Shown here piece after piece: positions 1-64,000 of a stretch of 64,000 nt of DNA. Under the pieces are notes generated by a model, which had not been told where the DNA came from, did not search any database, and saw nothing but the letters and a program-made list of their open reading frames with translations. The position numbers and the translations under genes were made by a program. The DNA comes from Lentisphaerota bacterium. GTDB lineage: Bacteria > Verrucomicrobiota > Lentisphaeria > Victivallales > Victivallaceae. The DNA is taken from positions 1 through 64,000 of the forward strand of contig SUWB01000011.1 of NCBI GenBank assembly GCA_015061745.1, given 5' to 3'. How positions within the stretch are numbered: the stretch's first letter is position 1; every line of letters begins with the position of its first letter.

Positions 1-117
1 GAAGCATTACAGAACGCGAATAGGAGCAAGACAAAAGCAGCCTTTTTAGAATCATCTTTTGCTGATTATCCCATTATTTTACGATTTTTTTACAAATAAA
101 ACTTGACAAACAGTCTC

Positions 118-1686
118 TCATAGGAGGTTCTGAAGCAGCTGGAACTTGTTTTCAAGAACTGTTCCTTGAGTAAAAGGAGAATTGCCCAGAATGAAAACTT
201 TGCCGCCTGATTCCGTAAATTTATGCAGGAGTTTCAAAGTGCTGTCAGAAAGTTTTTCCGCCCAGGGCAGCACCACTGTATCGTAGGCACATTGACCGAC
301 AATGAATTTCCCGTCCCTGACGGAGCCTTCATCTTCCATAACAAATTCGTCCCCCAGATCAAAGGGCAAGGCTGAACTCAGCAAAGTTACTTCAAGGTCG
401 AGGAACTTTTGTTCAAGCTCTGCCAGTTCCGGCAGGTGGTCGGGAGCCATATCTCCTCTTGCGTAAAGTGATGCGGCAGTGTTCCAGGGCAGAAGCAGCA
501 GGATTTTGGCAAGAGAGTTGCCCTGAGAGATGAACCAGGAATTCAAGGCACATTCATCTGTGAGAGCCTTGTAGGTTTCCCAGTAGGGCTGATAGTAGTT
601 GACGTGAGGAGGATAAGCTCTTTTGCTCCGTCCCCGCAAACTGTAAAAGAATCCGTGGACGCAGCGGCAGTTGACTCCGAAAGAGGCAAAGTGATCAAAA
701 AGATAAAGCTGATCTCTGAGAGCCAGATTTTCTGAACTGACTCCATACATTTCACAGAGGACCTTTTCTCTGCCCGCCTGACGGGCGGCGGAAACACACT
801 GAAGCGGCGTGGTGTAAAGGTCGGGCACAATGACCCGGGCATCTCCGAAACGGTTGAGGGGAGAATCTGTAAAGGCCATATCCGCTGTCAAAAGGTCGAT
901 CCCCGGAATATCAAAGTAGCGGTAAAAAGGCATCATCGCTCCGCCCCGGAGGAAATTGGCGTGAAAATTGCCTTCTCCCAGCAGATGACCGCTGAAAAGC
1001 AGATTATGGGCGTGGCACCACTTTTTTACCTGTTTGAAATAGCTTTCCTCCAGCATACGGACGACGGTGTTCCAGTAGCGGTATCTTGTTTCAGCACTGC
1101 CGGGGGTATTGTGAAACAGCTCAGAGGCCTTGAGTTCTTCGCCCCAGCGTTCCTGATATTTTTGTACCAATCCGTCACTCCAGGGGAGGCCTGCACTGCT
1201 GTAACTTGGTTCATCCACCCAGATAGAAAGGATCGTTTTCCCGAATTCCGGGGCGAACTCCTGCCACATATCTTCATAGGAGCTTTTTATGTAAAACTGT
1301 ACCGCTTCCGGGTCGAGCATATTGACATAGAGTTCCGAGGTACGGAACTCATATTTTCCGGGGGAAGTTTCTGTAACATACCGGGCGGTGAAATGTTCCG
1401 GCAGGCCGAAAACGGCTTCAGGCATATACCCTGCCTGAAGAAAAAGTTTCATCCCCAATTCTCTGGCACACTCTACGATGAAGTGCAGCTTTTTCTTGAA
1501 TCCGGGGCCGGGATAATCGGACTTCAATCCGGTGTAGGTACGGGCGATAAAAGAACCCACTCCTTTGTCGTGCATTTCAGTCAGCTGATTCCGGATCTGT
1601 TCTTCATCCAACGTGTCGTTGAGCATCCAGAAATCCACACCCCGCCAGGGAGCGGAATTTTTCAAAAAAGAATCAAAGTCCAACAT
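118..1686 (-). CDS. glycosyl hydrolase-like TIM-barrel protein, probably C-terminally short
   Basis: The 522-aa product starts with a conserved-looking PWRGVDFWMLND segment and continues as an alpha/beta barrel. IWVDEP (D158, E159) resembles the acid/base strand of clan-A-type glycosidases. Residues about 385-520 look like the Rossmann-like GATase/beta-galactosidase trimerisation fold (YDTVVLPWAE, then GGKVFILG). No signal peptide is visible, so a cytoplasmic role on imported oligosaccharides is inferred. Related large glycosidases normally continue with beta-sandwich domains, but here TGA follows that fold directly and the DNA beyond has further stops, so the protein is either a short variant or truncated. 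The substrate cannot be told from sequence. It is divergently transcribed from the SIMPL gene. Confidence 0.6.
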   Translation of the reverse strand: MLDFDSFLKNSAPWRGVDFWMLNDTLDEEQIRNQLTEMHDKGVGSFIARTYTGLKSDYPGPGFKKKLHFIVECARELGMKLFLQAGYMPEAVFGLPEHFTARYVTETSPGKYEFRTSELYVNMLDPEAVQFYIKSSYEDMWQEFAPEFGKTILSIWVDEPSYSSAGLPWSDGLVQKYQERWGEELKASELFHNTPGSAETRYRYWNTVVRMLEESYFKQVKKWCHAHNLLFSGHLLGEGNFHANFLRGGAMMPFYRYFDIPGIDLLTADMAFTDSPLNRFGDARVIVPDLYTTPLQCVSAARQAGREKVLCEMYGVSSENLALRDQLYLFDHFASFGVNCRCVHGFFYSLRGRSKRAYPPHVNYYQPYWETYKALTDECALNSWFISQGNSLAKILLLLPWNTAASLYARGDMAPDHLPELAELEQKFLDLEVTLLSSALPFDLGDEFVMEDEGSVRDGKFIVGQCAYDTVVLPWAEKLSDSTLKLLHKFTESGGKVFILGNSPFTQGTVLENKFQLLQNLL

Positions 1687-1725
1687 AAAAACTCTCCGTC
1701 CGTTAAAATTTGTATATTCGCATAT

Positions 1726-1754
1726 AATATAACTGCACAGGGGGGTAAATTCAA
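1726..1754 (-). promoter_or_regulatory. promoter of the glycosyl hydrolase gene
   Basis: Read on the minus strand: TTGAAT (1754-1749), 17-bp spacer, TATATT (1731-1726), about 40 bp before the start codon. It has the same layout as most other promoters in the window. Confidence 0.65.
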
Positions 1755-1823
1755 TTCGGAAATTGCAATAAAAAGAAGATTTTTTTATCTGAAAAAAAGT
1801 TTAAAATTTCTTTAATTCCGCAC

Positions 1824-1852
1824 TTGAAAAAGCTCCCCCCTGACACTATATT
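1824..1852 (+). promoter_or_regulatory. promoter of the SIMPL-domain gene
   Basis: TTGAAA (1824-1829), 17-bp spacer, TATATT (1847-1852). It overlaps a possible upstream in-frame TTG start, which argues that translation begins further down, at 1917. Confidence 0.7.
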
Positions 1853-1916
1853 ATCCCCCCGCCAAAAGGGACATCATATCGTTCATCATCAACTCAAAAA
1901 AAAAGGAAACGCCAGT

Positions 1917-2675
1917 ATGAAAAAATCCGTCGTCGTCATCGCCTCAATCACTGTCATCGCTCTTACCGCAGGAATCGTTCTTTCCTCTTTTATGCTGAGC
2001 CGTTTTATGCTCCGTATTCAGCACGCTTCTGAAAAACAGATTACTGTCAAAGGGGTCGCTGAAAAGCTCGTGACTTCAGATCTGGCAGCTTTTACCTGTT
2101 CCGTTACGGCCAAGGGACAGAACCGGATCGCCGGATACAAAGCCCTTGAACGGGATAAGAAAAATCTGCTTGCCAAACTGGATTCTCTGGGATTCACCGC
2201 TCAGATGCGTGAAGATGAGAATATTTCCTGTGATGCCCATTACCGTACCGTCAAAACCAAAGATGCCAGAGGCAAAGAGACGACCAATACCATTTTCAGT
2301 CATTACGAACTTGTTTATTCTCTGCGGGTGCGTACCAATAATGTCCAGCTTGTTTCCCGGAATCTGCTCAAGATTCACGAACTGGCCGCACAGGGAATGG
2401 AGGTTTCTGTTGGAACTCCCCAGTATTTCATCAACAATCCTGAACAGTACAAACTTGAGCTGGTCAACGCCGCCAGTGCTTCTGCTGCTCAGCGTGCCAG
2501 AACTGCCGCCCAGCACAGCGGAAGCCAACTGGGGGCTCTTATGGAAGCCCGGCAGGGGGTGATCCAGATCACTGCTCCCGCCAGCACTGAGACCAGTGAT
2601 TACGGCATTTACGACACCAAGAGTGTCCAAAAGGTGATCCGCCTGGTGATGACGATGAAATTTGCTTTGAAGTAA
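1917..2675 (+). CDS. SIMPL domain-containing protein (DUF541)
   Basis: The 252-aa product has an N-terminal membrane anchor or uncleaved signal (MKKSVVVIASITVIALTAGI) followed by a periplasmic SIMPL/DUF541 domain. The domain opens with QITVKGVAEKLVTSDLA and ends with the family-typical strand VIRLVMTMKFAL. ATG 1917 was chosen because AGGAA precedes it and the longer in-frame start lies inside the promoter. SIMPL proteins are periplasmic and their biochemical role is poorly defined, so no specific function is inferred. The gene is monocistronic, with its own promoter and a strong terminator. Confidence 0.85.
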   Translation: MKKSVVVIASITVIALTAGIVLSSFMLSRFMLRIQHASEKQITVKGVAEKLVTSDLAAFTCSVTAKGQNRIAGYKALERDKKNLLAKLDSLGFTAQMREDENISCDAHYRTVKTKDARGKETTNTIFSHYELVYSLRVRTNNVQLVSRNLLKIHELAAQGMEVSVGTPQYFINNPEQYKLELVNAASASAAQRARTAAQHSGSQLGALMEARQGVIQITAPASTETSDYGIYDTKSVQKVIRLVMTMKFALK

Positions 2676-2694
2676 ATCTTCAAAGTTTTATTCC

Positions 2695-2740
2695 AAAGCA
2701 GTCTTTCCTTATTGTAAAGAGAGGAAAGACTGCTTTTTTA
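2695..2740 (+). terminator. rho-independent terminator after the SIMPL gene
   Basis: AAAGCAGTCTTTCCT and AGGAAAGACTGCTTT form a perfect 15-bp stem, followed by a T run. Confidence 0.9.
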
Positions 2741-2773
2741 TGCAAAAAAATATTTTCCCGTCCTTTAATATGC

Positions 2774-2802
2774 TTGACAAGAGGAAAGGCGTGTTCTATA
2801 TT
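2774..2802 (+). promoter_or_regulatory. promoter of the first pectin-degradation operon
   Basis: Consensus TTGACA (2774-2779), 17-bp spacer, TATATT (2797-2802), about 45 bp before the ATG at 2849. Confidence 0.75.
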
Positions 2803-2848
2803 ATCCTCAAGACCGTAATTCTAAAAAATTATTTTAAGGAACTGTGAG

Positions 2849-5752
2849 ATGATGAAAGATTTTCTTTTCCGGAAAATGAAGTCCGGCAACCGGATTTTAA
2901 AAAGTTGCCTGAGTGCCCTTTTGATGTTTTCAGCCTTGACCCTTTTGGGTTCTGCCCCCAGAGGTATATTGAATCTGGAAATAAAAAGCACCCGACCGGT
3001 CAGGAATTTTACCGCAGACAAAGAAGGCAAAATCACTGTCGGAGAGATCCCGGCAAAACTCAAAAAGGGAAAGAAATATACGCACCAGCTCACTTTGAGA
3101 AAAGACAACTTGAGCGGCCGGTGGCAGAAAGTTGAACTTTCCTTTGTGCCGGAGAAAAGTGAAAAAGTTTTGCTTACTCTTGGCGTTGCCTTTAACGGGA
3201 AAAGAAAATCACATCCTTTCCTTCACGCTGACAAGGCTGAACTTCAGGGAGCTGTGCTGAAAAATCCCGGATTTGAAAATCCTGATAAAAAAGGTATTCC
3301 CGCCAGCTGGCAGGGACGGCCCAAAAGTTCAGGCACTTCCGGAGCTCTGGCAGGGAAACATTACGCAAGAATCAATTTTACTGCCCCCCTTACTCAGGAA
3401 ATTTCCGTCGAAAAAGGTAAAAAAGTAACCTTTTCTCTCTATGTCAGACAGGAATCCCCCCTTGCTGATACCCGGGGAGCTGACGGTATGACCAATATAT
3501 ATACCGACTGTGACGGAACTCAGGTGCATATCAGTTCCGGACGGCTGACTCTTGTGCCCACTTTTGAAAACTGTTCTTATTATATCAACCGGACCAAAGC
3601 CGAATGGGGCAAAAAGTACACTGCCAAAGTCTGGTACCGGGCAGTGGGAAAAAAGGAGTGGATCGTCGTCCTTGATCCTGTGGATATGGAGCGGGAAAAA
3701 GCGTGGCGGGGATCCATTATGCTGCTCAAAGAGGATACGGCTTACGAGTTCAAAGCGGTAATCAAAGGTGAAAAAACTTCTGAACTCCGCCGGGTGTTCC
3801 GTACCCGGAGTTCCCGGTTCAAGATCGGCAGAACGATCGTTCTTGACAGCAGCAATTTCAAAGGCCGTCTGCATAAAGTCGTTTCCGGTACTCCCGACGG
3901 ATACACCCTTTATAAAGCCGCTCCCGGATTCGTACTCAAAGGAGAAAAAAATCTTAACGGTGCCGTTATCAATTGTTACGATGCCCGGTATGTGATCTTT
4001 GACGGTCTTACCATTGATGCCAACGGCAGCCGTCACGCCATAAAACTTTTCAACAGTCAGAATATCGTTATCCGCAATTGCGACATCAGCAACTTCGGAC
4101 TTTATGACGGTGTGAGAGATATGAAACAGATGGGCCGCTGGACTTTTAAGGGGCGGGTGGTGAATCTGGACGGAGGTATCTATATTGAAGGCGGTAAAGA
4201 TCAGCTGGTGGAAAGATGTTATATCCACGCCCCCCATTCCACCGCAAACGGCTGGTTTTACTCTCATCCGGCTGGACCTTCAGCCGTCTGCGTGGCTTAT
4301 GTGAAAGGGGGCACTGTCATCCGTTACAACGACTTTATCGGCAGCGATAAAAGACGGTGGAACGATGCTGTTGAATCTGTCGGAAACGGCCTTATCAACG
4401 GCGGTTTCGGGCGGGATGCCGATATTTACGGAAATATCTTTGCGTACGGCAATGATGACGGTATCGAACTTGAAGGCGGAGAAATGAATGTCCGCTTCTA
4501 TTACAACAAGGTGCAGGGCACTTTGAGCGGTGTGTCAACAGGGAGCTGCCGTTTGGGCCCCTCCTATCAGTTCCGCAACATTTACTGCAAACCGGGTGAC
4601 GAGAATAATTACAAAGGAAGTTCTTTTAAAAACGGTCACGGCAATCAGGGCGACGGAGCTGTTTTTATCATTAACAACAGTCTCTATGTCCCAGGCGGCA
4701 ACGGAGCTTTGAATGCTTCTCATACAGAAGATCCTGCTGTAAATCCGATCCTCAAGGCCTTTACCCGCAACAATCTTTTTGTTACGAACTCCTCTTTTTA
4801 TATCGCTCCCCGCTGGAAAGCGTGGAATGTGGATTTGGACAACGATCTCTTTTTCGGTGCATCTGCCGAAGTTCAAAAAGCTCATATCGCTTTTGTCCGT
4901 TCTATCGGACAGGAAAAAAATGCTCTTTACGCCGATCCCCGTTATGTTGATCCGGACAACGGCGATCTGCGTTTGAAAAAGGATTCCCCCGCCCGCAACC
5001 GGGCGGCGAATGTGCCCGGGCTTCCGGTAAAGCATCTGGGAGCGTTTCAGGATGACGGGATCGATATTCCTTACCGTCCCATTCCTGTGAGTCTTGATAA
5101 AAAAGAGATCAATTTCACTCACGAAAATCAGAAAAAGATTTTCCGTTTCACTTTGAAAGCTGCCGGAAAAGATTTCGCACAGCCCTTTCAGGTCCGCTGC
5201 AACGACAGCTTTTTCAAGGTGACTCCCGCCAAAGGAATACTTAAAAGCGGACAAAGCATCACCTTCAGTGTTTCCCTCAATGCCAAAGAGATCAAAGCTG
5301 CAAAACTTCATAACGGTATGGCTCTTGTCCGGTTCGCTGACGGATATTCAAAGGCGGTGAGTGTTTACGCTGATTTCAGAAATGACAAACAGCTTATCCC
5401 TGCCAACCGGAAAAATCTTATTCCCGTCAAAGATGTTTCTTTTAATAAAGGCGTTTTCAAGGGCCGTATCACCATTCCCCAAAAGGGATGTTATTTCCTC
5501 TTTGTCGAAGGCGGAAATATTGACAATATGCGCGGCCGTGCCTTTGCCGCTTTCGGAAAACAAAAAAGCGGCAAAGAAGCCCGTCTGACGGTCCACAATC
5601 CCGGCTGGGGATTCCTCTATACCGGAAGCCGGACTGCCTGGTATTTCTTCCTTGATAAAGGAAGTTATCCCTTTACTTTCACAAGTGCAAAGCCGGTCAA
5701 AGGTACTGAACGCTTCTATCTTACCGCCAAACCTGAAGAAATATTGAGATAA
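2849..5752 (+). CDS. secreted right-handed parallel beta-helix protein
   Basis: The 967-aa product has a basic N-terminus and hydrophobic core (CLSALLMFSALTLLGSA) consistent with a signal peptide. Residues about 100-200 look like a carbohydrate-binding beta-sandwich, about 230-320 like a fibronectin III-type module (YTAKVWYRAVG, YEFKAVIKG), and about 330-700 form a beta-helix with repeating turns such as IVIRNCDISNF and VIRYNDFIG. The C-terminal 250 residues look like Ig/beta-sandwich domains. Beta-helix proteins of this type include polysaccharide lyases and polygalacturonases. Linkage to a PcRGLX-like lyase suggests a pectin target. AAGGA precedes the double ATG. First gene of a four-gene operon; 13 bp separate it from the next gene. 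Confidence 0.75.
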   Translation: MMKDFLFRKMKSGNRILKSCLSALLMFSALTLLGSAPRGILNLEIKSTRPVRNFTADKEGKITVGEIPAKLKKGKKYTHQLTLRKDNLSGRWQKVELSFVPEKSEKVLLTLGVAFNGKRKSHPFLHADKAELQGAVLKNPGFENPDKKGIPASWQGRPKSSGTSGALAGKHYARINFTAPLTQEISVEKGKKVTFSLYVRQESPLADTRGADGMTNIYTDCDGTQVHISSGRLTLVPTFENCSYYINRTKAEWGKKYTAKVWYRAVGKKEWIVVLDPVDMEREKAWRGSIMLLKEDTAYEFKAVIKGEKTSELRRVFRTRSSRFKIGRTIVLDSSNFKGRLHKVVSGTPDGYTLYKAAPGFVLKGEKNLNGAVINCYDARYVIFDGLTIDANGSRHAIKLFNSQNIVIRNCDISNFGLYDGVRDMKQMGRWTFKGRVVNLDGGIYIEGGKDQLVERCYIHAPHSTANGWFYSHPAGPSAVCVAYVKGGTVIRYNDFIGSDKRRWNDAVESVGNGLINGGFGRDADIYGNIFAYGNDDGIELEGGEMNVRFYYNKVQGTLSGVSTGSCRLGPSYQFRNIYCKPGDENNYKGSSFKNGHGNQGDGAVFIINNSLYVPGGNGALNASHTEDPAVNPILKAFTRNNLFVTNSSFYIAPRWKAWNVDLDNDLFFGASAEVQKAHIAFVRSIGQEKNALYADPRYVDPDNGDLRLKKDSPARNRAANVPGLPVKHLGAFQDDGIDIPYRPIPVSLDKKEINFTHENQKKIFRFTLKAAGKDFAQPFQVRCNDSFFKVTPAKGILKSGQSITFSVSLNAKEIKAAKLHNGMALVRFADGYSKAVSVYADFRNDKQLIPANRKNLIPVKDVSFNKGVFKGRITIPQKGCYFLFVEGGNIDNMRGRAFAAFGKQKSGKEARLTVHNPGWGFLYTGSRTAWYFFLDKGSYPFTFTSAKPVKGTERFYLTAKPEEILR

Positions 5753-5765
5753 GGGAATAATAATC

Positions 5766-8591
5766 GTGAAATTTGTAAAAAATCTTTTCCCGGTACTGTT
5801 CTTTTGGAGCTTTGCCGTATTTGCTGTTGAAGTGACCTATAAAGGACAGTCAGGCCCTGTTACTTTCGGCGTTCCTTTCAAACAGGGGGCGGTTAAGGAT
5901 GCTTCAGTTCTTAATTTGAACGGAAAACCCCTTCAGGTCAAAGTCAATGCCAGCTGGAGTGACGGTTCGGTCAAATGGGCTCTTTTTGACACGGATCTGC
6001 CTGCCGGATTCAAAGGGAAATTCACTGTCGGGAAAAAACATCAGGGAAAACTGCTGTTTCAGAATGGAGTCCTTTCCAATGGGCACCTTCAAGTGACCTT
6101 TCCCAAACAGGGCCCTCTTTTCTGTTATGAGGGATACGGCGAAAAGGGCAGTGCAGAGCTTCTTGTGAAACTTCAGCACGACTCCCCCGGGGAGTGCGAG
6201 GGGGAAAACTGGCTCAAAAGTGCCGGTGCAGCCCGGAATTTTTCCAGCTTTACCAGTGCCGCTCCCCGGCAGATCTCTGTGGAAGAAAACGGCCCTCAGC
6301 GGGCGACGGTACGCATTGCGGGAGAGGCGGGGTACAAGTATATCCTGCGGCTGACACTTTACAAAAATGAAGATACCCTGAAAATCCAGACCACCTTTAT
6401 CTGTTCCCGTCATCCGGATAAGAACTTTTTACGTTCTATGGTGCTCCGCATCAACCGTCCCGGCAAAACGGTGCAAAAAGAGCTTGTGACAGGAACTCCC
6501 AGAGTCCACCACCTTGTTTCGTGGCGTAAAAAAAGTTCTCCTTCCGGAAAAGGAGTTCTGCACGATGGCAAATTGACGGCTGCCGTCAAAGACTTTGCCC
6601 GCCTTTTCCCAAAAGAGCTGAGCTGTGACAAAAAGGGGATCAGCTTTCACATCTGGCCCGAAAACTCCGGCAAGGTTCTGGATCTGCGCCGCCGCAAGGG
6701 GGTTGACCGCCGTTATCTGGAATATCCCAATCCCGAGGGCGGTTTCGGAGTTGCTAAAACCCACGAACTTCATCTTTCCTGGAGCAATCCCCATATTGCC
6801 GACAGGATCAACAAGATAGAGATTCCGGCGGTTTCCCCGGAATATATGCGTTCAACTCTTGCGTGCGGAGAATATCTGCTGCCGGGAAAAGGATTCCCCA
6901 AAAGCAGCGCAATGCTGGATTTCAGTTTCAAGTATCTTCACAATTACAAAAGAGCTGGGCACTTTGACGGTATGATGGACTGGGGGGATATCCCTCTGGG
7001 GACTCACGGAATGGGTGACCATATGGGACAGAAAAATCCCGAGGGAACTCCTTTCCGGGGATACACCGGCTGGAGCAACGGCGATCTGGCCACCGGGATC
7101 GGATTTTTTGTCCATTACCTGCGTACCGGGGATCAGCGTACATTGCGGGATGGTTTGGATATGGCGTGGCATCTGGCCGATGTGGACACTGTTCACGACT
7201 GGCCTATGGATAAGGGCGGAACTTCAAAGGTCGGATTGGGCCGCCGTCACGATCAGCAGCACTGGGGAACGTTTCCTCTGAATTACGGCTATTTGAGCGA
7301 TGAAGGAGTCTATGCTTATTTGCTGACAGGGGAGGGGCGTTTTCTTGAAGTCCTTGAGGAAGTTGCCTCCAATCCCGGAACTTATTTCGCCCGTTATATG
7401 GCTGTCAGGCTCTATGAGATCACAGGAAAAAAGAAATATCTTGACAAGGTTTTGAAAGCACTTCAGCAGGAACCCTCCATTCCCCGCAGTGATAACTTCA
7501 GAGGCAACTCCTATGATGCCCACGGATATCTTTATATGGAACAGATCCTTCCCGGAGTGCTCAAAAAGGCGGTCCTTGAAGGAGCCAAAAAATATGCTCC
7601 CCGATACAGGATAGCGTGGCTGCCTAAAGGATATCCCCCCTATATGCCGGCGGTGCTGGCATACAAGTATGCTCCCACAGCGGAAAATCTCCATACCCTC
7701 AAGGTTCTGCTTATGCTGATCAAGGGCTTCATTGAAAAAGATTACTCCATTGCTTCCGGAGCTTCAATGGCTGAATATGACAAAAAGTGGACCTGTACAA
7801 ATCTGCCTGTTGCAAGTCTGATGTACTGGGCATCACTTCCCTATGCTTTGGAAACTTTGCGTAAAGCAGGAGTTACAGAAGAGGAGTGTTTCAAGATGAA
7901 ATTCAAGTGGCAGGATATGGATTCTTTTGTCATTGATATCGACAGTTCCAAGGTCAAAAAGAGTGCATATCCTCAGTGGAAACACTACATTTATTCTCTT
8001 AAAACCCCCATTTTCCCCGGCTGGGGGGCTCATCGCTATCTGGATAAAGAGGATATGGTGCACTACAATATGGCTGTGCGGCGGTTGAAACTTTATGAAA
8101 ACGGCCGCCTTGCGGGCCCGGTCGGCTATCTGCACAGACTTATCCAGAATAACGGCGTGCTCGGCTGGGTCTCTTTTGGAAATTATATTGAATTTACCAC
8201 TTTTGACAACTCTCATCCGGCATCGAACGGCAGAAAATCTAAACTGGTCTACACCTCAGAAAAAGATTGGAAATGGCAGGATAAACCATCTTTCAAAGAA
8301 ACTCTGACCCGGATCTATCCCTATCCTGACATCAACAAAGCCGGAAAAGAGTGGTGTGCCATACTTGATAATGAATCTCCTGAAACTGTTATGGTCCCCA
8401 ATCCCCGGCCTGAAGATAAAGTCGAGGCTGCTGCCGCGTTGAAACGTCACAGATTTACCGAAAACGGCAAGGTCATTACCAATTGGAGACGCTGCCAGAA
8501 TCTTATTATTTTCAGAACTCCTGATAACTCCGATCCCCGTACCAATGGCAGAGTTTATCAACTGATTTACAAAAACAAAAAGGATAAATAA
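5766..8591 (+). CDS. PcRGLX/YetA-like exo-rhamnogalacturonan lyase family protein
   Basis: The 941-aa product has a signal peptide with probable cleavage after AVFA (about residue 20). The N-terminal region (VTFGVPFKQGAVKD, WSDGSVKWALFD) matches the RIFT-barrel domain of the PcRGLX/YetA (PL26) family. A central alpha/alpha-barrel-like region (about 360-640: GMMDWGDIPLG, WHLADVDTVHDW) and a C-terminal beta region follow. The family cleaves rhamnogalacturonan I from chain ends. This identification rests on remembered family patterns, not a search. The gene lies between a beta-helix protein and an esterase-like hydrolase in one operon. Confidence 0.7.
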   Translation: MKFVKNLFPVLFFWSFAVFAVEVTYKGQSGPVTFGVPFKQGAVKDASVLNLNGKPLQVKVNASWSDGSVKWALFDTDLPAGFKGKFTVGKKHQGKLLFQNGVLSNGHLQVTFPKQGPLFCYEGYGEKGSAELLVKLQHDSPGECEGENWLKSAGAARNFSSFTSAAPRQISVEENGPQRATVRIAGEAGYKYILRLTLYKNEDTLKIQTTFICSRHPDKNFLRSMVLRINRPGKTVQKELVTGTPRVHHLVSWRKKSSPSGKGVLHDGKLTAAVKDFARLFPKELSCDKKGISFHIWPENSGKVLDLRRRKGVDRRYLEYPNPEGGFGVAKTHELHLSWSNPHIADRINKIEIPAVSPEYMRSTLACGEYLLPGKGFPKSSAMLDFSFKYLHNYKRAGHFDGMMDWGDIPLGTHGMGDHMGQKNPEGTPFRGYTGWSNGDLATGIGFFVHYLRTGDQRTLRDGLDMAWHLADVDTVHDWPMDKGGTSKVGLGRRHDQQHWGTFPLNYGYLSDEGVYAYLLTGEGRFLEVLEEVASNPGTYFARYMAVRLYEITGKKKYLDKVLKALQQEPSIPRSDNFRGNSYDAHGYLYMEQILPGVLKKAVLEGAKKYAPRYRIAWLPKGYPPYMPAVLAYKYAPTAENLHTLKVLLMLIKGFIEKDYSIASGASMAEYDKKWTCTNLPVASLMYWASLPYALETLRKAGVTEEECFKMKFKWQDMDSFVIDIDSSKVKKSAYPQWKHYIYSLKTPIFPGWGAHRYLDKEDMVHYNMAVRRLKLYENGRLAGPVGYLHRLIQNNGVLGWVSFGNYIEFTTFDNSHPASNGRKSKLVYTSEKDWKWQDKPSFKETLTRIYPYPDINKAGKEWCAILDNESPETVMVPNPRPEDKVEAAAALKRHRFTENGKVITNWRRCQNLIIFRTPDNSDPRTNGRVYQLIYKNKKDK

Positions 8592-8593
8592 AA

Positions 8594-9682
8594 ATGGAAA
8601 ATTGTTTTGCTCAACTCCGTCAGGTACGCCCCTGCGATCTTATGGCGGAAAAATGGGAAGATATTTCTCAATGGCAGCAGGCTGTTCAGACCTGTCTGAA
8701 ACAGGGACTTCACTACGATCCCCCAAAATGCGATCTTGATGCAAAAGTTTTGGAAACGGTGGATTTCGGCGAATATACCCAGGAGACCATTGAATTCAAT
8801 ACCACTCCCTGGTTCCGGGTCAAAGGATATCTGCTGCTGCCTAAAAATGCGCCCCGTCCCCTGCCGGGCATCCTGCTTCAGCACGAATGGGGCGGCCCCC
8901 TCTATTTCGGGAAAGACCGTCTGGTACGTACCAAAACCCGGCATATCCAGCTTTTTCAGCAGGAATATTACAGCGGCGTCCCCCTGGCTGAACGCTTCTG
9001 CCTTGCCGGATACGCCGTCTTTTGCATTGATGCATTCCACTTCGGCGAAAGAGCTCCCCGGGAACGGGAGTTCGATCCGGCTGAACTGCTTGAAACTTTT
9101 AATGGAACTGCCGCGTATCACTATTTTGAAAATCAGAAGGCAGAACTTTTCCGCCACGCTCTGCTTCAGCTGGGCTGGGCCGGAACCACTTGGGCGGGAA
9201 TCAATTTTGCCGATGACCGCAGTTGTATAGATTATATGCTCAGCCGCAAAGAGATCGACGGCAGCCGTCTGGGAGTCACAGGTTTGTCCGGCGGCGGCTG
9301 GCGTACCGATATGATGCTGGCTCTTGAACCCCGGCTCAAAGCAGGTGTCTCTGTGGGGTGGATGACCACCAATCAGGGCTCTTTTGAAACCAACTTCAAA
9401 GGGGCTATCGGTGTCTTTTCGCCTTTGCCGGGAGTGTGGAACAGAATGGATCTTTCTGACGCAGTGGGATCAGGATTCCCGGTCAATGCAATGTATATTG
9501 TGGGAAGCAAAGACAACCTCTTTCCTTCTGATGGCGTGGATGAGGCTTTCAGAAAGATCAAAGAGGTTTACACCCGGGCCGGAGTCCCTGACAATGTGGG
9601 GTTTGCCCGTCCTGAAACGGTCCATTGTTACAATGCGGAAGTTCAGCAGATTGCTCTTGACTGGTTCGCAGCCAAACTCTGA
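8594..9682 (+). CDS. alpha/beta hydrolase, acetyl-esterase-like
   Basis: The 362-aa product has an alpha/beta-hydrolase fold. The nucleophile elbow is GLSGGG (S232), D307 lies in VGSKDNLFPS and H344 in ETVHCYN, giving a plausible Ser-Asp-His triad. The oxyanion strand PGILLQHEWGG precedes them. No signal peptide is seen. It starts 2 bp after the upstream stop, so it is translationally coupled to the PcRGLX-like lyase. Removal of acetyl groups from imported pectin or hemicellulose fragments is an inference from context. Other esterase or dienelactone-hydrolase-like activities are possible. Confidence 0.75.
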   Translation: MENCFAQLRQVRPCDLMAEKWEDISQWQQAVQTCLKQGLHYDPPKCDLDAKVLETVDFGEYTQETIEFNTTPWFRVKGYLLLPKNAPRPLPGILLQHEWGGPLYFGKDRLVRTKTRHIQLFQQEYYSGVPLAERFCLAGYAVFCIDAFHFGERAPREREFDPAELLETFNGTAAYHYFENQKAELFRHALLQLGWAGTTWAGINFADDRSCIDYMLSRKEIDGSRLGVTGLSGGGWRTDMMLALEPRLKAGVSVGWMTTNQGSFETNFKGAIGVFSPLPGVWNRMDLSDAVGSGFPVNAMYIVGSKDNLFPSDGVDEAFRKIKEVYTRAGVPDNVGFARPETVHCYNAEVQQIALDWFAAKL

Positions 9683-9696
9683 TTAAGAAGGTAAAA

Positions 9697-10611
9697 ATGA
9701 AAATTGCAACAACGATCGGAGAAATGTATCCACTGGGATTGAGGATCGCAGATACGATCCGCAGTTATCGGGATACAGGGTTCAAAAACCTGGATTTTTC
9801 CTTTTATTATGCTCACGCGGATAAAGATTCTCCTTATATGCAGGAAAGTGATCTTGCCTGGAAAAAAGAGATCGAAGAGGCTCTTGAAGCTGCCGATGAA
9901 TGTGGATTCACCTTTGTTCAGGCTCACGCTCCCGGCTACAATCCGGGGCGTGACAGCAGCGATTACGACCGTTGTATCAGGGCGATGCAGCGTTCTGTCG
10001 AAGCTTGTGCGATGCTGGGGATCCCTGTGACAGTGATGCATACGAGTTTTTCACCTGAGTTCACATATCCTGATGACCGGGACGGATATTACAAATACAA
10101 CCGGAAGTTTGTCGGAGATGTGCTGAGTGCTGCTGAAAAATTCGGCGTGACTCTTTGCATTGAAAACACATCCAACGGCAACGCCGGCAAGTGTTATTTC
10201 CCCCGGCGCGGGGCGGAGATGAATGATTTTATTGCCTATATGGATCATCCTCTGCTGGGGGCGTGCTGGGACACCGGACACGCTGTAATGGACGGGATCT
10301 TTGATCAATATGCCGAACTTAAAGAATTGGGATCTGCCTTGAAAGCAGTCCATATCCACGACAACGGCGTTCATTCGGATCAGCACTTGGCTCCTTACTG
10401 CGGAAAACTTCAACTTGATTCTGTGGTCAAAGGCTTGCTGGATATTGATTACAAAGGCAGTTTCACCTTTGAATCAGATTCTTTTTTGAACCACTGCAAC
10501 GGCGAAGGCCCCTTACGGCAGCTCCCCCTGGAAATCAGACGGGACGGTCTGGCTCTGCTTTATAAAATCGGAAAATTTGCCCTCGAAACCTATAATGCTT
10601 ACGAGGAATGA
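9697..10611 (+). CDS. sugar phosphate isomerase/epimerase family protein (xylose isomerase-like TIM barrel)
   Basis: The 304-aa product matches the AP-endonuclease-2/xylose-isomerase-like barrel: FVQAHAPG, VMHTSFSPEF, LCIENTS, CWDTGHAVMDG and VHIHDN supply the His, Glu and Asp residues that bind metal in this family, and FESDSF lies at the end of the barrel. It is cytoplasmic. As last gene of the operon it probably isomerises or epimerises a sugar or uronate released by the upstream enzymes, but the exact substrate is not visible. AGGT lies before the ATG. Confidence 0.8.
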   Translation: MKIATTIGEMYPLGLRIADTIRSYRDTGFKNLDFSFYYAHADKDSPYMQESDLAWKKEIEEALEAADECGFTFVQAHAPGYNPGRDSSDYDRCIRAMQRSVEACAMLGIPVTVMHTSFSPEFTYPDDRDGYYKYNRKFVGDVLSAAEKFGVTLCIENTSNGNAGKCYFPRRGAEMNDFIAYMDHPLLGACWDTGHAVMDGIFDQYAELKELGSALKAVHIHDNGVHSDQHLAPYCGKLQLDSVVKGLLDIDYKGSFTFESDSFLNHCNGEGPLRQLPLEIRRDGLALLYKIGKFALETYNAYEE

Positions 10612-10646
10612 AAAATCAAAGACAAGTTGAAAAAAATTTGACAGAA

Positions 10647-10686
10647 TAAAAAAAGTTGGCCGGAAAACCTTAGCCAACTTTTTTAT
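10647..10686. terminator. bidirectional terminator between convergent operons
   Basis: AAGTTGGC (10653-10660) and GCCAACTT (10673-10680) form an 8-bp stem flanked by A and T runs. It can serve both the (+) pectin operon and the (-) thiamin operon. Confidence 0.85.
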
Positions 10687-10708
10687 TGCAATGATTGCGG
10701 TCAATATA

Positions 10709-12001
10709 TTATGAAAGACCTTTTTTCAATCTTGCACTCAAACGGACAGAACAGAAATCCGGGCCGCACATAGTGCAGTATTCTGATCCGTGCTGATTGG
10801 GAGCTGAACTTTCCTGCAAGGCCTGCTGCCGCAGTTCTCTTGCCCATTCAGGATCAAGAGCCAGTTCAAACTGTTTTTCCCAGTCAAATTTGGCACGGGC
10901 ATCGGAAATGGCATCGTCCCGGTCGCGGCATCCCGGCTTGTGCAAAGCCACGTCGGCAGCGTGTGCTGCGATCTTGAATGCCACAACACCCCTGCGGACA
11001 TCATCGGCATTGGGCAGCCCCAGATGTTCTTTTGGGGTGACATAGCACAGCATTGCCGCACCGTAATACGCTCCCATCATACCGCCCATTCCGGCGACGA
11101 AGTGATCGTATCCCGGAGCACAGTCAATGACCACCGGTCCCAGAATGTAAAAGGGCGCATCGCCGCAAACTTTCCGTTCCCGTTCCATATTTTCCTGAAT
11201 TTGATCCAGAGGAACGTGGCCGGGACCTTCCACCATTGCCTGAACCTTTGCCGCCCGGCAGCGGGATACCAGTTCACCGAGGGTATCCAGTTCGGCGAAC
11301 TGTGCTTCATCGGAAGCATCTGCCAGACATCCGGGACGCAGACCGTCTCCCAGAGACAATGTGACATCATATTTTTGGCATATAGCCAATATTTCATCAA
11401 AGGCCTCATAGAAGGGATTTTCCTTTTTATTTTCCTGCATCCAGGCGGCCAGCAATGCGCCGCCGCGGCTGACGATACCCAGTTTCCGTTTCAGGGCGAG
11501 GGGAACATATTTCTGCAGTAACCCTGCGTGGATCGTCATATAATCTACCCCCTGTTCCGCCTGTTCCCGGATAACGGATAAGATCTTGTCTGCTGCAAAA
11601 TCATTGTTTCCATAACGGGCAACGATCTCATAAACAGGAACAGTTCCCAGAGGGGCGGTACTTTGTTCCAATATGGCCTGCCGGATGGAGGTGATTTCAC
11701 CGCCGGTACTCAAATCCATTACTGTATCTGCTCCGTAATGCAAAGCAATGGCAAGTTTGCTTTTTTCAGCACCGGGGCAGCTGGACAAGGTGGAGTTGCC
11801 CAAATTGGCGTTGATCTTGGTTTTGAGTTCCCGTCCGATACCGCAGGGGATCAAATTTTTATGATTGATATTGGCCGGAATGACCACAGTTCCGGCAGCG
11901 ACCCGTTCAGCGATAAATTGCTCAGACCGTTGTTCGGCTTGGGCAACGTGTTTTATTTGCGGGGTAATGATCCCTTTTTGAGCATATTCTATTTGTGTCA
12001 T
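10709..12001 (-). CDS. thiC: phosphomethylpyrimidine synthase ThiC
   Basis: The 430-aa product is a radical-SAM enzyme converting aminoimidazole ribotide to HMP phosphate in thiamin synthesis. Recognisable blocks are NINHKNLIPCGIG, ALHYGADTVMDLSTGG, EGPGHVPLDQI, GPVVIDCAPGYDHF and the C-terminal cluster motif CTMCGPDFC. The length fits the shorter bacterial/archaeal ThiC form. Third gene of the thi operon, 49 bp after thiE; AGGT precedes the ATG. Expected to be controlled by the TPP riboswitch upstream of thi4. Confidence 0.95.
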   Translation of the reverse strand: MTQIEYAQKGIITPQIKHVAQAEQRSEQFIAERVAAGTVVIPANINHKNLIPCGIGRELKTKINANLGNSTLSSCPGAEKSKLAIALHYGADTVMDLSTGGEITSIRQAILEQSTAPLGTVPVYEIVARYGNNDFAADKILSVIREQAEQGVDYMTIHAGLLQKYVPLALKRKLGIVSRGGALLAAWMQENKKENPFYEAFDEILAICQKYDVTLSLGDGLRPGCLADASDEAQFAELDTLGELVSRCRAAKVQAMVEGPGHVPLDQIQENMERERKVCGDAPFYILGPVVIDCAPGYDHFVAGMGGMMGAYYGAAMLCYVTPKEHLGLPNADDVRRGVVAFKIAAHAADVALHKPGCRDRDDAISDARAKFDWEKQFELALDPEWARELRQQALQESSAPNQHGSEYCTMCGPDFCSVRLSARLKKGLS

Positions 12002-12050
12002 AAAATACCTGTAATTGTTGATCCGTTCAAAAGTGGAAAAGCTGTATTAT

Positions 12051-12701
12051 TCAGCAGCCTTTCATTATTTGCCGCAATTGTCTGACCTTTGCTTCAACAT
12101 CGGGGGCTTGTGTTATTTCCGTGACCATTGCTATATGGTTGAATCCTTTGGAACACAAAAGCTCCAGATGATGTTCCTTGATGCCTCCCATTACAGAAAA
12201 GGGACACGTTACAAGTTTTTTTAGTTCTTCAGCTTTTTCCAATCCCAGGGCACCGCAAGCGACACTTTTGGTGCGTGTGGGAAACACAGGGCCGATGTTC
12301 AAATAGGAGCATCCTTCTGCGAGAGCTTTTTGTATTTCTTCTGCGTTGTGAGTTGAAACACCGAAAAACATTCCGGGAGCTAATTTTTTAGCTTCAGGCA
12401 GCGGAAAATCCTCCTGTCCCAGATGGACTCCGTCTGCACCGGCTGCCATTGCAATGTCGAGACGGTCATCGACGATCAGAAGCATCTGACAGCGGTCGGT
12501 GATCTTTTTGCATTTCCGGACCAGTTCAAACATTGCACAGTCGGAAATATTCTTTTCTCTGATCTGAACGACCCTGGCACCGGCCGCTGCGATCCCTGAA
12601 AGAATTTCACAAGTATCGCGTCCGTTGCAGAATTCAGAACTGATGACCGGGTAGAGATCAGAACTTTTGAATATTTCGATGCGTTCCGTCAGGGTACGCA
12701 T
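12051..12701 (-). CDS. thiE: thiamin phosphate synthase ThiE
   Basis: The 216-aa TIM-barrel enzyme joins HMP-PP and thiazole phosphate. Family motifs are VVQIREKN, LLIVDDRLDIA, GVHLGQED, GVSTHN, YLNIGPVFPTRTK and VMGGI. It starts 2 bp after the thi4 stop, so the two are probably translationally coupled. No thiD or thiM is in the window, so the HMP and thiazole kinases must be elsewhere. Confidence 0.95.
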   Translation of the reverse strand: MRTLTERIEIFKSSDLYPVISSEFCNGRDTCEILSGIAAAGARVVQIREKNISDCAMFELVRKCKKITDRCQMLLIVDDRLDIAMAAGADGVHLGQEDFPLPEAKKLAPGMFFGVSTHNAEEIQKALAEGCSYLNIGPVFPTRTKSVACGALGLEKAEELKKLVTCPFSVMGGIKEHHLELLCSKGFNHIAMVTEITQAPDVEAKVRQLRQIMKGC

Positions 12702-12703
12702 TT

Positions 12704-13483
12704 TCAGCGGCCTTTTTCGATGATGAGCTTTGCCACTTTGCGTCCGGACATAAGCATACCGCCGAAAATCGGTCCCATACGATAGCCGCCCATAACGTTA
12801 TTGGCACTCATACCGCAGGCATAGAGACCGGGGAAATAGCAGCGGGTGTTTTCCACGGTTGATGCTTCGCCGTTTTCCACCCACATAGGCTTTTCGCCGA
12901 TGATGTCGCCAGTGGGAGTGTCCAGCTGGATCTTTGCTTTTTTGACGGCCAGATTGAGGATCTCGCTGGGATGTCCGGTACCGTCGATCACATTTTCTGC
13001 AATAACGGTCAGGGGATCGACGTGAAGTCCGAGGCGTTCAACGCAAGTCCAGTTGATGACGAGACCGTTGACTTTGCCGTTTTTGAAAACCAGGTCTTCG
13101 ACACTGACAGAGTTGAAGATCTTGGCACCGGCTTTCAAGGCACCGAAAATAAGTCCGCTTGCCATTTCCACGGAATCAAGGGTATGATATCCCGGGGCAT
13201 TTTCCAATTCTTTGTGGGTGATGTTGAAGTCATCAAGAATGTGGAGAGCTTCATCCTGAACGACGACTTCATTAAAGAGCATACCGCCGCCCCAGGTACC
13301 GCCTCCGGGAGCAAGTTTGCGTTCAAAGACGGCAGTTTTCAATCCTGCTTCAGCCAGATAACGGGCTGCGACGAGGGCGGAGGGGCCGCCGCCGACGAGG
13401 GCGACATCAAGTTTCAGGCCGTCAATGAGTTTTTCGCTGAATTTGCTGATGATTGCTGTTGAGATAATGTTTTCCGCTGACAT
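12704..13483 (-). CDS. thi4: Thi4-type thiazole synthase, His at the suicide-Cys position
   Basis: The 259-aa FAD/NAD-fold protein makes ADP-thiazole from NAD, glycine and sulfur. The dinucleotide motif GGGPSA lies at 31-36, followed by [16 protein letters not shown]. The loop that carries the sacrificial cysteine in yeast Thi4 (CMDP) reads GLHVDP here, with H154 at the Cys position. Known Thi4 forms with His there use sulfide and turn over catalytically, so this one is inferred to be sulfide-dependent, fitting an anaerobe. ATG 13483 is preceded by GGAAAGGA; an upstream in-frame start lacks a good site. First gene of the riboswitch-controlled operon. Confidence 0.93.
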
Positions 13484-13585
13484 ACCGAAAAATCCTTTCC
13501 GGAGCACTTTATGCTCCTGTTCTGGGTATGTCGGTGCGGATTGCACACGATAACAGAAGGTGTAACAAAAATATTTTTCATTTTC

Positions 13586-13661
13586 TTTCCTACGCCGGCA
13601 TTACCCGTTTCAGGTTCAATGGGTTTGATCTCAGCCGTTGTCCCCGTGACAACAGCACCCC
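13586..13661 (-). ncRNA. TPP (THI-box) riboswitch
   Basis: On the minus strand the leader reads GGGGTGC, then CTGAGATCAAACCC, GAACCTGA, and CGGGTAATGCCGGCGTAGGAA, the conserved THI-box series in order. It lies between the promoter and thi4 and is expected to reduce expression of thi4-thiE-thiC when TPP is abundant. About 100 bases separate it from the thi4 ATG. No obvious U-rich terminator is visible, so control may be at translation initiation. Confidence 0.95.
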
Positions 13662-13678
13662 AATGTTACATAGTGTTT

Positions 13679-13707
13679 AATATAGCATTGCAGTTGCCCA
13701 TTGTCAA
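13679..13707 (-). promoter_or_regulatory. promoter of the thiamin operon
   Basis: Minus strand TTGACA (13707-13702), 17-bp spacer, TATATT (13684-13679), placed directly before the TPP riboswitch. Confidence 0.8.
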
Positions 13708-13711
13708 GTGA

Positions 13712-14135
13712 TATTCAGAAAGAAGCTGTGTGAAATTCAAGGCACTGTTCCCGATATGGGGAGTTTTCTGTTTTCAAAAATACTTTGACTTTCACCTCCC
13801 GATACGGATTTAGGAAGCAGCTTTCAACAGGGAAATAAAAAAACGGAATTTCAGATAGACTCAAAGGTCGTGTCTGAAATTCCGTATATAGTGCAATTGG
13901 GCGGCCATTTTTGCTTGATTCGGAAAATTCTCTCAAGCTCAAACGGTTGCGAGTTAATAGAAAATGGTCATCGCTTCGCTAAATAGCGAAAATATCTCTG
14001 TTTTTGTCTTTTTACGAAGCAGAGAAAATTTTTCAGCTCAAACAAAACGACCGCCATTCCGGAATAACTGCAATATACCCCGAAAAAAGATACCAACTTG
14101 CGACTTTGGCAAATAATGCCTTGGAATAATGATTT
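13712..14135. other. intergenic region without supportable gene
   Basis: Between the thi promoter and the 3' end of the repeat-protein gene. It holds a terminator hairpin (13837-13884) and a short TTCGCTAAATAGCGAA hairpin near 13975. A short minus-strand reading frame (13715-13942) has no ribosome binding site and runs through the terminator. Confidence 0.6.
13837..13884 (-). terminator. terminator downstream of the BspA-like gene
   Basis: Perfect 12-bp inverted repeat CGGAATTTCAGA / TCTGAAATTCCG followed on the minus strand by seven T. It lies about 250 bp beyond the repeat-protein stop codon. Confidence 0.8.
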
Positions 14136-15962
14136 TCACTCAAACAAATGCGGATAATCGCGTTTGACCTGTTCTTCACAGCCTGCCCCCTCAAACGCCT
14201 CACCGCAGATATACGTCACGCTGTTGGGGATGACGACACTGGTCAGACTTTTGCAGTTATGAAACGCCCCCCAACCGATTTTTGTCACGCTGTCGGGGAT
14301 GACGACACTGGTCAGACCTGTGCAGCCCCTAAACGCCAAATCGCCGATTTCGGTCACGCTGTCGGGGATGACGACACTGGTCAGACTGGAGCAGCCGTCA
14401 AACGCCAACTCTTCGATTTCAGTCACGCTGTTGGGGATGACGACACTGGTCAGACTGGTGCAGCCGGAAAACGCCTCTCTGCCGATTTTTGTCACGCTGT
14501 CGGGGATGACGACACTGGTCAGACTGGAGCAGCCGTAAAACGCCTCACCGCCGATTTCGGTCACACTGTCGGGGATGACGACACTGGTCAGACTGGTACA
14601 GCCGGAAAACGCGCTGTATCCGATATGCGTCACGCTGTCGGGGATGACGACACTGGTCAGACCTGTGCAGCCCCTAAACGCCTTATCGCCGATTGCAGTC
14701 ACGCTGTTGGGGATGACGACACTGGTCAGACCTGTGCAGCCCAGAAACGCCTCACCGCCGATTTCAGTCACGCTGTCGGGGATAACGACACTGGTCAGAC
14801 TGGTGCAGCCGTAAAACGCGCTGTATCCGATATGCGTCACGCTGTCGGGGATGACGACACTGGTCAGACCTGTGCAGCCCCTAAACGCCAAATCGCCGAT
14901 TTCGGTCACGCTGTCGGGGATGACGACACTGGTCAGACTGGAGCAGCCGTAAAACGCCTTACCGCAGATATACGTCACGCTGTTGGGGATGACGACACTG
15001 GTCAGACTGGTGCAGCCGTAAAACGCCCCCCAGCCGATTTCGGTCACGCTGTCGGGGATGACGACACTGGTCAGACCTGTGCAGTTCTTAAACGCCTCCT
15101 CTCCGATTTTGGTCACGCTGTTGGGGATGATATACGCTGTTGTACAGGGTGGAACATAAAGCAACATCTGATGGTCAACATCAATAACTCCTCCTGCTTC
15201 ACAAACTTTGAATTTGCTGTTGTTGGAAGTAACTTGTTGAACACCGTTAAACGCCTCCCTGCCGATTTGGGTCACACTGTCGGGGATGACGACACTGGTC
15301 AGACTGGTGCAGTCGTAAAACGCCCCCTCTTCGATTTTTGTCACGCTGTCGGGGAGGACGACACTGGTCAGACTGGTGCAGCCCCTAAACGCCTCTCTGC
15401 TGATTTCGGTCACGCTGTCGGGGATGACGACACTGGTCAGACTGGAGCAGCCGTCAAACGCCCCCCTGCCGATTTCGGTCACGCTGTTGGGGATGACGAC
15501 ACTGGTCAGACTGGTGCAGCCGTCAAACGCCCTCCTGCCGATTTCGGTCACGCTGTCGGGGATGACGACACTGGTCAGACTGGTGCAGCTGGAAAACGTC
15601 CCCCAGCCGATTTCGGTCACGCTGTCGGGGATGACGACACTTGTCAGACTGGAGCAGCCGTTAAACGCCAACTCTCCGATTTTGGTCACGCTGTCGGGGA
15701 TGACGACACTGGTCAGACCTGTGCAGTCCCTAAACGCCTTATCGCCGATTTGGGTCACGCTGTCGGGGATGACGACACTGGTCAGACTGGTGCAGCCGTA
15801 AAACGCCTCACCGCAGATATACGTCACGCTGTCGGGGATAACGACTTCAGCGATTTTTTTATTGGTACATTCTTTCAATGTTTTTTTGTCTTCGCTGAAA
15901 ACAAGTCCTTGTTCTTCTGCTTTGCGGATCGCATCCGAACCGGGAAAATCATTATCTGACAT
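14136..15962 (-). CDS. BspA-like leucine-rich-repeat protein (LRR_5 type), 23 repeats
   Basis: The 608-aa product has a 40-aa N-terminal segment then 23 units of 23 aa with consensus SVVIPDSVTxIGxxAFxxCTSLT. Unit 9 is extended by about 30 residues of a different sequence (VQQVTSNNSKFKVCEAGG), typical of BspA-type proteins. DNA repeats have a 69-bp period and are almost identical; variation is concentrated at the xx positions around IGxxAF. There is no signal peptide, TM segment or sorting motif, so export is unexplained. BspA-type repeats often mediate adhesion or protein binding, but no ligand can be inferred. It has its own promoter upstream. Confidence 0.88.
   Translation of the reverse strand: MSDNDFPGSDAIRKAEEQGLVFSEDKKTLKECTNKKIAEVVIPDSVTYICGEAFYGCTSLTSVVIPDSVTQIGDKAFRDCTGLTSVVIPDSVTKIGELAFNGCSSLTSVVIPDSVTEIGWGTFSSCTSLTSVVIPDSVTEIGRRAFDGCTSLTSVVIPNSVTEIGRGAFDGCSSLTSVVIPDSVTEISREAFRGCTSLTSVVLPDSVTKIEEGAFYDCTSLTSVVIPDSVTQIGREAFNGVQQVTSNNSKFKVCEAGGVIDVDHQMLLYVPPCTTAYIIPNSVTKIGEEAFKNCTGLTSVVIPDSVTEIGWGAFYGCTSLTSVVIPNSVTYICGKAFYGCSSLTSVVIPDSVTEIGDLAFRGCTGLTSVVIPDSVTHIGYSAFYGCTSLTSVVIPDSVTEIGGEAFLGCTGLTSVVIPNSVTAIGDKAFRGCTGLTSVVIPDSVTHIGYSAFSGCTSLTSVVIPDSVTEIGGEAFYGCSSLTSVVIPDSVTKIGREAFSGCTSLTSVVIPNSVTEIEELAFDGCSSLTSVVIPDSVTEIGDLAFRGCTGLTSVVIPDSVTKIGWGAFHNCKSLTSVVIPNSVTYICGEAFEGAGCEEQVKRDYPHLFE
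14190..15850 (-). repeat. 69-bp tandem repeats coding for LRR units
   Basis: About 22 tandem 69-bp units, interrupted near 15120-15250 by non-repeat sequence. Units 13-15 and 16-18 of the protein form a higher-order duplication of about 207 bp (GDxAFRGCTGLT, HIGYSAF, EIGGEAF in the same order). Confidence 0.9.
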
Positions 15963-16003
15963 ATCTTTTCTCCATATTTTATTTATTTGTTATTCTTTGT
16001 TAT

Positions 16004-16032
16004 ACAATATCACTATTTCTGATAAATTGCAA
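16004..16032 (-). promoter_or_regulatory. promoter of the BspA-like gene
   Basis: Minus strand TTGCAA (16032-16027), 17-bp spacer, TATTGT (16009-16004), about 45 bp before the ATG. Weaker than most others here. Confidence 0.45.
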
Positions 16033-16335
16033 GACAATGCTATAATTTATCCGGAACATTCCTGCGAAAATATCCTGACAAAGTTTACTGTCTATCTATA
16101 ATAGAGGAGATTTTCTGTAATATCTGACAAAATCTTAAAATTACGGCAGATTTTTTTCTGAAGTTGTATGGCTTTACAAATAATTCTTTCATAAACGACC
16201 GCCGACCTTACCAAACTTGGTAAAATCAAGATAAAAAAATCCAGCCATAAAGGACTGGATTGAAGGTTATAATATAATGCGGACAGAGTTGCATTACAAA
16301 TAGATAAACTCTCATTTTTCATTTTCTCATCATCC

Positions 16336-16548
16336 GTCGCACGAAGTGCTATGGATGACAGGTCATACGCAGCGTAAGCGGAGTGCTTCATATTTGAGCG
16401 AAAGCGAAAATGCTTCATAGCGGAATAAAATGGAGCTGTTTCATCTGAAAAGGCGGATTTGTGAAGCGCACCTCCGGTGCATGAAGCAATCCTCCGGATT
16501 ATGAAGCGGCTCTGTCGAGCCATGAAGCAAAGCCTTTTCAGGCTTCAT
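16336..16548. repeat. array of short hairpins linked by ATGAAGC / GCTTCAT
   Basis: From 16468: GCACC-TCC-GGTGC, ATGAAGC, AATCC-TCC-GGATT, ATGAAGC, GGCTC-TGTC-GAGCC, ATGAAGC, then AAGCCT-TTTC-AGGCTT and CAT. Stem sequences differ in every unit but each is perfectly self-complementary, and the linker is constant with a period of about 20-21 bp. To the left (about 16360-16430) the linker appears inverted as GCTTCAT around GAGCGAAAGCG-type hairpins. It sits immediately downstream of tRNA-Pro. Confidence 0.75.
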
Positions 16549-16574
16549 TTTTTTTGCCCGTCAGGGCAAAAAAA
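16548..16574 (-). terminator. terminator of tRNA-Pro
   Basis: T run, GCCC-GTCA-GGGC stem, A run, immediately past the tRNA CCA end on the minus strand. The symmetrical A/T flanks make it potentially bidirectional. Confidence 0.7.
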
Positions 16575-16651
16575 TGGTCGGGGCGGCGGGGATCGAACCC
16601 GCGACTTTCTGCTCCCAAAGCAGACGCGCTAAGCCACTGCGCTACGCCCCG
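16575..16651 (-). tRNA. tRNA-Pro (UGG)
   Basis: Minus strand cloverleaf: acceptor CGGGGCG/CGCCCCG, anticodon stem TCTGC/GCAGA with loop TTTGGGA (anticodon TGG), T-arm GCGGGTTCGATCCCCGC and encoded CCA end. Confidence 0.95.
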
Positions 16652-16671
16652 AAAATGGTGTCACTTTACTT

Positions 16672-16700
16672 AATATATCCTGAATGGGCTTTTTTTTCAA
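16672..16700 (-). promoter_or_regulatory. promoter of tRNA-Pro
   Basis: Minus strand TTGAAA (16700-16695), 17-bp spacer, TATATT (16677-16672), 20 bp upstream of the mature tRNA 5' end. Confidence 0.75.
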
Positions 16701-16740
16701 CCGTATGGCAGAGAAAAACAATATTTTTTTCCGTATCTTC

Positions 16741-16769
16741 TTGACTTTTATTCTTTGCCGGGGTATATT
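16741..16769 (+). promoter_or_regulatory. promoter of the oxidoreductase/PIG-L unit
   Basis: TTGACT (16741-16746), 17-bp spacer, TATATT (16764-16769). Confidence 0.7.
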
Positions 16770-16857
16770 TACCCCCATTGTGAAAAGCAGGAGGAGACAG
16801 CTTTGAAAGCATTTTCCCCCTTTGCAGAAAAATCAATATTTAATTCAGGATTTTTTT

Positions 16858-17958
16858 ATGGCTCCCATCAAGGTTGGTATTATCGGTATGGGTATTATGG
16901 GCAATGCCCATTTCAAAATACTCAAAGCTCAAAACGAGAATTATCAGATCACCGCTGTGTGTGACATTGATCCCGCTAAACTTTCCGCCGAAGAACTGCA
17001 GTCTGTGGCACGGTTCAACGATTATCGGGAACTTATCAACTCCGGGCTTTGCGAGTTGGTGGCCGTGGCGACCCCTCACCCCTGTCACGGCGAGATCTCC
17101 ATAGCGGCTTTTGAAAAAGGGCTCCACGTTATGTGCGAAAAACCCCTGACCGAAACTGCCGCAAAAACTGATGCACTGCTTGCCGCAGCCGGGAAAGCCG
17201 GAACGGTTTTTTCCACTAACTTCTCTATGCGTACCATTCCCATCAATAAGATGATTCGGAAAATGCTCAGCGAAAACGCCTTGGGCAAGATCATCCGTGT
17301 CGATTTCGTCTGTACCCGCTGGATGCGCAGTCAGCGTTACTACGATATGCAGAGCTGGCGCGGCAGCTGGGCCGGTGAAGGCGGCGGCGTCCTGATGAAT
17401 CAGGCCCCCCATAACCTTGACTTGCTCCACTGGTGGTTCGGAGAAATGGCAAGTGTCCGCGGTAAACTTGCTATGCGCCTGCACGATATCGACACCGAAG
17501 ATGAAGTGGAAGCAACCTTTATCAGCAAACAGGGATTTCCCATCCGCTTCTATGCCAATACGGGGGAATTGCCCGGTATCGACCGTATCGAGATCGTCGG
17601 CGAAAAAGGAACTCTTATCCGTGAAGTGGATAAACTGGTCTTTCAGAAGTTGGAAAAAACTGTTTCTGAATGGATGGCAGGGGAAGAAGCCTTCCCGGCA
17701 GCTGTTCCTGTGATCGAGGAATTGCCCATCCCTGATGACCCCCAGGGAGCCGCCGAGATTTGGAAAAATATCGCTTCCGTCATCCGGCAGGGAGGCGAAC
17801 TCATCGCCCCCGGATCCGATGCCTGGGCCGCAGTGGAACTTGCCAACGGTATCACTATTTCTCATTTTACCAACCGTGAAGTCAAATTCCCCGTTGACCG
17901 CAAAGAATATGCGGAGCTGCTCGGGGATTTGATCGAAGGAAAAAAAGGATTGAAATAA
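16858..17958 (+). CDS. Gfo/Idh/MocA family oxidoreductase
   Basis: The 366-aa NAD(P)-dependent sugar dehydrogenase-like protein has an N-terminal Rossmann motif VGIIGMGIMGNAH, the family motif CEKPLT about 100 residues in, and a C-terminal domain with GGGVLMNQAPHNLDLLHWWFG. ATG 16858 follows CAGGA by 7 bp and puts the Rossmann strand at the N-terminus; a longer in-frame start lacks support. Substrates in this family are sugars, sugar acids, inositols or sugar nucleotides. Coupled by a 3-bp gap to a PIG-L deacetylase, suggesting amino-sugar or glycoside metabolism. Confidence 0.88.
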   Translation: MAPIKVGIIGMGIMGNAHFKILKAQNENYQITAVCDIDPAKLSAEELQSVARFNDYRELINSGLCELVAVATPHPCHGEISIAAFEKGLHVMCEKPLTETAAKTDALLAAAGKAGTVFSTNFSMRTIPINKMIRKMLSENALGKIIRVDFVCTRWMRSQRYYDMQSWRGSWAGEGGGVLMNQAPHNLDLLHWWFGEMASVRGKLAMRLHDIDTEDEVEATFISKQGFPIRFYANTGELPGIDRIEIVGEKGTLIREVDKLVFQKLEKTVSEWMAGEEAFPAAVPVIEELPIPDDPQGAAEIWKNIASVIRQGGELIAPGSDAWAAVELANGITISHFTNREVKFPVDRKEYAELLGDLIEGKKGLK

Positions 17959-17961
17959 CTA

Positions 17962-18780
17962 ATGAAAGAAAAACGTATTATCTTTATCGGAGCCCATCCC
18001 GATGATGCAGATATTCTCTGCAGCGGTACCGCCATTCAACTGGCCCGGGCAGGGCACAAGGTGAAATTTGTGTCTGCCACCAACGGCGACAGCGGCCACT
18101 TCAGTATGTCACGGAAAGAAACTGCAAAAGTCCGTGCCGAAGAAGCCAGACTGGCCGGTATCGCTTCAGGTATTGCCGAATATCAGGTCATCGTTGAACA
18201 GGATTGCGGTCTGGAACCCACCCTCGCCAACCGTATCAAGATTATGCGGATCATCCGCAGCTGGAATCCCGATCTGGTTATTACGCACCGGCTTTGCGAT
18301 TATCATCCCGATCACCGGGCCACGGCTCAGCTGGTGATGGATTGTGCCTATACCTGTATGGTGCCCCACTTCTGTGAAGATACCCCCATTCCGGACCAGA
18401 GTCCTGTCTTTGCTCACAGTTTCGACCGTTTCACCGATCCCCGCCCTCTGCGGATAGATGCCGCCATTGAAATCGACTCCGTGATGGATCAGAAACTTGA
18501 CGCTATGGCCTGTCACCGGTCACAGTTCTACGAATGGCTCCCCTGGATCGACGGCGATAAAAACTTTGATGTAAGCAAACTTTCTGAAGAAGAACGCAAA
18601 CAGCATTTGATGAAGTGGAATCAAAAGTTCCGCACCGCTGCCGACAACGGCCGTGAAGTGCTGAAACGTGCCTACGGCGAAGAAAAGGGCTCAAAAATCC
18701 AATACGCAGAAGTTTTTGAACAGTCCCCCTATTCCCGTCAGCTTCCCCTTGATGAATTTCAGGCTCTGCTGATGCCCTGA
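17962..18780 (+). CDS. PIG-L/LmbE family deacetylase
   Basis: The 272-aa protein has the zinc-binding AHPDD motif (H12, D14, D15) and a second His motif DYHPDHRAT, both diagnostic of PIG-L N-deacetylases acting on N-acetylglucosamine-type sugars. No signal peptide. It follows the oxidoreductase after 3 bp, and a GH20-like gene comes next, so a small amino-sugar module is plausible. Confidence 0.9.
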   Translation: MKEKRIIFIGAHPDDADILCSGTAIQLARAGHKVKFVSATNGDSGHFSMSRKETAKVRAEEARLAGIASGIAEYQVIVEQDCGLEPTLANRIKIMRIIRSWNPDLVITHRLCDYHPDHRATAQLVMDCAYTCMVPHFCEDTPIPDQSPVFAHSFDRFTDPRPLRIDAAIEIDSVMDQKLDAMACHRSQFYEWLPWIDGDKNFDVSKLSEEERKQHLMKWNQKFRTAADNGREVLKRAYGEEKGSKIQYAEVFEQSPYSRQLPLDEFQALLMP

Positions 18781-18801
18781 TGATTTTTCCGTTTCTGCGG
18801 C

Positions 18802-18835
18802 TCCTTTCCCGTTTTTTGCGGGAGAGGATTTTTTT
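18802..18835 (+). terminator. terminator after the PIG-L gene
   Basis: TCCTTTCCCG / CGGGAGAGGA stem (one G-T pair) followed by seven T. Confidence 0.85.
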
Positions 18836-18921
18836 GATTCCCGGACAGCAGTATCCAGGCCGGCAAGGGGTATTTATCAACAGTGCAGAGATAAAGATAG
18901 AGGATAATGGTATTTCTGAAG

Positions 18922-18950
18922 TTGTTTTTTTGTGGCTGAGGAAGTATATT
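18922..18950 (+). promoter_or_regulatory. promoter of the GH20-like gene
   Basis: TTGTTT (18922-18927), 17-bp spacer, TATATT (18945-18950), about 45 bp before the ATG. Confidence 0.6.
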
Positions 18951-18994
18951 AAGACCGGGATAAATTTCAAGCGATATTCAGGAGAGTTTTTAAT

Positions 18995-20488
18995 ATGGAA
19001 GAACGCGAAATAAAAATATTGACCGACAGACTGATCCCTGTTCCCAAAGAAATCACCTTTAATGACGGTGAAGAATACATCATCAAAGATGATTGCATTA
19101 TTGAAGCGTGTGTTGCAGATGTCTACGGTGTCGAAGAAAAAATAAAAGAGTGGAGTTCCCTCTTTTGGCAGGCTTCTCCGCAGTTGAGCGTTTCCGTCTG
19201 TGCCACAGCCGGAAAGGGAAATCCTGATGCTTATACTGTGGAAGTGACTCAAGAGCGTATTTCCATAAGTGCTTCAGGCCTTAACGGCGTGATGAACGCA
19301 ATGAAAACTTTACGGCAGCTGGCTGAAGTCCAGAGAGGCACCGAAAGGGTGACGGAATATTTCCTCGTTCCCTGCTCCATAAAAGATGAACCTGCTTTGG
19401 CTTTCAGAGGTATCCATCTGTGTATTTTTCCTGAGACCCCCTTGTGGGATATTGAACGGCAGATCCGTATTGCCGCTTATCACAAATTCAACTACGCTGT
19501 CATTGAGTGCTGGGGGATCTTTCCCTTTGACTCCCATCCTGAAATGTGCTGGGCGGATAAAAAACTGGACAAAGGCGAGCTGAAAGCCTTGATCCGGCTC
19601 GGTCAGGAGTTGGGGATCACTCTTATTCCTCAGTTCAATCTGCTCGGTCACGCTGCCGCCGGACGGATCATTACCGGTAAGCACGCTATCTTGAGTTACT
19701 CCCCCGAATTACAGCCCCTCTTTGAACCTGAAGGGTGGACCTGGTGTCTGACCAATCCTGAAACACGGCGTATTCTGACTGACCTTGTTATGGAGCTTTA
19801 TGAATTTTTTGACTATCCGCCTTTCTTCCATATCGGCTGTGACGAAGCGGACAATATCGGCACCTGCCGGGAGTGCCGTAAAAGGGAGCTTAAAACTCTT
19901 GTCAAAGAGCATATCTGTTATTTCAGGGATCTTTTTGCCAAAGTTGGGACAAAAGTCATTATGTGGCACGATATGCTGCTGCAGCAGGGAGATGAACGTT
20001 GGAAGGGATATATCGTTTGCGGTCTGCCTGAGCATCAGTTGAGCGAACTTTACAAGGAACTTCCCAAAGATATTATTATTGCTGACTGGCAGTACGGCTA
20101 TCCCAAAGAAAATCCGGAAGATCCGGAACCTGAATGGCCTACTGCAAAGTTTTTCAAGGGTGAAGAATTTTCTGTTATCGTCTGCCCCTGGCTCAATCAG
20201 AATGGCATAACAAGTCTTGGAAAACTTGCCGGGGAAGAAAAACTTTTCGGTATGCTGGAAACTACCTGGCATATTTCTCACGACCGGAATTTTATCACCA
20301 TTTTCTGTACAGCCGCTTATGCCGCCTGGAATCCGGCTGTCAACCCCGGCGTGACGATGGCCTCACGGCTGAGTCTGGCTCATCACGTCCGGCAGCTGGG
20401 CTGGGATACCGGTGTCGATGAATACTGTAAAACCGGCTGGAATCAGTATCAGGTCGATCCGGGACACCACCCCCATTCGCTTCTCTGA
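18995..20488 (+). CDS. GH20-like beta-N-acetylhexosaminidase
   Basis: The 497-aa protein has a GH20b-like N-terminal domain (YTVEVTQERISISASGLNGV, FRGIHLC) and a TIM barrel ending in FFHIGCDEADN, where D283-E284 is the GH20 catalytic pair for substrate-assisted hydrolysis. No signal peptide, so it would act on internalised N-acetylated sugars. GCRECRKRE-type cysteines follow the catalytic pair. AGGAG lies 10 bp upstream of ATG. Distinct promoter and terminator make it monocistronic. Confidence 0.82.
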   Translation: MEEREIKILTDRLIPVPKEITFNDGEEYIIKDDCIIEACVADVYGVEEKIKEWSSLFWQASPQLSVSVCATAGKGNPDAYTVEVTQERISISASGLNGVMNAMKTLRQLAEVQRGTERVTEYFLVPCSIKDEPALAFRGIHLCIFPETPLWDIERQIRIAAYHKFNYAVIECWGIFPFDSHPEMCWADKKLDKGELKALIRLGQELGITLIPQFNLLGHAAAGRIITGKHAILSYSPELQPLFEPEGWTWCLTNPETRRILTDLVMELYEFFDYPPFFHIGCDEADNIGTCRECRKRELKTLVKEHICYFRDLFAKVGTKVIMWHDMLLQQGDERWKGYIVCGLPEHQLSELYKELPKDIIIADWQYGYPKENPEDPEPEWPTAKFFKGEEFSVIVCPWLNQNGITSLGKLAGEEKLFGMLETTWHISHDRNFITIFCTAAYAAWNPAVNPGVTMASRLSLAHHVRQLGWDTGVDEYCKTGWNQYQVDPGHHPHSLL

Positions 20489-20512
20489 GGAAATAGGAAC
20501 AACAGAAATGAG

Positions 20513-20556
20513 GGGGGCTGCGGCAAAAACTCAAACAGTTTTTTGCCACAGCCCTT
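20513..20556. terminator. bidirectional terminator between convergent genes
   Basis: GGGCTGCGGCAAAAA and TTTTTGCCACAGCCC (one mismatch) form a long stem between the GH20-like gene (+) and the FemAB/GNAT-like gene (-). Confidence 0.8.
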
Positions 20557-20577
20557 CAAAAATTTTGGGGGCTGCTC

Positions 20578-21468
20578 TTACCGGTTGGGGGCGGCACTTT
20601 GCTCTTTGAAGCGGCGGAGTTCTTTTTTGTACCGCCAGCGGAGCCGGAGCAGTTCCGGCAGATTGAAAAGAGAATTTTTTACATAGCGGTAAACCGGAAG
20701 GGGTTTTCCCAGCAGCGCAGGCTTGTAATCATAGGTCCCCGGACCCATAAAGAAGCATTTGACTTCCGGACGGGTGGTGAAAAGTTCCTGGATCAGCCAG
20801 TAGGTCAAATAAAATCCGGGGGAATATTTATCAAGAGAGGAGGCGGTTCTTGTCAGATGAGTAAAATTAAATGACGAACCGTTGATATATCCCAGATTGG
20901 CTGCAACGGGATTGCCTTGTGCATCCAGAAGCAGGAAACTGAAGTTCCGCTGCTGTTTTTCCAATTCCTGATAGATTTTCCATACGCCGTTGTTGTCCTC
21001 GCCGCCCGGGGCATATTTGGGGAACTGAGATGAGTAAAGTTTTTCAAAAAGACGGAATTTATCTTCTGAATCAATCGGCACAATGGAAATATTTTCTTTG
21101 GGCAATGCATTGCGGAGCCAGCGGAGCTTTTTGCGGGTTTTGCCTGAAAGAGCTCCGAACCAGGAATCAAGGCCGTCAAAACTTCCCATTTCAAGGACCC
21201 AGTTGGCTGTAACACACAAACGGCTGAAGTTCCCTTTCTTTTCGATCAGGGGAGCTGTGTAAGTGTCAAAGCTCTGGACGTTTTGTTTTTTTGCCAGGGG
21301 CGCATCATAAAAAAGAGTTTGGGGAGTGCCTTTTTCATCACACCAGAAATTTTCCCAGAAAACGTGGGAAAGGATCCGTTTTGCTCCCGGAGTCCCCTGC
21401 AAAAGTTCCAAACAGTGTTTGCCCAACTCTGCCCGGCCGTCAAGGTATGATTCCTGTGGTACAGTCAT
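20578..21468 (-). CDS. GNAT/FemAB-like acetyltransferase (BioF2-like)
   Basis: The 296-aa protein resembles the acetyltransferase_6 (CelD/BioF2-like) group: SGKTRKKLRWLRNAL early, then FSFLLLDAQGNPVAANLGYINGSSFNF and a C-terminal GNAT half with YSPGFYLTYWLIQELF. ATG 21468 overlaps the deacetylase stop by 1 base (TAATG), which fixes the start. Such proteins often act in envelope polysaccharide synthesis. Pairing with a polysaccharide deacetylase supports that role, but the substrate is unknown. Confidence 0.7.
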   Translation of the reverse strand: MTVPQESYLDGRAELGKHCLELLQGTPGAKRILSHVFWENFWCDEKGTPQTLFYDAPLAKKQNVQSFDTYTAPLIEKKGNFSRLCVTANWVLEMGSFDGLDSWFGALSGKTRKKLRWLRNALPKENISIVPIDSEDKFRLFEKLYSSQFPKYAPGGEDNNGVWKIYQELEKQQRNFSFLLLDAQGNPVAANLGYINGSSFNFTHLTRTASSLDKYSPGFYLTYWLIQELFTTRPEVKCFFMGPGTYDYKPALLGKPLPVYRYVKNSLFNLPELLRLRWRYKKELRRFKEQSAAPNR

Positions 21469-22319
21469 TATATGCCTTTCACAATATCGTTGAAACACAC
21501 TTTTTCGGTGTGAAACAGATCGTGGAGTGCCGCCAGAACCGGATGACGGAACACAAAACAGTTTTTGCGAAATTTTTTCCACCGCGGTGAAACACCGACC
21601 CGGGGAAGAAGTTGGTCAAAAGATCCCTTTTTAATGCTTCCTTTGGCAACAGTGAACTGAAGCAATCCCATTTCTTTCACCGTTTCATACCCGGGGGCAG
21701 ACCAGTGTCCCCAGGGCCAGAAAAACATTTCTGTTTGTACATTCAGCTTTTCCAACAGCTGCGTGCGGCAATGGGTTATGTCTTCTTTTAAGCGATTCCG
21801 GTATGCCTCAAGACTTTCGTTGTGCTGCGGCACAGCAAGAGAGCTGCAATTGCCCTCTCCTTTGATGTGAGCCGTGCCGTGGGCTTCCAGACGCCAGACT
21901 CCGGAGTCCGCCATTGCCTGCAGCTCCTGAAGTGAGGCGTAGGAACGGAAATCCCCCGCCGCTGCTGCCTTTTGAGCTTCGTCCATAGAACGGTTCAGGA
22001 TCTCAGGGGATTCTGTCGTGCGTACAGGGGCATCGTAAAGATAGCCGGCAGAAACCGCGAGAATGGCCCGCAAATGCCGTTCCTTCAAGATGGGAGTCGC
22101 AAAAAGATGATTGTCGCACCAACCGTCATCAAATGAAAGAGCAGCATAAGGTTTGGAACTGTCAGCAAGTTCCCCTTTGGTGTAGGCAATGACCTCCTCA
22201 GGAGTCAGAAAGCGATAGTGCTTTGACAGATAATCCAATTGCCGGTTGAATTGAGCCGTTGATATGGCTTGGGGATGTTCATAAGGCAGAATCCTGTGAT
22301 ACATCAACATCATCAGCAT
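21468..22319 (-). CDS. polysaccharide deacetylase (NodB-type)
   Basis: The 283-aa protein starts with LMYHRILP, then SFDDGW (D64, D65) and AHGTAH (H147, H151) supplying the metal ligands of carbohydrate esterase 4 enzymes. No signal peptide is evident. Several ATGs occur at the start; the first is annotated. It lies 31 bp after nrnA and overlaps the FemAB/GNAT-like gene by 1 bp, so read-through from the nusA operon is possible. Role inferred: de-N-acetylation of an envelope glycan or its precursor. Confidence 0.82.
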   Translation of the reverse strand: MLMMLMYHRILPYEHPQAISTAQFNRQLDYLSKHYRFLTPEEVIAYTKGELADSSKPYAALSFDDGWCDNHLFATPILKERHLRAILAVSAGYLYDAPVRTTESPEILNRSMDEAQKAAAAGDFRSYASLQELQAMADSGVWRLEAHGTAHIKGEGNCSSLAVPQHNESLEAYRNRLKEDITHCRTQLLEKLNVQTEMFFWPWGHWSAPGYETVKEMGLLQFTVAKGSIKKGSFDQLLPRVGVSPRWKKFRKNCFVFRHPVLAALHDLFHTEKVCFNDIVKGI

Positions 22320-22350
22320 AAAAACTCTTTTGCTCCTGTTTTACAAAGGT

Positions 22351-23340
22351 TCAGGCGAAAAGGTCAGACAATTTGGCAATAAGAGCTTTTTCAGCTTCTT
22401 CTGCCGTTCCTTCAAATGTGGCTCCTGCCGCAAGTTCGTGGCCGCCGCCGTTGAAAGCCCGGGCCACAGGGCCGACAGGGAAACGACTGTCTTTGCTCCG
22501 CATAGAAATCTTGATGCCTCCCGGACCGTGATAAAGCAGCACTGCGATGATGACACCGTCGATTTCACGCAAAAGGTCGATCAAACCTTCATCTTCTTTG
22601 ATATTGAAATTGTGCTTTTCCGTGAGTTCATCAGGGATCACCGCATAGGCGATTTTTCCCTCAGAAGCGAACTTCAAATGGTTTTGCATAAGCTCGTTTT
22701 CAAAACGCATCTGAGTGACGGGCTTGCTGAAAAATACAGCATTGACAATGGGTTCCAATTGAGCCCCTGCTTCAAGAAGCAACGCCGCTGTCCTCAAGGT
22801 ATGGGCTTTGGTGTTTGAAAAACGAAAACACCCCGTGTCGGTCATCATACCGGTCATAAAGAATTGAGCACATTTTTCAGGTATTTCTTTGCCGGCACAA
22901 GTAAGGATGTCCACCAGAAGTTCACAGCAGCTCGATGAATCAGGAGAAACCAGATTGAAAAATCCGGACTCCATAGAGTTTCCGCCGTGGTGGTCGATGT
23001 TGATGAAACGGCTTTGCCGCAAGGCGTCAATGGTAAGAAAATCAGGAACTCCCAGACGGGCCGGATTGGCACAGTCAACGGCAGCAAAGGTGTCAAAGGT
23101 GCTGAGTTCTTCCGCTGAAATCCGGGAAAAAAAGCCTGAAAAAAGTTTTGTATGCCGGTGAGGAATACTCCCCGGAATGAAAACTTCAGCTTTTATTCCG
23201 TTATGTTCCAGAAAATACTTCAATCCGAATGAAGAACCCAAAGCGTCCCCGTCAGGACGCTGATGGGTGAAGATCAGCACCTTTTTCGATGCCAGGAGCA
23301 ATTCTGCTGCCTGACAGTGTATGTCGGCAGAGAAGCTCAT
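22351..23340 (-). CDS. nrnA: DHH-family phosphoesterase, NrnA-like oligoribonuclease/pAp phosphatase
   Basis: The 329-aa protein has HQRPDGDALGS, AVDCANPARLG, NIDHHGGNS (DHH motif), MMTDTGCFRFSNT and the DHHA1 C-terminal GGGHELAAGA. NrnA degrades nano-RNAs and 3',5'-phosphoadenosine phosphate. The start overlaps the rbfA stop by 4 bp (ATGA). Genes of this type commonly follow rbfA. Confidence 0.92.
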   Translation of the reverse strand: MSFSADIHCQAAELLLASKKVLIFTHQRPDGDALGSSFGLKYFLEHNGIKAEVFIPGSIPHRHTKLFSGFFSRISAEELSTFDTFAAVDCANPARLGVPDFLTIDALRQSRFINIDHHGGNSMESGFFNLVSPDSSSCCELLVDILTCAGKEIPEKCAQFFMTGMMTDTGCFRFSNTKAHTLRTAALLLEAGAQLEPIVNAVFFSKPVTQMRFENELMQNHLKFASEGKIAYAVIPDELTEKHNFNIKEDEGLIDLLREIDGVIIAVLLYHGPGGIKISMRSKDSRFPVGPVARAFNGGGHELAAGATFEGTAEEAEKALIAKLSDLFA

Positions 23341-23705
23341 TGCTCCTCTCCCTGATTTTCATTTTTGTTGAGCAGGGCAAACACCCGGTCGCCCCGTTCA
23401 ATGGATGTGTCGATCTTAAAGGAAAGCACAGGTGTACGCTTGAAACCCAGCTCTGAAGCAAGGTCATCCTGCCACTTGACCTTACGCAGATCAAGTTCTG
23501 TCATAATTTTCTGCTTTTCAGAGGGGGTGCCTCCGAAAATGCTGATACCCACAGTGGCATTGCGCAGATCAGTACTGGTGTTTACCGTAGTAACGGAAAC
23601 AAGGATATTGTTTGCCCATACCCGGCCTTCTTCTATCAACCCGGCCAACTCCCTTTTGATCAGTTCATTGACCCGGGTCATACGGTCTACGTTTCTTGGA
23701 CTCAT
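23337..23705 (-). CDS. rbfA: ribosome-binding factor A
   Basis: The 122-aa protein begins MSPRNVDRMTRVNELIKREL and has the KH-like RbfA core (VSVTTVNTSTDLRNATVGISIFG, RTPVLSFKIDTSIERGDRV). It matures the 30S subunit. It is coupled to infB through a TGATG overlap and to nrnA by ATGA. Confidence 0.93.
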   Translation of the reverse strand: MSPRNVDRMTRVNELIKRELAGLIEEGRVWANNILVSVTTVNTSTDLRNATVGISIFGGTPSEKQKIMTELDLRKVKWQDDLASELGFKRTPVLSFKIDTSIERGDRVFALLNKNENQGEEQ

Positions 23706-25795
23706 CAGAGAGATGCCTTTTTGAGTTCGATGTTATAGAATTCAATTTCGTCGCCTTCAACAAAGTCGGCAAAGTTGTCAAGGCGGATACCGCATTCCAG
23801 ACCTGCTTTGACCTCTTTTACATCTTCTTTGAAGTGACGCAAACTGGTGACTTCACCATTGTAGATCAGCTCCTTGCTGCGGCGGACACGGGCTTTGGCA
23901 CCCACTTTGACCAGACCGGATTCCACTTTGCAGCCGCAAATCTTGGGACCTTTGGACAGTTCAAAGATCTGCAGGATCCGGGCCTTGCCGATGACGGTTT
24001 CACGCTTTTCAGGTTCCAGTTTACCGGCAAGAGCTGCGGTGATATCTTCGAGAAGTTCGTAGATAATGGTATAAAGTCTGATTTCGACCTTGCGTTTGGC
24101 GGCAAGATCGTTGACACCGGGAGAGACCTGTACGTGGAAGCCCACCACCAGCGCATTGGTGGCAGCGGCAAGTTCAATGTCGTTATCGCAGATGGAGCCT
24201 ACGCTGTTGGCGATGACTTCAACTTTGATTTTTTCAGAAGGCAGTTCCTGAAGTGACTGGGCAATGGCTTCGCCGGAACCTTTAACGTCGGATTTAATAA
24301 TGACGTTCAAAGAACGGCGGCCTTCGCTGTTGAGCTTGTTAAAGAGGTCGTCAGCGGTGGAAATATTTGAAGTGGCCAACTGTTCGGCACGTTTTTCTTC
24401 TCCGCGGCGTTCTGCTTCAAGACGGGCTTCCTTTTCTGAACCCATCACCAACAGCTGGTCACCAGCTTCGGGAACTCCTGAAAGACCCACCACTTTGACC
24501 GGGAAACCGGGTTTCACCTCTTTGATACGTTTGCCCTTGTCGTCAATAAGCATACGGGCTTTGCCCCAGCAGGAACCGCACAAGATGGGATCGCCTGCTT
24601 TCAATGTTCCGTTCTGGATAAGAACGTGTGAGGTGGGACCCAATCCCTGTTCCAGCTGAGCTTCAAGGACAACACCTTCAGCGGGACCGGTGGGAACGGC
24701 CTTCAATTCAAGCATATCAGCTTCAACAAGGATACGTTCCAGCAGATCAGGAAGTCCCGCACCGGTTTTGGCAGAGACTTTGACAACACCGACTTTACCG
24801 CCCCAGTCTTCACTGGTAAGGTTGTTCTGCTGCATATGAAGCAGAACCTGATCGTAATCCGCTCCGGGCAGGTCCATCTTGTTGGCGGCAACGATGATGG
24901 GAACATCGGCGGCAAGAGCGTGATTCATTGCTTCAACGGTCTGAGGCTTGAAGCCTTCAACTGCTGAAACAGCCAGAACGACAATATCGGTAATGTTGGC
25001 ACCGCGGGCACGCATACTGGTGAAAGCTGCGTGTCCGGGAGTGTCGATAAAGGTAATGTGTTTACCTTCAAATTCCACAGTGGAAGCACCGATGTGCTGG
25101 GTGATGGCACCGGCTTCACCGGCGGTGACATTGGTATGGCGGATGGCATCCTGCAAAGAGGTTTTGCCGTGGTCAACGTGTCCCATAAAAGTCACGACCG
25201 GTGGACGGGGAGCCAGCTGGGATTCATCAATTTCCCGGGTGCGGACAGCAGCAGGTTCCTGAACCGCAGCTTTGGGGGCGGAACCGATAACCAGTTCAAA
25301 TCCGGCTGCCGCGCAGATTTTTTTGGCGTTGGCATCTGAAACGGTTTTGTTGATTCCGGAAAGTTCACCCAGTTTGATAAGGTCGGTGAGCACTTCGTTG
25401 GGTTTGCGTCCGATAGCGTCAGCAAGGGTTTTGACCACAATGGGAGAACTCAAGGTAATGGTGTTTCCGTCACCGGAAGCAACCTGCTCCTGAGTGCTGC
25501 CTGACTGGCTGCTTTTGTGAGAATTGTCTTTGAAAGAGCCTTCTTCGCGGCGTGAAGAACCTTTTTTAGGAGAACCGGAACGCTTGCCGCCTTTAGGCAG
25601 CAAAGCTTCTTCATCCTGCTGACCATAGAGATCATCAAAGAATGACTCAATGAGATCGGTCATATCTTCAGGAATTTTAGTTTTTTCGGCTTTATTGACT
25701 TCCACTCCCTGGCGGACCAGTTCAGCGGCAATCAGTTTTGCAGATACGCCGTATTTTGCGGCGAGATCTTTTACGGTCAATGATTTACTGCTCAT
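23705..25795 (-). CDS. infB: translation initiation factor IF-2
   Basis: The 696-aa GTPase has an N-terminal IF2_N motif (LTVKDLAAKYGVSAKLIAAELV), a short Ser/Lys-rich linker (60-110), a second IF2_N-like module (about 115-165), G1 GHVDHGKT at 205-212, G3 DTPGH at 251-255 and G4 NKMD at 305-308, then the two C-terminal beta-barrels. It brings fMet-tRNA to the 30S subunit. The linker is short relative to many bacterial IF-2 proteins. AAGGAG lies before the ATG; 11 bp separate it from nusA. Confidence 0.97.
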   Translation of the reverse strand: MSSKSLTVKDLAAKYGVSAKLIAAELVRQGVEVNKAEKTKIPEDMTDLIESFFDDLYGQQDEEALLPKGGKRSGSPKKGSSRREEGSFKDNSHKSSQSGSTQEQVASGDGNTITLSSPIVVKTLADAIGRKPNEVLTDLIKLGELSGINKTVSDANAKKICAAAGFELVIGSAPKAAVQEPAAVRTREIDESQLAPRPPVVTFMGHVDHGKTSLQDAIRHTNVTAGEAGAITQHIGASTVEFEGKHITFIDTPGHAAFTSMRARGANITDIVVLAVSAVEGFKPQTVEAMNHALAADVPIIVAANKMDLPGADYDQVLLHMQQNNLTSEDWGGKVGVVKVSAKTGAGLPDLLERILVEADMLELKAVPTGPAEGVVLEAQLEQGLGPTSHVLIQNGTLKAGDPILCGSCWGKARMLIDDKGKRIKEVKPGFPVKVVGLSGVPEAGDQLLVMGSEKEARLEAERRGEEKRAEQLATSNISTADDLFNKLNSEGRRSLNVIIKSDVKGSGEAIAQSLQELPSEKIKVEVIANSVGSICDNDIELAAATNALVVGFHVQVSPGVNDLAAKRKVEIRLYTIIYELLEDITAALAGKLEPEKRETVIGKARILQIFELSKGPKICGCKVESGLVKVGAKARVRRSKELIYNGEVTSLRHFKEDVKEVKAGLECGIRLDNFADFVEGDEIEFYNIELKKASL

Positions 25796-25806
25796 TTTAG
25801 ATCTCC

Positions 25807-27054
25807 TTATGCGTTCTTTCCGGCGTTGGCAACAGCCCGGTCGACCTCTGCTTTGTCGATACCTTCAATTTCAAGCAGGTTTTCCGGGTCTGCAGCGCGG
25901 ACTCCGTCAATGGTTATAAATCCGTTATCTACAAATTTTCTGGCTGTTGCTTCAGAAATTTCCAACTGAGCGGCCAGGTCGGCAGCAGCTTCCTGAAGTT
26001 TCACTTCCATCGTGTTGGAAGTGCTGCTTTTGGCTTCTTCCTGAGTCAGAGTGACAGTCCAGCCGATAAGTTTTCCGGCAAGACGGACATTCTGGGCTTT
26101 GCGGCCCAGGGCAACTCTGGACTGGTCGCTGCTGACTGTGACCAAAAGAGAGTGTTTGGTTTCGTCAACAGTCACGCTTTTTACCTTGGCGGGCAGCAGC
26201 GCATTGGCGGCATATTTGCGGATGTCAGCATCGTAGGGGATGATGTCGATCCTTTCAGCCCCCAGTTCTTCGGTGATCCGTTTGACCCGGATTCCCCGCA
26301 TACCAATACAGGCTCCCACGGGATCGATGCGGCGGTCATCACTGCCGACGGCGATCTTGGTTCTTTTGCCGGGTTCCCGGGCGATGCCCATAATCTTGAC
26401 TGTACCATCGTGGATTTCGCTGACTTCCCGTTCAAAAAGTTTGACCACAAAGGCCGGCGAACTGCGGGTGACGATCAAACTGGGGCCGGGAGAGTTGACA
26501 TCCACTCTGTCCAGCAGGGCGTTGATGTGATCGCCAGCAGAGTACTGATCTTCGTGGATACGGTCTTTTGAGGACATAATCCCCTCAGCTTTTCCGAAGT
26601 CAATGAGGATGTTGCCGTTTTCAAATTTTCTCACGACGCCGTTGATGATCTGGCCCACCCGGTCTTTGAATTCCTCAAGGACATTTTCTTTTTCTGCCTG
26701 GCGGAGCTGCTGGGCAATGGTATTGCGGGCGGTCTGGGCGGCAATGCGGCCGAAATTCCGGGGAGGGATCTCCCAGTCGATAAAATCCCCCAGCTGGGCA
26801 TCGGGGAACTGTTCCCTTGCGGCGTCCAGGGTAATCTGGTCGGGGGTGGGGATTGAATTTACTACTTCAAGTTTTGCCCAAGCCCGGATCTGACCAGAGG
26901 CAGGATCGATTTTAACAGTCAGATTGCTAGCCGGATGGATACCTTTGTGTGCAGCGGTCAACACGGCCTTTTCAAGGGCTTTGATCAGACTTTCACGGCT
27001 GATACCGCGTTGCTGTTCAACATATTCAAGCAGGGTCAATAATTCGTTGCTCAT
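25807..27054 (-). CDS. nusA: transcription termination/antitermination factor NusA
   Basis: The 415-aa protein has the NusA N-terminal domain, S1 domain (VGQIINGVVRKFENGNILIDFG), KH domains (VGACIGMRGIRVKRITEELGAERIDI split across about 240-265, then SRVALGRKAQNVRLAGKLIGW) and a C-terminal helix-hairpin-helix-like tail (LLEIEGIDKAEVDRAV). It binds RNA polymerase and nascent RNA. AAGGAG precedes the ATG. It is the first gene of the operon; rimP, the usual upstream neighbour, is absent and a structured leader takes its place. Confidence 0.95.
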   Translation of the reverse strand: MSNELLTLLEYVEQQRGISRESLIKALEKAVLTAAHKGIHPASNLTVKIDPASGQIRAWAKLEVVNSIPTPDQITLDAAREQFPDAQLGDFIDWEIPPRNFGRIAAQTARNTIAQQLRQAEKENVLEEFKDRVGQIINGVVRKFENGNILIDFGKAEGIMSSKDRIHEDQYSAGDHINALLDRVDVNSPGPSLIVTRSSPAFVVKLFEREVSEIHDGTVKIMGIAREPGKRTKIAVGSDDRRIDPVGACIGMRGIRVKRITEELGAERIDIIPYDADIRKYAANALLPAKVKSVTVDETKHSLLVTVSSDQSRVALGRKAQNVRLAGKLIGWTVTLTQEEAKSSTSNTMEVKLQEAAADLAAQLEISEATARKFVDNGFITIDGVRAADPENLLEIEGIDKAEVDRAVANAGKNA

Positions 27055-27214
27055 TACACTTGCTCCTTTATTTTATCGTTCTCACTTCAATTTTTCCGGC
27101 TTCCCATCCGTCACTGCTGTAACAACGCAGTTCCGGCACGGAACATTTCATCTTTATACGGCACTCTATCTTAAAATTTCCCTTTCCGGAAAATCAGATT
27201 TTTCTTTTATACAA

Positions 27215-27243
27215 ATAAAAAAGCGGGTTGTTGCCGTCCCACT
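27215..27243 (-). terminator. possible attenuator in the nusA leader
   Basis: AGTGGG (27243-27238) pairs with CCCGCT (27227-27222), loop of 10, followed by a T-rich run, all between promoter and gene. The stem is only 6 bp. Confidence 0.45.
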
Positions 27244-27320
27244 TTCAAAATACGTTAAAACGCTGAGTTTTTGAAAACAGGACCGGCACGTTTCCGGTGA
27301 TTCACACCGGTCCTTATTAT

Positions 27321-27348
27321 AATATAAATCTCTTTTCCGGATTATCAA
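27321..27348 (-). promoter_or_regulatory. promoter of the nusA operon
   Basis: Minus strand TTGATA (27348-27343), 16-bp spacer, TATATT (27326-27321). A competing TTGACT lies 5 bp upstream but at a poor spacing. Confidence 0.55.
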
Positions 27349-27378
27349 GTCAAAAATGCTCTTTTTCCGGAAAAAAGT

Positions 27379-28563
27379 TTACCCGCCGACGATCGGCGTT
27401 ACATCAATGCAGTAAATTTGTCTGATTCCTTCAAAAAGTGCATCTATGCAGACGCTTTTTCCGGAACGGGACCAGTTGGGATGCAGATCGCACCGGGCCG
27501 GAATGGGATAGGACATATCATCGGCAAATTCCCCGATTTCATAGGGTATCTTTTTTTCCAGATCGTAGAGAAACAGTTTCCGGCAGGGGGAATCCGGTTC
27601 CGGATAACTGTCGGTCATCATCCATTTCCCGTCCGGAGAATAGGAACAATGTCCGTCACCGGGAAAAACATCTTTTGCAATGGTTTCCACCTGACGGCTC
27701 CGGTCGGTGAAAAGGTGGTACTGCCAGCCGTCCAGGTAACGGTTGGAAAAGTTGATGATTTTCCGGTTGTCCACCCAGGTGTAATGGCTGCTCATATCTT
27801 CCAGATTGAGGGGATAAAGATCACTGCCGTCGATATTGACCGTGAACATATGGGTTTTGTGCCACTTGGGAGTACCGTCCTTGTCGTAAAGCCGCCATCT
27901 GTGAAAGAAAGCCAGACGGCTGCTGTCAGGCGAAAAGAGCATATGATTGAACCACCCCGGGCCGGGTGTCATATCTGAACGGAAAAACCTTTCTGTTACC
28001 TCTTTGACCGTGACGATCAGCCGGGAAGTATTCGCTTTGAGATCCACCAGATAGATACCGTCATCGGCAGGAACAGGGTTTTCAGCACTGAAATCAAATG
28101 CTCCCGGATAACCGTACCCCGGACGTTCCCGGTCGAGACGTGAAAAGTTCAAACTGGCCGCATAACGGCCGTCCGGAGAAAGACAGTAGACCGGACGGCA
28201 GATGGTGCGGGTCTCGCCGGTTCTGATATTCAATGTACGGGACACGAAGTGATCTTCTTCCCGGTCATTGTAGATGACTGTGTCATCGCAGTCGTTGAGC
28301 CACTGGAACATACACCCCTGCTGCCAGCACCAGCTGTCTGTTTCGGCAAGTTTGATGAATTTGTTATTGGCCTGCAAATCGATCATTCCGAGGACAAGTT
28401 TTTCGCCGGGTTCGGGCTGGCGGCCCTCAAATTCAGCATATTGGCAGAGCAGATATCTTTCACTTTTATCCCAGGGAAACTTGTCAAAGTAACCGAAAAA
28501 ACAGTGTTTGTCAGGGGGAGAAACCTTGACAAAAGGAAGATGTTTTTTAATGATTTCAGGCAT
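27379..28563 (-). CDS. oligogalacturonate-lyase-like beta-propeller protein
   Basis: The 394-aa protein shows WD40/TolB-like propeller blades (CLSPDGRYAAS, LFSPDSSRLAFFHRW, SYSPDGKWMMTD). The residues around FNHMLFSPD, HKTHMFTV, SHYTW and GDGHCSYSPD supply several histidines, as in PL22 oligogalacturonate lyases, which use His-bound Mn. No signal peptide, so cytoplasmic cleavage of unsaturated oligogalacturonides is inferred from fold and from the GH28 gene in the same operon. AAGGAAAG precedes the ATG; 14 bp after the DUF6259-like gene. Confidence 0.6.
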   Translation of the reverse strand: MPEIIKKHLPFVKVSPPDKHCFFGYFDKFPWDKSERYLLCQYAEFEGRQPEPGEKLVLGMIDLQANNKFIKLAETDSWCWQQGCMFQWLNDCDDTVIYNDREEDHFVSRTLNIRTGETRTICRPVYCLSPDGRYAASLNFSRLDRERPGYGYPGAFDFSAENPVPADDGIYLVDLKANTSRLIVTVKEVTERFFRSDMTPGPGWFNHMLFSPDSSRLAFFHRWRLYDKDGTPKWHKTHMFTVNIDGSDLYPLNLEDMSSHYTWVDNRKIINFSNRYLDGWQYHLFTDRSRQVETIAKDVFPGDGHCSYSPDGKWMMTDSYPEPDSPCRKLFLYDLEKKIPYEIGEFADDMSYPIPARCDLHPNWSRSGKSVCIDALFEGIRQIYCIDVTPIVGG

Positions 28564-28577
28564 AATTACTTTCCTTT

Positions 28578-30398
28578 TTATTCAGGCGTATTTCCGGCAG
28601 GGATCACCTGCAGAGCATCGGCGGAAAAAGAAATTTTTTGCCCATTGTCCAAGAGAACAGTTCCGGGCTGCGAAGTGGTGTTGGCAATGACGAGCATTCC
28701 CTGCTTTCCGGGCAAGTCGTACCAGGCACCTGAAACACCGTCAGGAATTTCTGCAATATGGTCGGTGTGGCGGTAAAGGGCTTCCCGGAAAAGAGAAGCA
28801 TACTCTTTGCGGAGTTTCTGTCCCAGTTTGAAATGTTCTTCAAAGCCGGGTGTCCGGGCGGCGTGGCCGTAACACCAGAGAGCGGTCCCCGTCAAAAAGA
28901 GACGGTCGTGATTTTTTCTGAGGTGACGGCCTTCCACTTCAGGATCGGTACAGGGCCAGGGCTTCTGGATAAGCAGATCCATACGGCCGGCTTCGGGGAA
29001 GGTGTAACAGAAAAGTTCCGGAAAAGTAAGTGCCTGATTGTTCCAGACAGTTTCCAAATCCTGATAATCCACACTGGCATTGAGAGAATCCAGCGGGTGT
29101 TCGGTAATGAAAAGTTTATCGGGGCCCGCTGTTTTACGGATCTTGCGGAAGGCTTCAAAGATTCCGGCAGCCACACTGCGGCTGTGATCGTGATTCTCAG
29201 CGTAACACCGGGGCGGGATCACGTTGAACTGGTCAAGGTAGACGCCGTCTGCGTCAAGGACTTCACACACATAGCGGACATTTTCATTCACAATGGCACG
29301 CCACTGTGAAGAACCTGTACACATACCGGTCAGAACTTTGCTGCCCCAACGTACATCTCTGGTTGAACCGTCGGCAAAACGCATTGCACAGGCTTTCCCC
29401 ACCGTATCAAAGTCCTCCCGGGAACGGTCGTAGCTGAAGCCGTTGATGTAAAAGAGCACCTTGACACCTTTGTTATGGATCTCTTTGACGGCAGCGATGA
29501 GTTCTGTTTCGCTTCCTAAAAGAGGATCCGGGCGGAAACCGGGATAGTTGTTGTCAAATCCGCCTGCGTTCCAGCCGCCGAAAACAATGGCATCAAAACC
29601 ATCGGCAATCGCCTGATCTGCCAGACGGGGCAGATCGGAATAACGGTTGTGGATCGTTCCGTCCTGCCAGCGTAAATCGTAATGGGCGTGGACTCCGGCA
29701 GTCAGGGGAACGGGAGTGCGGATCCCCAGAGCCAGTGAATCATAAAAACTTTTGTAGAATCGGGCATCCTGATGCCAGGAGTTTGTGTGTTTCCCCAAGA
29801 CAAAAGGACACTCCCAAAAGGAAATATCCCGGTTGAATTCTTTACGCAGCTCAATATCAATACCGGGAACCTTTTTTCGGGCGTGAACTTTGACAAAGGT
29901 GTTTTCAAATCCTTTGTCGAGCATAAACGCACTTAAACTGCCTTGAGAAGAAATATAGCTGAAAAAGGGCATCGCTGTCCGGATTTCCACGCTGTTTTCT
30001 TCGGCCCCGGCTTTATCCGGCGTCAGAAGGCCTGATTCTCTGAGCCACAATCGGCGGTCACGCCAGAGCCCCTCGGTTACAACAAGATTTTCAAAAAGAA
30101 GTTTTCCCGGAGCCGGCCAGCGGGCTCCTCCTTTGTCGGGAAGATAAAGCACATCGTCTGCTCCCGGCAGTATGATGTGCGAAAAACGCCAGTGGATTTT
30201 CTGCAAATGGCAACCGGTGTTTCTACTGTTAAAGGTAAAGAGATATTCTTTGTAATCTTTGTCCTGATTTTCTGTGGGGACAAAGGTACACGCTATCCCC
30301 GCAGAAGCAGCTTCCTGCAAGGGCAGTTCTCTGACAGTCCCCTTTTTTTCAACCGTTATAAAAAGGGCCGTTTCAAACAATATGTCAACTTTATTCAT
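28578..30398 (-). CDS. DUF6259-like glycoside hydrolase-type protein
   Basis: The 606-aa protein has an N-terminal beta-sandwich (about 1-230), a TIM-barrel core with FDAIVFGGWNAGGFDNNYPG, VKVLFYINGFSYDR and DADGVYLDQFNV (the Asp in YLDQ is a candidate catalytic residue), and a small C-terminal beta domain. The order matches the DUF6259 family as I remember it. No signal peptide. Found in the pectin operon after GH28; activity is unknown and a glycosidase role is inferred only. Confidence 0.55.
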   Translation of the reverse strand: MNKVDILFETALFITVEKKGTVRELPLQEAASAGIACTFVPTENQDKDYKEYLFTFNSRNTGCHLQKIHWRFSHIILPGADDVLYLPDKGGARWPAPGKLLFENLVVTEGLWRDRRLWLRESGLLTPDKAGAEENSVEIRTAMPFFSYISSQGSLSAFMLDKGFENTFVKVHARKKVPGIDIELRKEFNRDISFWECPFVLGKHTNSWHQDARFYKSFYDSLALGIRTPVPLTAGVHAHYDLRWQDGTIHNRYSDLPRLADQAIADGFDAIVFGGWNAGGFDNNYPGFRPDPLLGSETELIAAVKEIHNKGVKVLFYINGFSYDRSREDFDTVGKACAMRFADGSTRDVRWGSKVLTGMCTGSSQWRAIVNENVRYVCEVLDADGVYLDQFNVIPPRCYAENHDHSRSVAAGIFEAFRKIRKTAGPDKLFITEHPLDSLNASVDYQDLETVWNNQALTFPELFCYTFPEAGRMDLLIQKPWPCTDPEVEGRHLRKNHDRLFLTGTALWCYGHAARTPGFEEHFKLGQKLRKEYASLFREALYRHTDHIAEIPDGVSGAWYDLPGKQGMLVIANTTSQPGTVLLDNGQKISFSADALQVIPAGNTPE

Positions 30399-30425
30399 AA
30401 CAACTGTCCCCGGATCACGGGAAGA

Positions 30426-31703
30426 TCACAAATAAATATATTCTTTCCGTTTATCTTCCGGATTCCTTTTGAACTTCACGTTTTCAATCTTGAAGTTCTT
30501 GACGTGACGCACAAAGAGCAAAGCTGGGAAAGGTTCCCGGCCGAAAGAGGCTGAATTGGGGAAGGGATGACCTTCCTCAGGAACTTCGCGGTTTTGCAAA
30601 TGAGCTTCAGGAGCATCCGGAAATTCAAAAGTGCAGTTCCTCAAAGTAATGTTTTCCATATCAAAGTTTTCCATACCGCAGATATAGCATCCTTGAATAC
30701 CCGCGTTGTGAAATTGGATATTTTCAAGCAGTACATTGCGGAAGTAACTTGGTTCACCGCCGCCGCCGGGTTCGCCCAGACGGCCCCGTTTGCGGTTGCC
30801 CCAACGCATATAGAGGGGGGTGCGGGCTCCGTAGACTTTGACGTCGCGGATCGTGACATTATCAACGAAAGCTCCGTCCACAGCTCCGATACCCAATGCG
30901 GAACCTGAACGGAAGTCTTCGCCGGGCAGGGTGCTCAGATTTTCAGAAGGAACGATAAGCAGTCTTTCAGCCAGAATTTTTGTATAGCCGCAATTGCTTT
31001 CGGTGCCCAGTTTGAAAGCTGCACAATGTGAACTTAAAATACAGTCGTGCACATACACATTGGAACAGGGGGTGTCGGTCCCTGTTTTCAAACAGATACC
31101 GTCATCTCCGGAGTCCACCCGGCAGTCCCAGATTTCCACATCGTCACAGGAGTCGATGTCAATGCCGTCATTATTTTCACAGCCGTGGGAACGGACTGTC
31201 AGATCGTGGATCTTAATGTGGCGGCATTTGATGTAATGCTGCATCCAGAAAACGGAATTCTGCATTATGAGTCCGGAAACAGAGATATTTTCGCAGTTGC
31301 CGAACCAGATGACCCGGGGAGCACTGCGGTGGATCTCGTGAGGGGGGTAGATGCTGCTCCGGCCGTCGATCATACCTTCACCTTGAATGGTGATGTTCTT
31401 TTCATCAAGGGCAAAGAGCAATGCCCGGATGCCGTTGCGTCCTTCGTAAAACGCAATGGGGGCAGGATCGTAAAGGTGGTAATCCTTTTCGTCAATTGAG
31501 CCGTAAAGGATCGCATTGAGTTCAAGCTCAATGGTGAGATTGCTGCAAAGGACGAGGGAGCCTGAAACGTAGCTTCCGGCAGGGAAAACGATTTTCCCGC
31601 CGCCCTCGGCTTTGCAGCGGTCGATCAACTGCTGTAAAAGAGCTGTCTGAGGGACAGCAATTCCGGGCAGGATACCGAAATCGGTGACTTTATAAGTATT
31701 CAT
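30426..31703 (-). CDS. GH28 polygalacturonase-family glycosidase
   Basis: The 425-aa parallel beta-helix enzyme has the GH28 signatures NNDGIDIDS (N178-D182) and SGDDGICLKTG (D200, D201). The third usual motif GHG is replaced by SHCA (225-228) and the RIK position by KLGTES, a pattern found in divergent GH28 groups. No signal peptide is visible, suggesting exo-cleavage of internalised oligogalacturonides or related pectin fragments. The start lies 6 bp after the preceding stop. Confidence 0.85.
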   Translation of the reverse strand: MNTYKVTDFGILPGIAVPQTALLQQLIDRCKAEGGGKIVFPAGSYVSGSLVLCSNLTIELELNAILYGSIDEKDYHLYDPAPIAFYEGRNGIRALLFALDEKNITIQGEGMIDGRSSIYPPHEIHRSAPRVIWFGNCENISVSGLIMQNSVFWMQHYIKCRHIKIHDLTVRSHGCENNDGIDIDSCDDVEIWDCRVDSGDDGICLKTGTDTPCSNVYVHDCILSSHCAAFKLGTESNCGYTKILAERLLIVPSENLSTLPGEDFRSGSALGIGAVDGAFVDNVTIRDVKVYGARTPLYMRWGNRKRGRLGEPGGGGEPSYFRNVLLENIQFHNAGIQGCYICGMENFDMENITLRNCTFEFPDAPEAHLQNREVPEEGHPFPNSASFGREPFPALLFVRHVKNFKIENVKFKRNPEDKRKEYIYL

Positions 31704-31709
31704 AGTTTG

Positions 31710-34700
31710 TTATTTTACTGTGATGCTGATTTTTTTCTTCATACCGGTGTTGACGTGGGTCACACAAATCTGCCATTTGCCTTTGGCTGCGTTGTAGGGC
31801 AGCTGGAAGGTGTAAGTACCGTTACTTCCGGCAGTGCGGAAGTTTTTACGGTAGATACGCAGATCTTTGCCGGCAGGATCAAAGACGGACACATTGAAGA
31901 CCTGAGCTCCTGTTGCTCCGGTTGCTGCAAAAGCAAGAGAGACACTGCTGCCGGCATTGACGGCTGCGGGAGCCTTGACGGTCACGCCCTTGACCTGGGT
32001 TTTCTGAATGGAATAGAAATTGGCAATGGCGGGAACGATATAGGTTTTGAATTTGTCCGTATAGCCGAAATATTTACCTGTACGGTAGTCGTAAACGTGA
32101 CCTTTTACAGGCAGCTTGACGGTGACATTGATTCCTTTTTTGTGGTTGATCCGGTCAGGCGGAGGGGGCAGCACACTCTTGGTACGGGGGGGCGTGGGAG
32201 CCTTGTAAATGGCAGCGACATAAGTGCCGCCGTCTTCACGCATCAAAGCCATACAGGGCAGATCTTTGCCTTTGGGATCAAGAACTTCCATACAGGGTGT
32301 GACACCGGATTTATCCAACTGCTTTTTGACCAGAACACGCATAGCCTGCTGGAGCTTGGCATCACCTGAGGTGTCGGTGGAAACTTCACCTCCGGTACCG
32401 CCCAGTTGAATGAAGTGATAATCACTCAGAGAGATGTTGAAATTCACGGCACGGCCTTTGCCGTATTTCTTCTCCTGCATAAGGGGAAGCCCTTTTTCTG
32501 CGACTTTGAAACGTCCGCCTAACTGGGGCAGCTGTGCATAGGCGATGTCAATGGGACCGTTGTAGGGGGCAAAGAGCTTGTTCAAGAGAGGTGAATTGCG
32601 GCGTTTGCCGTGGCCGTCAAAGCGTCCGGGAGAGTAGTCGGCGATGACAGTACCACCGGCTTTGACGAATTTTTCAATGTTGGCAGCTTCTTTGTCAGAA
32701 ATGGAAACTGCTGCAGGCAGGATCAGCACCTTGTACTGAGAGGGGATACCCTCCTGAGCGACCTTTTCATAGCTCAGGTAACGGCAGTCATATTTCATAT
32801 CATCCAGAAGTTTGAGCCAGGAGGTCTGGGTGTTCTGCCATTCACTGTCGCCAAAGGTGCCTTTGGCGGCGAAAAGAGAACTGTGAGAGTAGAGCAGAGC
32901 GATCTGAGGACGGGCCTCTGAGGTAAGCCAGAGTTTTGTGATACCGCGGCGCAGTTCGTCCAGAATTGCTTTAACAAAACGCACATTGACAGTGGGAGTT
33001 CCGTCACCGTTGGTCATCGTGGGAGGCCAGATAGCGACCATATTGCCGCCCCGGAGCAGGCCTTCCCAAATGGGAGCTGTGCAATATGTTTCCTGGTCTG
33101 TGTCAGCATAACAATAGGTCTGCCAGCGTCCGGCGAGGATATCTTTGCCGCCGATGTCGTGGATCAGTTTGATCTGGATGCCGCTGTAATAGCTCATTAC
33201 CTGACAATGTTTCATATACTGAGCCCAGTCATAGCCGTATCCGGGCTTCTGAGTACCGCTTGCACCCATACGGGCATAGGGATTATATCTTTTCAAGTCA
33301 GGCAGGTGGCTGCGGAACTGTCCCCAGGCAAATGTGGCGGCCATAAACATCTTGTGGTCCAGCCAGGGAGAAAGATTATCTCTGGATTTGAGTTCATTGA
33401 GCTGCTGGGGGATCACTTTGTCAAAGGAGGCAAAGTTGGTGTTCCACTCTTTGTTGAGAGCGGCAATGGTCTTGTATTCAGCCTTGAGAAGTTCACGGAA
33501 TTTTTTCAGGCAGTGGGGTGAGTAGCAAACCGTGCTGCCCAGGAACTGTTCATCACCGCTCCAGAAGTCACGGATGTCGTAGTAACCCAGCAGATTTCTG
33601 CCCTTGTAGTTTTTGTCAAGGAGTGCAGTATTCTTTGCAAGATAGGCCGGATCGTGGAAACAGGGGTTGCGCACAGTATTGGCGGTCGCTCTGTCGCCGC
33701 GGTATTCGGCGCTGTTGCGGAAACTGGCAAGCCCCATAGGAGAAGCCGCCAGATTTTCCAGACGGGCGGACCGGTAGATGTCCTGGACGTTGGGGCTGTA
33801 AGGTGAGTTGGAGGTGACACCGTCAAGTTCAAGGTGTCGTGCCAGATAACGCTGGAATCCCCAGGTCGTTCCGAAAAATTCTGTGAAGTCGGTGGGACCG
33901 TCGGGGGAGGAAAACTCTTTGATACCTTCTGCAAGAGTTTTTCCATTGTGTTTCACGTGGAAAATCAAATTGTTGAGCACTGTCCGGGGAGAAGGAAGTG
34001 TCAGAGTCAATGTCTGTTCTGTCTTGGCAGGGAAACTCTTGCGGGCGATGATACGGCCGTAGGTGTCTTCAACTTCGGCTTCGATGACAGCATTGGCGGG
34101 CAATGCTGAGAGTTTAAGATTGAAAACGAGGTTTTTGTTCCGGGCAAAAATTCCGTCGCTGTTCTGCAGTGTGAGGACAGGATTGATCCGGGAAGTCCGG
34201 TCAATACGGAACGCACCGGCATCAGTGACATTGCCTTTGGCATCGAGCAAACGTACATCAGCGACAAAAGTTCCTTCAGGCAAGTCTGTTTGGGGCAGGG
34301 CGATCTTGTTGACACCGGATTTGAGGGCAGCTTTGAAGCTGATACTCTTTTTTACTTCCTTGAACATATTGTTGTAGACAACTTCAACTGTAACAGGGAG
34401 TGCTTTGGCAGCTTTGACTGTCAACTCTTTTTCATTGGCGGAAACGAGCGTCGCAGCAACTTTGAGACCGGAAAGGTAACGCAGAATTTGAAGTTTGGTC
34501 AGATTCTGATATTCCCACCAGGGGAAGTCGCGGCTGATGTAGGTGATGCGGTGACGGGCGGCGGTCGCTGTCTGTTTTTCGGGGATCAGGGGGTTGGCAG
34601 AGGGGGCAGTATTGCAGACAACCACATAGGATTTGCCTTTTTTATGCCAGACAAAAGCCCGGTTCCTGGAGACTTTTTTCATTTGGGGCATTACGAATGA

Positions 34701-36893
34701 AACAGGTGCCTTGACCGCTTTGCCCTGAAGTTTGGGGAAGAACGTTCCGCTCAGGATTACAAAGTGAGTGCCCTGTTTCTGCCAGTTGGCAAAAATATTT
34801 TCAAGTTCTTTTGAGAATTGAGTGTGCTTCATCTGGGTGATAAGCACCACTTTGGGGGCTTTCTTAATGGCTTTGAGGGATTCAGAGGTGTAGAGAGAAA
34901 GATCTTTGCCGAAAGTGGCCACATAAACACCGTAAACGCCGGTACTGGAAATAAATTTACGCAGAATGGGGATCACTTTGCAATTCATAGGCATACGCTG
35001 AGCCAGTTCCACCACGATGCGTTTATCCCGGAGCAATCTGCCTCTTTCGTGTTCAAAAGGCAGATAGAGGACATCCAGAACCTTTTCTGCGGGATAGAAC
35101 CATTTTTTGTGGGGGTTGGCCACATCAAGAGAGAGAGCTTCAAGATGCTTCAGCGGTACGCCCCACTGTTCTTTGAGTTCCCGTTTACCCATTTCGAGGT
35201 GAGAAAGTTTTACGCAGGAAAGAGGTTCAGCTTTGATGCTCACGTTGTCCAGCAGCACCCGGGCGGGATTTTTAGATGAACGGCTGACGGAAAGAGCCAT
35301 CATCGCAGTCCCTTCAGGGGCAAAAATTTTGGCTTCAAGTTTTTTCCAGTCAAAGCTGTTTTTATTGCCTGAGAGGAGTTTTGAAATTTTCATCAGACGC
35401 TTGCCGTTGGCATCGTAGAAAAAGAACCAGCAGCGGCTCATACTGTTGCCGCCCAGATTTTTGTACATAAGTGAGAGCTTGTAGCTCCGGCCCGCTTCAG
35501 GGATCATCGGGAAGACCATTTCTCCGCCCTTAAGACAGGCACTGTTGTTGACACCCTGATTTTTCACATAGTCGGCGAAGTAATTTTTATTCGCAACGAA
35601 GGGGTGGTGTGCAGGGATCGCCGGATTGGCGGGATCGGGGGTTTCAAAGTTGCCGTTGGGGATCAGTTCGCCGCCGGCGGGGGCTTTTTCTTTCAGTTTC
35701 AGACCGTCGGTACGGTTGTAGTAGATACGGCAACTGTAATTGTCGGCACTGTAAGATTTGCGTAAACCGAAGTTTTCGGAGAAAACGCCATTTATCAATG
35801 TACTGCGCCAAACGCTGCCGGTGGGGTTAAAGCCCGGTATCTTGAGGAGCAGTTCACGACCGTTGATCACATAACCCACAGGACGGTCAAAAGAGGGAGC
35901 TCCGTTTTCCAGCTTGAAAACAGCGATCTTGTCAAGAGGAATATTGGCGGGGAGAAGGACTGAACGCCAAGAGTCTTTGAATTGGGCTTTCAGGTTGATG
36001 TCAAAGAAATCGGACTCCGCTGAAGTTTCTTTTCTGACAGTGCGGATCTTGTAGGAGCGGTCTTCCTGCAGATTCAGCTGGTCCACCATAGCAGGGATTT
36101 TTCCTTTGATGGGGAGGGCTTTGAATTTCTTTTGTGTAATAAGAGAATTCAGATTTTTTGTGAAGTAAAATTTAATGGAAAAGACCCGTTTCCCACCGGC
36201 GGGGATCACAAATTCGTCGGAAAAGTATTCAGTTGTGGCGGAACGGCCTTTAATAAACCAGTTCATCAGTCCGGCGGTGCTGTCAGCCGGGAACTCAATA
36301 AGGAGACCTGAGTTGTCGTCAGCACCGATGGCAAGGAAGGTCTGGGGAGGCAGTTTTGAGAAAAAGAAAGAATTTTGCTGTTTCAGCTTTTTGATTCCAC
36401 CGGCCCCCGGGAGCCAGTAGAAGTTTTCCCGGTCGGTACGGTGGAAGAAATAACGGGTACTGAAGTTGACCTGTTCAGCTTTTTTGGAGGTGTTGATAAG
36501 TTCATAAACCACTTCAAGCTGATTTCCCGGACGCAGTTTGAAAGTTTTGCGCAGCCGGAGCCAGTTGTAAGCTGTGCCTTTAACGGTAAAGGTGATGTCA
36601 GCAGAACCGGAAGTTTTATAATTTTTCCAGCTTTCAATGGTGTAGTTCAATGAGGCAAAGTTTTCGTGGAACTGAACTTTGGGCTCTATCGTTTTGCCGA
36701 TACGGCTGTCGCAAAATGAATTGCCCTGGGTTTTGGGACCGGCTGCATTCCAATCCACTTTGTTGTGGATCAATTTTTTGACAGTAGCACCTTTGGTGTC
36801 AAAGGTAATGTCAAAATTTGAGTTTTTGAACTGAAACTCCCCTGCTGTCAGATATATTCCTGACAACAGCAACGCCAAAATCAACTTTTTCAT
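31710..36893 (-). CDS. very large secreted beta-galactosidase-like multidomain glycoside hydrolase
   Basis: The 1,727-aa protein has a signal peptide (MKKLILALLLSGIYLTAG). Segments: beta-sandwich at about 20-260; CBM-like region near 410-560 (ELIPNGNFETPD, SRCWFFFYDANG); a GATase-like region at 590-790; beta-sandwiches to about 950; a TIM barrel (about 960-1340) with GYYDIRDFWSGDEQFLG, where GDEQ may hold the acid/base Glu; a GH42-type trimerisation-like domain (YKVLILPAAVSISDKEAANIEKF split near 1400-1425); and a C-terminal Ig-like domain. The substrate is unknown. First gene of the second pectin operon, so probably an extracellular enzyme acting on galactan or arabinan side chains (inference). 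Confidence 0.65.
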   Translation of the reverse strand: MKKLILALLLSGIYLTAGEFQFKNSNFDITFDTKGATVKKLIHNKVDWNAAGPKTQGNSFCDSRIGKTIEPKVQFHENFASLNYTIESWKNYKTSGSADITFTVKGTAYNWLRLRKTFKLRPGNQLEVVYELINTSKKAEQVNFSTRYFFHRTDRENFYWLPGAGGIKKLKQQNSFFFSKLPPQTFLAIGADDNSGLLIEFPADSTAGLMNWFIKGRSATTEYFSDEFVIPAGGKRVFSIKFYFTKNLNSLITQKKFKALPIKGKIPAMVDQLNLQEDRSYKIRTVRKETSAESDFFDINLKAQFKDSWRSVLLPANIPLDKIAVFKLENGAPSFDRPVGYVINGRELLLKIPGFNPTGSVWRSTLINGVFSENFGLRKSYSADNYSCRIYYNRTDGLKLKEKAPAGGELIPNGNFETPDPANPAIPAHHPFVANKNYFADYVKNQGVNNSACLKGGEMVFPMIPEAGRSYKLSLMYKNLGGNSMSRCWFFFYDANGKRLMKISKLLSGNKNSFDWKKLEAKIFAPEGTAMMALSVSRSSKNPARVLLDNVSIKAEPLSCVKLSHLEMGKRELKEQWGVPLKHLEALSLDVANPHKKWFYPAEKVLDVLYLPFEHERGRLLRDKRIVVELAQRMPMNCKVIPILRKFISSTGVYGVYVATFGKDLSLYTSESLKAIKKAPKVVLITQMKHTQFSKELENIFANWQKQGTHFVILSGTFFPKLQGKAVKAPVSFVMPQMKKVSRNRAFVWHKKGKSYVVVCNTAPSANPLIPEKQTATAARHRITYISRDFPWWEYQNLTKLQILRYLSGLKVAATLVSANEKELTVKAAKALPVTVEVVYNNMFKEVKKSISFKAALKSGVNKIALPQTDLPEGTFVADVRLLDAKGNVTDAGAFRIDRTSRINPVLTLQNSDGIFARNKNLVFNLKLSALPANAVIEAEVEDTYGRIIARKSFPAKTEQTLTLTLPSPRTVLNNLIFHVKHNGKTLAEGIKEFSSPDGPTDFTEFFGTTWGFQRYLARHLELDGVTSNSPYSPNVQDIYRSARLENLAASPMGLASFRNSAEYRGDRATANTVRNPCFHDPAYLAKNTALLDKNYKGRNLLGYYDIRDFWSGDEQFLGSTVCYSPHCLKKFRELLKAEYKTIAALNKEWNTNFASFDKVIPQQLNELKSRDNLSPWLDHKMFMAATFAWGQFRSHLPDLKRYNPYARMGASGTQKPGYGYDWAQYMKHCQVMSYYSGIQIKLIHDIGGKDILAGRWQTYCYADTDQETYCTAPIWEGLLRGGNMVAIWPPTMTNGDGTPTVNVRFVKAILDELRRGITKLWLTSEARPQIALLYSHSSLFAAKGTFGDSEWQNTQTSWLKLLDDMKYDCRYLSYEKVAQEGIPSQYKVLILPAAVSISDKEAANIEKFVKAGGTVIADYSPGRFDGHGKRRNSPLLNKLFAPYNGPIDIAYAQLPQLGGRFKVAEKGLPLMQEKKYGKGRAVNFNISLSDYHFIQLGGTGGEVSTDTSGDAKLQQAMRVLVKKQLDKSGVTPCMEVLDPKGKDLPCMALMREDGGTYVAAIYKAPTPPRTKSVLPPPPDRINHKKGINVTVKLPVKGHVYDYRTGKYFGYTDKFKTYIVPAIANFYSIQKTQVKGVTVKAPAAVNAGSSVSLAFAATGATGAQVFNVSVFDPAGKDLRIYRKNFRTAGSNGTYTFQLPYNAAKGKWQICVTHVNTGMKKKISITVK

Positions 36894-36953
36894 AATTTAA
36901 TCCTGTTTGCTTGTTTGTTATTTTGGATTGATTTGAAAAAAATACATTTATTT

Positions 36954-36982
36954 ACTATATCCTCAATATAAGAAAAAAACAA
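36954..36982 (-). promoter_or_regulatory. promoter of the second pectin operon
   Basis: Minus strand TTGTTT (36982-36977), 17-bp spacer, TATAGT (36959-36954). An additional TATATT (36970-36965) lies within the spacer without a good -35. Confidence 0.45.
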
Positions 36983-37067
36983 GCAATTATTTAAAAAAAG
37001 TACGGAAACACTTTTCGCTCAGGAATAAATAGATGATGAGCTGTCCTCAAGTGCCAACAATGCTGCA

Positions 37068-37102
37068 ATAAAAAACCGCAGTCCCATTATGGAGATCTGC
37101 GG
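37068..37102 (-). terminator. terminator after the XRE-type regulator
   Basis: CCGCAG / CTGCGG inverted repeat, followed on the minus strand by six T and ATT. Confidence 0.75.
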
Positions 37103-37119
37103 CAGAGAAAAGGTGTGTT

Positions 37120-37812
37120 TCAGCTGTTGACAGCTTCCTGACGGATAATGGGATAGATCCAGCGTAAAGATTCAGTTTTTCTGTTTTTTTTGTCTGTTGT
37201 GCTGCAGAAAGGGGCAATGTGCCGTTCTCTGCTGTCAGAGTTGAAAGTTCCCATAGCAAATGTTCCGTCGTCCCAGGCGGCAATGGCGGGCTCGCCGGGA
37301 ACAGGATAGGAGTCGCCGCTGACGATGAGCAGTGAGGAGCCTTTGCCGCCTGTTACTTCATCGTCAACTTCCAGAGCGACACTGCCGTTACGGCAGGAGC
37401 AGGCGTAGCGGTCAAGAGTGTGGCGGCGCAGAAAATCCGCCAGAGATTCCAGTGCAGGAATGAAATTTTTAAGTATGCTGATATGACCGACAGGGATCTT
37501 GCGGCTGCAATTTTTGCGTTCAACCTTTACCGTACAGTTGATATGTTCGGCATTGATGACCCGTTCCCCGTGGCAGAATTGCATCCGGGCGTTGAAGATC
37601 TCTGAAAAAAATTCATCACAGGCCGCCTGATTGAATTCCAGATAGGTGGGGATCGCGTGAAGCTGCAGGGGGTTCAGCCGGAATTGGCCGTTTTTGATCT
37701 GAGTGATCGCCGCCGGGGAAATATGGAGCAGTCTTGCCAGATCGCTCTGATTTTTTTCTCTCAGCAGCAGATGTCTTGAAATGACTGCCCAACCGTTGAT
37801 GTGTCCATTCAT
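37120..37812 (-). CDS. XRE-type HTH regulator with S24-like C-terminus
   Basis: The 230-aa protein has an N-terminal helix-turn-helix (QSDLARLLHISPAAITQIKNGQ). The C-terminal half contains SGDSYPVPGEPAIAAWDDGTF, resembling the GDSMxP region of LexA/CI-type S24 peptidase folds; the downstream catalytic Lys is not apparent, so autocleavage is doubtful. ATG 37812 is preceded by GGAG at 9 bp; a TTG two codons upstream is less likely. It lies next to the second pectin operon and may regulate it, but no operator was identified. Confidence 0.7.
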   Translation of the reverse strand: MNGHINGWAVISRHLLLREKNQSDLARLLHISPAAITQIKNGQFRLNPLQLHAIPTYLEFNQAACDEFFSEIFNARMQFCHGERVINAEHINCTVKVERKNCSRKIPVGHISILKNFIPALESLADFLRRHTLDRYACSCRNGSVALEVDDEVTGGKGSSLLIVSGDSYPVPGEPAIAAWDDGTFAMGTFNSDSRERHIAPFCSTTDKKNRKTESLRWIYPIIRQEAVNS

Positions 37813-37977
37813 AAACAATTTCTCCTCTGTTTTTGGACTTTGAGACGGAATGTTTTGGGTACTGAAAATTTCCGCTCTGACTTCAAGATACAGTATTCTG
37901 TAAATATTTCAAGTCCTCAAGTGAGAAGATTCTGAAATCTCTTTTGAGCAGATGCTTCAAGTTCAGGAAATAAAAAT

Positions 37978-38005
37978 GCTCCGGGCAAAAAGGAGTGCCC
38001 GGAGC
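37978..38005 (-). terminator. terminator of the zupT-esterase-isochorismatase operon
   Basis: GCTCCGGGCA / TGCCCGGAGC perfect 10-bp stem followed on the minus strand by ATTTTTATTT. Confidence 0.85.
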
Positions 38006-38023
38006 ACAAGATAACGGAGACTC

Positions 38024-38575
38024 TTATTTGATGAGCTTTGATACCGCTTTGAACGCCGGGTGCTGGCTGTTTTTCAGCAGCAGAAAAAGGATCGATTCTG
38101 TACTCAATACCCAGGCTCCGGCCTGACGGGCGGATTCCAGAGCAAGGATTTTTTCGGTCTCTTTGCGTGAACTGACGGCATCGGCAGCGATTATGACATT
38201 GTAGCCTGCTTCAAGGGCATTGAAAACACTGTGCAGCACGCAAACGTGGGTTTCCACGCCGCAGAAAATCAAGGTGTTGGGATGAAGTTGGCTGAGGGCG
38301 TTTTTGAAGTTTTCTTCGCCGAAAACGGAAAAAGAGGTTTTGGCAACGACTGTGTTTTTTTCCGGGGTAAAAAGTTCAGCGATTTCAGGCACCGTGTTGC
38401 CCAGACCTTTGGGGTACTGTTCTGTTGCAATGACCGGAACGCCGATTTCAGCCGCACCGGCCAGAAGAACTTTGGCTCTGGCTGTGACTTCATCGGTATT
38501 GTAAACAGAGGGCATCAGCCGTTCCTGCAAGTCTACGGCAATGATAACGGGAGCAGCGGCATTGGGGAGATTCAT
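38024..38575 (-). CDS. isochorismatase-family cysteine hydrolase
   Basis: The 183-aa protein has the family triad: D15 in AVDLQERL, K79 in VVAKTSFSVF and C112 in CGVETHVCV with the preceding cis-peptide region. Members hydrolyse isochorismate, nicotinamide or other amides; the substrate is not deducible. Last gene of the operon, 33 bp after the esterase. Confidence 0.88.
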   Translation of the reverse strand: MNLPNAAAPVIIAVDLQERLMPSVYNTDEVTARAKVLLAGAAEIGVPVIATEQYPKGLGNTVPEIAELFTPEKNTVVAKTSFSVFGEENFKNALSQLHPNTLIFCGVETHVCVLHSVFNALEAGYNVIIAADAVSSRKETEKILALESARQAGAWVLSTESILFLLLKNSQHPAFKAVSKLIK

Positions 38576-38608
38576 TTTTTCAGTATATCCTTTAATTGAA
38601 AGTTGTCA

Positions 38609-39832
38609 TTATTCTTTGCACAAGCCCAAATGGCAAGCTGTCCAGTACCAGAAAAGCGGTGTATATTCTTCCGGACCGCCGCCGTGGCCGTGGCAGGTTT
38701 TATTGAAGATCATCTTATTGCCCTGAAGTTCGTTGTAGACAGCATAAACCCCTGAGGGCTGGCAGCAGGTATCAATAAATCCGCAACTCATATAAACAGG
38801 CACTTTGATCATAGGAGCAAAGTTTGCCGGATCGAAGTAACGCATAACCTGATAGTATTGACGGAAATAGGAACTGGTTGAGGTACAGGGGTGGTGTCCG
38901 GCGAGGAATCCGCCGCAGTCGCAAAAAGCGGGAACACCGCAGCTGGCAGCGTTGATCTGGGGACACAGAGCCGTAAGGAAAATACCGAAGCCGCCGCCCT
39001 GACTTGCGCCCAGATAGGAAATGCGTTTTTTGTCAACGCCTTCCATTTCTGTCACCAGATTGATCATTCTGACAGAACCGAGGATACTCCGGTAGAAATA
39101 GGTGTGTTCAGGCCCCTTGTCCAAACCGATGCTCCAGTAGGATTCCGTGTTGGAAGAAGCCAGATATTCCTTGTGGGCTTTTTCGTGTTCTTCTTTGGTC
39201 ACAGGGGGACGGTAGGGGTGGGTAAAAATAGCAAGCTGGGCGACTCTTTCGGGAAGCCACTTGTCTGCATTTTGGCAGTGGAGCGGGAAATGTTCCTGCC
39301 GCATTCCCATTCCTGCACCTTCGTAATAGACCAAGAGGGGCATAGCCTTTTTGTCCCGGGGCAGGCGCAGATAGGCATAGCACTTGAAATTGTCAACGGT
39401 GCTGCATTCAAGGAGAGAAACCGTAAAGGTTTCGTCGGAAAGGTCGGGCAGTTCTTCGATTTTCAAATCAGCGGGGATTTTTTCCTGTTTGGCAAGAGCG
39501 TTGTTCCAGAACTCCCGGAAATCTTCCGGTTCCGGCAATACGGGACGGATAGCTCCGGGGTCAAAAGCGACACCCGCAAGGCCGACTTCCATATCAGGAC
39601 CGCTGACAGTACAGCGCAGCACGCCGGGGAAGGGCAGTGTCTGCTTCAAGGTGCAGGGCGTGACAACTTTGAAACGCCCGAGTTCTGCTTCGCCGTCAGC
39701 GGTAAAGACCGCCTCAACTTCCACGCCGGGAACGGTGGTCGTGATGGTGAATTTTGCTTTTTCTCCCAAACGGTAAATATGGGAGGGACGGTCACAGACG
39801 ACTTCAATGGTCATCTTTTTTTCTTCTTCCAT
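38609..39832 (-). CDS. acetylxylan esterase (CE7/AXE1-like)
   Basis: The 407-aa protein has an N-terminal beta domain (1-95) followed by the AXE1 alpha/beta-hydrolase domain. The nucleophile S277 is in LGASQGGG, D354 in GFIDTCC and H381/H383 in TCHGHGG; PALCD-type GVPAFCDCGG follows the elbow as in CE7 enzymes. No signal peptide, so it probably deacetylates imported acetyl-oligosaccharides. GGAG precedes ATG by 9 bp. It lies 20 bp after zupT. Confidence 0.82.
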   Translation of the reverse strand: MEEEKKMTIEVVCDRPSHIYRLGEKAKFTITTTVPGVEVEAVFTADGEAELGRFKVVTPCTLKQTLPFPGVLRCTVSGPDMEVGLAGVAFDPGAIRPVLPEPEDFREFWNNALAKQEKIPADLKIEELPDLSDETFTVSLLECSTVDNFKCYAYLRLPRDKKAMPLLVYYEGAGMGMRQEHFPLHCQNADKWLPERVAQLAIFTHPYRPPVTKEEHEKAHKEYLASSNTESYWSIGLDKGPEHTYFYRSILGSVRMINLVTEMEGVDKKRISYLGASQGGGFGIFLTALCPQINAASCGVPAFCDCGGFLAGHHPCTSTSSYFRQYYQVMRYFDPANFAPMIKVPVYMSCGFIDTCCQPSGVYAVYNELQGNKMIFNKTCHGHGGGPEEYTPLFWYWTACHLGLCKE

Positions 39833-39852
39833 AAAACAGACTCCTTAAATTT

Positions 39853-40656
39853 TTACAGGGCAAGGGTCAGTGCCATAACCAGCATACCGGTAATGACGCC
39901 GCCGATGGCCCAGTGATGTTCGCCGTATTTTTCTGCCAGAGGCAGTAATTCGTCAAAGGCAAGAAAGACCATAATTCCGGAAACGGCTGCAAAAATAAGG
40001 GGAAGCAGTACCGGGGAAAGGAAAAACTGCATCAGCCCCAAAGCGGCGAGAGCCCCCAGAGGTTCAGCCAGACCGCTCAAAAAAGAGTAGGCAAAAGCTT
40101 TTGAGCGGCTGCCGGTGGCGTTGTAAATAGGAACTGACACCGTAATGCCTTCAGGAATATTGTGGATGGCGATGGCTGCGGCAATGGAAAGGCCCGCTGC
40201 GGTGGAACCTTGAGCGGAAATAAAGGCCGCCATACCCTCAGGAAAGTTATGGATCGTTACCGCAATGGCAAAAAGGACACCGCCTCTGAGCAGCTGTTTT
40301 TTGGAAGGGTGTGCTCCTTTGATTTCATCATCCACATCTTGAACTTCGTGAGGGTTTTCCGCTTCGGGGATCAGGCGGTCGATCAGCATTGCAATGAGCA
40401 TTCCTCCGAAAAATGCGGCTGTTCCCCCCAGACTTCCCATACGGGAGCCCCACAGCTTTCCCAGTTCGGTGTGAGCTTCGCCCAGCATTTCAAAGAGGGA
40501 AATATAGACCATAACGCCTGCTGAAAGTCCCAAGGCGCAGGAAAGAAATTTTTTATTGGCTTTTTTGGCAAATAAGGCAATCAGGCTTCCTGCTCCTGTT
40601 GCCAATCCGGCAATGGTGGCGAGAGCCAACCCCCACCATATTCTGTCAAGCTCCAT
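39853..40656 (-). CDS. zupT: ZIP-family zinc transporter ZupT
   Basis: The 267-aa integral membrane protein has about eight TM helices and the two metal-site motifs HNFPEG and HNIPEG in paired helices, plus a His/Asp-rich loop (ENPHEVQDVDDEIKGAHP). It imports Zn and other divalent metals. ATG 40656 follows AAAGGAG; a longer in-frame start has no site. First gene of a (-) operon, divergent from tRNA-Arg. Confidence 0.9.
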   Translation of the reverse strand: MELDRIWWGLALATIAGLATGAGSLIALFAKKANKKFLSCALGLSAGVMVYISLFEMLGEAHTELGKLWGSRMGSLGGTAAFFGGMLIAMLIDRLIPEAENPHEVQDVDDEIKGAHPSKKQLLRGGVLFAIAVTIHNFPEGMAAFISAQGSTAAGLSIAAAIAIHNIPEGITVSVPIYNATGSRSKAFAYSFLSGLAEPLGALAALGLMQFFLSPVLLPLIFAAVSGIMVFLAFDELLPLAEKYGEHHWAIGGVITGMLVMALTLAL

Positions 40657-40735
40657 AACGGGAACTCCTTTTTTTTGTTGCATTGATGCGGGATATACGC
40701 CTTGAAAGGGCGTTTCCCCTGAATCGTTTCAGCTA

Positions 40736-40764
40736 AATATACACTGTAAAAATAAAATTTTCAA
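40736..40764 (-). promoter_or_regulatory. promoter of zupT
   Basis: Minus strand TTGAAA (40764-40759), 17-bp spacer, TATATT (40741-40736). Confidence 0.75.
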
Positions 40765-40783
40765 ACAAATTGCTCTTTTTTAC

Positions 40784-40812
40784 TTGAAAAATTGAAACAG
40801 GGGGACTATATT
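40784..40812 (+). promoter_or_regulatory. promoter of tRNA-Arg
   Basis: TTGAAA (40784-40789), 17-bp spacer, TATATT (40807-40812), 18 bp before the tRNA. Confidence 0.8.
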
Positions 40813-40830
40813 ATGGATAATCAATTGGCT

Positions 40831-40907
40831 GCACCCGTAGCTCAGCTGGATAGAGCGTCTGCCTCCGGAGTAGAAGGTCGTGAGTTCGAATCTCGTCGGG
40901 TGTACCA
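40831..40907 (+). tRNA. tRNA-Arg (CCG)
   Basis: Cloverleaf with acceptor GCACCCG/CGGGTGT, D-arm GCTC/GAGC, anticodon loop CTCCGGA (anticodon CCG), T-arm GTGAGTTCGAATCTCGT (one G-T pair) and encoded CCA. A T run follows directly. It borders the accessory island. Confidence 0.95.
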
Positions 40908-41222
40908 TTTTTTTTGCCTTTTTCAGGGGATTTGAGCTCAAAACTCAAGTTCTCTTTTTTTTGCCATTCCTTCGGATTCTATCAAATTCCTGCCTTCTCA
41001 GACAGAAAATGCCACATTTCTGCCACACAAATTCCGGTCTGCCTGCCACACCCAAAAAAATGAAAAAATTTTTAATCACATATTCAGATTCATTCGATTG
41101 GCAAGAAGCTGAATATTCCGATTCTTTCGGATTCCAACGGTAAATATCCCTCATAAAACATCGATTTTTGCCTTGGTTTGCGAACTTTCACCGTTGGAGT
41201 TATATTATCCATAGTTTAACCC
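40908..41222. other. intergenic region at the left edge of the island
   Basis: Starts with a T run after the tRNA and contains GAATATTCCGATTCTTTCGGATTC, a hairpin-forming stretch near 41111-41134, and an orphan promoter-like site at 41178-41206. No supportable gene; a 69-codon minus frame is low-complexity and lacks a binding site. Confidence 0.5.
41178..41206 (+). promoter_or_regulatory. orphan promoter-like site reading into the island
   Basis: TTGCGA (41178-41183), 17-bp spacer, TATATT (41201-41206). No gene starts downstream on this strand before 41682; the transcript would be antisense to the small protein gene at 41223-41354. Confidence 0.4.
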
Positions 41223-41354
41223 CTAACCAACCCTGACACATCCAGGCTCTCCCACGAACCTGACCGACCTGTAAAGCTCCACCGGGCTCGTCTGATAAAC
41301 CGCCTTGCCCAAAGTGCGCAGGGCATCATTCAACATTTGTTTTTCAATTCTCAT
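41223..41354 (-). CDS. small protein of unknown function (43 aa)
   Basis: The frame begins MRIEKQMLNDALRTLGKAVY and ends GEPGCVRVG. It is supported by an excellent Shine-Dalgarno (AAGGAGGT, 6 bp before ATG). A GC-rich hairpin with T-rich tail lies just upstream in the leader. It is not membrane-like, is moderately basic, and resembles no family I recognise. It sits at the island edge and may be part of the mobile element. Confidence 0.45.
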   Translation of the reverse strand: MRIEKQMLNDALRTLGKAVYQTSPVELYRSVRFVGEPGCVRVG

Positions 41355-41681
41355 TTTTACCTCCTTGCAGTTTAGAATTAAAAACACAAAGCCCCGCCGA
41401 TCCCAAAGGAGCGGCAGGGCCATATTTGATCGTGAGCTTATCTCTCGGAGGTAATATATAGGTCAAAATTTTTGAAGAGCAACCGGAAAATAAATTTATT
41501 TTTCCAGTTCATTGAAGATATGTTTATGCAAGGTCTGTTTGACCGCAGATTTGAAAAGTATACCTTGCATTACAAAGTCATACAAAACAACTGAAAATTC
41601 GCAAAAAGCATTTGGAAATATCTGTTTTGTGTGCTATGTTATTACTGAACAATAATTATTGCTTCTTGGGAGTTTGCGGAT
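41355..41681. other. intergenic region with leader hairpin and hsd promoter
   Basis: GCCCCGCCG and CGGCAGGGC (about 41383-41420) pair into a 9-bp stem with a T-rich run after it on the minus strand, i.e. a terminator-like element in the leader of the 43-aa gene. The hsd operon promoter lies at 41612-41640. No other gene is seen. Confidence 0.5.
41612..41640 (+). promoter_or_regulatory. promoter of the type I R-M mosaic operon
   Basis: TTGGAA (41612-41617), 17-bp spacer, TATGTT (41635-41640), about 42 bp before the first ATG. The -10 differs from the host-type TATATT. Confidence 0.5.
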
Positions 41682-41873
41682 ATGGAAGACTGTTGGTTGT
41701 CATTAAAAGAAATTACTGAATATCTGGGAGTGCGCCGGGAGACCGTTTATCGCTGGCTTGAACAGCGTGAAATGCCCGGACATCGGCTGGGGAAATTGTG
41801 GAAGTTCAAGAAAGATGAGGTTGATTCCTGGGTCAAGTCCGGCAAGGCCGCAGATGTGGAGGTTGTAAAATGA
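41682..41873 (+). CDS. excisionase/MerR-like helix-turn-helix protein
   Basis: The 63-aa protein is a single HTH_17-type domain: LSLKEITEYLGVRRETVYRWLE, then the wing MPGHRLGKLWKFKKDEVDSWV. Small proteins of this kind act as excisionases or local regulators and often precede hsdM. The stop overlaps hsdM by ATGA, so it is part of the operon and may control it. Confidence 0.85.
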   Translation: MEDCWLSLKEITEYLGVRRETVYRWLEQREMPGHRLGKLWKFKKDEVDSWVKSGKAADVEVVK

Positions 41874-43876
41874 CGATCAATATCAGAAAACTGGAAAATG
41901 ACCTTTGGGAATCCGCAGATTTGCTCCGGGCAGAATCGAAACTTACCTCCAACCAGTACTGTATGCCTGTTCTGGGCTTGCTCTTTTTGCGCTACGCCTA
42001 CAGCCGTTTCAAACTGGTTGAAAGAGAAATTCTTGCTCATCGTCCTGTTCGCAATGGCAGAGTATTGCCTGTGGAGGCTAGTGATTTCAAAGAAAAGAGC
42101 GCATTGTTTCTGTCGGAAGAAGCCCAATACCCCTATCTGGTGAATCTGCCAGAGAATATCGCTGAGGCCGGGCTGATCAATCAGGATGGACTGCCTATTA
42201 ACAGCCTTGGTGAGGCGGTCAATAATGCCATGGAGCTGATCGAGCAGCAGAGTGAACAGCTTCAAGGTGTTTTGCCCAAAGAGTACACGATGTTTTCAGA
42301 TGCTCTGCTTGCGGAACTGCTGCGGATTTTCAACAACAATCTGCTTGATGAGATCGGCGGAGATGTCTTCGGCCGGATCTATGAATACTTTCTCAATAAG
42401 TTTGCCAAGAACATCGCGTCTGATGACGGCGTGTTTTTTACGCCCAAGTCACTGGTTAAAATGATCGTGAATGTGCTGGAACCCAAATCCGGCATTCTGC
42501 TTGACCCTGCCTGCGGGTCGGGTGGAATGTTTGTGCAAACTGGAGATTTTGTCAATCACTCCGGAATGGTCGCCAACAACACCATGACCTTTTACGGTCA
42601 GGAAAAGGTGGAATACAATGCCCAGTTGTGTTTGATGAATATGGCCGTTCACGGACTTAACGGCAGGATCCTTTCCGGAGACGGAGCCAATACCTTTTAT
42701 CACGACGCTCACAATCTGGTTGGGGAATGCAACTACGTAATGGCCAATCCGCCCTTCAATGTAGATAAGGTCAAAGCGGAATCCACCGAAGCTGCCGGAC
42801 GGCTGCCCTTCGGAATGCCCGGTGTGAATAAAGCCAAAGAGGTAGGCAACGGCAACTATCTTTGGATTTCCTACTTCTACGCTTATCTGAATGAGCAGGG
42901 ACGAGCCGGATTTGTTATGGCTTCAAGTGCCACGGACAGTCAGGGCAAAGATAAAGAGATCCGGGAACAGCTGGTTAAGACCGGTCATGTTGATGTAATG
43001 GTCAGCGTGGGAAACAACTTCTTTTATACCAAGAGTCTCCCCTGTTCGCTCTGGTTCTTTGACAAGGGAAAGTCTGAAACGCTGAAAGAAAAAATCCTTT
43101 TCATTGATGCCCGAAGCTATTACACCGAAGTTGACCGTACTTTGAATGAGTGGTCTGAATGGCAGTTGAAAAATCTTAATGCCATCGTTTGGCTTTATCG
43201 TGGAGAGATGGAAAAATACCGCAATCTGATTGCAGCTTATCTGGGAACACTTCACGACGGAGCAGCTATGATCAAGGGAATTGCTCAAGTCTATCGGCGG
43301 CTGTTGGATGTTGACCGTGTCGGTCATTGGGACTGTGCCATCGACCATCTTTGCGATGAGCTGAAAGGTTTGAACGCTGAAGGGCTGGAAAAATCAGATG
43401 AGCTGCTTGCAAGTTTGAAAAATGCTGCCGAAATCCATAAAAAATGCACTGCCGGGCTGTTGGCGAATTATGCCAACAACCCGGCGACACAGAAAGACAA
43501 ACTGAAAGATGCAGGTTTCAACCGCCTGAATGCTTTCAAAAAGGCTTTGGAAACAAACGGCGAAGCCGTTGCTGAAGTCATCAACAGTTACATCACCATT
43601 TTGCAGGAAGCCAACTGGCTGACAGAAAAGTTTGGAACAGAGGGCAAATACGCAGATATTCCCGGTTTGTGTAAAATCGAAACAATTAAAGAAGTTGAAA
43701 AGAAAAACTGGTCACTGACCCCGGGGGCGTATGTGGGCGTTGCCGAAGCGGAAGATGACGGTGTGGATTTTACCGAAAGAATGCACGAGATCCACGCTGA
43801 ATTGCTGACCTTGCAGCAAGAGTCCAATGAACTGATGGCGAAGATCTTCGCAAACTTCAAGGAGCTGGGAATATGA
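41870..43876 (+). CDS. hsdM: type I restriction-modification methyltransferase subunit HsdM
   Basis: The 668-aa protein has the HsdM N-terminal helical domain (about 5-140), then the N6-adenine MTase domain with motif I LLDPACGSGGMF and motif IV NPPF, preceded by FFTPKSLVKMIV. The C-terminal 200 residues are helical and bind HsdS. It modifies adenine in the recognition site and is needed for restriction. It overlaps both neighbours by 4 bp (ATGA), which places an unrelated gene tightly between hsdM and hsdS. Confidence 0.96.
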   Translation: MTINIRKLENDLWESADLLRAESKLTSNQYCMPVLGLLFLRYAYSRFKLVEREILAHRPVRNGRVLPVEASDFKEKSALFLSEEAQYPYLVNLPENIAEAGLINQDGLPINSLGEAVNNAMELIEQQSEQLQGVLPKEYTMFSDALLAELLRIFNNNLLDEIGGDVFGRIYEYFLNKFAKNIASDDGVFFTPKSLVKMIVNVLEPKSGILLDPACGSGGMFVQTGDFVNHSGMVANNTMTFYGQEKVEYNAQLCLMNMAVHGLNGRILSGDGANTFYHDAHNLVGECNYVMANPPFNVDKVKAESTEAAGRLPFGMPGVNKAKEVGNGNYLWISYFYAYLNEQGRAGFVMASSATDSQGKDKEIREQLVKTGHVDVMVSVGNNFFYTKSLPCSLWFFDKGKSETLKEKILFIDARSYYTEVDRTLNEWSEWQLKNLNAIVWLYRGEMEKYRNLIAAYLGTLHDGAAMIKGIAQVYRRLLDVDRVGHWDCAIDHLCDELKGLNAEGLEKSDELLASLKNAAEIHKKCTAGLLANYANNPATQKDKLKDAGFNRLNAFKKALETNGEAVAEVINSYITILQEANWLTEKFGTEGKYADIPGLCKIETIKEVEKKNWSLTPGAYVGVAEAEDDGVDFTERMHEIHAELLTLQQESNELMAKIFANFKELGI

Positions 43877-44667
43877 GTGATCAGCCTTTGCCTCCCCAAA
43901 AGTTGGAACAATCTCAATACATCGTTGCGCACTTGGATTTTTTAGGTGCAAGTGAAAGGATGAAAAGTATTGAAATGCGAGATGATTTCTTACAAAAGAT
44001 ATACAAGATCTATTACGGGATAAAAAGTATTATGGAGCTGGTACCTGGCTATGGTGGGCCCGCATTGGATATTCGCATTTTTAGTGACAATATTTTGTTT
44101 GCACATAAGGTTCAAGCTGGTAAATCAATATTCGAAGAATGGCAGTATATTGCTGGCTGGGCAGCAGGATTTCAAGCATTTGCATTACTGTTTGAATTAT
44201 TGGTCAGAGGCGCAATATCATTTGGTGATTTTTATATCGACGATGTATTTGTATACGGCGAGGCTTTGGTAAAAGCCTATGAAATGGAAAACCAGCGAGC
44301 CATATATCCCCGGATAATCGTGGATAATGGTCTTTTAAAAAACACGCATTTCACAGGTAAAATCAAAACAGTCAAAGAAAATATAGTTTTCAAGGACGCT
44401 GATGGTGAATGGTACGTGAATTTCATTGCTCCATTGGTCCAAAAAAACGATAAGGCTCTTACTTTTTTGTCAGAACTTCAGACTGCAATTTCAAAAATGT
44501 ATGCTGAAAATCAAGGTGATTTGCGGGTGAGACAAAAATATTACTGGCTTATAAATAAGTTTAACGAATTAGTAAAGCAACACGGCTATGATCAATTTGT
44601 TATTCCCTCGGCAATTGACGGAGAACCTGATACCACAGCTGTTTTGCTTAAGCGAGGTGAAGCATGA
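43873..44667 (+). CDS. nucleotidyl cyclase-like protein embedded in the hsd operon
   Basis: The 264-aa protein is of uncertain family. The pattern fits a class III nucleotidyl cyclase-like palm: HLDFLGASE (D22) matches the first metal-binding strand, RIFSDNILF (D72) the second metal Asp on the hairpin, followed by RGAISFG (112-118), GEALVKAYEMEN (129-140) and YPRIIVD (145-151). Both candidate metal aspartates are retained. It has no TM segment. Overlaps with hsdM and hsdS (4 bp each) show co-translation. Proteins with this motif series are usually annotated hypothetical. A signalling role by cyclic nucleotides, as in Pycsar-type defence, is inference and not shown here. Confidence 0.5.
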   Translation: MSDQPLPPQKLEQSQYIVAHLDFLGASERMKSIEMRDDFLQKIYKIYYGIKSIMELVPGYGGPALDIRIFSDNILFAHKVQAGKSIFEEWQYIAGWAAGFQAFALLFELLVRGAISFGDFYIDDVFVYGEALVKAYEMENQRAIYPRIIVDNGLLKNTHFTGKIKTVKENIVFKDADGEWYVNFIAPLVQKNDKALTFLSELQTAISKMYAENQGDLRVRQKYYWLINKFNELVKQHGYDQFVIPSAIDGEPDTTAVLLKRGEA

Positions 44668-45794
44668 GTAAATGGCTGCCGATAAAACTTGGCGATATTG
44701 CCTGTAATATTCAAACCGGCCCTTTTGGGTCCCAGCTTCACCAATCAGATTATTCTGCAATCGGCACACCTGTTGTTATGCCTAAAGATTTGATTGCAGG
44801 CAAAATATCAGAGCAATCTATCGCAAGAGTGGGAGAAGCCCATGTCAAAAGACTTGCACGGCACCAAATAAAAGACGGAGACATTTTATATTCTCGCAGA
44901 GGTGACGTCGGCAGATGTGCCTATGCGACAGATGCAGAAACAAATTGGTTGTGTGGTACAGGTTGTTTGAAAGTTACGATTGATTCATCTAAGGCGATAT
45001 CGAAATTTGTATTTTACCAATTACAGACTTCGCAATCCGTAGGTTGGGTAGAAAAGCATGCTGTTGGTTCAACAATGCTGAATTTGAACACATCAATTTT
45101 AGCCAATATTCCGCTTTCATTGCCGCCGCTTGATGTCCAGCAAAAAATTGCAGGTATACTTTCGGCGTATGATGATTTGATTGAAAACAACCGGAAACAG
45201 ATCAAGCTTCTGGAAGAAGCCGCCCAGCGGCTCTATAAAGAATGGTTCATCGACCTCCGCTTCCCCGGCCACGAAACAACTCGCATTATCAATGGAGTGC
45301 CTGAGGGGTGGCATAGAACACAACTTAAAGATTTAATCTTAATTAAATACGGAAAAGATCATAAAAACATATCCGATGGCGACATTCCTGTATACGGGGC
45401 CGGTGGTTTTATGAGAAAATGTTCTCAGGCATTACACCATGGTGAAGCTGTCCTTATTCCACGGAAAGGTTCATTGAATAACATTATGTACGTCAACGAA
45501 TCATTTTGGACCGTTGATACGATGTTTTATGCCTTGATGCAGCAACCGAATATTGGATTCTTTACCTATTTGCTTTTAAAATCAATAGATATGTATGCAA
45601 TGAATATTGGAGCAGCTGTCCCGAGTATGACAGCCAGTATACTCAACGCCATTGGAGTAATGTTGCCGTCAGCAACAGTACTTAAGCAATTTCACCAAAA
45701 CGCCTTATCCTTATTCGAGAAAACTTCAATTTTGAGAAAACAAAATGAACATTTGGTGAAATCAAGAAATCGCTTATTACAAAAATTATTATAA
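44664..45794 (+). CDS. hsdS: type I restriction-modification specificity subunit HsdS
   Basis: The 376-aa protein has two target-recognition domains. TRD1 starts WLPIKLGDIACNIQTGPFGS and ends at the helical spacer IPLSLPPLDVQQKIAGILSAYDDLI (split near 150-175) with EEAAQRLYKEWF; TRD2 starts GWHRTQLKDLILIKYGKD and ends QFHQNALSLFEK. It determines the DNA target of the HsdM/R complex. The gene overlaps the cyclase-like gene and is followed after 21 bp by the two-TM protein. Confidence 0.95.
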   Translation: MSKWLPIKLGDIACNIQTGPFGSQLHQSDYSAIGTPVVMPKDLIAGKISEQSIARVGEAHVKRLARHQIKDGDILYSRRGDVGRCAYATDAETNWLCGTGCLKVTIDSSKAISKFVFYQLQTSQSVGWVEKHAVGSTMLNLNTSILANIPLSLPPLDVQQKIAGILSAYDDLIENNRKQIKLLEEAAQRLYKEWFIDLRFPGHETTRIINGVPEGWHRTQLKDLILIKYGKDHKNISDGDIPVYGAGGFMRKCSQALHHGEAVLIPRKGSLNNIMYVNESFWTVDTMFYALMQQPNIGFFTYLLLKSIDMYAMNIGAAVPSMTASILNAIGVMLPSATVLKQFHQNALSLFEKTSILRKQNEHLVKSRNRLLQKLL

Positions 45795-45815
45795 ACTCTG
45801 AAAGGCTCACAAATT

Positions 45816-46829
45816 ATGGAAAACGCATTTTTTATTATGGGAGGCACGACTTCCCAGAGGCTGCCAATAACGATTTCGAAACTGCATATATGTACTTGGA
45901 ACATGCGAGACTGTAATGCTTATTTTGAATTGGGAATTGAAATTGCGGCGAATACATTATCGCTTAATGTGGATTATTCAATCTCCTTTCTTGCTGAATG
46001 GTTAAGTCCAGACTGCGAAATTATTAGTTTGCATGAGAAATTTGCAGATTCTGATAATGCACGTTTTATATTTAATGAAACTGTTGAGTCTACAAGAGAT
46101 GTAAATGGAAATAAGCACAACGGGACCCGAATTTCATTTACAAATAAAAGACAGATTATGCTTTTACCGATAAATGAAGCGAAACCGCAAGATGGAATGG
46201 TTATCTTAACTTTTAACAACAAAGCACCTCAAGGAGTTTATCCATATATTCGAATTTTGATAAAAACTCCTTTATCACAATTAGCTATGATAAAAAAAGG
46301 AATTGCTAAAAACAGTTATGTTTTTGATATAAAAATTAATGAGAAAAGAAATTTACCCAATTGGGTCCTTGACGTGCAAAATCAAAGTAATTCTCAATTT
46401 TGTCCTATTGAAAAAGCATTTTGTCTTCACGCTGTTCCGGCGAGTTACGAAATAAGTTTTATAGACAGCAATAAACTTAAAAACGTTCGTAAGTTAGAGA
46501 AAAGTGCTTTTACAAAATATTTGCCGGAAATAAAGTCCATCGAAAATGATGACTATATAATTACTTTCAGTAAAAGTGAGGATAAAGACAAATCAAGCTA
46601 TTCTTTCTTTAGTGTTTTTACTCAAGAAACAATCGGTACTGATCAAGTTATAATTGCGGTCATTATAAATGTCGTATGCAGCTTATTGTTTGCTCTGGGA
46701 AGTTGGAGATTATCATGTTTTGCACTTAAAAACAGGTGGCAAAAAATTCCTTGGGAGTTTGGAATTGCTTTTATTGTCGTTATTATTGCTTTTACAATAT
46801 TTTGTCAACACCGGAGGAAGGCCAAATGA
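45816..46829 (+). CDS. protein of unknown function with C-terminal two-TM hairpin
   Basis: The 337-aa protein has about 275 soluble residues rich in predicted beta strands (ISKLHICTWNMRDCNAYF; GTRISFTNKRQIMLLP) and two TM helices near the C-terminus (about 278-299, VIIAVIINVVCSLLFALGS; 313-330, FGIAFIVVIIAFTIF) followed by a basic HRRKAK tail. No signal peptide and no family recognised. The coding sequence is noticeably AT-rich compared with hsdM and hsdR. It lies between hsdS and the PIN-GNAT gene with an ATGA overlap to the latter. A membrane effector role is a context-only inference. Confidence 0.6.
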   Translation: MENAFFIMGGTTSQRLPITISKLHICTWNMRDCNAYFELGIEIAANTLSLNVDYSISFLAEWLSPDCEIISLHEKFADSDNARFIFNETVESTRDVNGNKHNGTRISFTNKRQIMLLPINEAKPQDGMVILTFNNKAPQGVYPYIRILIKTPLSQLAMIKKGIAKNSYVFDIKINEKRNLPNWVLDVQNQSNSQFCPIEKAFCLHAVPASYEISFIDSNKLKNVRKLEKSAFTKYLPEIKSIENDDYIITFSKSEDKDKSSYSFFSVFTQETIGTDQVIIAVIINVVCSLLFALGSWRLSCFALKNRWQKIPWEFGIAFIVVIIAFTIFCQHRRKAK

Positions 46830-48331
46830 AAGCATTGCTTGACACAAATATAATAATACATCGCGAAGCAGATCGAGTAATCAATCAGGATATTGGTATT
46901 TTATTTCGTTGGCTTGACAGAGCAAAATATGTGAAATGTATGCATCCTTGTTCAATCGAAGAATTGAAAAAATATGCGGACGAAAGAACAGTTGATACTT
47001 TTATGGTAAAAACAAGTAGCTATGAGATAATCGAATATCCAAGTCCGTTATGCCAAGATGTAAAAAATGTTTCCACTCAAGTCGACACAACGCCGAACGA
47101 TCTTAACGACACATCTTTGCTTAATGAGGTTTTTATCAATCGTGTGGACATTTTGATTACCGAGGATAAAAAAATTCATAAAAAAGCCTCAATGCTTGGT
47201 ATTGCAGAAAAAGTTTTTACCATTGACAGTTTTTTGGAAAAGGTTTTCTCAGAACACCCCGAATTGGTCAATTACAACGTTCTTAATGTAAAAAAGGTTA
47301 AATTCGGAAGCTTAAATTTGCAAGATCCTTTTTTCGATAGCTTGCGCATCGACTATCCTGGATTCGATCAATGGTTTATCAAAAAATTTGATGAGGAATG
47401 CTACGTCACTATAAACTCTTCCAATAAACTATTACTTTCTTTTCTCTATTTGAAGATTGAAAATAAAGACGAAAACTATTTTGATATAAATCCTGCTTTT
47501 CAACCTAAAAAGCGCCTAAAGGTAGGTACCTTTAAGGTTATCAGTAACGGGCTGCGTCTTGGGGAGAGATTCATAAAGATTATTTTTGATAATGCATTAA
47601 AAAATAAAGTCGACGAAGTATATGTAACAATCTTTGACAAGAATACTGAGCAGCAACGCCTTATTGCTTTGTTGGAACAGTGGGGATTCCATTATTGGGG
47701 TAACAAAGGGAACGAAAAGGTTTATGTAAGAAATTTTACACCTCAATACGATAAAAACCTATTAAAGGCTAACTATCCATATATTCGTTGTGATCAAAGG
47801 ATTTTTCTGCTGGCAATCTATCCGGAGTATCATACTGAATTGTTACCTGATTCAATTCTTACGACAGAATCTCCACTTGAGTTTGTCGAAGACTTTCCAC
47901 ATAGGAATTGCATATCTAAGGTATATGTTTCTCGTGCTTTACCGCCATATCCCCAACATGGTGATATATTGCTATTCTATAGGACCGGGGGATACTACAA
48001 AAGTGTAATTACTACTATTGGCATTGTAGATGAGGTAGTAAACAATTTTGGCTGCGAAGCTGATTTTTTAAAATTTTGCAAAAAAAGCACGGTATTTCCT
48101 GAAAATAAGTTGAAAGAAATGTGGAATTATAATGCTTTCAGAAAACCCTTTGCCGTAAGATTTTTGTACGAATATTCAATTCCTCATCGTTTGACAATGA
48201 AAGACCTTATTGATTTGAAAATTCTTGCAGGCATCGATGATGCGCCTCGTGGTTTTAAGGAAATCACGAAAGAACAATTTATCACGATTTTGAAGGAATC
48301 TAAAAGTGACCAAAGTTTTATTATCAATTAA
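46826..48331 (+). CDS. PIN-GNAT-PUA-like three-domain protein
   Basis: The 501-aa protein begins MKALLDTNIIIHRE, a PIN nuclease N-terminus (D6; other acidic candidates E45/E46, D95, and E113-D114 in ITEDKKIH). Residues about 165-303 resemble a GNAT acetyltransferase (VGTFKVISNGLRLGERFIK, then IALLEQWGF). Residues about 355-450 (YPQHGDILLFYRTGG, TTIGIVDEV) look like an EVE/ASCH-type PUA fold. ATG 46826 has GGAGGAAGG upstream and overlaps the previous stop (ATGA); an upstream GTG frame is unsupported. PIN suggests RNA cleavage and GNAT acetyl transfer, as in toxin modules. AT-rich. Confidence 0.65.
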   Translation: MKALLDTNIIIHREADRVINQDIGILFRWLDRAKYVKCMHPCSIEELKKYADERTVDTFMVKTSSYEIIEYPSPLCQDVKNVSTQVDTTPNDLNDTSLLNEVFINRVDILITEDKKIHKKASMLGIAEKVFTIDSFLEKVFSEHPELVNYNVLNVKKVKFGSLNLQDPFFDSLRIDYPGFDQWFIKKFDEECYVTINSSNKLLLSFLYLKIENKDENYFDINPAFQPKKRLKVGTFKVISNGLRLGERFIKIIFDNALKNKVDEVYVTIFDKNTEQQRLIALLEQWGFHYWGNKGNEKVYVRNFTPQYDKNLLKANYPYIRCDQRIFLLAIYPEYHTELLPDSILTTESPLEFVEDFPHRNCISKVYVSRALPPYPQHGDILLFYRTGGYYKSVITTIGIVDEVVNNFGCEADFLKFCKKSTVFPENKLKEMWNYNAFRKPFAVRFLYEYSIPHRLTMKDLIDLKILAGIDDAPRGFKEITKEQFITILKESKSDQSFIIN

Positions 48332-48683
48332 ACCTGAATTTGCAAATAAAATTTTTGATGGAACTAAAAAATATGAGTTCCGCAAAATTCTATTTAAGCG
48401 GCCAGATATTTCAGGAGTGCTAGTATATGCATCCACACCTGTTCAACGTATTATTGGAGAATTTACAATAGATGCCATTATATCGGGAACTCTTCCTGCC
48501 GTTTGGGAAATTGCCCAAAATGAAGCAGGAATTTCCCGAGATTACTTTTTTTCATATTTTGCCGATAAAACAAAGGCTCATGCCATTAAAATAGGAAAAA
48601 CTAGAAAATTTAAACGCCCGAGAACATTGGCTCAATATGACATAAAAAACGCACCACAATCATTTGTCTACGTTGAAGATTGA
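48306..48683 (+). CDS. ASCH-domain protein
   Basis: The 125-aa protein matches the ASCH (PUA-like) domain: VLLSIKPEFANKIFDGTKKYEFRK at the N-terminus, then VLVYASTPVQRIIGEF. ASCH domains bind RNA or nucleotides. It starts at GTG, overlapping the PIN-GNAT gene by 26 bp, and hsdR follows 32 bp later. The pairing suggests it works with the PIN-GNAT protein as partner, possibly antitoxin or targeting factor (inference). Confidence 0.75.
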   Translation: MTKVLLSIKPEFANKIFDGTKKYEFRKILFKRPDISGVLVYASTPVQRIIGEFTIDAIISGTLPAVWEIAQNEAGISRDYFFSYFADKTKAHAIKIGKTRKFKRPRTLAQYDIKNAPQSFVYVED

Positions 48684-48715
48684 TTTGTTATTACAATCAA
48701 AGGGAAGAAAAATCA

Positions 48716-51700
48716 ATGAGTTACGAGTATTCTGAAAATATTCTGGTGCAGGATAGTGCGGGGAAGCTGCTCCATGATGAACTTGGCTGGGATGTCAAGT
48801 TTGCTTACAATACCGAAGTTCTCGGACCGGAGGGGACTTTCGGACGGAAAAACTATCACGAAATTTTGCTTTCCCGATATTTCCGCCTTAAAATCAAAGA
48901 GTTCAATCCCTGGATCACTCCGGCTCAGATCGATGAAGCCCAAAAGAAACTCGAAGCTCACCTCGCTTCTGCCTCTTTGATGCAGATCAATGAGGGAAAA
49001 TATTCTCTCATCCGTGACGGTATCCCCGTTTCCGTCAAACTCTCCAATGGCAAAATCTCCATCCGTACCGCCAGACTCATCGATTTTCAGAATCCCGCCA
49101 ACAACCATTTTCTCGCCATCAAGGAACTCAAAATCCACGGTTCTCTCCACCGTCGCCGGACGGACATTGTGGGCTTTGTTAACGGCATCCCGCTTTTGTT
49201 TATGGAATTCAAAGCTGTTAATGTTGATGTACAAGATGCCTATACCAACAATTATACCGACTATCTGGCGACCATTCCGCAGCTCTTCTATTACAACGCG
49301 TTTCTCATCCTGAGTAACGGACATCACGCAAAAGTCGGAACCCTCGGCAGTAAATACGAATTCTTCCACGAATGGAAACGTCTTAAAGAACAGGATCCCG
49401 GCTGCGTGGAATTGCAGACTATGCTCCGGGGGATCTGCAAAAAAGAGACCTTCATTGATCTACTCGAAAACTTTATCCTCTTCGATCATTCAGGCGGTCG
49501 TACTGCCAAAATCCTTGCCCGCAACCATCAGTATCTCGGTGTCAATGAAGCCGTTGAAGCCTACAAAAACAGAAAACTCAAAGAGGGCAAACTGGGCGTT
49601 TTCTGGCATACCCAAGGCAGCGGAAAGAGTTACTCCATGCTCTTTCTCGCTCAAAAGATCCGCCGCAAGTTTGAAGGCTCTCCGACCATCGTTATTCTGA
49701 CTGATCGTGATGAGCTTAATTCACAGATCAGCGACACCTTTGAAAACTGCGGTATTCTCGGAGCCGTCAAGGGGGCTCATTTTATTGCCTCCAGCGGCTC
49801 TGACCTGATCAACAAACTTAAAGGCAATCCCAGCTTTATTTTTACTCTGATTCAGAAATTCAATCAAGGGAATCCAACTCCGATCATTCCTGACCACGAT
49901 ATTATTATTATGTCAGATGAGGCTCACCGCAGTCAAAATGGTATCTTTGCCGACAATATGTGTTCTTTACTGCCCACAGCCTCCCGTATCGGATTTACCG
50001 GTACTCCTCTCCTTTCTAATGATAACATTACAGAAAGGACCTTCGGCGGTTATGTTTCCATCTATGACTTCAAACGGGCTGTTGATGACGGCGCAACCGT
50101 TCCTCTTTACTATGAAAACAGGGGGCAGAAATTCAAGGATATCACAAGTCCCGAAATTACTGAACGCATTATCGAAGCTGTTGAAGCCGCCGATCTAGAT
50201 CCCAATCAGCAGGAAAAGCTGGAACGGGAGTTCGCAAAGGAAATCCATTTGCTGACTGCTGAATCACGCTTTGAGGCGCTGGCTCAGGATTTTGTTGAAC
50301 ACTATTCTGACTTGTGGACTTGCGGCAAGGCTATGTATGTCTGCTTGAACAAAATTTCCTGTGTCCGGATGTATAATCTCGTTCAAAAATACTGGCAGCT
50401 TAAAATTTCTGAACTGGAAACGCAGCTCGAAAAAGAAACTTCACAGCAAACAGCTCAAGAGCTTTCCCGTAAGATCAACTGGATGAAAGAAACTGAAATG
50501 GCAGTGGTCGTTAGTCAGGAACAAAACGAAATCAAAGCTTTTGACGCCTGGGGATTGGATATCCGTCCGCACCGCACGAAAATGGAAACCCGGGAACTGG
50601 ATAAGGAATTCAAAGATTCCCAAAATCCTTTCCGCGTGGTCTTTGTCTGTGCTATGTGGCTGACCGGATTTGATGTAAAATCTCTCTCATGCCTCTATCT
50701 GGATAAACCTCTCAAAGCCCACACTCTTATGCAAACTATCGCTCGGGCAAATCGTGTGGCAGAAGGGAAAACAAACGGGCTCATCCTTGACTACATCGGT
50801 ATTGTCAAGGCTCTGCGTGAAGCGTTGGCTGCATATACGTCCCAAGAGGGGCACGGCAATGGAACTGATCCGACGGTAAACAAAGAAGAGCTTATTCATA
50901 GAATTCAGAACATCATAGGCACAACCAAAACATTCCTGCAGAAGAATAACTTTTCTCTGGATGCCTTGATTGCTTCCTCTGGTTTTGAACGTATCGCCTT
51001 GCTGCAGCAGGCAGCAAATGAATTATGCAAAACTTTGGAGATCAAAAAAGAGTTCCAAACATCGGCAAGTGAACTTTTCAGGCTGTGGAAATATTTAGAC
51101 CGAAATGATATTACTCCTTCCATGCGTCAGGAAAAAGATGCTGTCAACGGAATTTTCAACGAACTGCAGAAAAAACGCAAAAATGCAGATAATACAGCGT
51201 TGATGGTTCAAATTCACGAAATCGTCAATGAATATGTTGCCACTGAATCTGCCGACCGGAGTACGCCCCGTTCTTTTGATATCAGTCAGATCGACTTTGA
51301 ATTATTGCAGAAAGAGTTTGCGAAGACACGGAAGAAATTCCTGCTTCTGAAAGATCTCGAAGAACTCATTGAACAGCGGCTTTCTACAATGCTGCCGACC
51401 AATCCCAAACGGATCGATTACTACACAAAATATCAGGCAATCATTGAAAGCTACAACGGCGAACAGGATAAAGCCAAGATAGAAAAAACATTTATGGATT
51501 TGATGAAATTGAGCAGTGAGCTTGATTCAGAGCAGCGCCGATATGTCCGTGAAGGTTTTTCCAGCGATGAAGAGCTTTCTGTCTACGATTTGCTTTTCAA
51601 AGACTCCCTTTCTGCCAAGGATATCAAAAAAATCAAAGAGATTTCCATTGAACTTCTTGCCAAAGTCAAAGAAAAAATAGCCGAACTCGACCATTGGCGG

Positions 51701-51853
51701 GACAAAGAAGATACTCGGTCTGCCGTCAGTAATCTTATCCGCGACTCGTTGTTCGTTTCTCTGCCTCAAAGCTACGATGATCAAAGCATCAACCAGTACA
51801 CCGGTCTGATCTACGAGCACGTTTACAACCGTTACCCCGCTGTCGCCGGATAA
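48716..51853 (+). CDS. hsdR: type I restriction endonuclease subunit HsdR
   Basis: The 1,045-aa protein has the N-terminal nuclease (D150 in TDIVGFVNG, E164 and K166 in MEFKAV), Walker A TQGSGKS (299-305), DEAH box at 401-404 and FTGTP, and the second RecA lobe with FVCAMWLTGFDVKSL and ARANRV. The C-terminal 250 residues are helical and bind HsdM. It translocates DNA and cleaves unmodified targets. ATG 48716 after AGGGAAG; an in-frame ATG 36 bp upstream is less likely. Codon use is host-like, unlike the four intervening genes. Confidence 0.96.
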   Translation: MSYEYSENILVQDSAGKLLHDELGWDVKFAYNTEVLGPEGTFGRKNYHEILLSRYFRLKIKEFNPWITPAQIDEAQKKLEAHLASASLMQINEGKYSLIRDGIPVSVKLSNGKISIRTARLIDFQNPANNHFLAIKELKIHGSLHRRRTDIVGFVNGIPLLFMEFKAVNVDVQDAYTNNYTDYLATIPQLFYYNAFLILSNGHHAKVGTLGSKYEFFHEWKRLKEQDPGCVELQTMLRGICKKETFIDLLENFILFDHSGGRTAKILARNHQYLGVNEAVEAYKNRKLKEGKLGVFWHTQGSGKSYSMLFLAQKIRRKFEGSPTIVILTDRDELNSQISDTFENCGILGAVKGAHFIASSGSDLINKLKGNPSFIFTLIQKFNQGNPTPIIPDHDIIIMSDEAHRSQNGIFADNMCSLLPTASRIGFTGTPLLSNDNITERTFGGYVSIYDFKRAVDDGATVPLYYENRGQKFKDITSPEITERIIEAVEAADLDPNQQEKLEREFAKEIHLLTAESRFEALAQDFVEHYSDLWTCGKAMYVCLNKISCVRMYNLVQKYWQLKISELETQLEKETSQQTAQELSRKINWMKETEMAVVVSQEQNEIKAFDAWGLDIRPHRTKMETRELDKEFKDSQNPFRVVFVCAMWLTGFDVKSLSCLYLDKPLKAHTLMQTIARANRVAEGKTNGLILDYIGIVKALREALAAYTSQEGHGNGTDPTVNKEELIHRIQNIIGTTKTFLQKNNFSLDALIASSGFERIALLQQAANELCKTLEIKKEFQTSASELFRLWKYLDRNDITPSMRQEKDAVNGIFNELQKKRKNADNTALMVQIHEIVNEYVATESADRSTPRSFDISQIDFELLQKEFAKTRKKFLLLKDLEELIEQRLSTMLPTNPKRIDYYTKYQAIIESYNGEQDKAKIEKTFMDLMKLSSELDSEQRRYVREGFSSDEELSVYDLLFKDSLSAKDIKKIKEISIELLAKVKEKIAELDHWRDKEDTRSAVSNLIRDSLFVSLPQSYDDQSINQYTGLIYEHVYNRYPAVAG

Positions 51854-51935
51854 ACTTTACTGTTGTAAAGCTATTGTGGACAATTTCTGTTGGAAAATTT
51901 CCAACTATTTTTTCTTTTTACTCAAGAAAATCCGC

Positions 51936-52151
51936 TTAAGCCAAAGGAGTGGATTGCGTGGGCTTTTCTCCGAGAGAGGGAAGAACTTTGACCGCATTGA
52001 CTTTTGTGTCCAGGGCGACGTGGGTGTAGCGTGCCGTCATATCAACGGTGGTGTGTCCTACCAGATCACGCACGACAAGGGGATTGACTCCGCTGTTGAT
52101 CAGCATACTGACGTAGGAATGCCGGAAGGCGTGGAAGCCAGACGGGAAACA
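51936..52151 (-). pseudogene. tyrosine recombinase C-terminal remnant 1
   Basis: Minus strand translation gives GFHAFRHSYVSMLINSG, VVRDLVGHTTVDMTARYTHVAL and ends at TAA 51936. It holds HxxR, GH and the nucleophile Tyr (TARY) of XerC/D-type integrases. Everything N-terminal to about 52151 is missing: the sequence changes abruptly into a different (+) reading frame. It marks a deletion or recombination scar. Confidence 0.85.
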
Positions 52152-52594
52152 TTGCCTTAGAAAAGGCCAAGGAACTTGTCCGGAACAGCGGATTGGTCAT
52201 CTTCGCTTCAAAAGATATGCACAATGATAAAACACAGTATTATGCTCTGGTGAGGTTCTGCCTTGAACAAGAAATTTCCGTTATCGTGTTCACGGACACC
52301 CCCGATCCCTTTGTGCAGCAGTTTGCATATTCGCACTTTAGCTTGACTTGCCAGCGTAATGGACTCAATACAGAATACTGTTTCGGTTCTGCAGAGGTTC
52401 AGTTCGGTGTCAAATTCACGCTGAATGATGAGTGGCAGCTTGCCTCCTGCAGAGACTTGAGTGACACGGAGCTGAATCAGCTTTGCAAGCAGCAGTATAC
52501 GCTTCAGGTCGCAAATGGAACTGAAGAGATTCAAGCTGTTTCAAAGTCCCAGATTATCGGAACGCTCTTCGATAGTGACAAAACGCTCTTTTAA
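52152..52594 (+). pseudogene. 5'-truncated reading frame of unknown function
   Basis: An open frame runs (ALEKAKELVRNSGLVIFASK, then YYALVRFCLEQEISVIVFTD) to a stop at 52594, about 145 codons. It has no start codon or ribosome binding site at its 5' end except an internal TTG (52193) and abuts the integrase remnant, so the N-terminus was probably lost. No family recognised. Confidence 0.5.
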
Positions 52595-52650
52595 GCGTTT
52601 GATAAAGCGGCGATTGCCCGGCCTTTGTTTGAGGTCTGAGTAATCGCCGC
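52581..52650 (+). terminator. two inverted repeats after the truncated frame
   Basis: AAACGCT-CTTTTA-AGCGTTT (52581-52600) overlaps the stop codon, then GCGGCGATT (52607-52615) pairs with AATCGCCGC (52642-52650), followed by CTCTGATTTT. Terminator-like, though the T run is short. Confidence 0.5.
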
Positions 52651-52698
52651 CTCTGATTTTCGTTTGAAAAAATATAATACAGAATAGAGAGCACTTTT

Positions 52699-52780
52699 AA
52701 AATCTTGAAAACGTGGTTTTATTTTGCTTGAAAATCTTGAAAACGTGATATATTATTTGTTAAAATATTTTGAAAACGTG
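52699..52780 (+). repeat. three TTGAAAACGTG direct repeats
   Basis: Cores at 52705-52715, 52737-52747 and 52770-52780, spaced 32 and 33 bp apart (about three helical turns). The first two extend identically upstream as AAAATC. The second sits exactly in the spacer of the predicted promoter, the others flank it. Confidence 0.85.
52728..52756 (+). promoter_or_regulatory. promoter of the AAA/DUF4143 gene
   Basis: TTGAAA (52728-52733), 17-bp spacer, TATTAT (52751-52756), about 48 bp before the ATG; the middle direct repeat covers the spacer. Confidence 0.5.
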
Positions 52781-52803
52781 ATCTCAATAACAGGAAATGA
52801 CTT

Positions 52804-54156
52804 ATGAAACGAAAAATTTATGATTCTTTGATGGAATGGAAAGCCAAGGATTCCGGACGGGTTGCATTGCTGATAGACGGAGCAAGACGTGTAGGCAAAA
52901 GCTATATTGCTGAAGAGTTTGCCAAAAATGAATATAAGTCCTACATTTTGATAGACTTCAACAAGGTCAATAAAGATGTGAAACGTCTGTTCGATGACTT
53001 TCTGGATGACCTTGATACATTCTTTGCCTACCTGTCTGCCTACTTTAACGTGCAGTTATATCCCCGGCAATCTCTTATTATTTTTGATGAAGTTCAGTTG
53101 TACCCTCGCGCCAGAGCAGCAATAAAATATCTGGTTGCTGATGGGCGGTATGATTACATTGAGACCGGCTCTCTGGTATCCATTAAAGCCAACGTTTCTG
53201 ATATCGTCATTCCGTCTGAAGAACGGCACATTAAAATGTATCCGCTGGATTTTGAGGAGTTTCTCTGGGCAAGCGGAAATGAAACATTGATGCCGTTGAT
53301 TCGTCAGAGTTTCTCCAAACTGCGTCCGCTGGGAGATGTGATTCACCGCAAAGCAATGGATTATTTCCGGCAGTATCTGATTGTGGGAGGTATGCCGCAA
53401 GCTGTTCAGGAATACGTTAACAACAAAAATTTTGCAAATGTCGATATAATCAAGCGTGATATTCTCACCTTGTACCGGGCTGACATTATCAAGCACGCCA
53501 AAGGTTATGAGCGCAAAGTCGAATCGATCTTTGATGAAATCCCATCGCAGCTGCAAAAGCACGAGAAACGCTTCAATCTGGCTTCTCTCGGGAAACAGGC
53601 GAGGTTTCGTGAATATGAGGACGCCATGTTCTGGCTGGAAGATGCCATGATCGTTAATATTTGCTATAATTCGACGGCTCCGACCGCCGGGTTGAAAATG
53701 AACAGTGACCGTATGACATTGAAATGCTATATGGCAGATACCGGCTTGCTGATAAGTCACGCCTTTGATGAAAATTCCATCGTTTCTGAGGAAGTCTATA
53801 AAAAACTTTTACTCGGCAAATTGGAATTCAACGAAGGTATGATTGTTGAAAATATCGTTGCCCAAATGCTGGTTGCTTCAGATCACCGTTTGTATTTTTA
53901 CCGCAATCCAAGCAGAGATGATGCTTCTGAGAGAATGGGAATAGATTTTCTTATTGCCAAGCAGAAAATCACAAGCCGACATAATATTTCGCCACTGGAA
54001 GTCAAATCCGGGAAAAGTTATACTTTGACCTCTCTGCAGAAATTCCGTCAGAAATTTGCTCAGCAACTCCATACACCATATGTACTCCACAGTGCGGATG
54101 TAATGGAAAAAAATGGAGTTACCTGTCTGCCGCTTTATATGACTCCATTGCTGTAA
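52804..54156 (+). CDS. AAA ATPase with DUF4143 domain
   Basis: The 450-aa protein has Walker A GARRVGKS (26-33), Walker B LIIFDEVQ (D95-E96), sensor-like ETGSLVS, and the DUF4143 region (about 200-400: YLIVGGMPQAVQEYV, YMADTGLLIS). The C-terminus has a PD-(D/E)xK-like pattern (MGIDFLIAKQ, then PLEVKSGK). This family is widespread and mobile, often in defence or plasmid-like contexts; its biochemical role is not settled. AGGAAAT precedes ATG. Its only partner in sight is a repeat-bearing promoter; the gene downstream is convergent. Confidence 0.85.
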   Translation: MKRKIYDSLMEWKAKDSGRVALLIDGARRVGKSYIAEEFAKNEYKSYILIDFNKVNKDVKRLFDDFLDDLDTFFAYLSAYFNVQLYPRQSLIIFDEVQLYPRARAAIKYLVADGRYDYIETGSLVSIKANVSDIVIPSEERHIKMYPLDFEEFLWASGNETLMPLIRQSFSKLRPLGDVIHRKAMDYFRQYLIVGGMPQAVQEYVNNKNFANVDIIKRDILTLYRADIIKHAKGYERKVESIFDEIPSQLQKHEKRFNLASLGKQARFREYEDAMFWLEDAMIVNICYNSTAPTAGLKMNSDRMTLKCYMADTGLLISHAFDENSIVSEEVYKKLLLGKLEFNEGMIVENIVAQMLVASDHRLYFYRNPSRDDASERMGIDFLIAKQKITSRHNISPLEVKSGKSYTLTSLQKFRQKFAQQLHTPYVLHSADVMEKNGVTCLPLYMTPLL

Positions 54157-54167
54157 AAAGAAAATCT

Positions 54168-54557
54168 TTACCGCAATTCCTTGAGGAGTTGCCGTACTTT
54201 TTCAATGGGAAGGGTACTGATCAGGGCCTGTAATTCTTCACGTTCTGCGGCTTCAAAGTCCCTTGGCTCGCTACCTGTTAACATCATAAATTCCGGAAGC
54301 TGACGCATCTGCTCACGTTTGGCACTTAAGCTGGCGTGAGCAGAATAGTGCTTGGTCATTTCCGGAGTCATATGTCCCACAATGCTCTGAACGATGGACA
54401 ATGGAATTCCGTACAGTCCAGCGTAATAGCAAAACGTATGGCGGCAACTATGTAAATCCTTGACCGAAACAGCTCTGGCGCGTCCTTCCAGTTTCTTTTT
54501 CGTCACGATATTACATTTATTTTCAAGGAATTGCAAGATGCGGCGGAAATAGGTCAA
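54168..54557 (-). pseudogene. tyrosine recombinase C-terminal remnant 2
   Basis: The 129-aa frame has VKDLHSCRHTFCYYAG (H36, R39), VGHMTPEMTKHYSAH (H62, Y71) and a helical tail. The catalytic domain is cut at its N-terminus: an in-frame TAA precedes TTG 54557, and the upstream DNA is a CCGTAAAAA hairpin. A different sequence from remnant 1, so a second integrase. It lies 11 bp from the convergent DUF4143 gene. Confidence 0.8.
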
Positions 54558-55054
54558 TTACCGTAAAAAATGCGGTATTTTTACGGCGCGATTACGGAAT
54601 GAGTCAACTTTGATGAAAATTGTACGTTTCCGATTCTGTGCGTTTGATTCAACAAAAATCTCCTTCTTTGTGATATCGTGCCGTCATATTGGCTTAAATC
54701 AGGAATAATTCCCCGGAAGGGACCGCAAGAAATCACTCTTTTCAGTGCCGGAGTTACTCCCCCCAAAAAAACGGCGGTGACACCCGACAGATGCCGGTAC
54801 TTGGCTGTGGAAGGTTGCGGACAGGGGGGACATATTTGAAGTAATTTGAGGCTGATGATATTTCCGGCTCAGCCGCAACATCAGACCTGACACAAAAAGA
54901 TCCCCGTTTTGTTGATTTTACAAGCCGAATACTTGAAAAAACGCTGAACACAGGATGTTCGCAATGAAAAATATTGTACCAGTGGTTGTGTCTTTTATAT
55001 TGGGGGGCTGCTGTGCAAGCTTGTTTGTTTGCCATTTTTTCGCTGCAACAATTG
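54558..55054. other. gene-poor right edge of the island
   Basis: Contains the inverted repeat CCGTAAAAA / TTTTTACGG (about 54561-54586) at the integrase break point. A possible 49-aa (+) frame at 54964-55113 has a lipobox-like start (MKNIVPVVVSFILGGCC) but a poor binding site and overlaps the sulfatase gene; not called. Otherwise no supportable gene. Confidence 0.5.
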
Positions 55055-58018
55055 TCAACGGGTTCGCATCCAAACCAGGAAGGATTCGATTTTTTTTCGT
55101 TCTTTGTCAGTAAGACCGGGACAGATGATTTTTGAATTGTCTCCATTGAGACGTATCTTACCTGTTTTATCCGGCGTGTTAAAGAGAATGATACTCGGAT
55201 TGACCAATTGCTGATAGAAGGAACAGAAAAATTCCCGATCCGGGGCAGATGAAAAAATATTCCGCTGATATTGATGTTTTTCCGGAGATTTCATCAGAAG
55301 ATACTGCAGAGAATAGTGCAAATCTGTATGCGAAAAAAACTTTTTCCTGTTGATCTTACAGGGGATGTCGCCAAAAATCGCCAAAGGAACATATTGAGGT
55401 GTGAAAAATTGCATCTTATGTGCTTCCTGGGCCGAAATCGTACTCATTACCCTATGGTCTCCGGTAACAAAAAGCAAGCCTCCGTTGTTAAAAAATCCTG
55501 TCCGCTCAAGGTTTTTCATAAAATTTGAAAAATTGATATCAAAGGTCTTGACTGTTTCATCGTAAGAAACTTTTTTGCTCCGGGGATCAATATAAGGGCC
55601 GTGCATTGATATTGTCATTGCATAGGCAAAGAATTTTTCATCCCGGGAATCTTTGACAAATTTTATCAGCCTGTCAAAAAGTACATCATCGTGCACCGAA
55701 TTGAAGATATATCTGGGGTTGCCGTTGTAAAAAGGCTCTGTGTGATCGTAAGTATGATGGAATCCGGCTTCAGAAATGACTTTTCCCAGACTGTCGACAA
55801 GAGAGCTTGAGGAAAAGAAACTTGTTTTGTATCCTTCTTTTTTTAACTGGGCAGGCAGACACCGGCCGTAAAATTTTTTATTTCCGTAGTCCACATTATA
55901 AACGGGAACAACGATTTGAGTAAATCCGGTGAGCAGGGCAAATGTATTGGCAGTCGTATTGTGGGCAGAGGCCAGATAGCAGGGGGAATAATCGGCGTTT
56001 TTTTCTTTAATCAGACGGTCAAAGTTTTTCAGATTGTCAAATGGAAGCCCGGAGAAAAGTTTGCTTTGATAGGCTGATAGACTTTCCACCACGAGCAAGA
56101 TGACGTTGCGCTGCAGGTTTTTTCCTTGGGTTTTTGTGTATTGCAGCTTAAATGGAGTAACGCTTTTCAGGTAAGATTCTGAATAAGGAACATACAATGT
56201 CTGTGCATAGGCATAGGAAAACAAATTCGCAAAGTCTTGTTCAAAAATATGCCGGTCACGGGGAAGATGGCGGTACACAAATCCGCTGAGCAAGAGAATG
56301 GTGCAAGATACAAGGAATATTTTTTTATGCTGCTTTTTCATCGCTTTCAGAAGCAGCAGAAGAACTGTTGAAAAAATAACGGTCAAAAATTCCCAGATCG
56401 CAAAAGGAGTATGCAAAGCCTGGAAGCCAAAGGACGATGTTCCTTTCAGATCCTGCAGCCAGCGGATAGCTTCCCGGAGATTCAAGCGCGTATTAAACTG
56501 AAAGACTGTAAAGCAATCTGCAAAGTATAAACAGTAGAGAAGTGTCAGGAAAATTACCGCTGCCAGCAGCATATAAACACGCCGGACAAGGGCGTAAAGC
56601 ATAAAAATACCGATAATAATCATTCCAACGGCAATATCCGAATGCAGCAAAGCGTCATATCTTGCATCAGCAGGCCAGTTGTAAAGACATTGGCGCAAGG
56701 AAAGAAATGAAAACAGTAAAGCGCAAATCAATAAAATTGGAAAAATATAGGATTCTTTCCGGCCAAAATGGTATGCCGTTTTCAAAAGGAAACATATTTT
56801 TTTGTTGAAGAAAAACAGCGAAAGAGAAAAAGTTATATAAAGAAGGATTTTTACAAAGAAGAATGTTGAAAAGCAATCTGTATATCTAAATCGTTTCGGA
56901 ATCTTGAAGCTGATATGGTAATCAAGATCGGGATAGTTGTTCTGATGTGGTGAATTGAAACTGTTTCCGAAGTTAAAATGCAGACGGCAATAATTGCCGA
57001 TCAATTCCGCTCTCAGGTAATTACTCCCCTGGATGAATTTGTAAAGCTCCCTGCCTGTAAAGCGGGTATTGTTGATTTGGACTTCTTCAAGATCGTAAAA
57101 GGAGTGCCCGGGATTGTCTATATCAATGCGGAATCGTGATATCTGTTTGAAGGTGCTGACAGAAAAGTTTTTTTCATTTCCGGAAACAACAACACTTCCG
57201 TGTTCACTGAAAGGATAAGTGTAAAAAACCTTTATCGCATCAGGTGAGGCGGTACCGGCGAATTTGATTTTAAAATCATAACTGTGAAAACAAAAAATCA
57301 GCAACGGAATACTGAAACAGCAAAGAAATTTCACCCCTGTCTGCAAAATTGGAAAAATATAGGATTCTTTCCGGACGAAACAGTATGCCGTTTTCAAAAG
57401 GAAACATATTTTTTTGTTGAAGAAAAACAGCGAAAGAGAAAAAGTTATGTAAAGAAGGATTTTTACAAAGAAGAATGTTGAAAAGCAATCTGTATATCTA
57501 AATCGTTTCGGAATCTTGAAGCTGATATGGTAATCAAGATCGGGATAGTTGTTCTGATGTGGTGAATTGAAACTGTTTCCGAAGTTAAAATGCAGACGGC
57601 AATAATTGCCGATCAATTCCGCTCTCAGGTAATTACTCCCCTGGATGAATTTGTAAAGCTCCCTGCCTGTAAAGCGGGTATTGTTGATTTGGACTTCTTC
57701 AAGATCGTAAAAGGAGTGCCCGGGATTGTCTATATCAATGCGGAATCGTGATATCTGTTTGAAGGTGCTGACAGAAAAGTTTTTTTCATTTCCGGAAACA
57801 ACAACACTTCCGTGTTCACTGAAAGGATAAGTGTAAAAAAACTTTATCGCATCGGGTGAGGCGGTACCGGCGAATTTGATTTTAAAATCATAACTGTGAA
57901 AACAAAAAATCAGCAACGGAATGCTGAAACAGCAAAGAAACTTCACTCCTGTCAACAACTCTTTTCTGAATCTGACACAGAAAGCATACGCGCTGCAAAA
58001 TATTTTTTTGAAATTCAT
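55055..58018 (-). CDS. LtaS-like membrane sulfatase/phosphoglycerol transferase with duplicated N-terminal module
   Basis: The 987-aa protein contains two near-identical 204-aa modules (about 23-226 and 227-430), each with a TM helix (GVKFLCCFSIPLLIFCF), a soluble beta-rich domain (SVVVSGNEKNFSVSTFKQIS) and a second TM helix (FFVKILLYITFSLSLFFF). Further TM helices (about 431-600) lead to an extracytoplasmic sulfatase fold with VILLVVESLSAY (metal Glu) and SAHNTTANTFALLTG (Thr nucleophile candidate), later FVTGDHR. Family members transfer phosphoglycerol or phosphoethanolamine to envelope glycans. Because each module adds two TM helices, topology of the catalytic domain is preserved. Last gene of a (-) operon. 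Confidence 0.8.
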   Translation of the reverse strand: MNFKKIFCSAYAFCVRFRKELLTGVKFLCCFSIPLLIFCFHSYDFKIKFAGTASPDAIKFFYTYPFSEHGSVVVSGNEKNFSVSTFKQISRFRIDIDNPGHSFYDLEEVQINNTRFTGRELYKFIQGSNYLRAELIGNYCRLHFNFGNSFNSPHQNNYPDLDYHISFKIPKRFRYTDCFSTFFFVKILLYITFSLSLFFFNKKICFLLKTAYCFVRKESYIFPILQTGVKFLCCFSIPLLIFCFHSYDFKIKFAGTASPDAIKVFYTYPFSEHGSVVVSGNEKNFSVSTFKQISRFRIDIDNPGHSFYDLEEVQINNTRFTGRELYKFIQGSNYLRAELIGNYCRLHFNFGNSFNSPHQNNYPDLDYHISFKIPKRFRYTDCFSTFFFVKILLYITFSLSLFFFNKKICFLLKTAYHFGRKESYIFPILLICALLFSFLSLRQCLYNWPADARYDALLHSDIAVGMIIIGIFMLYALVRRVYMLLAAVIFLTLLYCLYFADCFTVFQFNTRLNLREAIRWLQDLKGTSSFGFQALHTPFAIWEFLTVIFSTVLLLLLKAMKKQHKKIFLVSCTILLLSGFVYRHLPRDRHIFEQDFANLFSYAYAQTLYVPYSESYLKSVTPFKLQYTKTQGKNLQRNVILLVVESLSAYQSKLFSGLPFDNLKNFDRLIKEKNADYSPCYLASAHNTTANTFALLTGFTQIVVPVYNVDYGNKKFYGRCLPAQLKKEGYKTSFFSSSSLVDSLGKVISEAGFHHTYDHTEPFYNGNPRYIFNSVHDDVLFDRLIKFVKDSRDEKFFAYAMTISMHGPYIDPRSKKVSYDETVKTFDINFSNFMKNLERTGFFNNGGLLFVTGDHRVMSTISAQEAHKMQFFTPQYVPLAIFGDIPCKINRKKFFSHTDLHYSLQYLLMKSPEKHQYQRNIFSSAPDREFFCSFYQQLVNPSIILFNTPDKTGKIRLNGDNSKIICPGLTDKERKKIESFLVWMRTR
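56729..57952 (-). repeat. 612-bp in-frame tandem duplication
   Basis: 57952-57341 and 57340-56729 are nearly identical over 612 bp (204 codons); only scattered substitutions are visible, e.g. KFFYTYP versus KVFYTYP and differences near the outer edges. Its high identity implies a recent event or an artefact of assembly. Confidence 0.92.
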
Positions 58019-58036
58019 TATAACGGCTGTTGAAAC

Positions 58037-58900
58037 TTACTTTTCTTTGTATACGCCGGCACTCCTCATTAAATCCAAGAGCTCATTGCGGCAGATTTTT
58101 AAGAGGGTATTTTCCCAGGCAATGCCTTCAGGTGTGAAACGCTCAGGATAGTGCCAGATATAGTCAGGACGGGGATAGAGATGTTTGACAAAAGTTGCAC
58201 CCTTGACATCGGTTGTGTCATCATCCTGATTGCAGGTCATAACGATGATTCTGAAAGGTTTTTCTCCCCGCAGCTGTTTGATAAGTTCGCAGACACGCTC
58301 AACATCTTTCACTTCCTGTACTGTGGGGTGGAAGAGATGATCCAAATTCGATTTATTCAGTACAAAAAGCACCGGACAGGGGAGGGAAACTGCTTCCCGG
58401 AAATTTTCGATCCGCAAAGCCAATCTTTTTTGCAGTTTTTCCAAACCGGCGGCATCTGAAGTGCAATCTCTGTCGTGAAAGTAGAAAACTTCAGGCAGAG
58501 TTCCGTTATGCCAGCTTTGAGACTCTTCGTCAAAAGTCCACTGTCCGTCAAAATAATCGGAAAAATCATTTTCCAGAAAATGTGCTGTCACTCTTGCCGG
58601 AGAGGGAGCCAAATCAAAAGGCATACCTTTTTCACCCATTTTTTTGCTTGGTTTGAGTAAACCTTTTGTCAGCAGTGTCCGGGGCATACAGTCCCAGCCC
58701 AGAGAAATTATCTTATATTTGTCTTTATATTTTTTGCGGAGTTTATAATTACTGCGGAGAATATCCCAGGTTTCAGAGGCCAGTTCGGGAGCCGCTTCAT
58801 ATTTTTTGAGGAATTCTTCACAAAGCTGTTTGAACTCCCGGTTTTGCACGACCCGGCTGAGAAAAAAGAGCAAGTTGTACTTCAATGATTTATATTTCAT
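58037..58900 (-). CDS. DUF1796-like putative papain-like cysteine peptidase
   Basis: The 287-aa protein has the DUF1796-type series IISLGWDCMPRTLLT (candidate Cys), KGMPFDLAPSP, FYFHDRDC, LFVLNKSNLDHL, and a C-terminal WENTLLKICRNEL. No signal peptide or TM. The family is only predicted to be papain-like; members occur near glycan-synthesis genes. Start 58900 is preceded by ACAGGTG; a longer frame overlaps the upstream gene. Between the phosphoesterase and the sulfatase in one operon, hinting at envelope modification. Confidence 0.65.
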   Translation of the reverse strand: MKYKSLKYNLLFFLSRVVQNREFKQLCEEFLKKYEAAPELASETWDILRSNYKLRKKYKDKYKIISLGWDCMPRTLLTKGLLKPSKKMGEKGMPFDLAPSPARVTAHFLENDFSDYFDGQWTFDEESQSWHNGTLPEVFYFHDRDCTSDAAGLEKLQKRLALRIENFREAVSLPCPVLFVLNKSNLDHLFHPTVQEVKDVERVCELIKQLRGEKPFRIIVMTCNQDDDTTDVKGATFVKHLYPRPDYIWHYPERFTPEGIAWENTLLKICRNELLDLMRSAGVYKEK

Positions 58901-58911
58901 AAAAACACCTG

Positions 58912-59823
58912 TCAATCAAGTTTGACGTGACGATCCAGAATGACCGGTGTACAGGGCCGGAAAGAGGGGGGATTATCAGTCATTTCACGACTGATACCCA
59001 GCAGAAAGTTTCCGTCAGCTCCGGCAATATCAATGGTCCCGTCAGTATCAAGGGTAATGGTGGCACTTAAGGGTTTTTCAAAGATGATCTGATTTCCGAG
59101 ACCTTCGACCTCTTTGTACCATTCCGCAGGGAAAAAGAAATGCGGATTGGAGATCCAGTCAAAGGAGGCTGAGTTGAGATCCAGATAGGCCACATTGTCA
59201 ATGACATTGAAGTTGTCTCTGTGATAGTGACCGTTGATGCAGAGCATTACCCGGCCGGGAAGCTTCTGGGAAGCCTTGATGATTTCGAGGATCTCATCAC
59301 GGTTCTGAATGCCGCCTTCGTACTCCAATGTCGCGTGACTGCACAAGATACAGGGATAAGGGGAACTCAAGACAGTTTCTTTGATCCAGGCTACTTCTTC
59401 GGGGGGAATCCAATCACGCCCTTGGGGATGGTCGAAGTAATTTCTTTCAGAGTAGTGGAAATAGATCCCGGGAAAGTCGGAAAAATAGTTTTCGTCGATG
59501 ATGACAAAGCGGAATCCGTTATGGTCAAAGTAGTAGTAGCCGCATTCAAGGCCGTAACCGGCCAGAGCCATTTCGTGGCTGTTGAGGTCAAATTCGTGAT
59601 TGCCGAAAACGTGGAACCCGGGGAGCTTGAATTCATTGTACTGTTTGATCAGTTCTTTTGCCACCGGAACGTGGTGGCAGAAGTCCCCCATATGAATAAG
59701 AAATTCAGAACCGTCTTTTACGGCACGCTCCTGAATAGCTGTCAAGCGTTGGGGGGCATCGGTTTTGAACCAGACCGGATGATGATGCAAATCGGAAAAA
59801 GCTGTAAATCTTATTTTACTCAT
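58912..59823 (-). CDS. calcineurin-like metallophosphoesterase
   Basis: The 303-aa protein has all motif blocks of the family: FSDLHHHP, HMGDFCHH, VFGNHEFD, ILCSHATLEYEGG and INGHYHRDN, giving the two-metal site. No signal peptide. The substrate is unknown. First gene of the (-) operon with the DUF1796-like and sulfatase genes. Confidence 0.88.
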   Translation of the reverse strand: MSKIRFTAFSDLHHHPVWFKTDAPQRLTAIQERAVKDGSEFLIHMGDFCHHVPVAKELIKQYNEFKLPGFHVFGNHEFDLNSHEMALAGYGLECGYYYFDHNGFRFVIIDENYFSDFPGIYFHYSERNYFDHPQGRDWIPPEEVAWIKETVLSSPYPCILCSHATLEYEGGIQNRDEILEIIKASQKLPGRVMLCINGHYHRDNFNVIDNVAYLDLNSASFDWISNPHFFFPAEWYKEVEGLGNQIIFEKPLSATITLDTDGTIDIAGADGNFLLGISREMTDNPPSFRPCTPVILDRHVKLD

Positions 59824-59862
59824 AATTTGTTGAATCCCTCATAATAAAAATTTATTTGCGTT

Positions 59863-59891
59863 AATATAGCACCCTTCAGGGGGAAATACAA
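59863..59891 (-). promoter_or_regulatory. promoter of the phosphoesterase-sulfatase operon
   Basis: Minus strand TTGTAT (59891-59886), 17-bp spacer, TATATT (59868-59863), 40 bp before the ATG. Confidence 0.65.
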
Positions 59892-59966
59892 GTATTTATA
59901 GTTGAAAGAGGAACTTAAAAGCAGGGAAAAAAAAGAATTTTTTGACACTGAATCCAAGTTGCGTAT

Positions 59967-59995
59967 TTGACTTTCAGCGGGAATAGTGTTATTTT
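59967..59995 (+). promoter_or_regulatory. promoter of the RecB/Cas4-like gene
   Basis: TTGACT (59967-59972), 17-bp spacer, TATTTT (59990-59995), about 50 bp before the ATG. Another TTGACA lies 25 bp upstream. Confidence 0.5.
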
Positions 59996-60045
59996 TTATG
60001 CAGTACGTTATGAATCAAGGATGTTTTACAAACAGGAAAAGAAAA

Positions 60046-60933
60046 ATGGATGATAAGAAGTTTTTTTCCGGCAGGAACGATGCTTTGGTTTTGAATCCAT
60101 TTTCCTGGTCTCTCAGGCGGCGGGAAATGTTTGAAAGATGCCCGAGGGAATATTTCTGCCACTACTACGGCGCAGTGGGCGGAGCCTTTCTGAAGATTGG
60201 TTCCTCGCAGGCTGAATTGCTCCATTTGCTCAGAAGTACGATCCCCTTGGCTGAATATGTGAAGCGTTTGCTTTACAGCACAATGCGTGAACTGTTTGTT
60301 ACAGGAGCCCTTGAGCCGGGAAATTTCAGAAATATGCTTGAAGAACGCTTTTTTAATGAATACCGGGATATGCTTCTCGGTAAGCCGGAACACGATCACA
60401 AGATACCTTTGATTTTAGAAATGACACAGAAAGGCTTTTCGCCCCAGAGTTTGAAAGAAAATGTGCTCGCTGTACTCAGAAAAGAAGCTGAACTGCTGGA
60501 AGAATATGCTCTGAAACAACTTCTGGAAGTGAGTGCTGAAAAACGTTTGGAACTTCCTTTCCCTTTGAAAATATGCTGGAGCGAACTTGATACTTATTGT
60601 ACAGTTATTGCCGCCTGGCTGGATGCCGGGCACTTTAATGCCCTTTGCACCGGGAACCCGTCAGAGGAAAATAGTGCTCTGTTGAATTTTTATGCTTTAA
60701 ATCAGCTCGGCTGCGATCCGGGAAAGGTAACGATCTGGTACCTTGAAAATGGCAGAGCGTATCAGGCTCCCCGGCTTTTGTCTTTCAGTGGTGCTTTCCG
60801 GCGCATACGCAGTGATGTGGACAAGATGCTGAGACTGGAATCCCGCAGCGGAGGTACTGATACAGCGTTCTTTCCTCAGAACTTCAATAATTGTACCCAC
60901 TGCCGTTTCCGGATATACTGTACTCAAGAATAG
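60046..60933 (+). CDS. RecB/Cas4-like PD-(D/E)XK-family protein, probably inactive nuclease
   Basis: The 295-aa protein opens with WSLRRREMFERCPREYFCHYYG, the N-terminal motif of RecB/AddB/Cas4-like nucleases, and ends CTHCRFRIYC (C283, C286, C292). With C32 these match the four-Cys iron-sulfur pattern of AddB and Cas4. The alpha helix with NFYALNQLG is present, but where DxK normally precedes it the sequence reads AGHFNALCTGNP, so the catalytic residues seem lost. ATG 60046 follows AGGAAAAG; longer starts are weaker. Followed 42 bp later by a heparinase gene, with no obvious functional link. Confidence 0.65.
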   Translation: MDDKKFFSGRNDALVLNPFSWSLRRREMFERCPREYFCHYYGAVGGAFLKIGSSQAELLHLLRSTIPLAEYVKRLLYSTMRELFVTGALEPGNFRNMLEERFFNEYRDMLLGKPEHDHKIPLILEMTQKGFSPQSLKENVLAVLRKEAELLEEYALKQLLEVSAEKRLELPFPLKICWSELDTYCTVIAAWLDAGHFNALCTGNPSEENSALLNFYALNQLGCDPGKVTIWYLENGRAYQAPRLLSFSGAFRRIRSDVDKMLRLESRSGGTDTAFFPQNFNNCTHCRFRIYCTQE

Positions 60934-60975
60934 TGAAAATAAAAAGTTGTCAGTTGAAAATTTAAGGACACATTT

Positions 60976-62964
60976 ATGAAAAATGTTAAATTTCCTGAAC
61001 AAAAAGAGCTCCTTGAGGAACTTTTTTTGCAGCTTGATCCGGAACTTATGGGCAGCGATTATCAGACGGCCGTAAAAAACGGAACGTCAGAAGATTTGAT
61101 CCGGGCAACGGCGGCATATTTCCGTTCCCGCCCGGAAAAAACATACTGCAGGACTATTGATTTAAGTATGTGCACGGTGGAAAACGCAGATCGGGCCGCC
61201 GGCGGAAATGTAACAGTTGTGAATATTCCGTGGCAATTTCCTGAAGGGAAAATTAATTGGCATTTCAATCCGACGTTGACAGGGGCTGCTGTCAATAACG
61301 AATGGCTCTGGCAGCTTAACAGAATGAATTTCTGGCGTGATCTTGTTTACGCTTACGCCAAAACAGGGGACGAAAAGTATGCAAGAACTTTCAATGATCA
61401 GTTTTTTTCCTGGGTAAGTACTGCCGGAACTGTGGGGGAACAATGGAATGTGCCCAATTGTGTGTGGCGGACCATTGAAGCCGGATTGCGGATGATGTAT
61501 TCCTGGCCCCTTGCCTTTGAAGTGTTCCGCAAAAGCCCTCATTTTACGGATGAAAATATCTGCCTGATGCTCAGTTCAATGTACCGGCACGCCCTGCATT
61601 TGCAAGCTCATCATAAAAGCCGTACCAATTGGCTTCTTATGGAAATGAGCGGACTTTTTACTGTTGGTGCACTTTTTCCTGAATTCCGCAGCAGCGTTTC
61701 TATGCGTGAGTATGCGGTCCGGCAATACAGCCGTGCTGTTATGGAACAGATATTGCCGGACGGCGTGTATGATGAACTTTCTCCCGATTATCATTCGGTT
61801 ATGCTGGGGTGTGCCTGGGCTTTTTATCAAATCGCCCGGGAAGAAAAGATAGAGGCAGAAGTGCCAACGGATTTTTTGCACAAACTGGAGTTATCCTTTG
61901 AAAGCATACTGGATATGGCAACTCCCGCTCTGGATTCTCCCCGGACCAACGACTGCTTTACCTGTTCTGTGATCTCCAAGATGAACAAGGGCATTGCATT
62001 TTTCCCCAGCCGGGAAGATTTCCGCTGGGGAGCTGCAGCACGCAAAGAAGGAAAAGCTCCTGCATCGGTTCCTTCCTGTTCCCGTTTTCTGCCCTGGGGC
62101 GGCTGGGCTGTTATGCGTTCTGACTGGAGCAGTGAGGCTCTTTATTGTGCTTTTGATGTGGGACCGCTGGGAATGGCTCATATTCACCAGGATAAACTCA
62201 ATATCAACATTTACAAAGGTTCTGAGGAACTTATTTATGATGACGGCGGGGGCGAATATGAACACTCCATTTACCGGGCGTACGGTGTGTCGGCGGCTGA
62301 CCACAACACGGTTCTGGTCGACGGACTGCTTCAGCGGCGGCAGCAGCCCCGGAAACAGGAAAAACCTGTTGACTGCAGCTGGGTGAGCAACGAAACAATG
62401 GATTATGCCAAAGGAATTTACGAAGATGAATTCGGACCTCTTGTTCTTTGTGAAAAAGATGCGCAAGTTCCCTTGAGCCGTCCTGCCCGCCATACCAGAG
62501 AGGTGCACTTTTTCAAACCGGATTTTTTCTGTGTGCTGGATACGTTGAGTTCTCTTGACGGAAATGTACACTCTTATGAATTGCGCTGGCAGCTTGATAC
62601 GTTGAAAATGGAACAGCCTTCTGAAATTCCCGGGGCCTGGCTTTCGGATTACGGACGCTCCTGGGATATTCTGATCGTTCCGCTTCTTGCAGCAGAAGAA
62701 CTGCAATCTTGTGTCCTCAGCGGCGTGGACACGCCTCCTATGGGGGGGTGGTTTGTGGGGCGTAACGACAAGAAACTTCACAAAAGTTCAACGCTGACGA
62801 TGAGTTTTTACGGAAAAAAAGAGTGCCGCTTTGCCACTTTGCTTATTCCGGTCAAAAGAAATGAAAAGCTGCCCCGGATAGAAAAGAGAGGGGAAAATCT
62901 TTTCAGCGTATGCCTTAACGGAAAAACATTCACTGTTGATCTTGCAAATTTACAGAAAGAGTAA
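60976..62964 (+). CDS. heparinase II/III-family protein
   Basis: The 662-aa protein has an alpha/alpha-toroid N-terminal domain (about 95-340: NPTLTGAAVNNEWLWQLNRM, WRTIEAGLRMMYSW, KSRTNWLLMEMSGLF, ELSPDYHSVML) and a C-terminal beta-sandwich (GPLGMAHIHQDKLNINIYKG, AADHNTVLVDG, HTREVHFFKPDFFCVLD). This matches heparinase II/III-like lyases, which cleave uronate-containing polysaccharides; Asn, Tyr and His candidates are present in the cited blocks. No clear signal peptide. AAGGA before ATG. Convergent with the next gene, 8 bp apart. Confidence 0.85.
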   Translation: MKNVKFPEQKELLEELFLQLDPELMGSDYQTAVKNGTSEDLIRATAAYFRSRPEKTYCRTIDLSMCTVENADRAAGGNVTVVNIPWQFPEGKINWHFNPTLTGAAVNNEWLWQLNRMNFWRDLVYAYAKTGDEKYARTFNDQFFSWVSTAGTVGEQWNVPNCVWRTIEAGLRMMYSWPLAFEVFRKSPHFTDENICLMLSSMYRHALHLQAHHKSRTNWLLMEMSGLFTVGALFPEFRSSVSMREYAVRQYSRAVMEQILPDGVYDELSPDYHSVMLGCAWAFYQIAREEKIEAEVPTDFLHKLELSFESILDMATPALDSPRTNDCFTCSVISKMNKGIAFFPSREDFRWGAAARKEGKAPASVPSCSRFLPWGGWAVMRSDWSSEALYCAFDVGPLGMAHIHQDKLNINIYKGSEELIYDDGGGEYEHSIYRAYGVSAADHNTVLVDGLLQRRQQPRKQEKPVDCSWVSNETMDYAKGIYEDEFGPLVLCEKDAQVPLSRPARHTREVHFFKPDFFCVLDTLSSLDGNVHSYELRWQLDTLKMEQPSEIPGAWLSDYGRSWDILIVPLLAAEELQSCVLSGVDTPPMGGWFVGRNDKKLHKSSTLTMSFYGKKECRFATLLIPVKRNEKLPRIEKRGENLFSVCLNGKTFTVDLANLQKE

Positions 62965-62972
62965 GGTCTCTT

Positions 62973-64000
62973 TCAGAGCTTGCAGCTGACCAGCCCTTTG
63001 AGATAAAATGTTTCAGGCACAGAAAGCAGCGTCGGATGATCGGGAGATTGTTCCAAATGCGCAATGATCCGGGCATCGCAGTTTGCTTCGAGAGCCGCTG
63101 AAGCTGTGATTTTTTGAAAAAGATCCGCGGTCATCAATCCGGAACAGGAAAAGTTGAAAAGAACACCGCCCGGTTTCAGCAGTTTGAATCCGTGCCGTGC
63201 CAGATCCTGATAGGCACGGGCTCCGGACATCAAGGCCCGCTGGGAGTCGATCAGTTTCGGGGGGTCGAGAATGACCACATCAAACTGACGTTTTTCTTTG
63301 ACAAGTTCCCGCAGGTGTGTGAAAACATCTCCGCAGCGGTTTTCATATTGAGAACTTTCAAAGTTATTGATTTCCATATTCCGTTCCAGCTGTTTGAGGG
63401 CGGGAGCGGAAGAGTCGATATTGAGAATGTGTCTGGCTTCGGATTTCAAAGCAGTTACAGCAAAGGCTCCGGTGTAGCTGAAGCAGTTGAGGATATCTGC
63501 TCCTGCTGAAAAACGGCGGAGCATTTTTCTTGCTGAACGCAAGTCAAAATAAAATCCGGTTTTCTGTCCCTTGCGGCCGTCAACAGCAAAGAGCATATCT
63601 TCTTCTGAAACAATAAGTTCATCCGGAAGTTCCTCGCCTTTGAGCAGACCGGAACGGCCGGGGAGATTTTCTTTGCGGCGGACGGAAACGTCTGAACGTT
63701 CGTGAATACCTGCCGGAGCACACACTTCCCAGAGGGCGTTGACGATATGTTCCCGGTTGAATTCAGCTCCCGCAGAAAGAAGCTGAAGAATAAGAAATTT
63801 TCCGAAGCGATCCACTATGACACCGGGCAATTGATCTGCTTCAGAGAAAATCAAGCGGCACCCTCCGTCTGCATTCATAAGGCCCAATTTCTCTCTGAGG
63901 GCGGCGGCAGCGGAAATGCGGCGTTTGAAAAATTCAGCATCAATGGTGTCATTGCAGTCAAATGACCAGACTCTGCCGGTGATCTGGGAAGCGTGTGAAT
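62973..64000 (-). CDS. RlmI-like class I rRNA (cytosine-C5) methyltransferase, 5' end outside the window
   Basis: About 341 codons are present and the frame stays open to the window end, where ASQITGRVWSFD and IDAEFFKRRISAA continue the family N-terminal region; the PUA domain must lie beyond 64000. Motifs: EADQLPGVIVDRFG, KTGFYFDLRSAR, LNCFSYTGAFAV (SAM motif I) and DVVILDPPKL (motif IV), with NFSCSGLM near the C-terminus. Homologues methylate 23S rRNA cytosines. The exact paralogue is not certain. Confidence 0.88.
   Translation of the reverse strand, partial: SHASQITGRVWSFDCNDTIDAEFFKRRISAAAALREKLGLMNADGGCRLIFSEADQLPGVIVDRFGKFLILQLLSAGAEFNREHIVNALWEVCAPAGIHERSDVSVRRKENLPGRSGLLKGEELPDELIVSEEDMLFAVDGRKGQKTGFYFDLRSARKMLRRFSAGADILNCFSYTGAFAVTALKSEARHILNIDSSAPALKQLERNMEINNFESSQYENRCGDVFTHLRELVKEKRQFDVVILDPPKLIDSQRALMSGARAYQDLARHGFKLLKPGGVLFNFSCSGLMTADLFQKITASAALEANCDARIIAHLEQSPDHPTLLSVPETFYLKGLVSCKL

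Follow-up and report, generated by a model that had tools for sequence, protein, structure and literature searches.

The operon at positions 41682–51853 of the window, that is, of the whole 64,000-nucleotide stretch analyzed here (a gut-type Lentisphaerota bacterium, contig SUWB01000011.1), is a type I restriction-modification (R-M) backbone of HTH, hsdM, hsdS and hsdR genes with cargo in two slots, one between hsdM and hsdS and the other between hsdS and hsdR. The slot borders can be placed on the DNA, related operons hold different cargo, and each cassette recurs elsewhere. We favor, with some reservation, the explanation that this operon is a carrier of exchangeable defense cassettes in which restriction comes first and an RNA-directed toxin module second. 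Few bacterial defenses are as common as type I R-M operons, which now also serve as bait for new ones. The general pattern is already known; two of the inserted families, a protein with a predicted class III nucleotide cyclase fold and a two-transmembrane (TM) protein, look like undescribed recurring partners. What had been an eight-gene puzzle is resolved into a backbone and two cassettes with base-level borders, and two leads emerge outside Pfam, PADLOC 2.0.0 and NCBIfam: a cyclase-fold family that recurs in type I operons, and a membrane-protein partner of PIN-GNAT-EVE/ASCH. Each would add something small but testable.

Architecture of the locus

Eight open reading frames, each with a single terminal stop, lie on the + strand. 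The following features were assigned, with the locus of a genome of the same genus (G008, locus L014, hereafter the sibling) used as the comparison.

41574–41681, +: upstream region, candidate promoter/operator, conserved with the sibling (the blastn match starts at 41574)
41682–41873, +: operon gene 1, small HTH regulator, excisionase-type HTH_17 (4.9e-15), MAD1-like; sibling copy 87% identical
41870–43876, +: hsdM, type I N6-adenine methyltransferase (N6_Mtase 4.6e-71, HsdM_N; PADLOC MTase_I 1.9e-282)
43873–44667, +: class III cyclase-fold protein, cargo of the hsdM/hsdS slot (predicted fold)
44664–45794, +: hsdS, type I specificity subunit with two target-recognition domains (Methylase_S, two stretches)
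45816–46829, +: two-TM protein, third partner of the (PIN)-GNAT-EVE/ASCH module (hydropathy at residues 278–296 and 311–329)
46826–48331, +: PIN-GNAT-PUA/EVE protein, PDC-M11A (PADLOC PDLC04422 4.2e-210; ATG at 46826)
48306–48683, +: ASCH-domain protein, PDC-M11B, GTG start (PADLOC PDLC04425 3.4e-47; ASCH 21.5 bits)
48716–51853, +: hsdR, type I restriction/translocase subunit (HSDR_N 2e-37, SWI2_SNF2 1.8e-64); sibling copy 81% identical
51889–51905, +: terminator-like hairpin 3' of hsdR (consensus scan; weak)

HsdM, HsdS and HsdR, with their defining domains, thus stand in one operon. The junctions, in gene order, measure -4, -4, -4, +21, -4, -26 and +32 bp, that is, four ATGA overlaps, one 26-bp overlap between the PIN-GNAT and ASCH genes and gaps of 21 and 32 bp, and the overlaps suggest that the eight products may be made together. 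The first-pass annotation had described eight genes on one strand with exactly these seven junctions, and the ORF coordinates bear this out; its family calls hold as well (HTH_17, N6_Mtase/HsdM_N, Methylase_S, HSDR_N/SWI2_SNF2, ASCH, PDC-M11A/B, the cyclase fold and the two-TM hydropathy).

Hairpins resembling the one behind hsdR are common in the window by chance (16 found against 9.7 expected from shuffles). A palindrome at 41650–41661 was considered as an operator and discarded, being present in a single copy with 0.2 expected by chance (one mismatch allowed) and not conserved in the sibling. In the stretch from the tRNA-Arg to the integrase remnant, no convincing island att repeats were found among the 20 largest repeat families listed.

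Slot borders and cargo in related loci

Nucleotide similarity to the sibling (blastn) covers only 41574–43880, 44664–45277 and 48706–51840, with nothing in between. It runs out where hsdM ends, picks up again with the first base of hsdS, ends once more with the first half of hsdS and returns 10 bp before hsdR. Because similarity stops and resumes at these points, the inserts are cleanly bounded, and the match of these borders with gene ends is more than chance. Protein identity to the sibling is 87% for the HTH protein, 84% for HsdM, 81% for HsdR, 58% for HsdS and 36% for the cyclase-fold protein; in HsdS, compared by 50-residue blocks, the first 200 residues are 70–90% identical and the remainder 10–38%. 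The backbone is kept in the sibling and the cargo is different.

This retention of the backbone with other cargo counts against a very unlikely reading, namely that the eight genes form one integrated machine resembling the methylation-associated defense system (MADS), in which the M and S subunits are accompanied by an inserted gene. A MAD1-like first gene, a gene placed between M and S and a single transcription unit, as judged by the coupling, all fit such a machine. The HTH protein scores 75.2 bits against MAD1, below the 80-bit cut-off, whereas MAD2 reaches 46.9 bits against a cut-off of 720 and MAD5 49.1 against 400; moreover, unlike MADS, the window carries a full hsdR and other inserts.

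To survey the slots more widely, 197 genomes of the class were searched for HsdM, with matches at 1e-60 in 22 of them (counting that of the window). Neighborhoods were fetched for 16 of the 21 other HsdM genomes, and in nine loci the M, S and R genes were all present on a single contig. In ORF maps built by a greedy longest-ORF rule, which can hide genes (it hid hsdM of L057, recovered separately), seven of the nine complete loci (L014, L049, L050, L057, L059, L061 and L062) hold at least one extra ORF of at least 180 aa in the M-S or S-R gap; L051 has only small ORFs in its slots, and L055 has no extra ORF. The cargo of the other loci includes Fic-BroN, Fic-wHTH, RelA/SpoT, ORF6N, YhcG, Abi_C, AAA_13, TIR and FRG proteins, among them the PADLOC candidates PDC-S04 (Fic-BroN), PDC-S33 (RelA/SpoT), PDC-S02 (YhcG) and PDC-S06 (AAA_13), as well as some genes with no family match.

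A TM, PIN-GNAT or ASCH gene is present in none of these nine loci, and the cyclase-fold gene in one (L014). The first-pass annotation had reasoned that a one-off insertion would be indicated if homologous hsd loci nearly always lacked the inserted genes and if these genes were never found together. This holds for the exact four-gene combination, which looks like a one-off, but not for the slots or for either module, all of which recur. The same numbers are relevant to the view that the cargo simply hitch-hikes in a defense-island hotspot and is tied to R-M by shared transcription only. Such passengers would account for a combination seen once, for families that also appear beside phage genes and in other islands, and for the absence of the slot-2 genes from all nine related loci. 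However, the cyclase-fold gene stands directly before hsdS in the window, L014, L064 and L069, and the ATGA couplings in the window are intact, whereas random insertion would rarely preserve both coupling and placement; we consider mere passengers rather unlikely.

The TM, PIN-GNAT-EVE and ASCH module

The TM, PIN-GNAT-EVE and ASCH genes are one module, separate from the cyclase-fold gene. All six plasmid records with a TM-family gene also have (PIN)-GNAT nearby, at a distance of no more than about 1.7 kb, and (PIN)-GNAT genes are rare among plasmid records (33 of 72,556); none of the 31 fetched cyclase-fold loci contains a TM or PIN-GNAT match. The first-pass annotation had placed the inserted genes in "one or two" packages behind R-M: two packages were found, but the four extras do not hold together as one set, given their lack of co-occurrence in those 31 loci, some of which are short stretches.

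In PADLOC terms, the PIN-GNAT-PUA/EVE gene and the adjacent ASCH gene are the PDC-M11 pair. PIN-GNAT-EVE genes are described as often closely associated with HsdR/M/S operons, and PIN-GNAT-EVE with ASCH as occurring beside type I R-M (Bell et al. 2020, PMC7641849); the same paper states that none of the (PIN)-GNAT-EVE/ASCH modules had been experimentally characterized. The gene set had initially seemed unfamiliar, a claim that falls for this pair, already published and present in PADLOC. To the same published protein pair, the window adds a two-TM gene upstream. The word "transmembrane" is absent from the main text of PMC7641849, and no TM partner is mentioned there; PDC-M11 was not found by name among the open-access papers searched.

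The TM protein matches no family in Pfam (E<=1) or PADLOC 2.0.0 (E<=0.1) and has one NCBIfam match at E 0.032, far below the cut-off (search at E<=0.1); its AF2 model (pLDDT 39) is too poor for a structure search. In a search run without a positive control, none of the 398 genomes from the phylum of G198, 12 of which carry PDC-M11A, yielded a TM gene, so the TM protein appears to be an optional partner. Of the 31 PIN-GNAT stretches fetched besides the window, only 4 show an hsd-like match, and the three other PDC-M11A loci of the class show none; both results weigh against the carrier explanation.

Together, the products of the three genes probably attack RNA. For the ASCH protein, we also considered amidohydrolase or deacetylation activity of the YqfB type. 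YqfB has a Lys21-Thr24-Glu74 triad and Arg26 (PMC6972931, in part). With the motif matched by eye over the K-x-x-T-x-R stretch only, the window protein reads K-x-x-E-x-R, with Glu instead of Thr at the nucleophile position, and this activity was rejected.

Genomic contexts of the cyclase-fold family

A scan of genome contigs by sequence alone recovered seven cyclase-fold loci, two of which were the seeds. Four of the five others belong to type I operons, from Melainabacteria (L064), Oscillospiraceae (L067), Elusimicrobium (L068) and Clostridiales (L069); the fifth, L070, which probably forms one gene with L089, has no hsd match. Together with L014, this places the gene in type I operons of five other genomes from four phyla, hosted by widely differing backbones. 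In five of the six R-M loci, the window included, it lies between hsdM and hsdS, adjoining hsdS; the exception is L068, where it comes first, before hsdR. Using longest-ORF starts, its junctions with hsdS in the window, L014, L064 and L069 are overlaps of 4, 8 and 20 bp and a gap of 3 bp.

A wider profile search (1e-8) matched 4 genomes out of 398 from the phylum of G198 and 8 out of 146 from that of G197 (a Melainabacteria MAG), seeds included, and the new loci are outside R-M operons. Among the 31 fetched loci, which represent about 30 genes if L070 and L089 are halves of one, five (L014, L064, L067, L068 and L069) have hsdM, hsdS and hsdR on the same strand and 24 have no match to our own hsd profiles; each of these profiles was made from 12 loci and may overlook divergent R-M genes, and a number of the stretches are short or run into the end of a contig, so that the counts may be too low on both accounts. 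In L097, hsdS and hsdR are on the other strand, and in L090 an hsdM-like match is 7 kb away. With 24 loci lacking an hsd match, R-M is not the only home of the family: in L111, the gene is flanked by those of an MmeI-type enzyme and a DEAD helicase, and in L095 it accompanies a Schlafen-group (SLFN-g3) helicase and SIR2. Some family members are found on viral contigs.

In a tree of 26 rows, the six R-M rows require five changes and are no more clustered than shuffled labels, which gave a number as low in 179 of 500 trials; support is weak at most forks, branches are long, and a single change was seen in none of the 200 bootstrap trees. A single old insertion was set aside on the five changes needed, although the strongly supported branches are compatible with one origin; more than one entry into type I operons is probable. 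The mixed contexts and the tree thus assign the family to defense contexts in general. Enrichment in type I operons is likely by a rough expectation without a matched control, because a type I locus would make up less than 1% of a genome. Among the open-access papers listed, there is no report of this gene in R-M operons.

These contexts allow a somewhat unlikely alternative, in which the cyclase-fold protein is a nucleotide-sensing control subunit of R-M that adjusts HsdM-HsdS assembly or restriction and provides no separate layer of defense. The only constant partners of the gene in R-M loci are hsdM, hsdS and hsdR, while other cargo varies, and its position next to hsdS in five of six R-M loci fits such a role; however, most fetched family members are outside type I operons, L095, L111 and those on viral contigs being examples.

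Fold and active site of the cyclase-fold protein

Structure prediction gives this protein a class III nucleotide cyclase fold, and it matches no family in Pfam (E<=1), PADLOC 2.0.0 (E<=0.1) or NCBIfam (E<=0.1). With positions assigned by motif, the metal-binding aspartates D22 and D72 are kept in 12 of 12 aligned rows. The Asn/Arg pair that usually stabilizes the transition state in class III cyclases is not kept by the same assignment: position 133 is Asn in 1 of 12 rows and position 137 is Arg in none. In place of the pair, there is an invariant Glu139 and a near-invariant Arg147.

These residues enter into another explanation, that a cyclic nucleotide synthesized by the protein opens the TM protein, which would be its effector, in the manner of Pycsar. 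The fold, the two metal aspartates and a TM protein in the same operon agree with it, as does the description of PycC, with two metal aspartates and PycTM effectors (PMC11224242, in part). But a cyclase and TM pair is rejected on co-occurrence (0 of 31 cyclase-fold loci with a TM match versus 6 of 6 TM plasmid records with (PIN)-GNAT), the Asn and Arg are found in 1 and 0 of 12 rows, and the TM protein has no Pfam domain and hence no detected cyclic-nucleotide-binding domain; we regard this explanation as highly improbable. PycC shares the class III fold and both aspartates with the window protein, whose gene lacks an adjacent cyclic-nucleotide receptor or gated effector and instead neighbors hsdM and hsdS. 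PycC is not among the 50 matches listed by VIA-align, which is uninformative on kinship. Relatives of P0005 were found neither in plasmids nor in viral contigs, and among 78 family genomes only in P0005's own.

Returning to the exchangeable-cassette explanation, the cyclase-fold protein most likely binds a nucleotide with metal and reports on or tunes the HsdM-HsdS complex, without being the partner of the TM protein. A bolder proposal, which we hold to be a long shot, is that this family, with its non-canonical active site, recurs as a component of type I R-M operons, translated just before HsdS and coupling the state of the restriction complex to a nucleotide signal. If so, some type I enzymes would be nucleotide-signaling immune sensors, and to find restriction linked to a nucleotide signal would be truly unexpected.

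As for the order of events, R-M would cut incoming DNA first. Slot 2 would encode a conditional toxin, in which the PIN RNase and the GNAT acetyltransferase might attack (t)RNA selected through the PUA/EVE domain, the ASCH protein might bind modified bases or serve as an antitoxin, and the TM protein might place the toxin at the membrane or damage the membrane. The toxin module would perhaps be released when R-M fails or is inhibited, and a putative abortive back-up function of the inserted genes, as the first-pass annotation had suggested, is plausible.

Comparison with known systems

Extra genes in hsd loci have an older example in the rlo/mlo genes of Campylobacter.

A parallel in gene order is the EPEC RRDM island, RptR-hsdM-hsdS-DarTG2-hsdR, where RptR is an HTH repressor (PMC12255303, in part). 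Both loci begin with a small HTH gene and hold a toxin module between hsdS and hsdR; RptR and the window HTH protein are likened by gene position, not sequence. The island differs in its toxin and, by its count of seven ORFs, has no gene between hsdM and hsdS; DarTG2 is a precedent for position only.

Defense genes have been found through their embedding in other defense systems, by guilt-by-embedding (Payne et al. 2024, as described in parts of PMC12988326 and PMC10855318). The cyclase-fold and TM families of the window match no PADLOC 2.0.0 model (E 0.1), whereas related operons hold candidates of this kind, PDC-S02, S04, S06 and S33, in the same slots.

Genomic context of the operon

The flanks of the restriction-modification operon contain the following features, given in window coordinates:

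40831–40907, tRNA-Arg gene, upstream of the operon
51940–52140, minus strand, degenerate C-terminal end of a tyrosine recombinase gene, recognized by eye
52691–52782, three direct repeats containing TTGAAAACGTG, spaced 32–33 bp
52804–54156, 450-aa ORF, ATPase-like by eye

The recombinase remnant adjoins the 3’ side of hsdR and, together with the tRNA-Arg gene on the upstream side, makes an old integrative island likely. Among the 20 largest repeat families listed, no convincing att repeats were found between the tRNA-Arg gene and the remnant. Farther downstream, the direct repeats, a candidate operator array, sit just upstream of the 450-aa ORF.

Relatives of the cargo genes in other settings

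In two Melainabacteria-phylum genomes, the cyclase-fold gene belongs to a cluster (L095, 4503–11673; L098, 7548–12217) that, by the family assignments made from L095, also encodes a Schlafen-group-3 helicase, a 469-aa unknown protein, and a SIR2/ThsA-like protein, possibly representing a separate defense system; the L098 copy appears decayed. On a viral contig (L111, 3178–8711), genes for an MmeI-type restriction-modification enzyme, the cyclase-fold protein and a DEAD helicase are consecutive. Ahead of the cyclase-fold gene in the same-genus sibling L014 lies a gene (9980–10648) whose 222-aa product weakly resembles 23S rRNA-intervening-sequence proteins, with a match (E 1e-4) that falls short of the cut-off.

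Genes related to the second cargo slot occur on plasmids. A Rhizobium plasmid (L117, 5378–11180) carries an apparent double module comprising GNAT, ASCH, two-TM, ASCH, and PIN-GNAT genes along with a small protein that is nucleotide kinase-like in appearance. In a Phocaeicola plasmid record (L107, 1392–9423), four hsdS-like ORFs on both strands, which look like an invertible specificity cluster, are followed by GNAT-EVE and ASCH genes.
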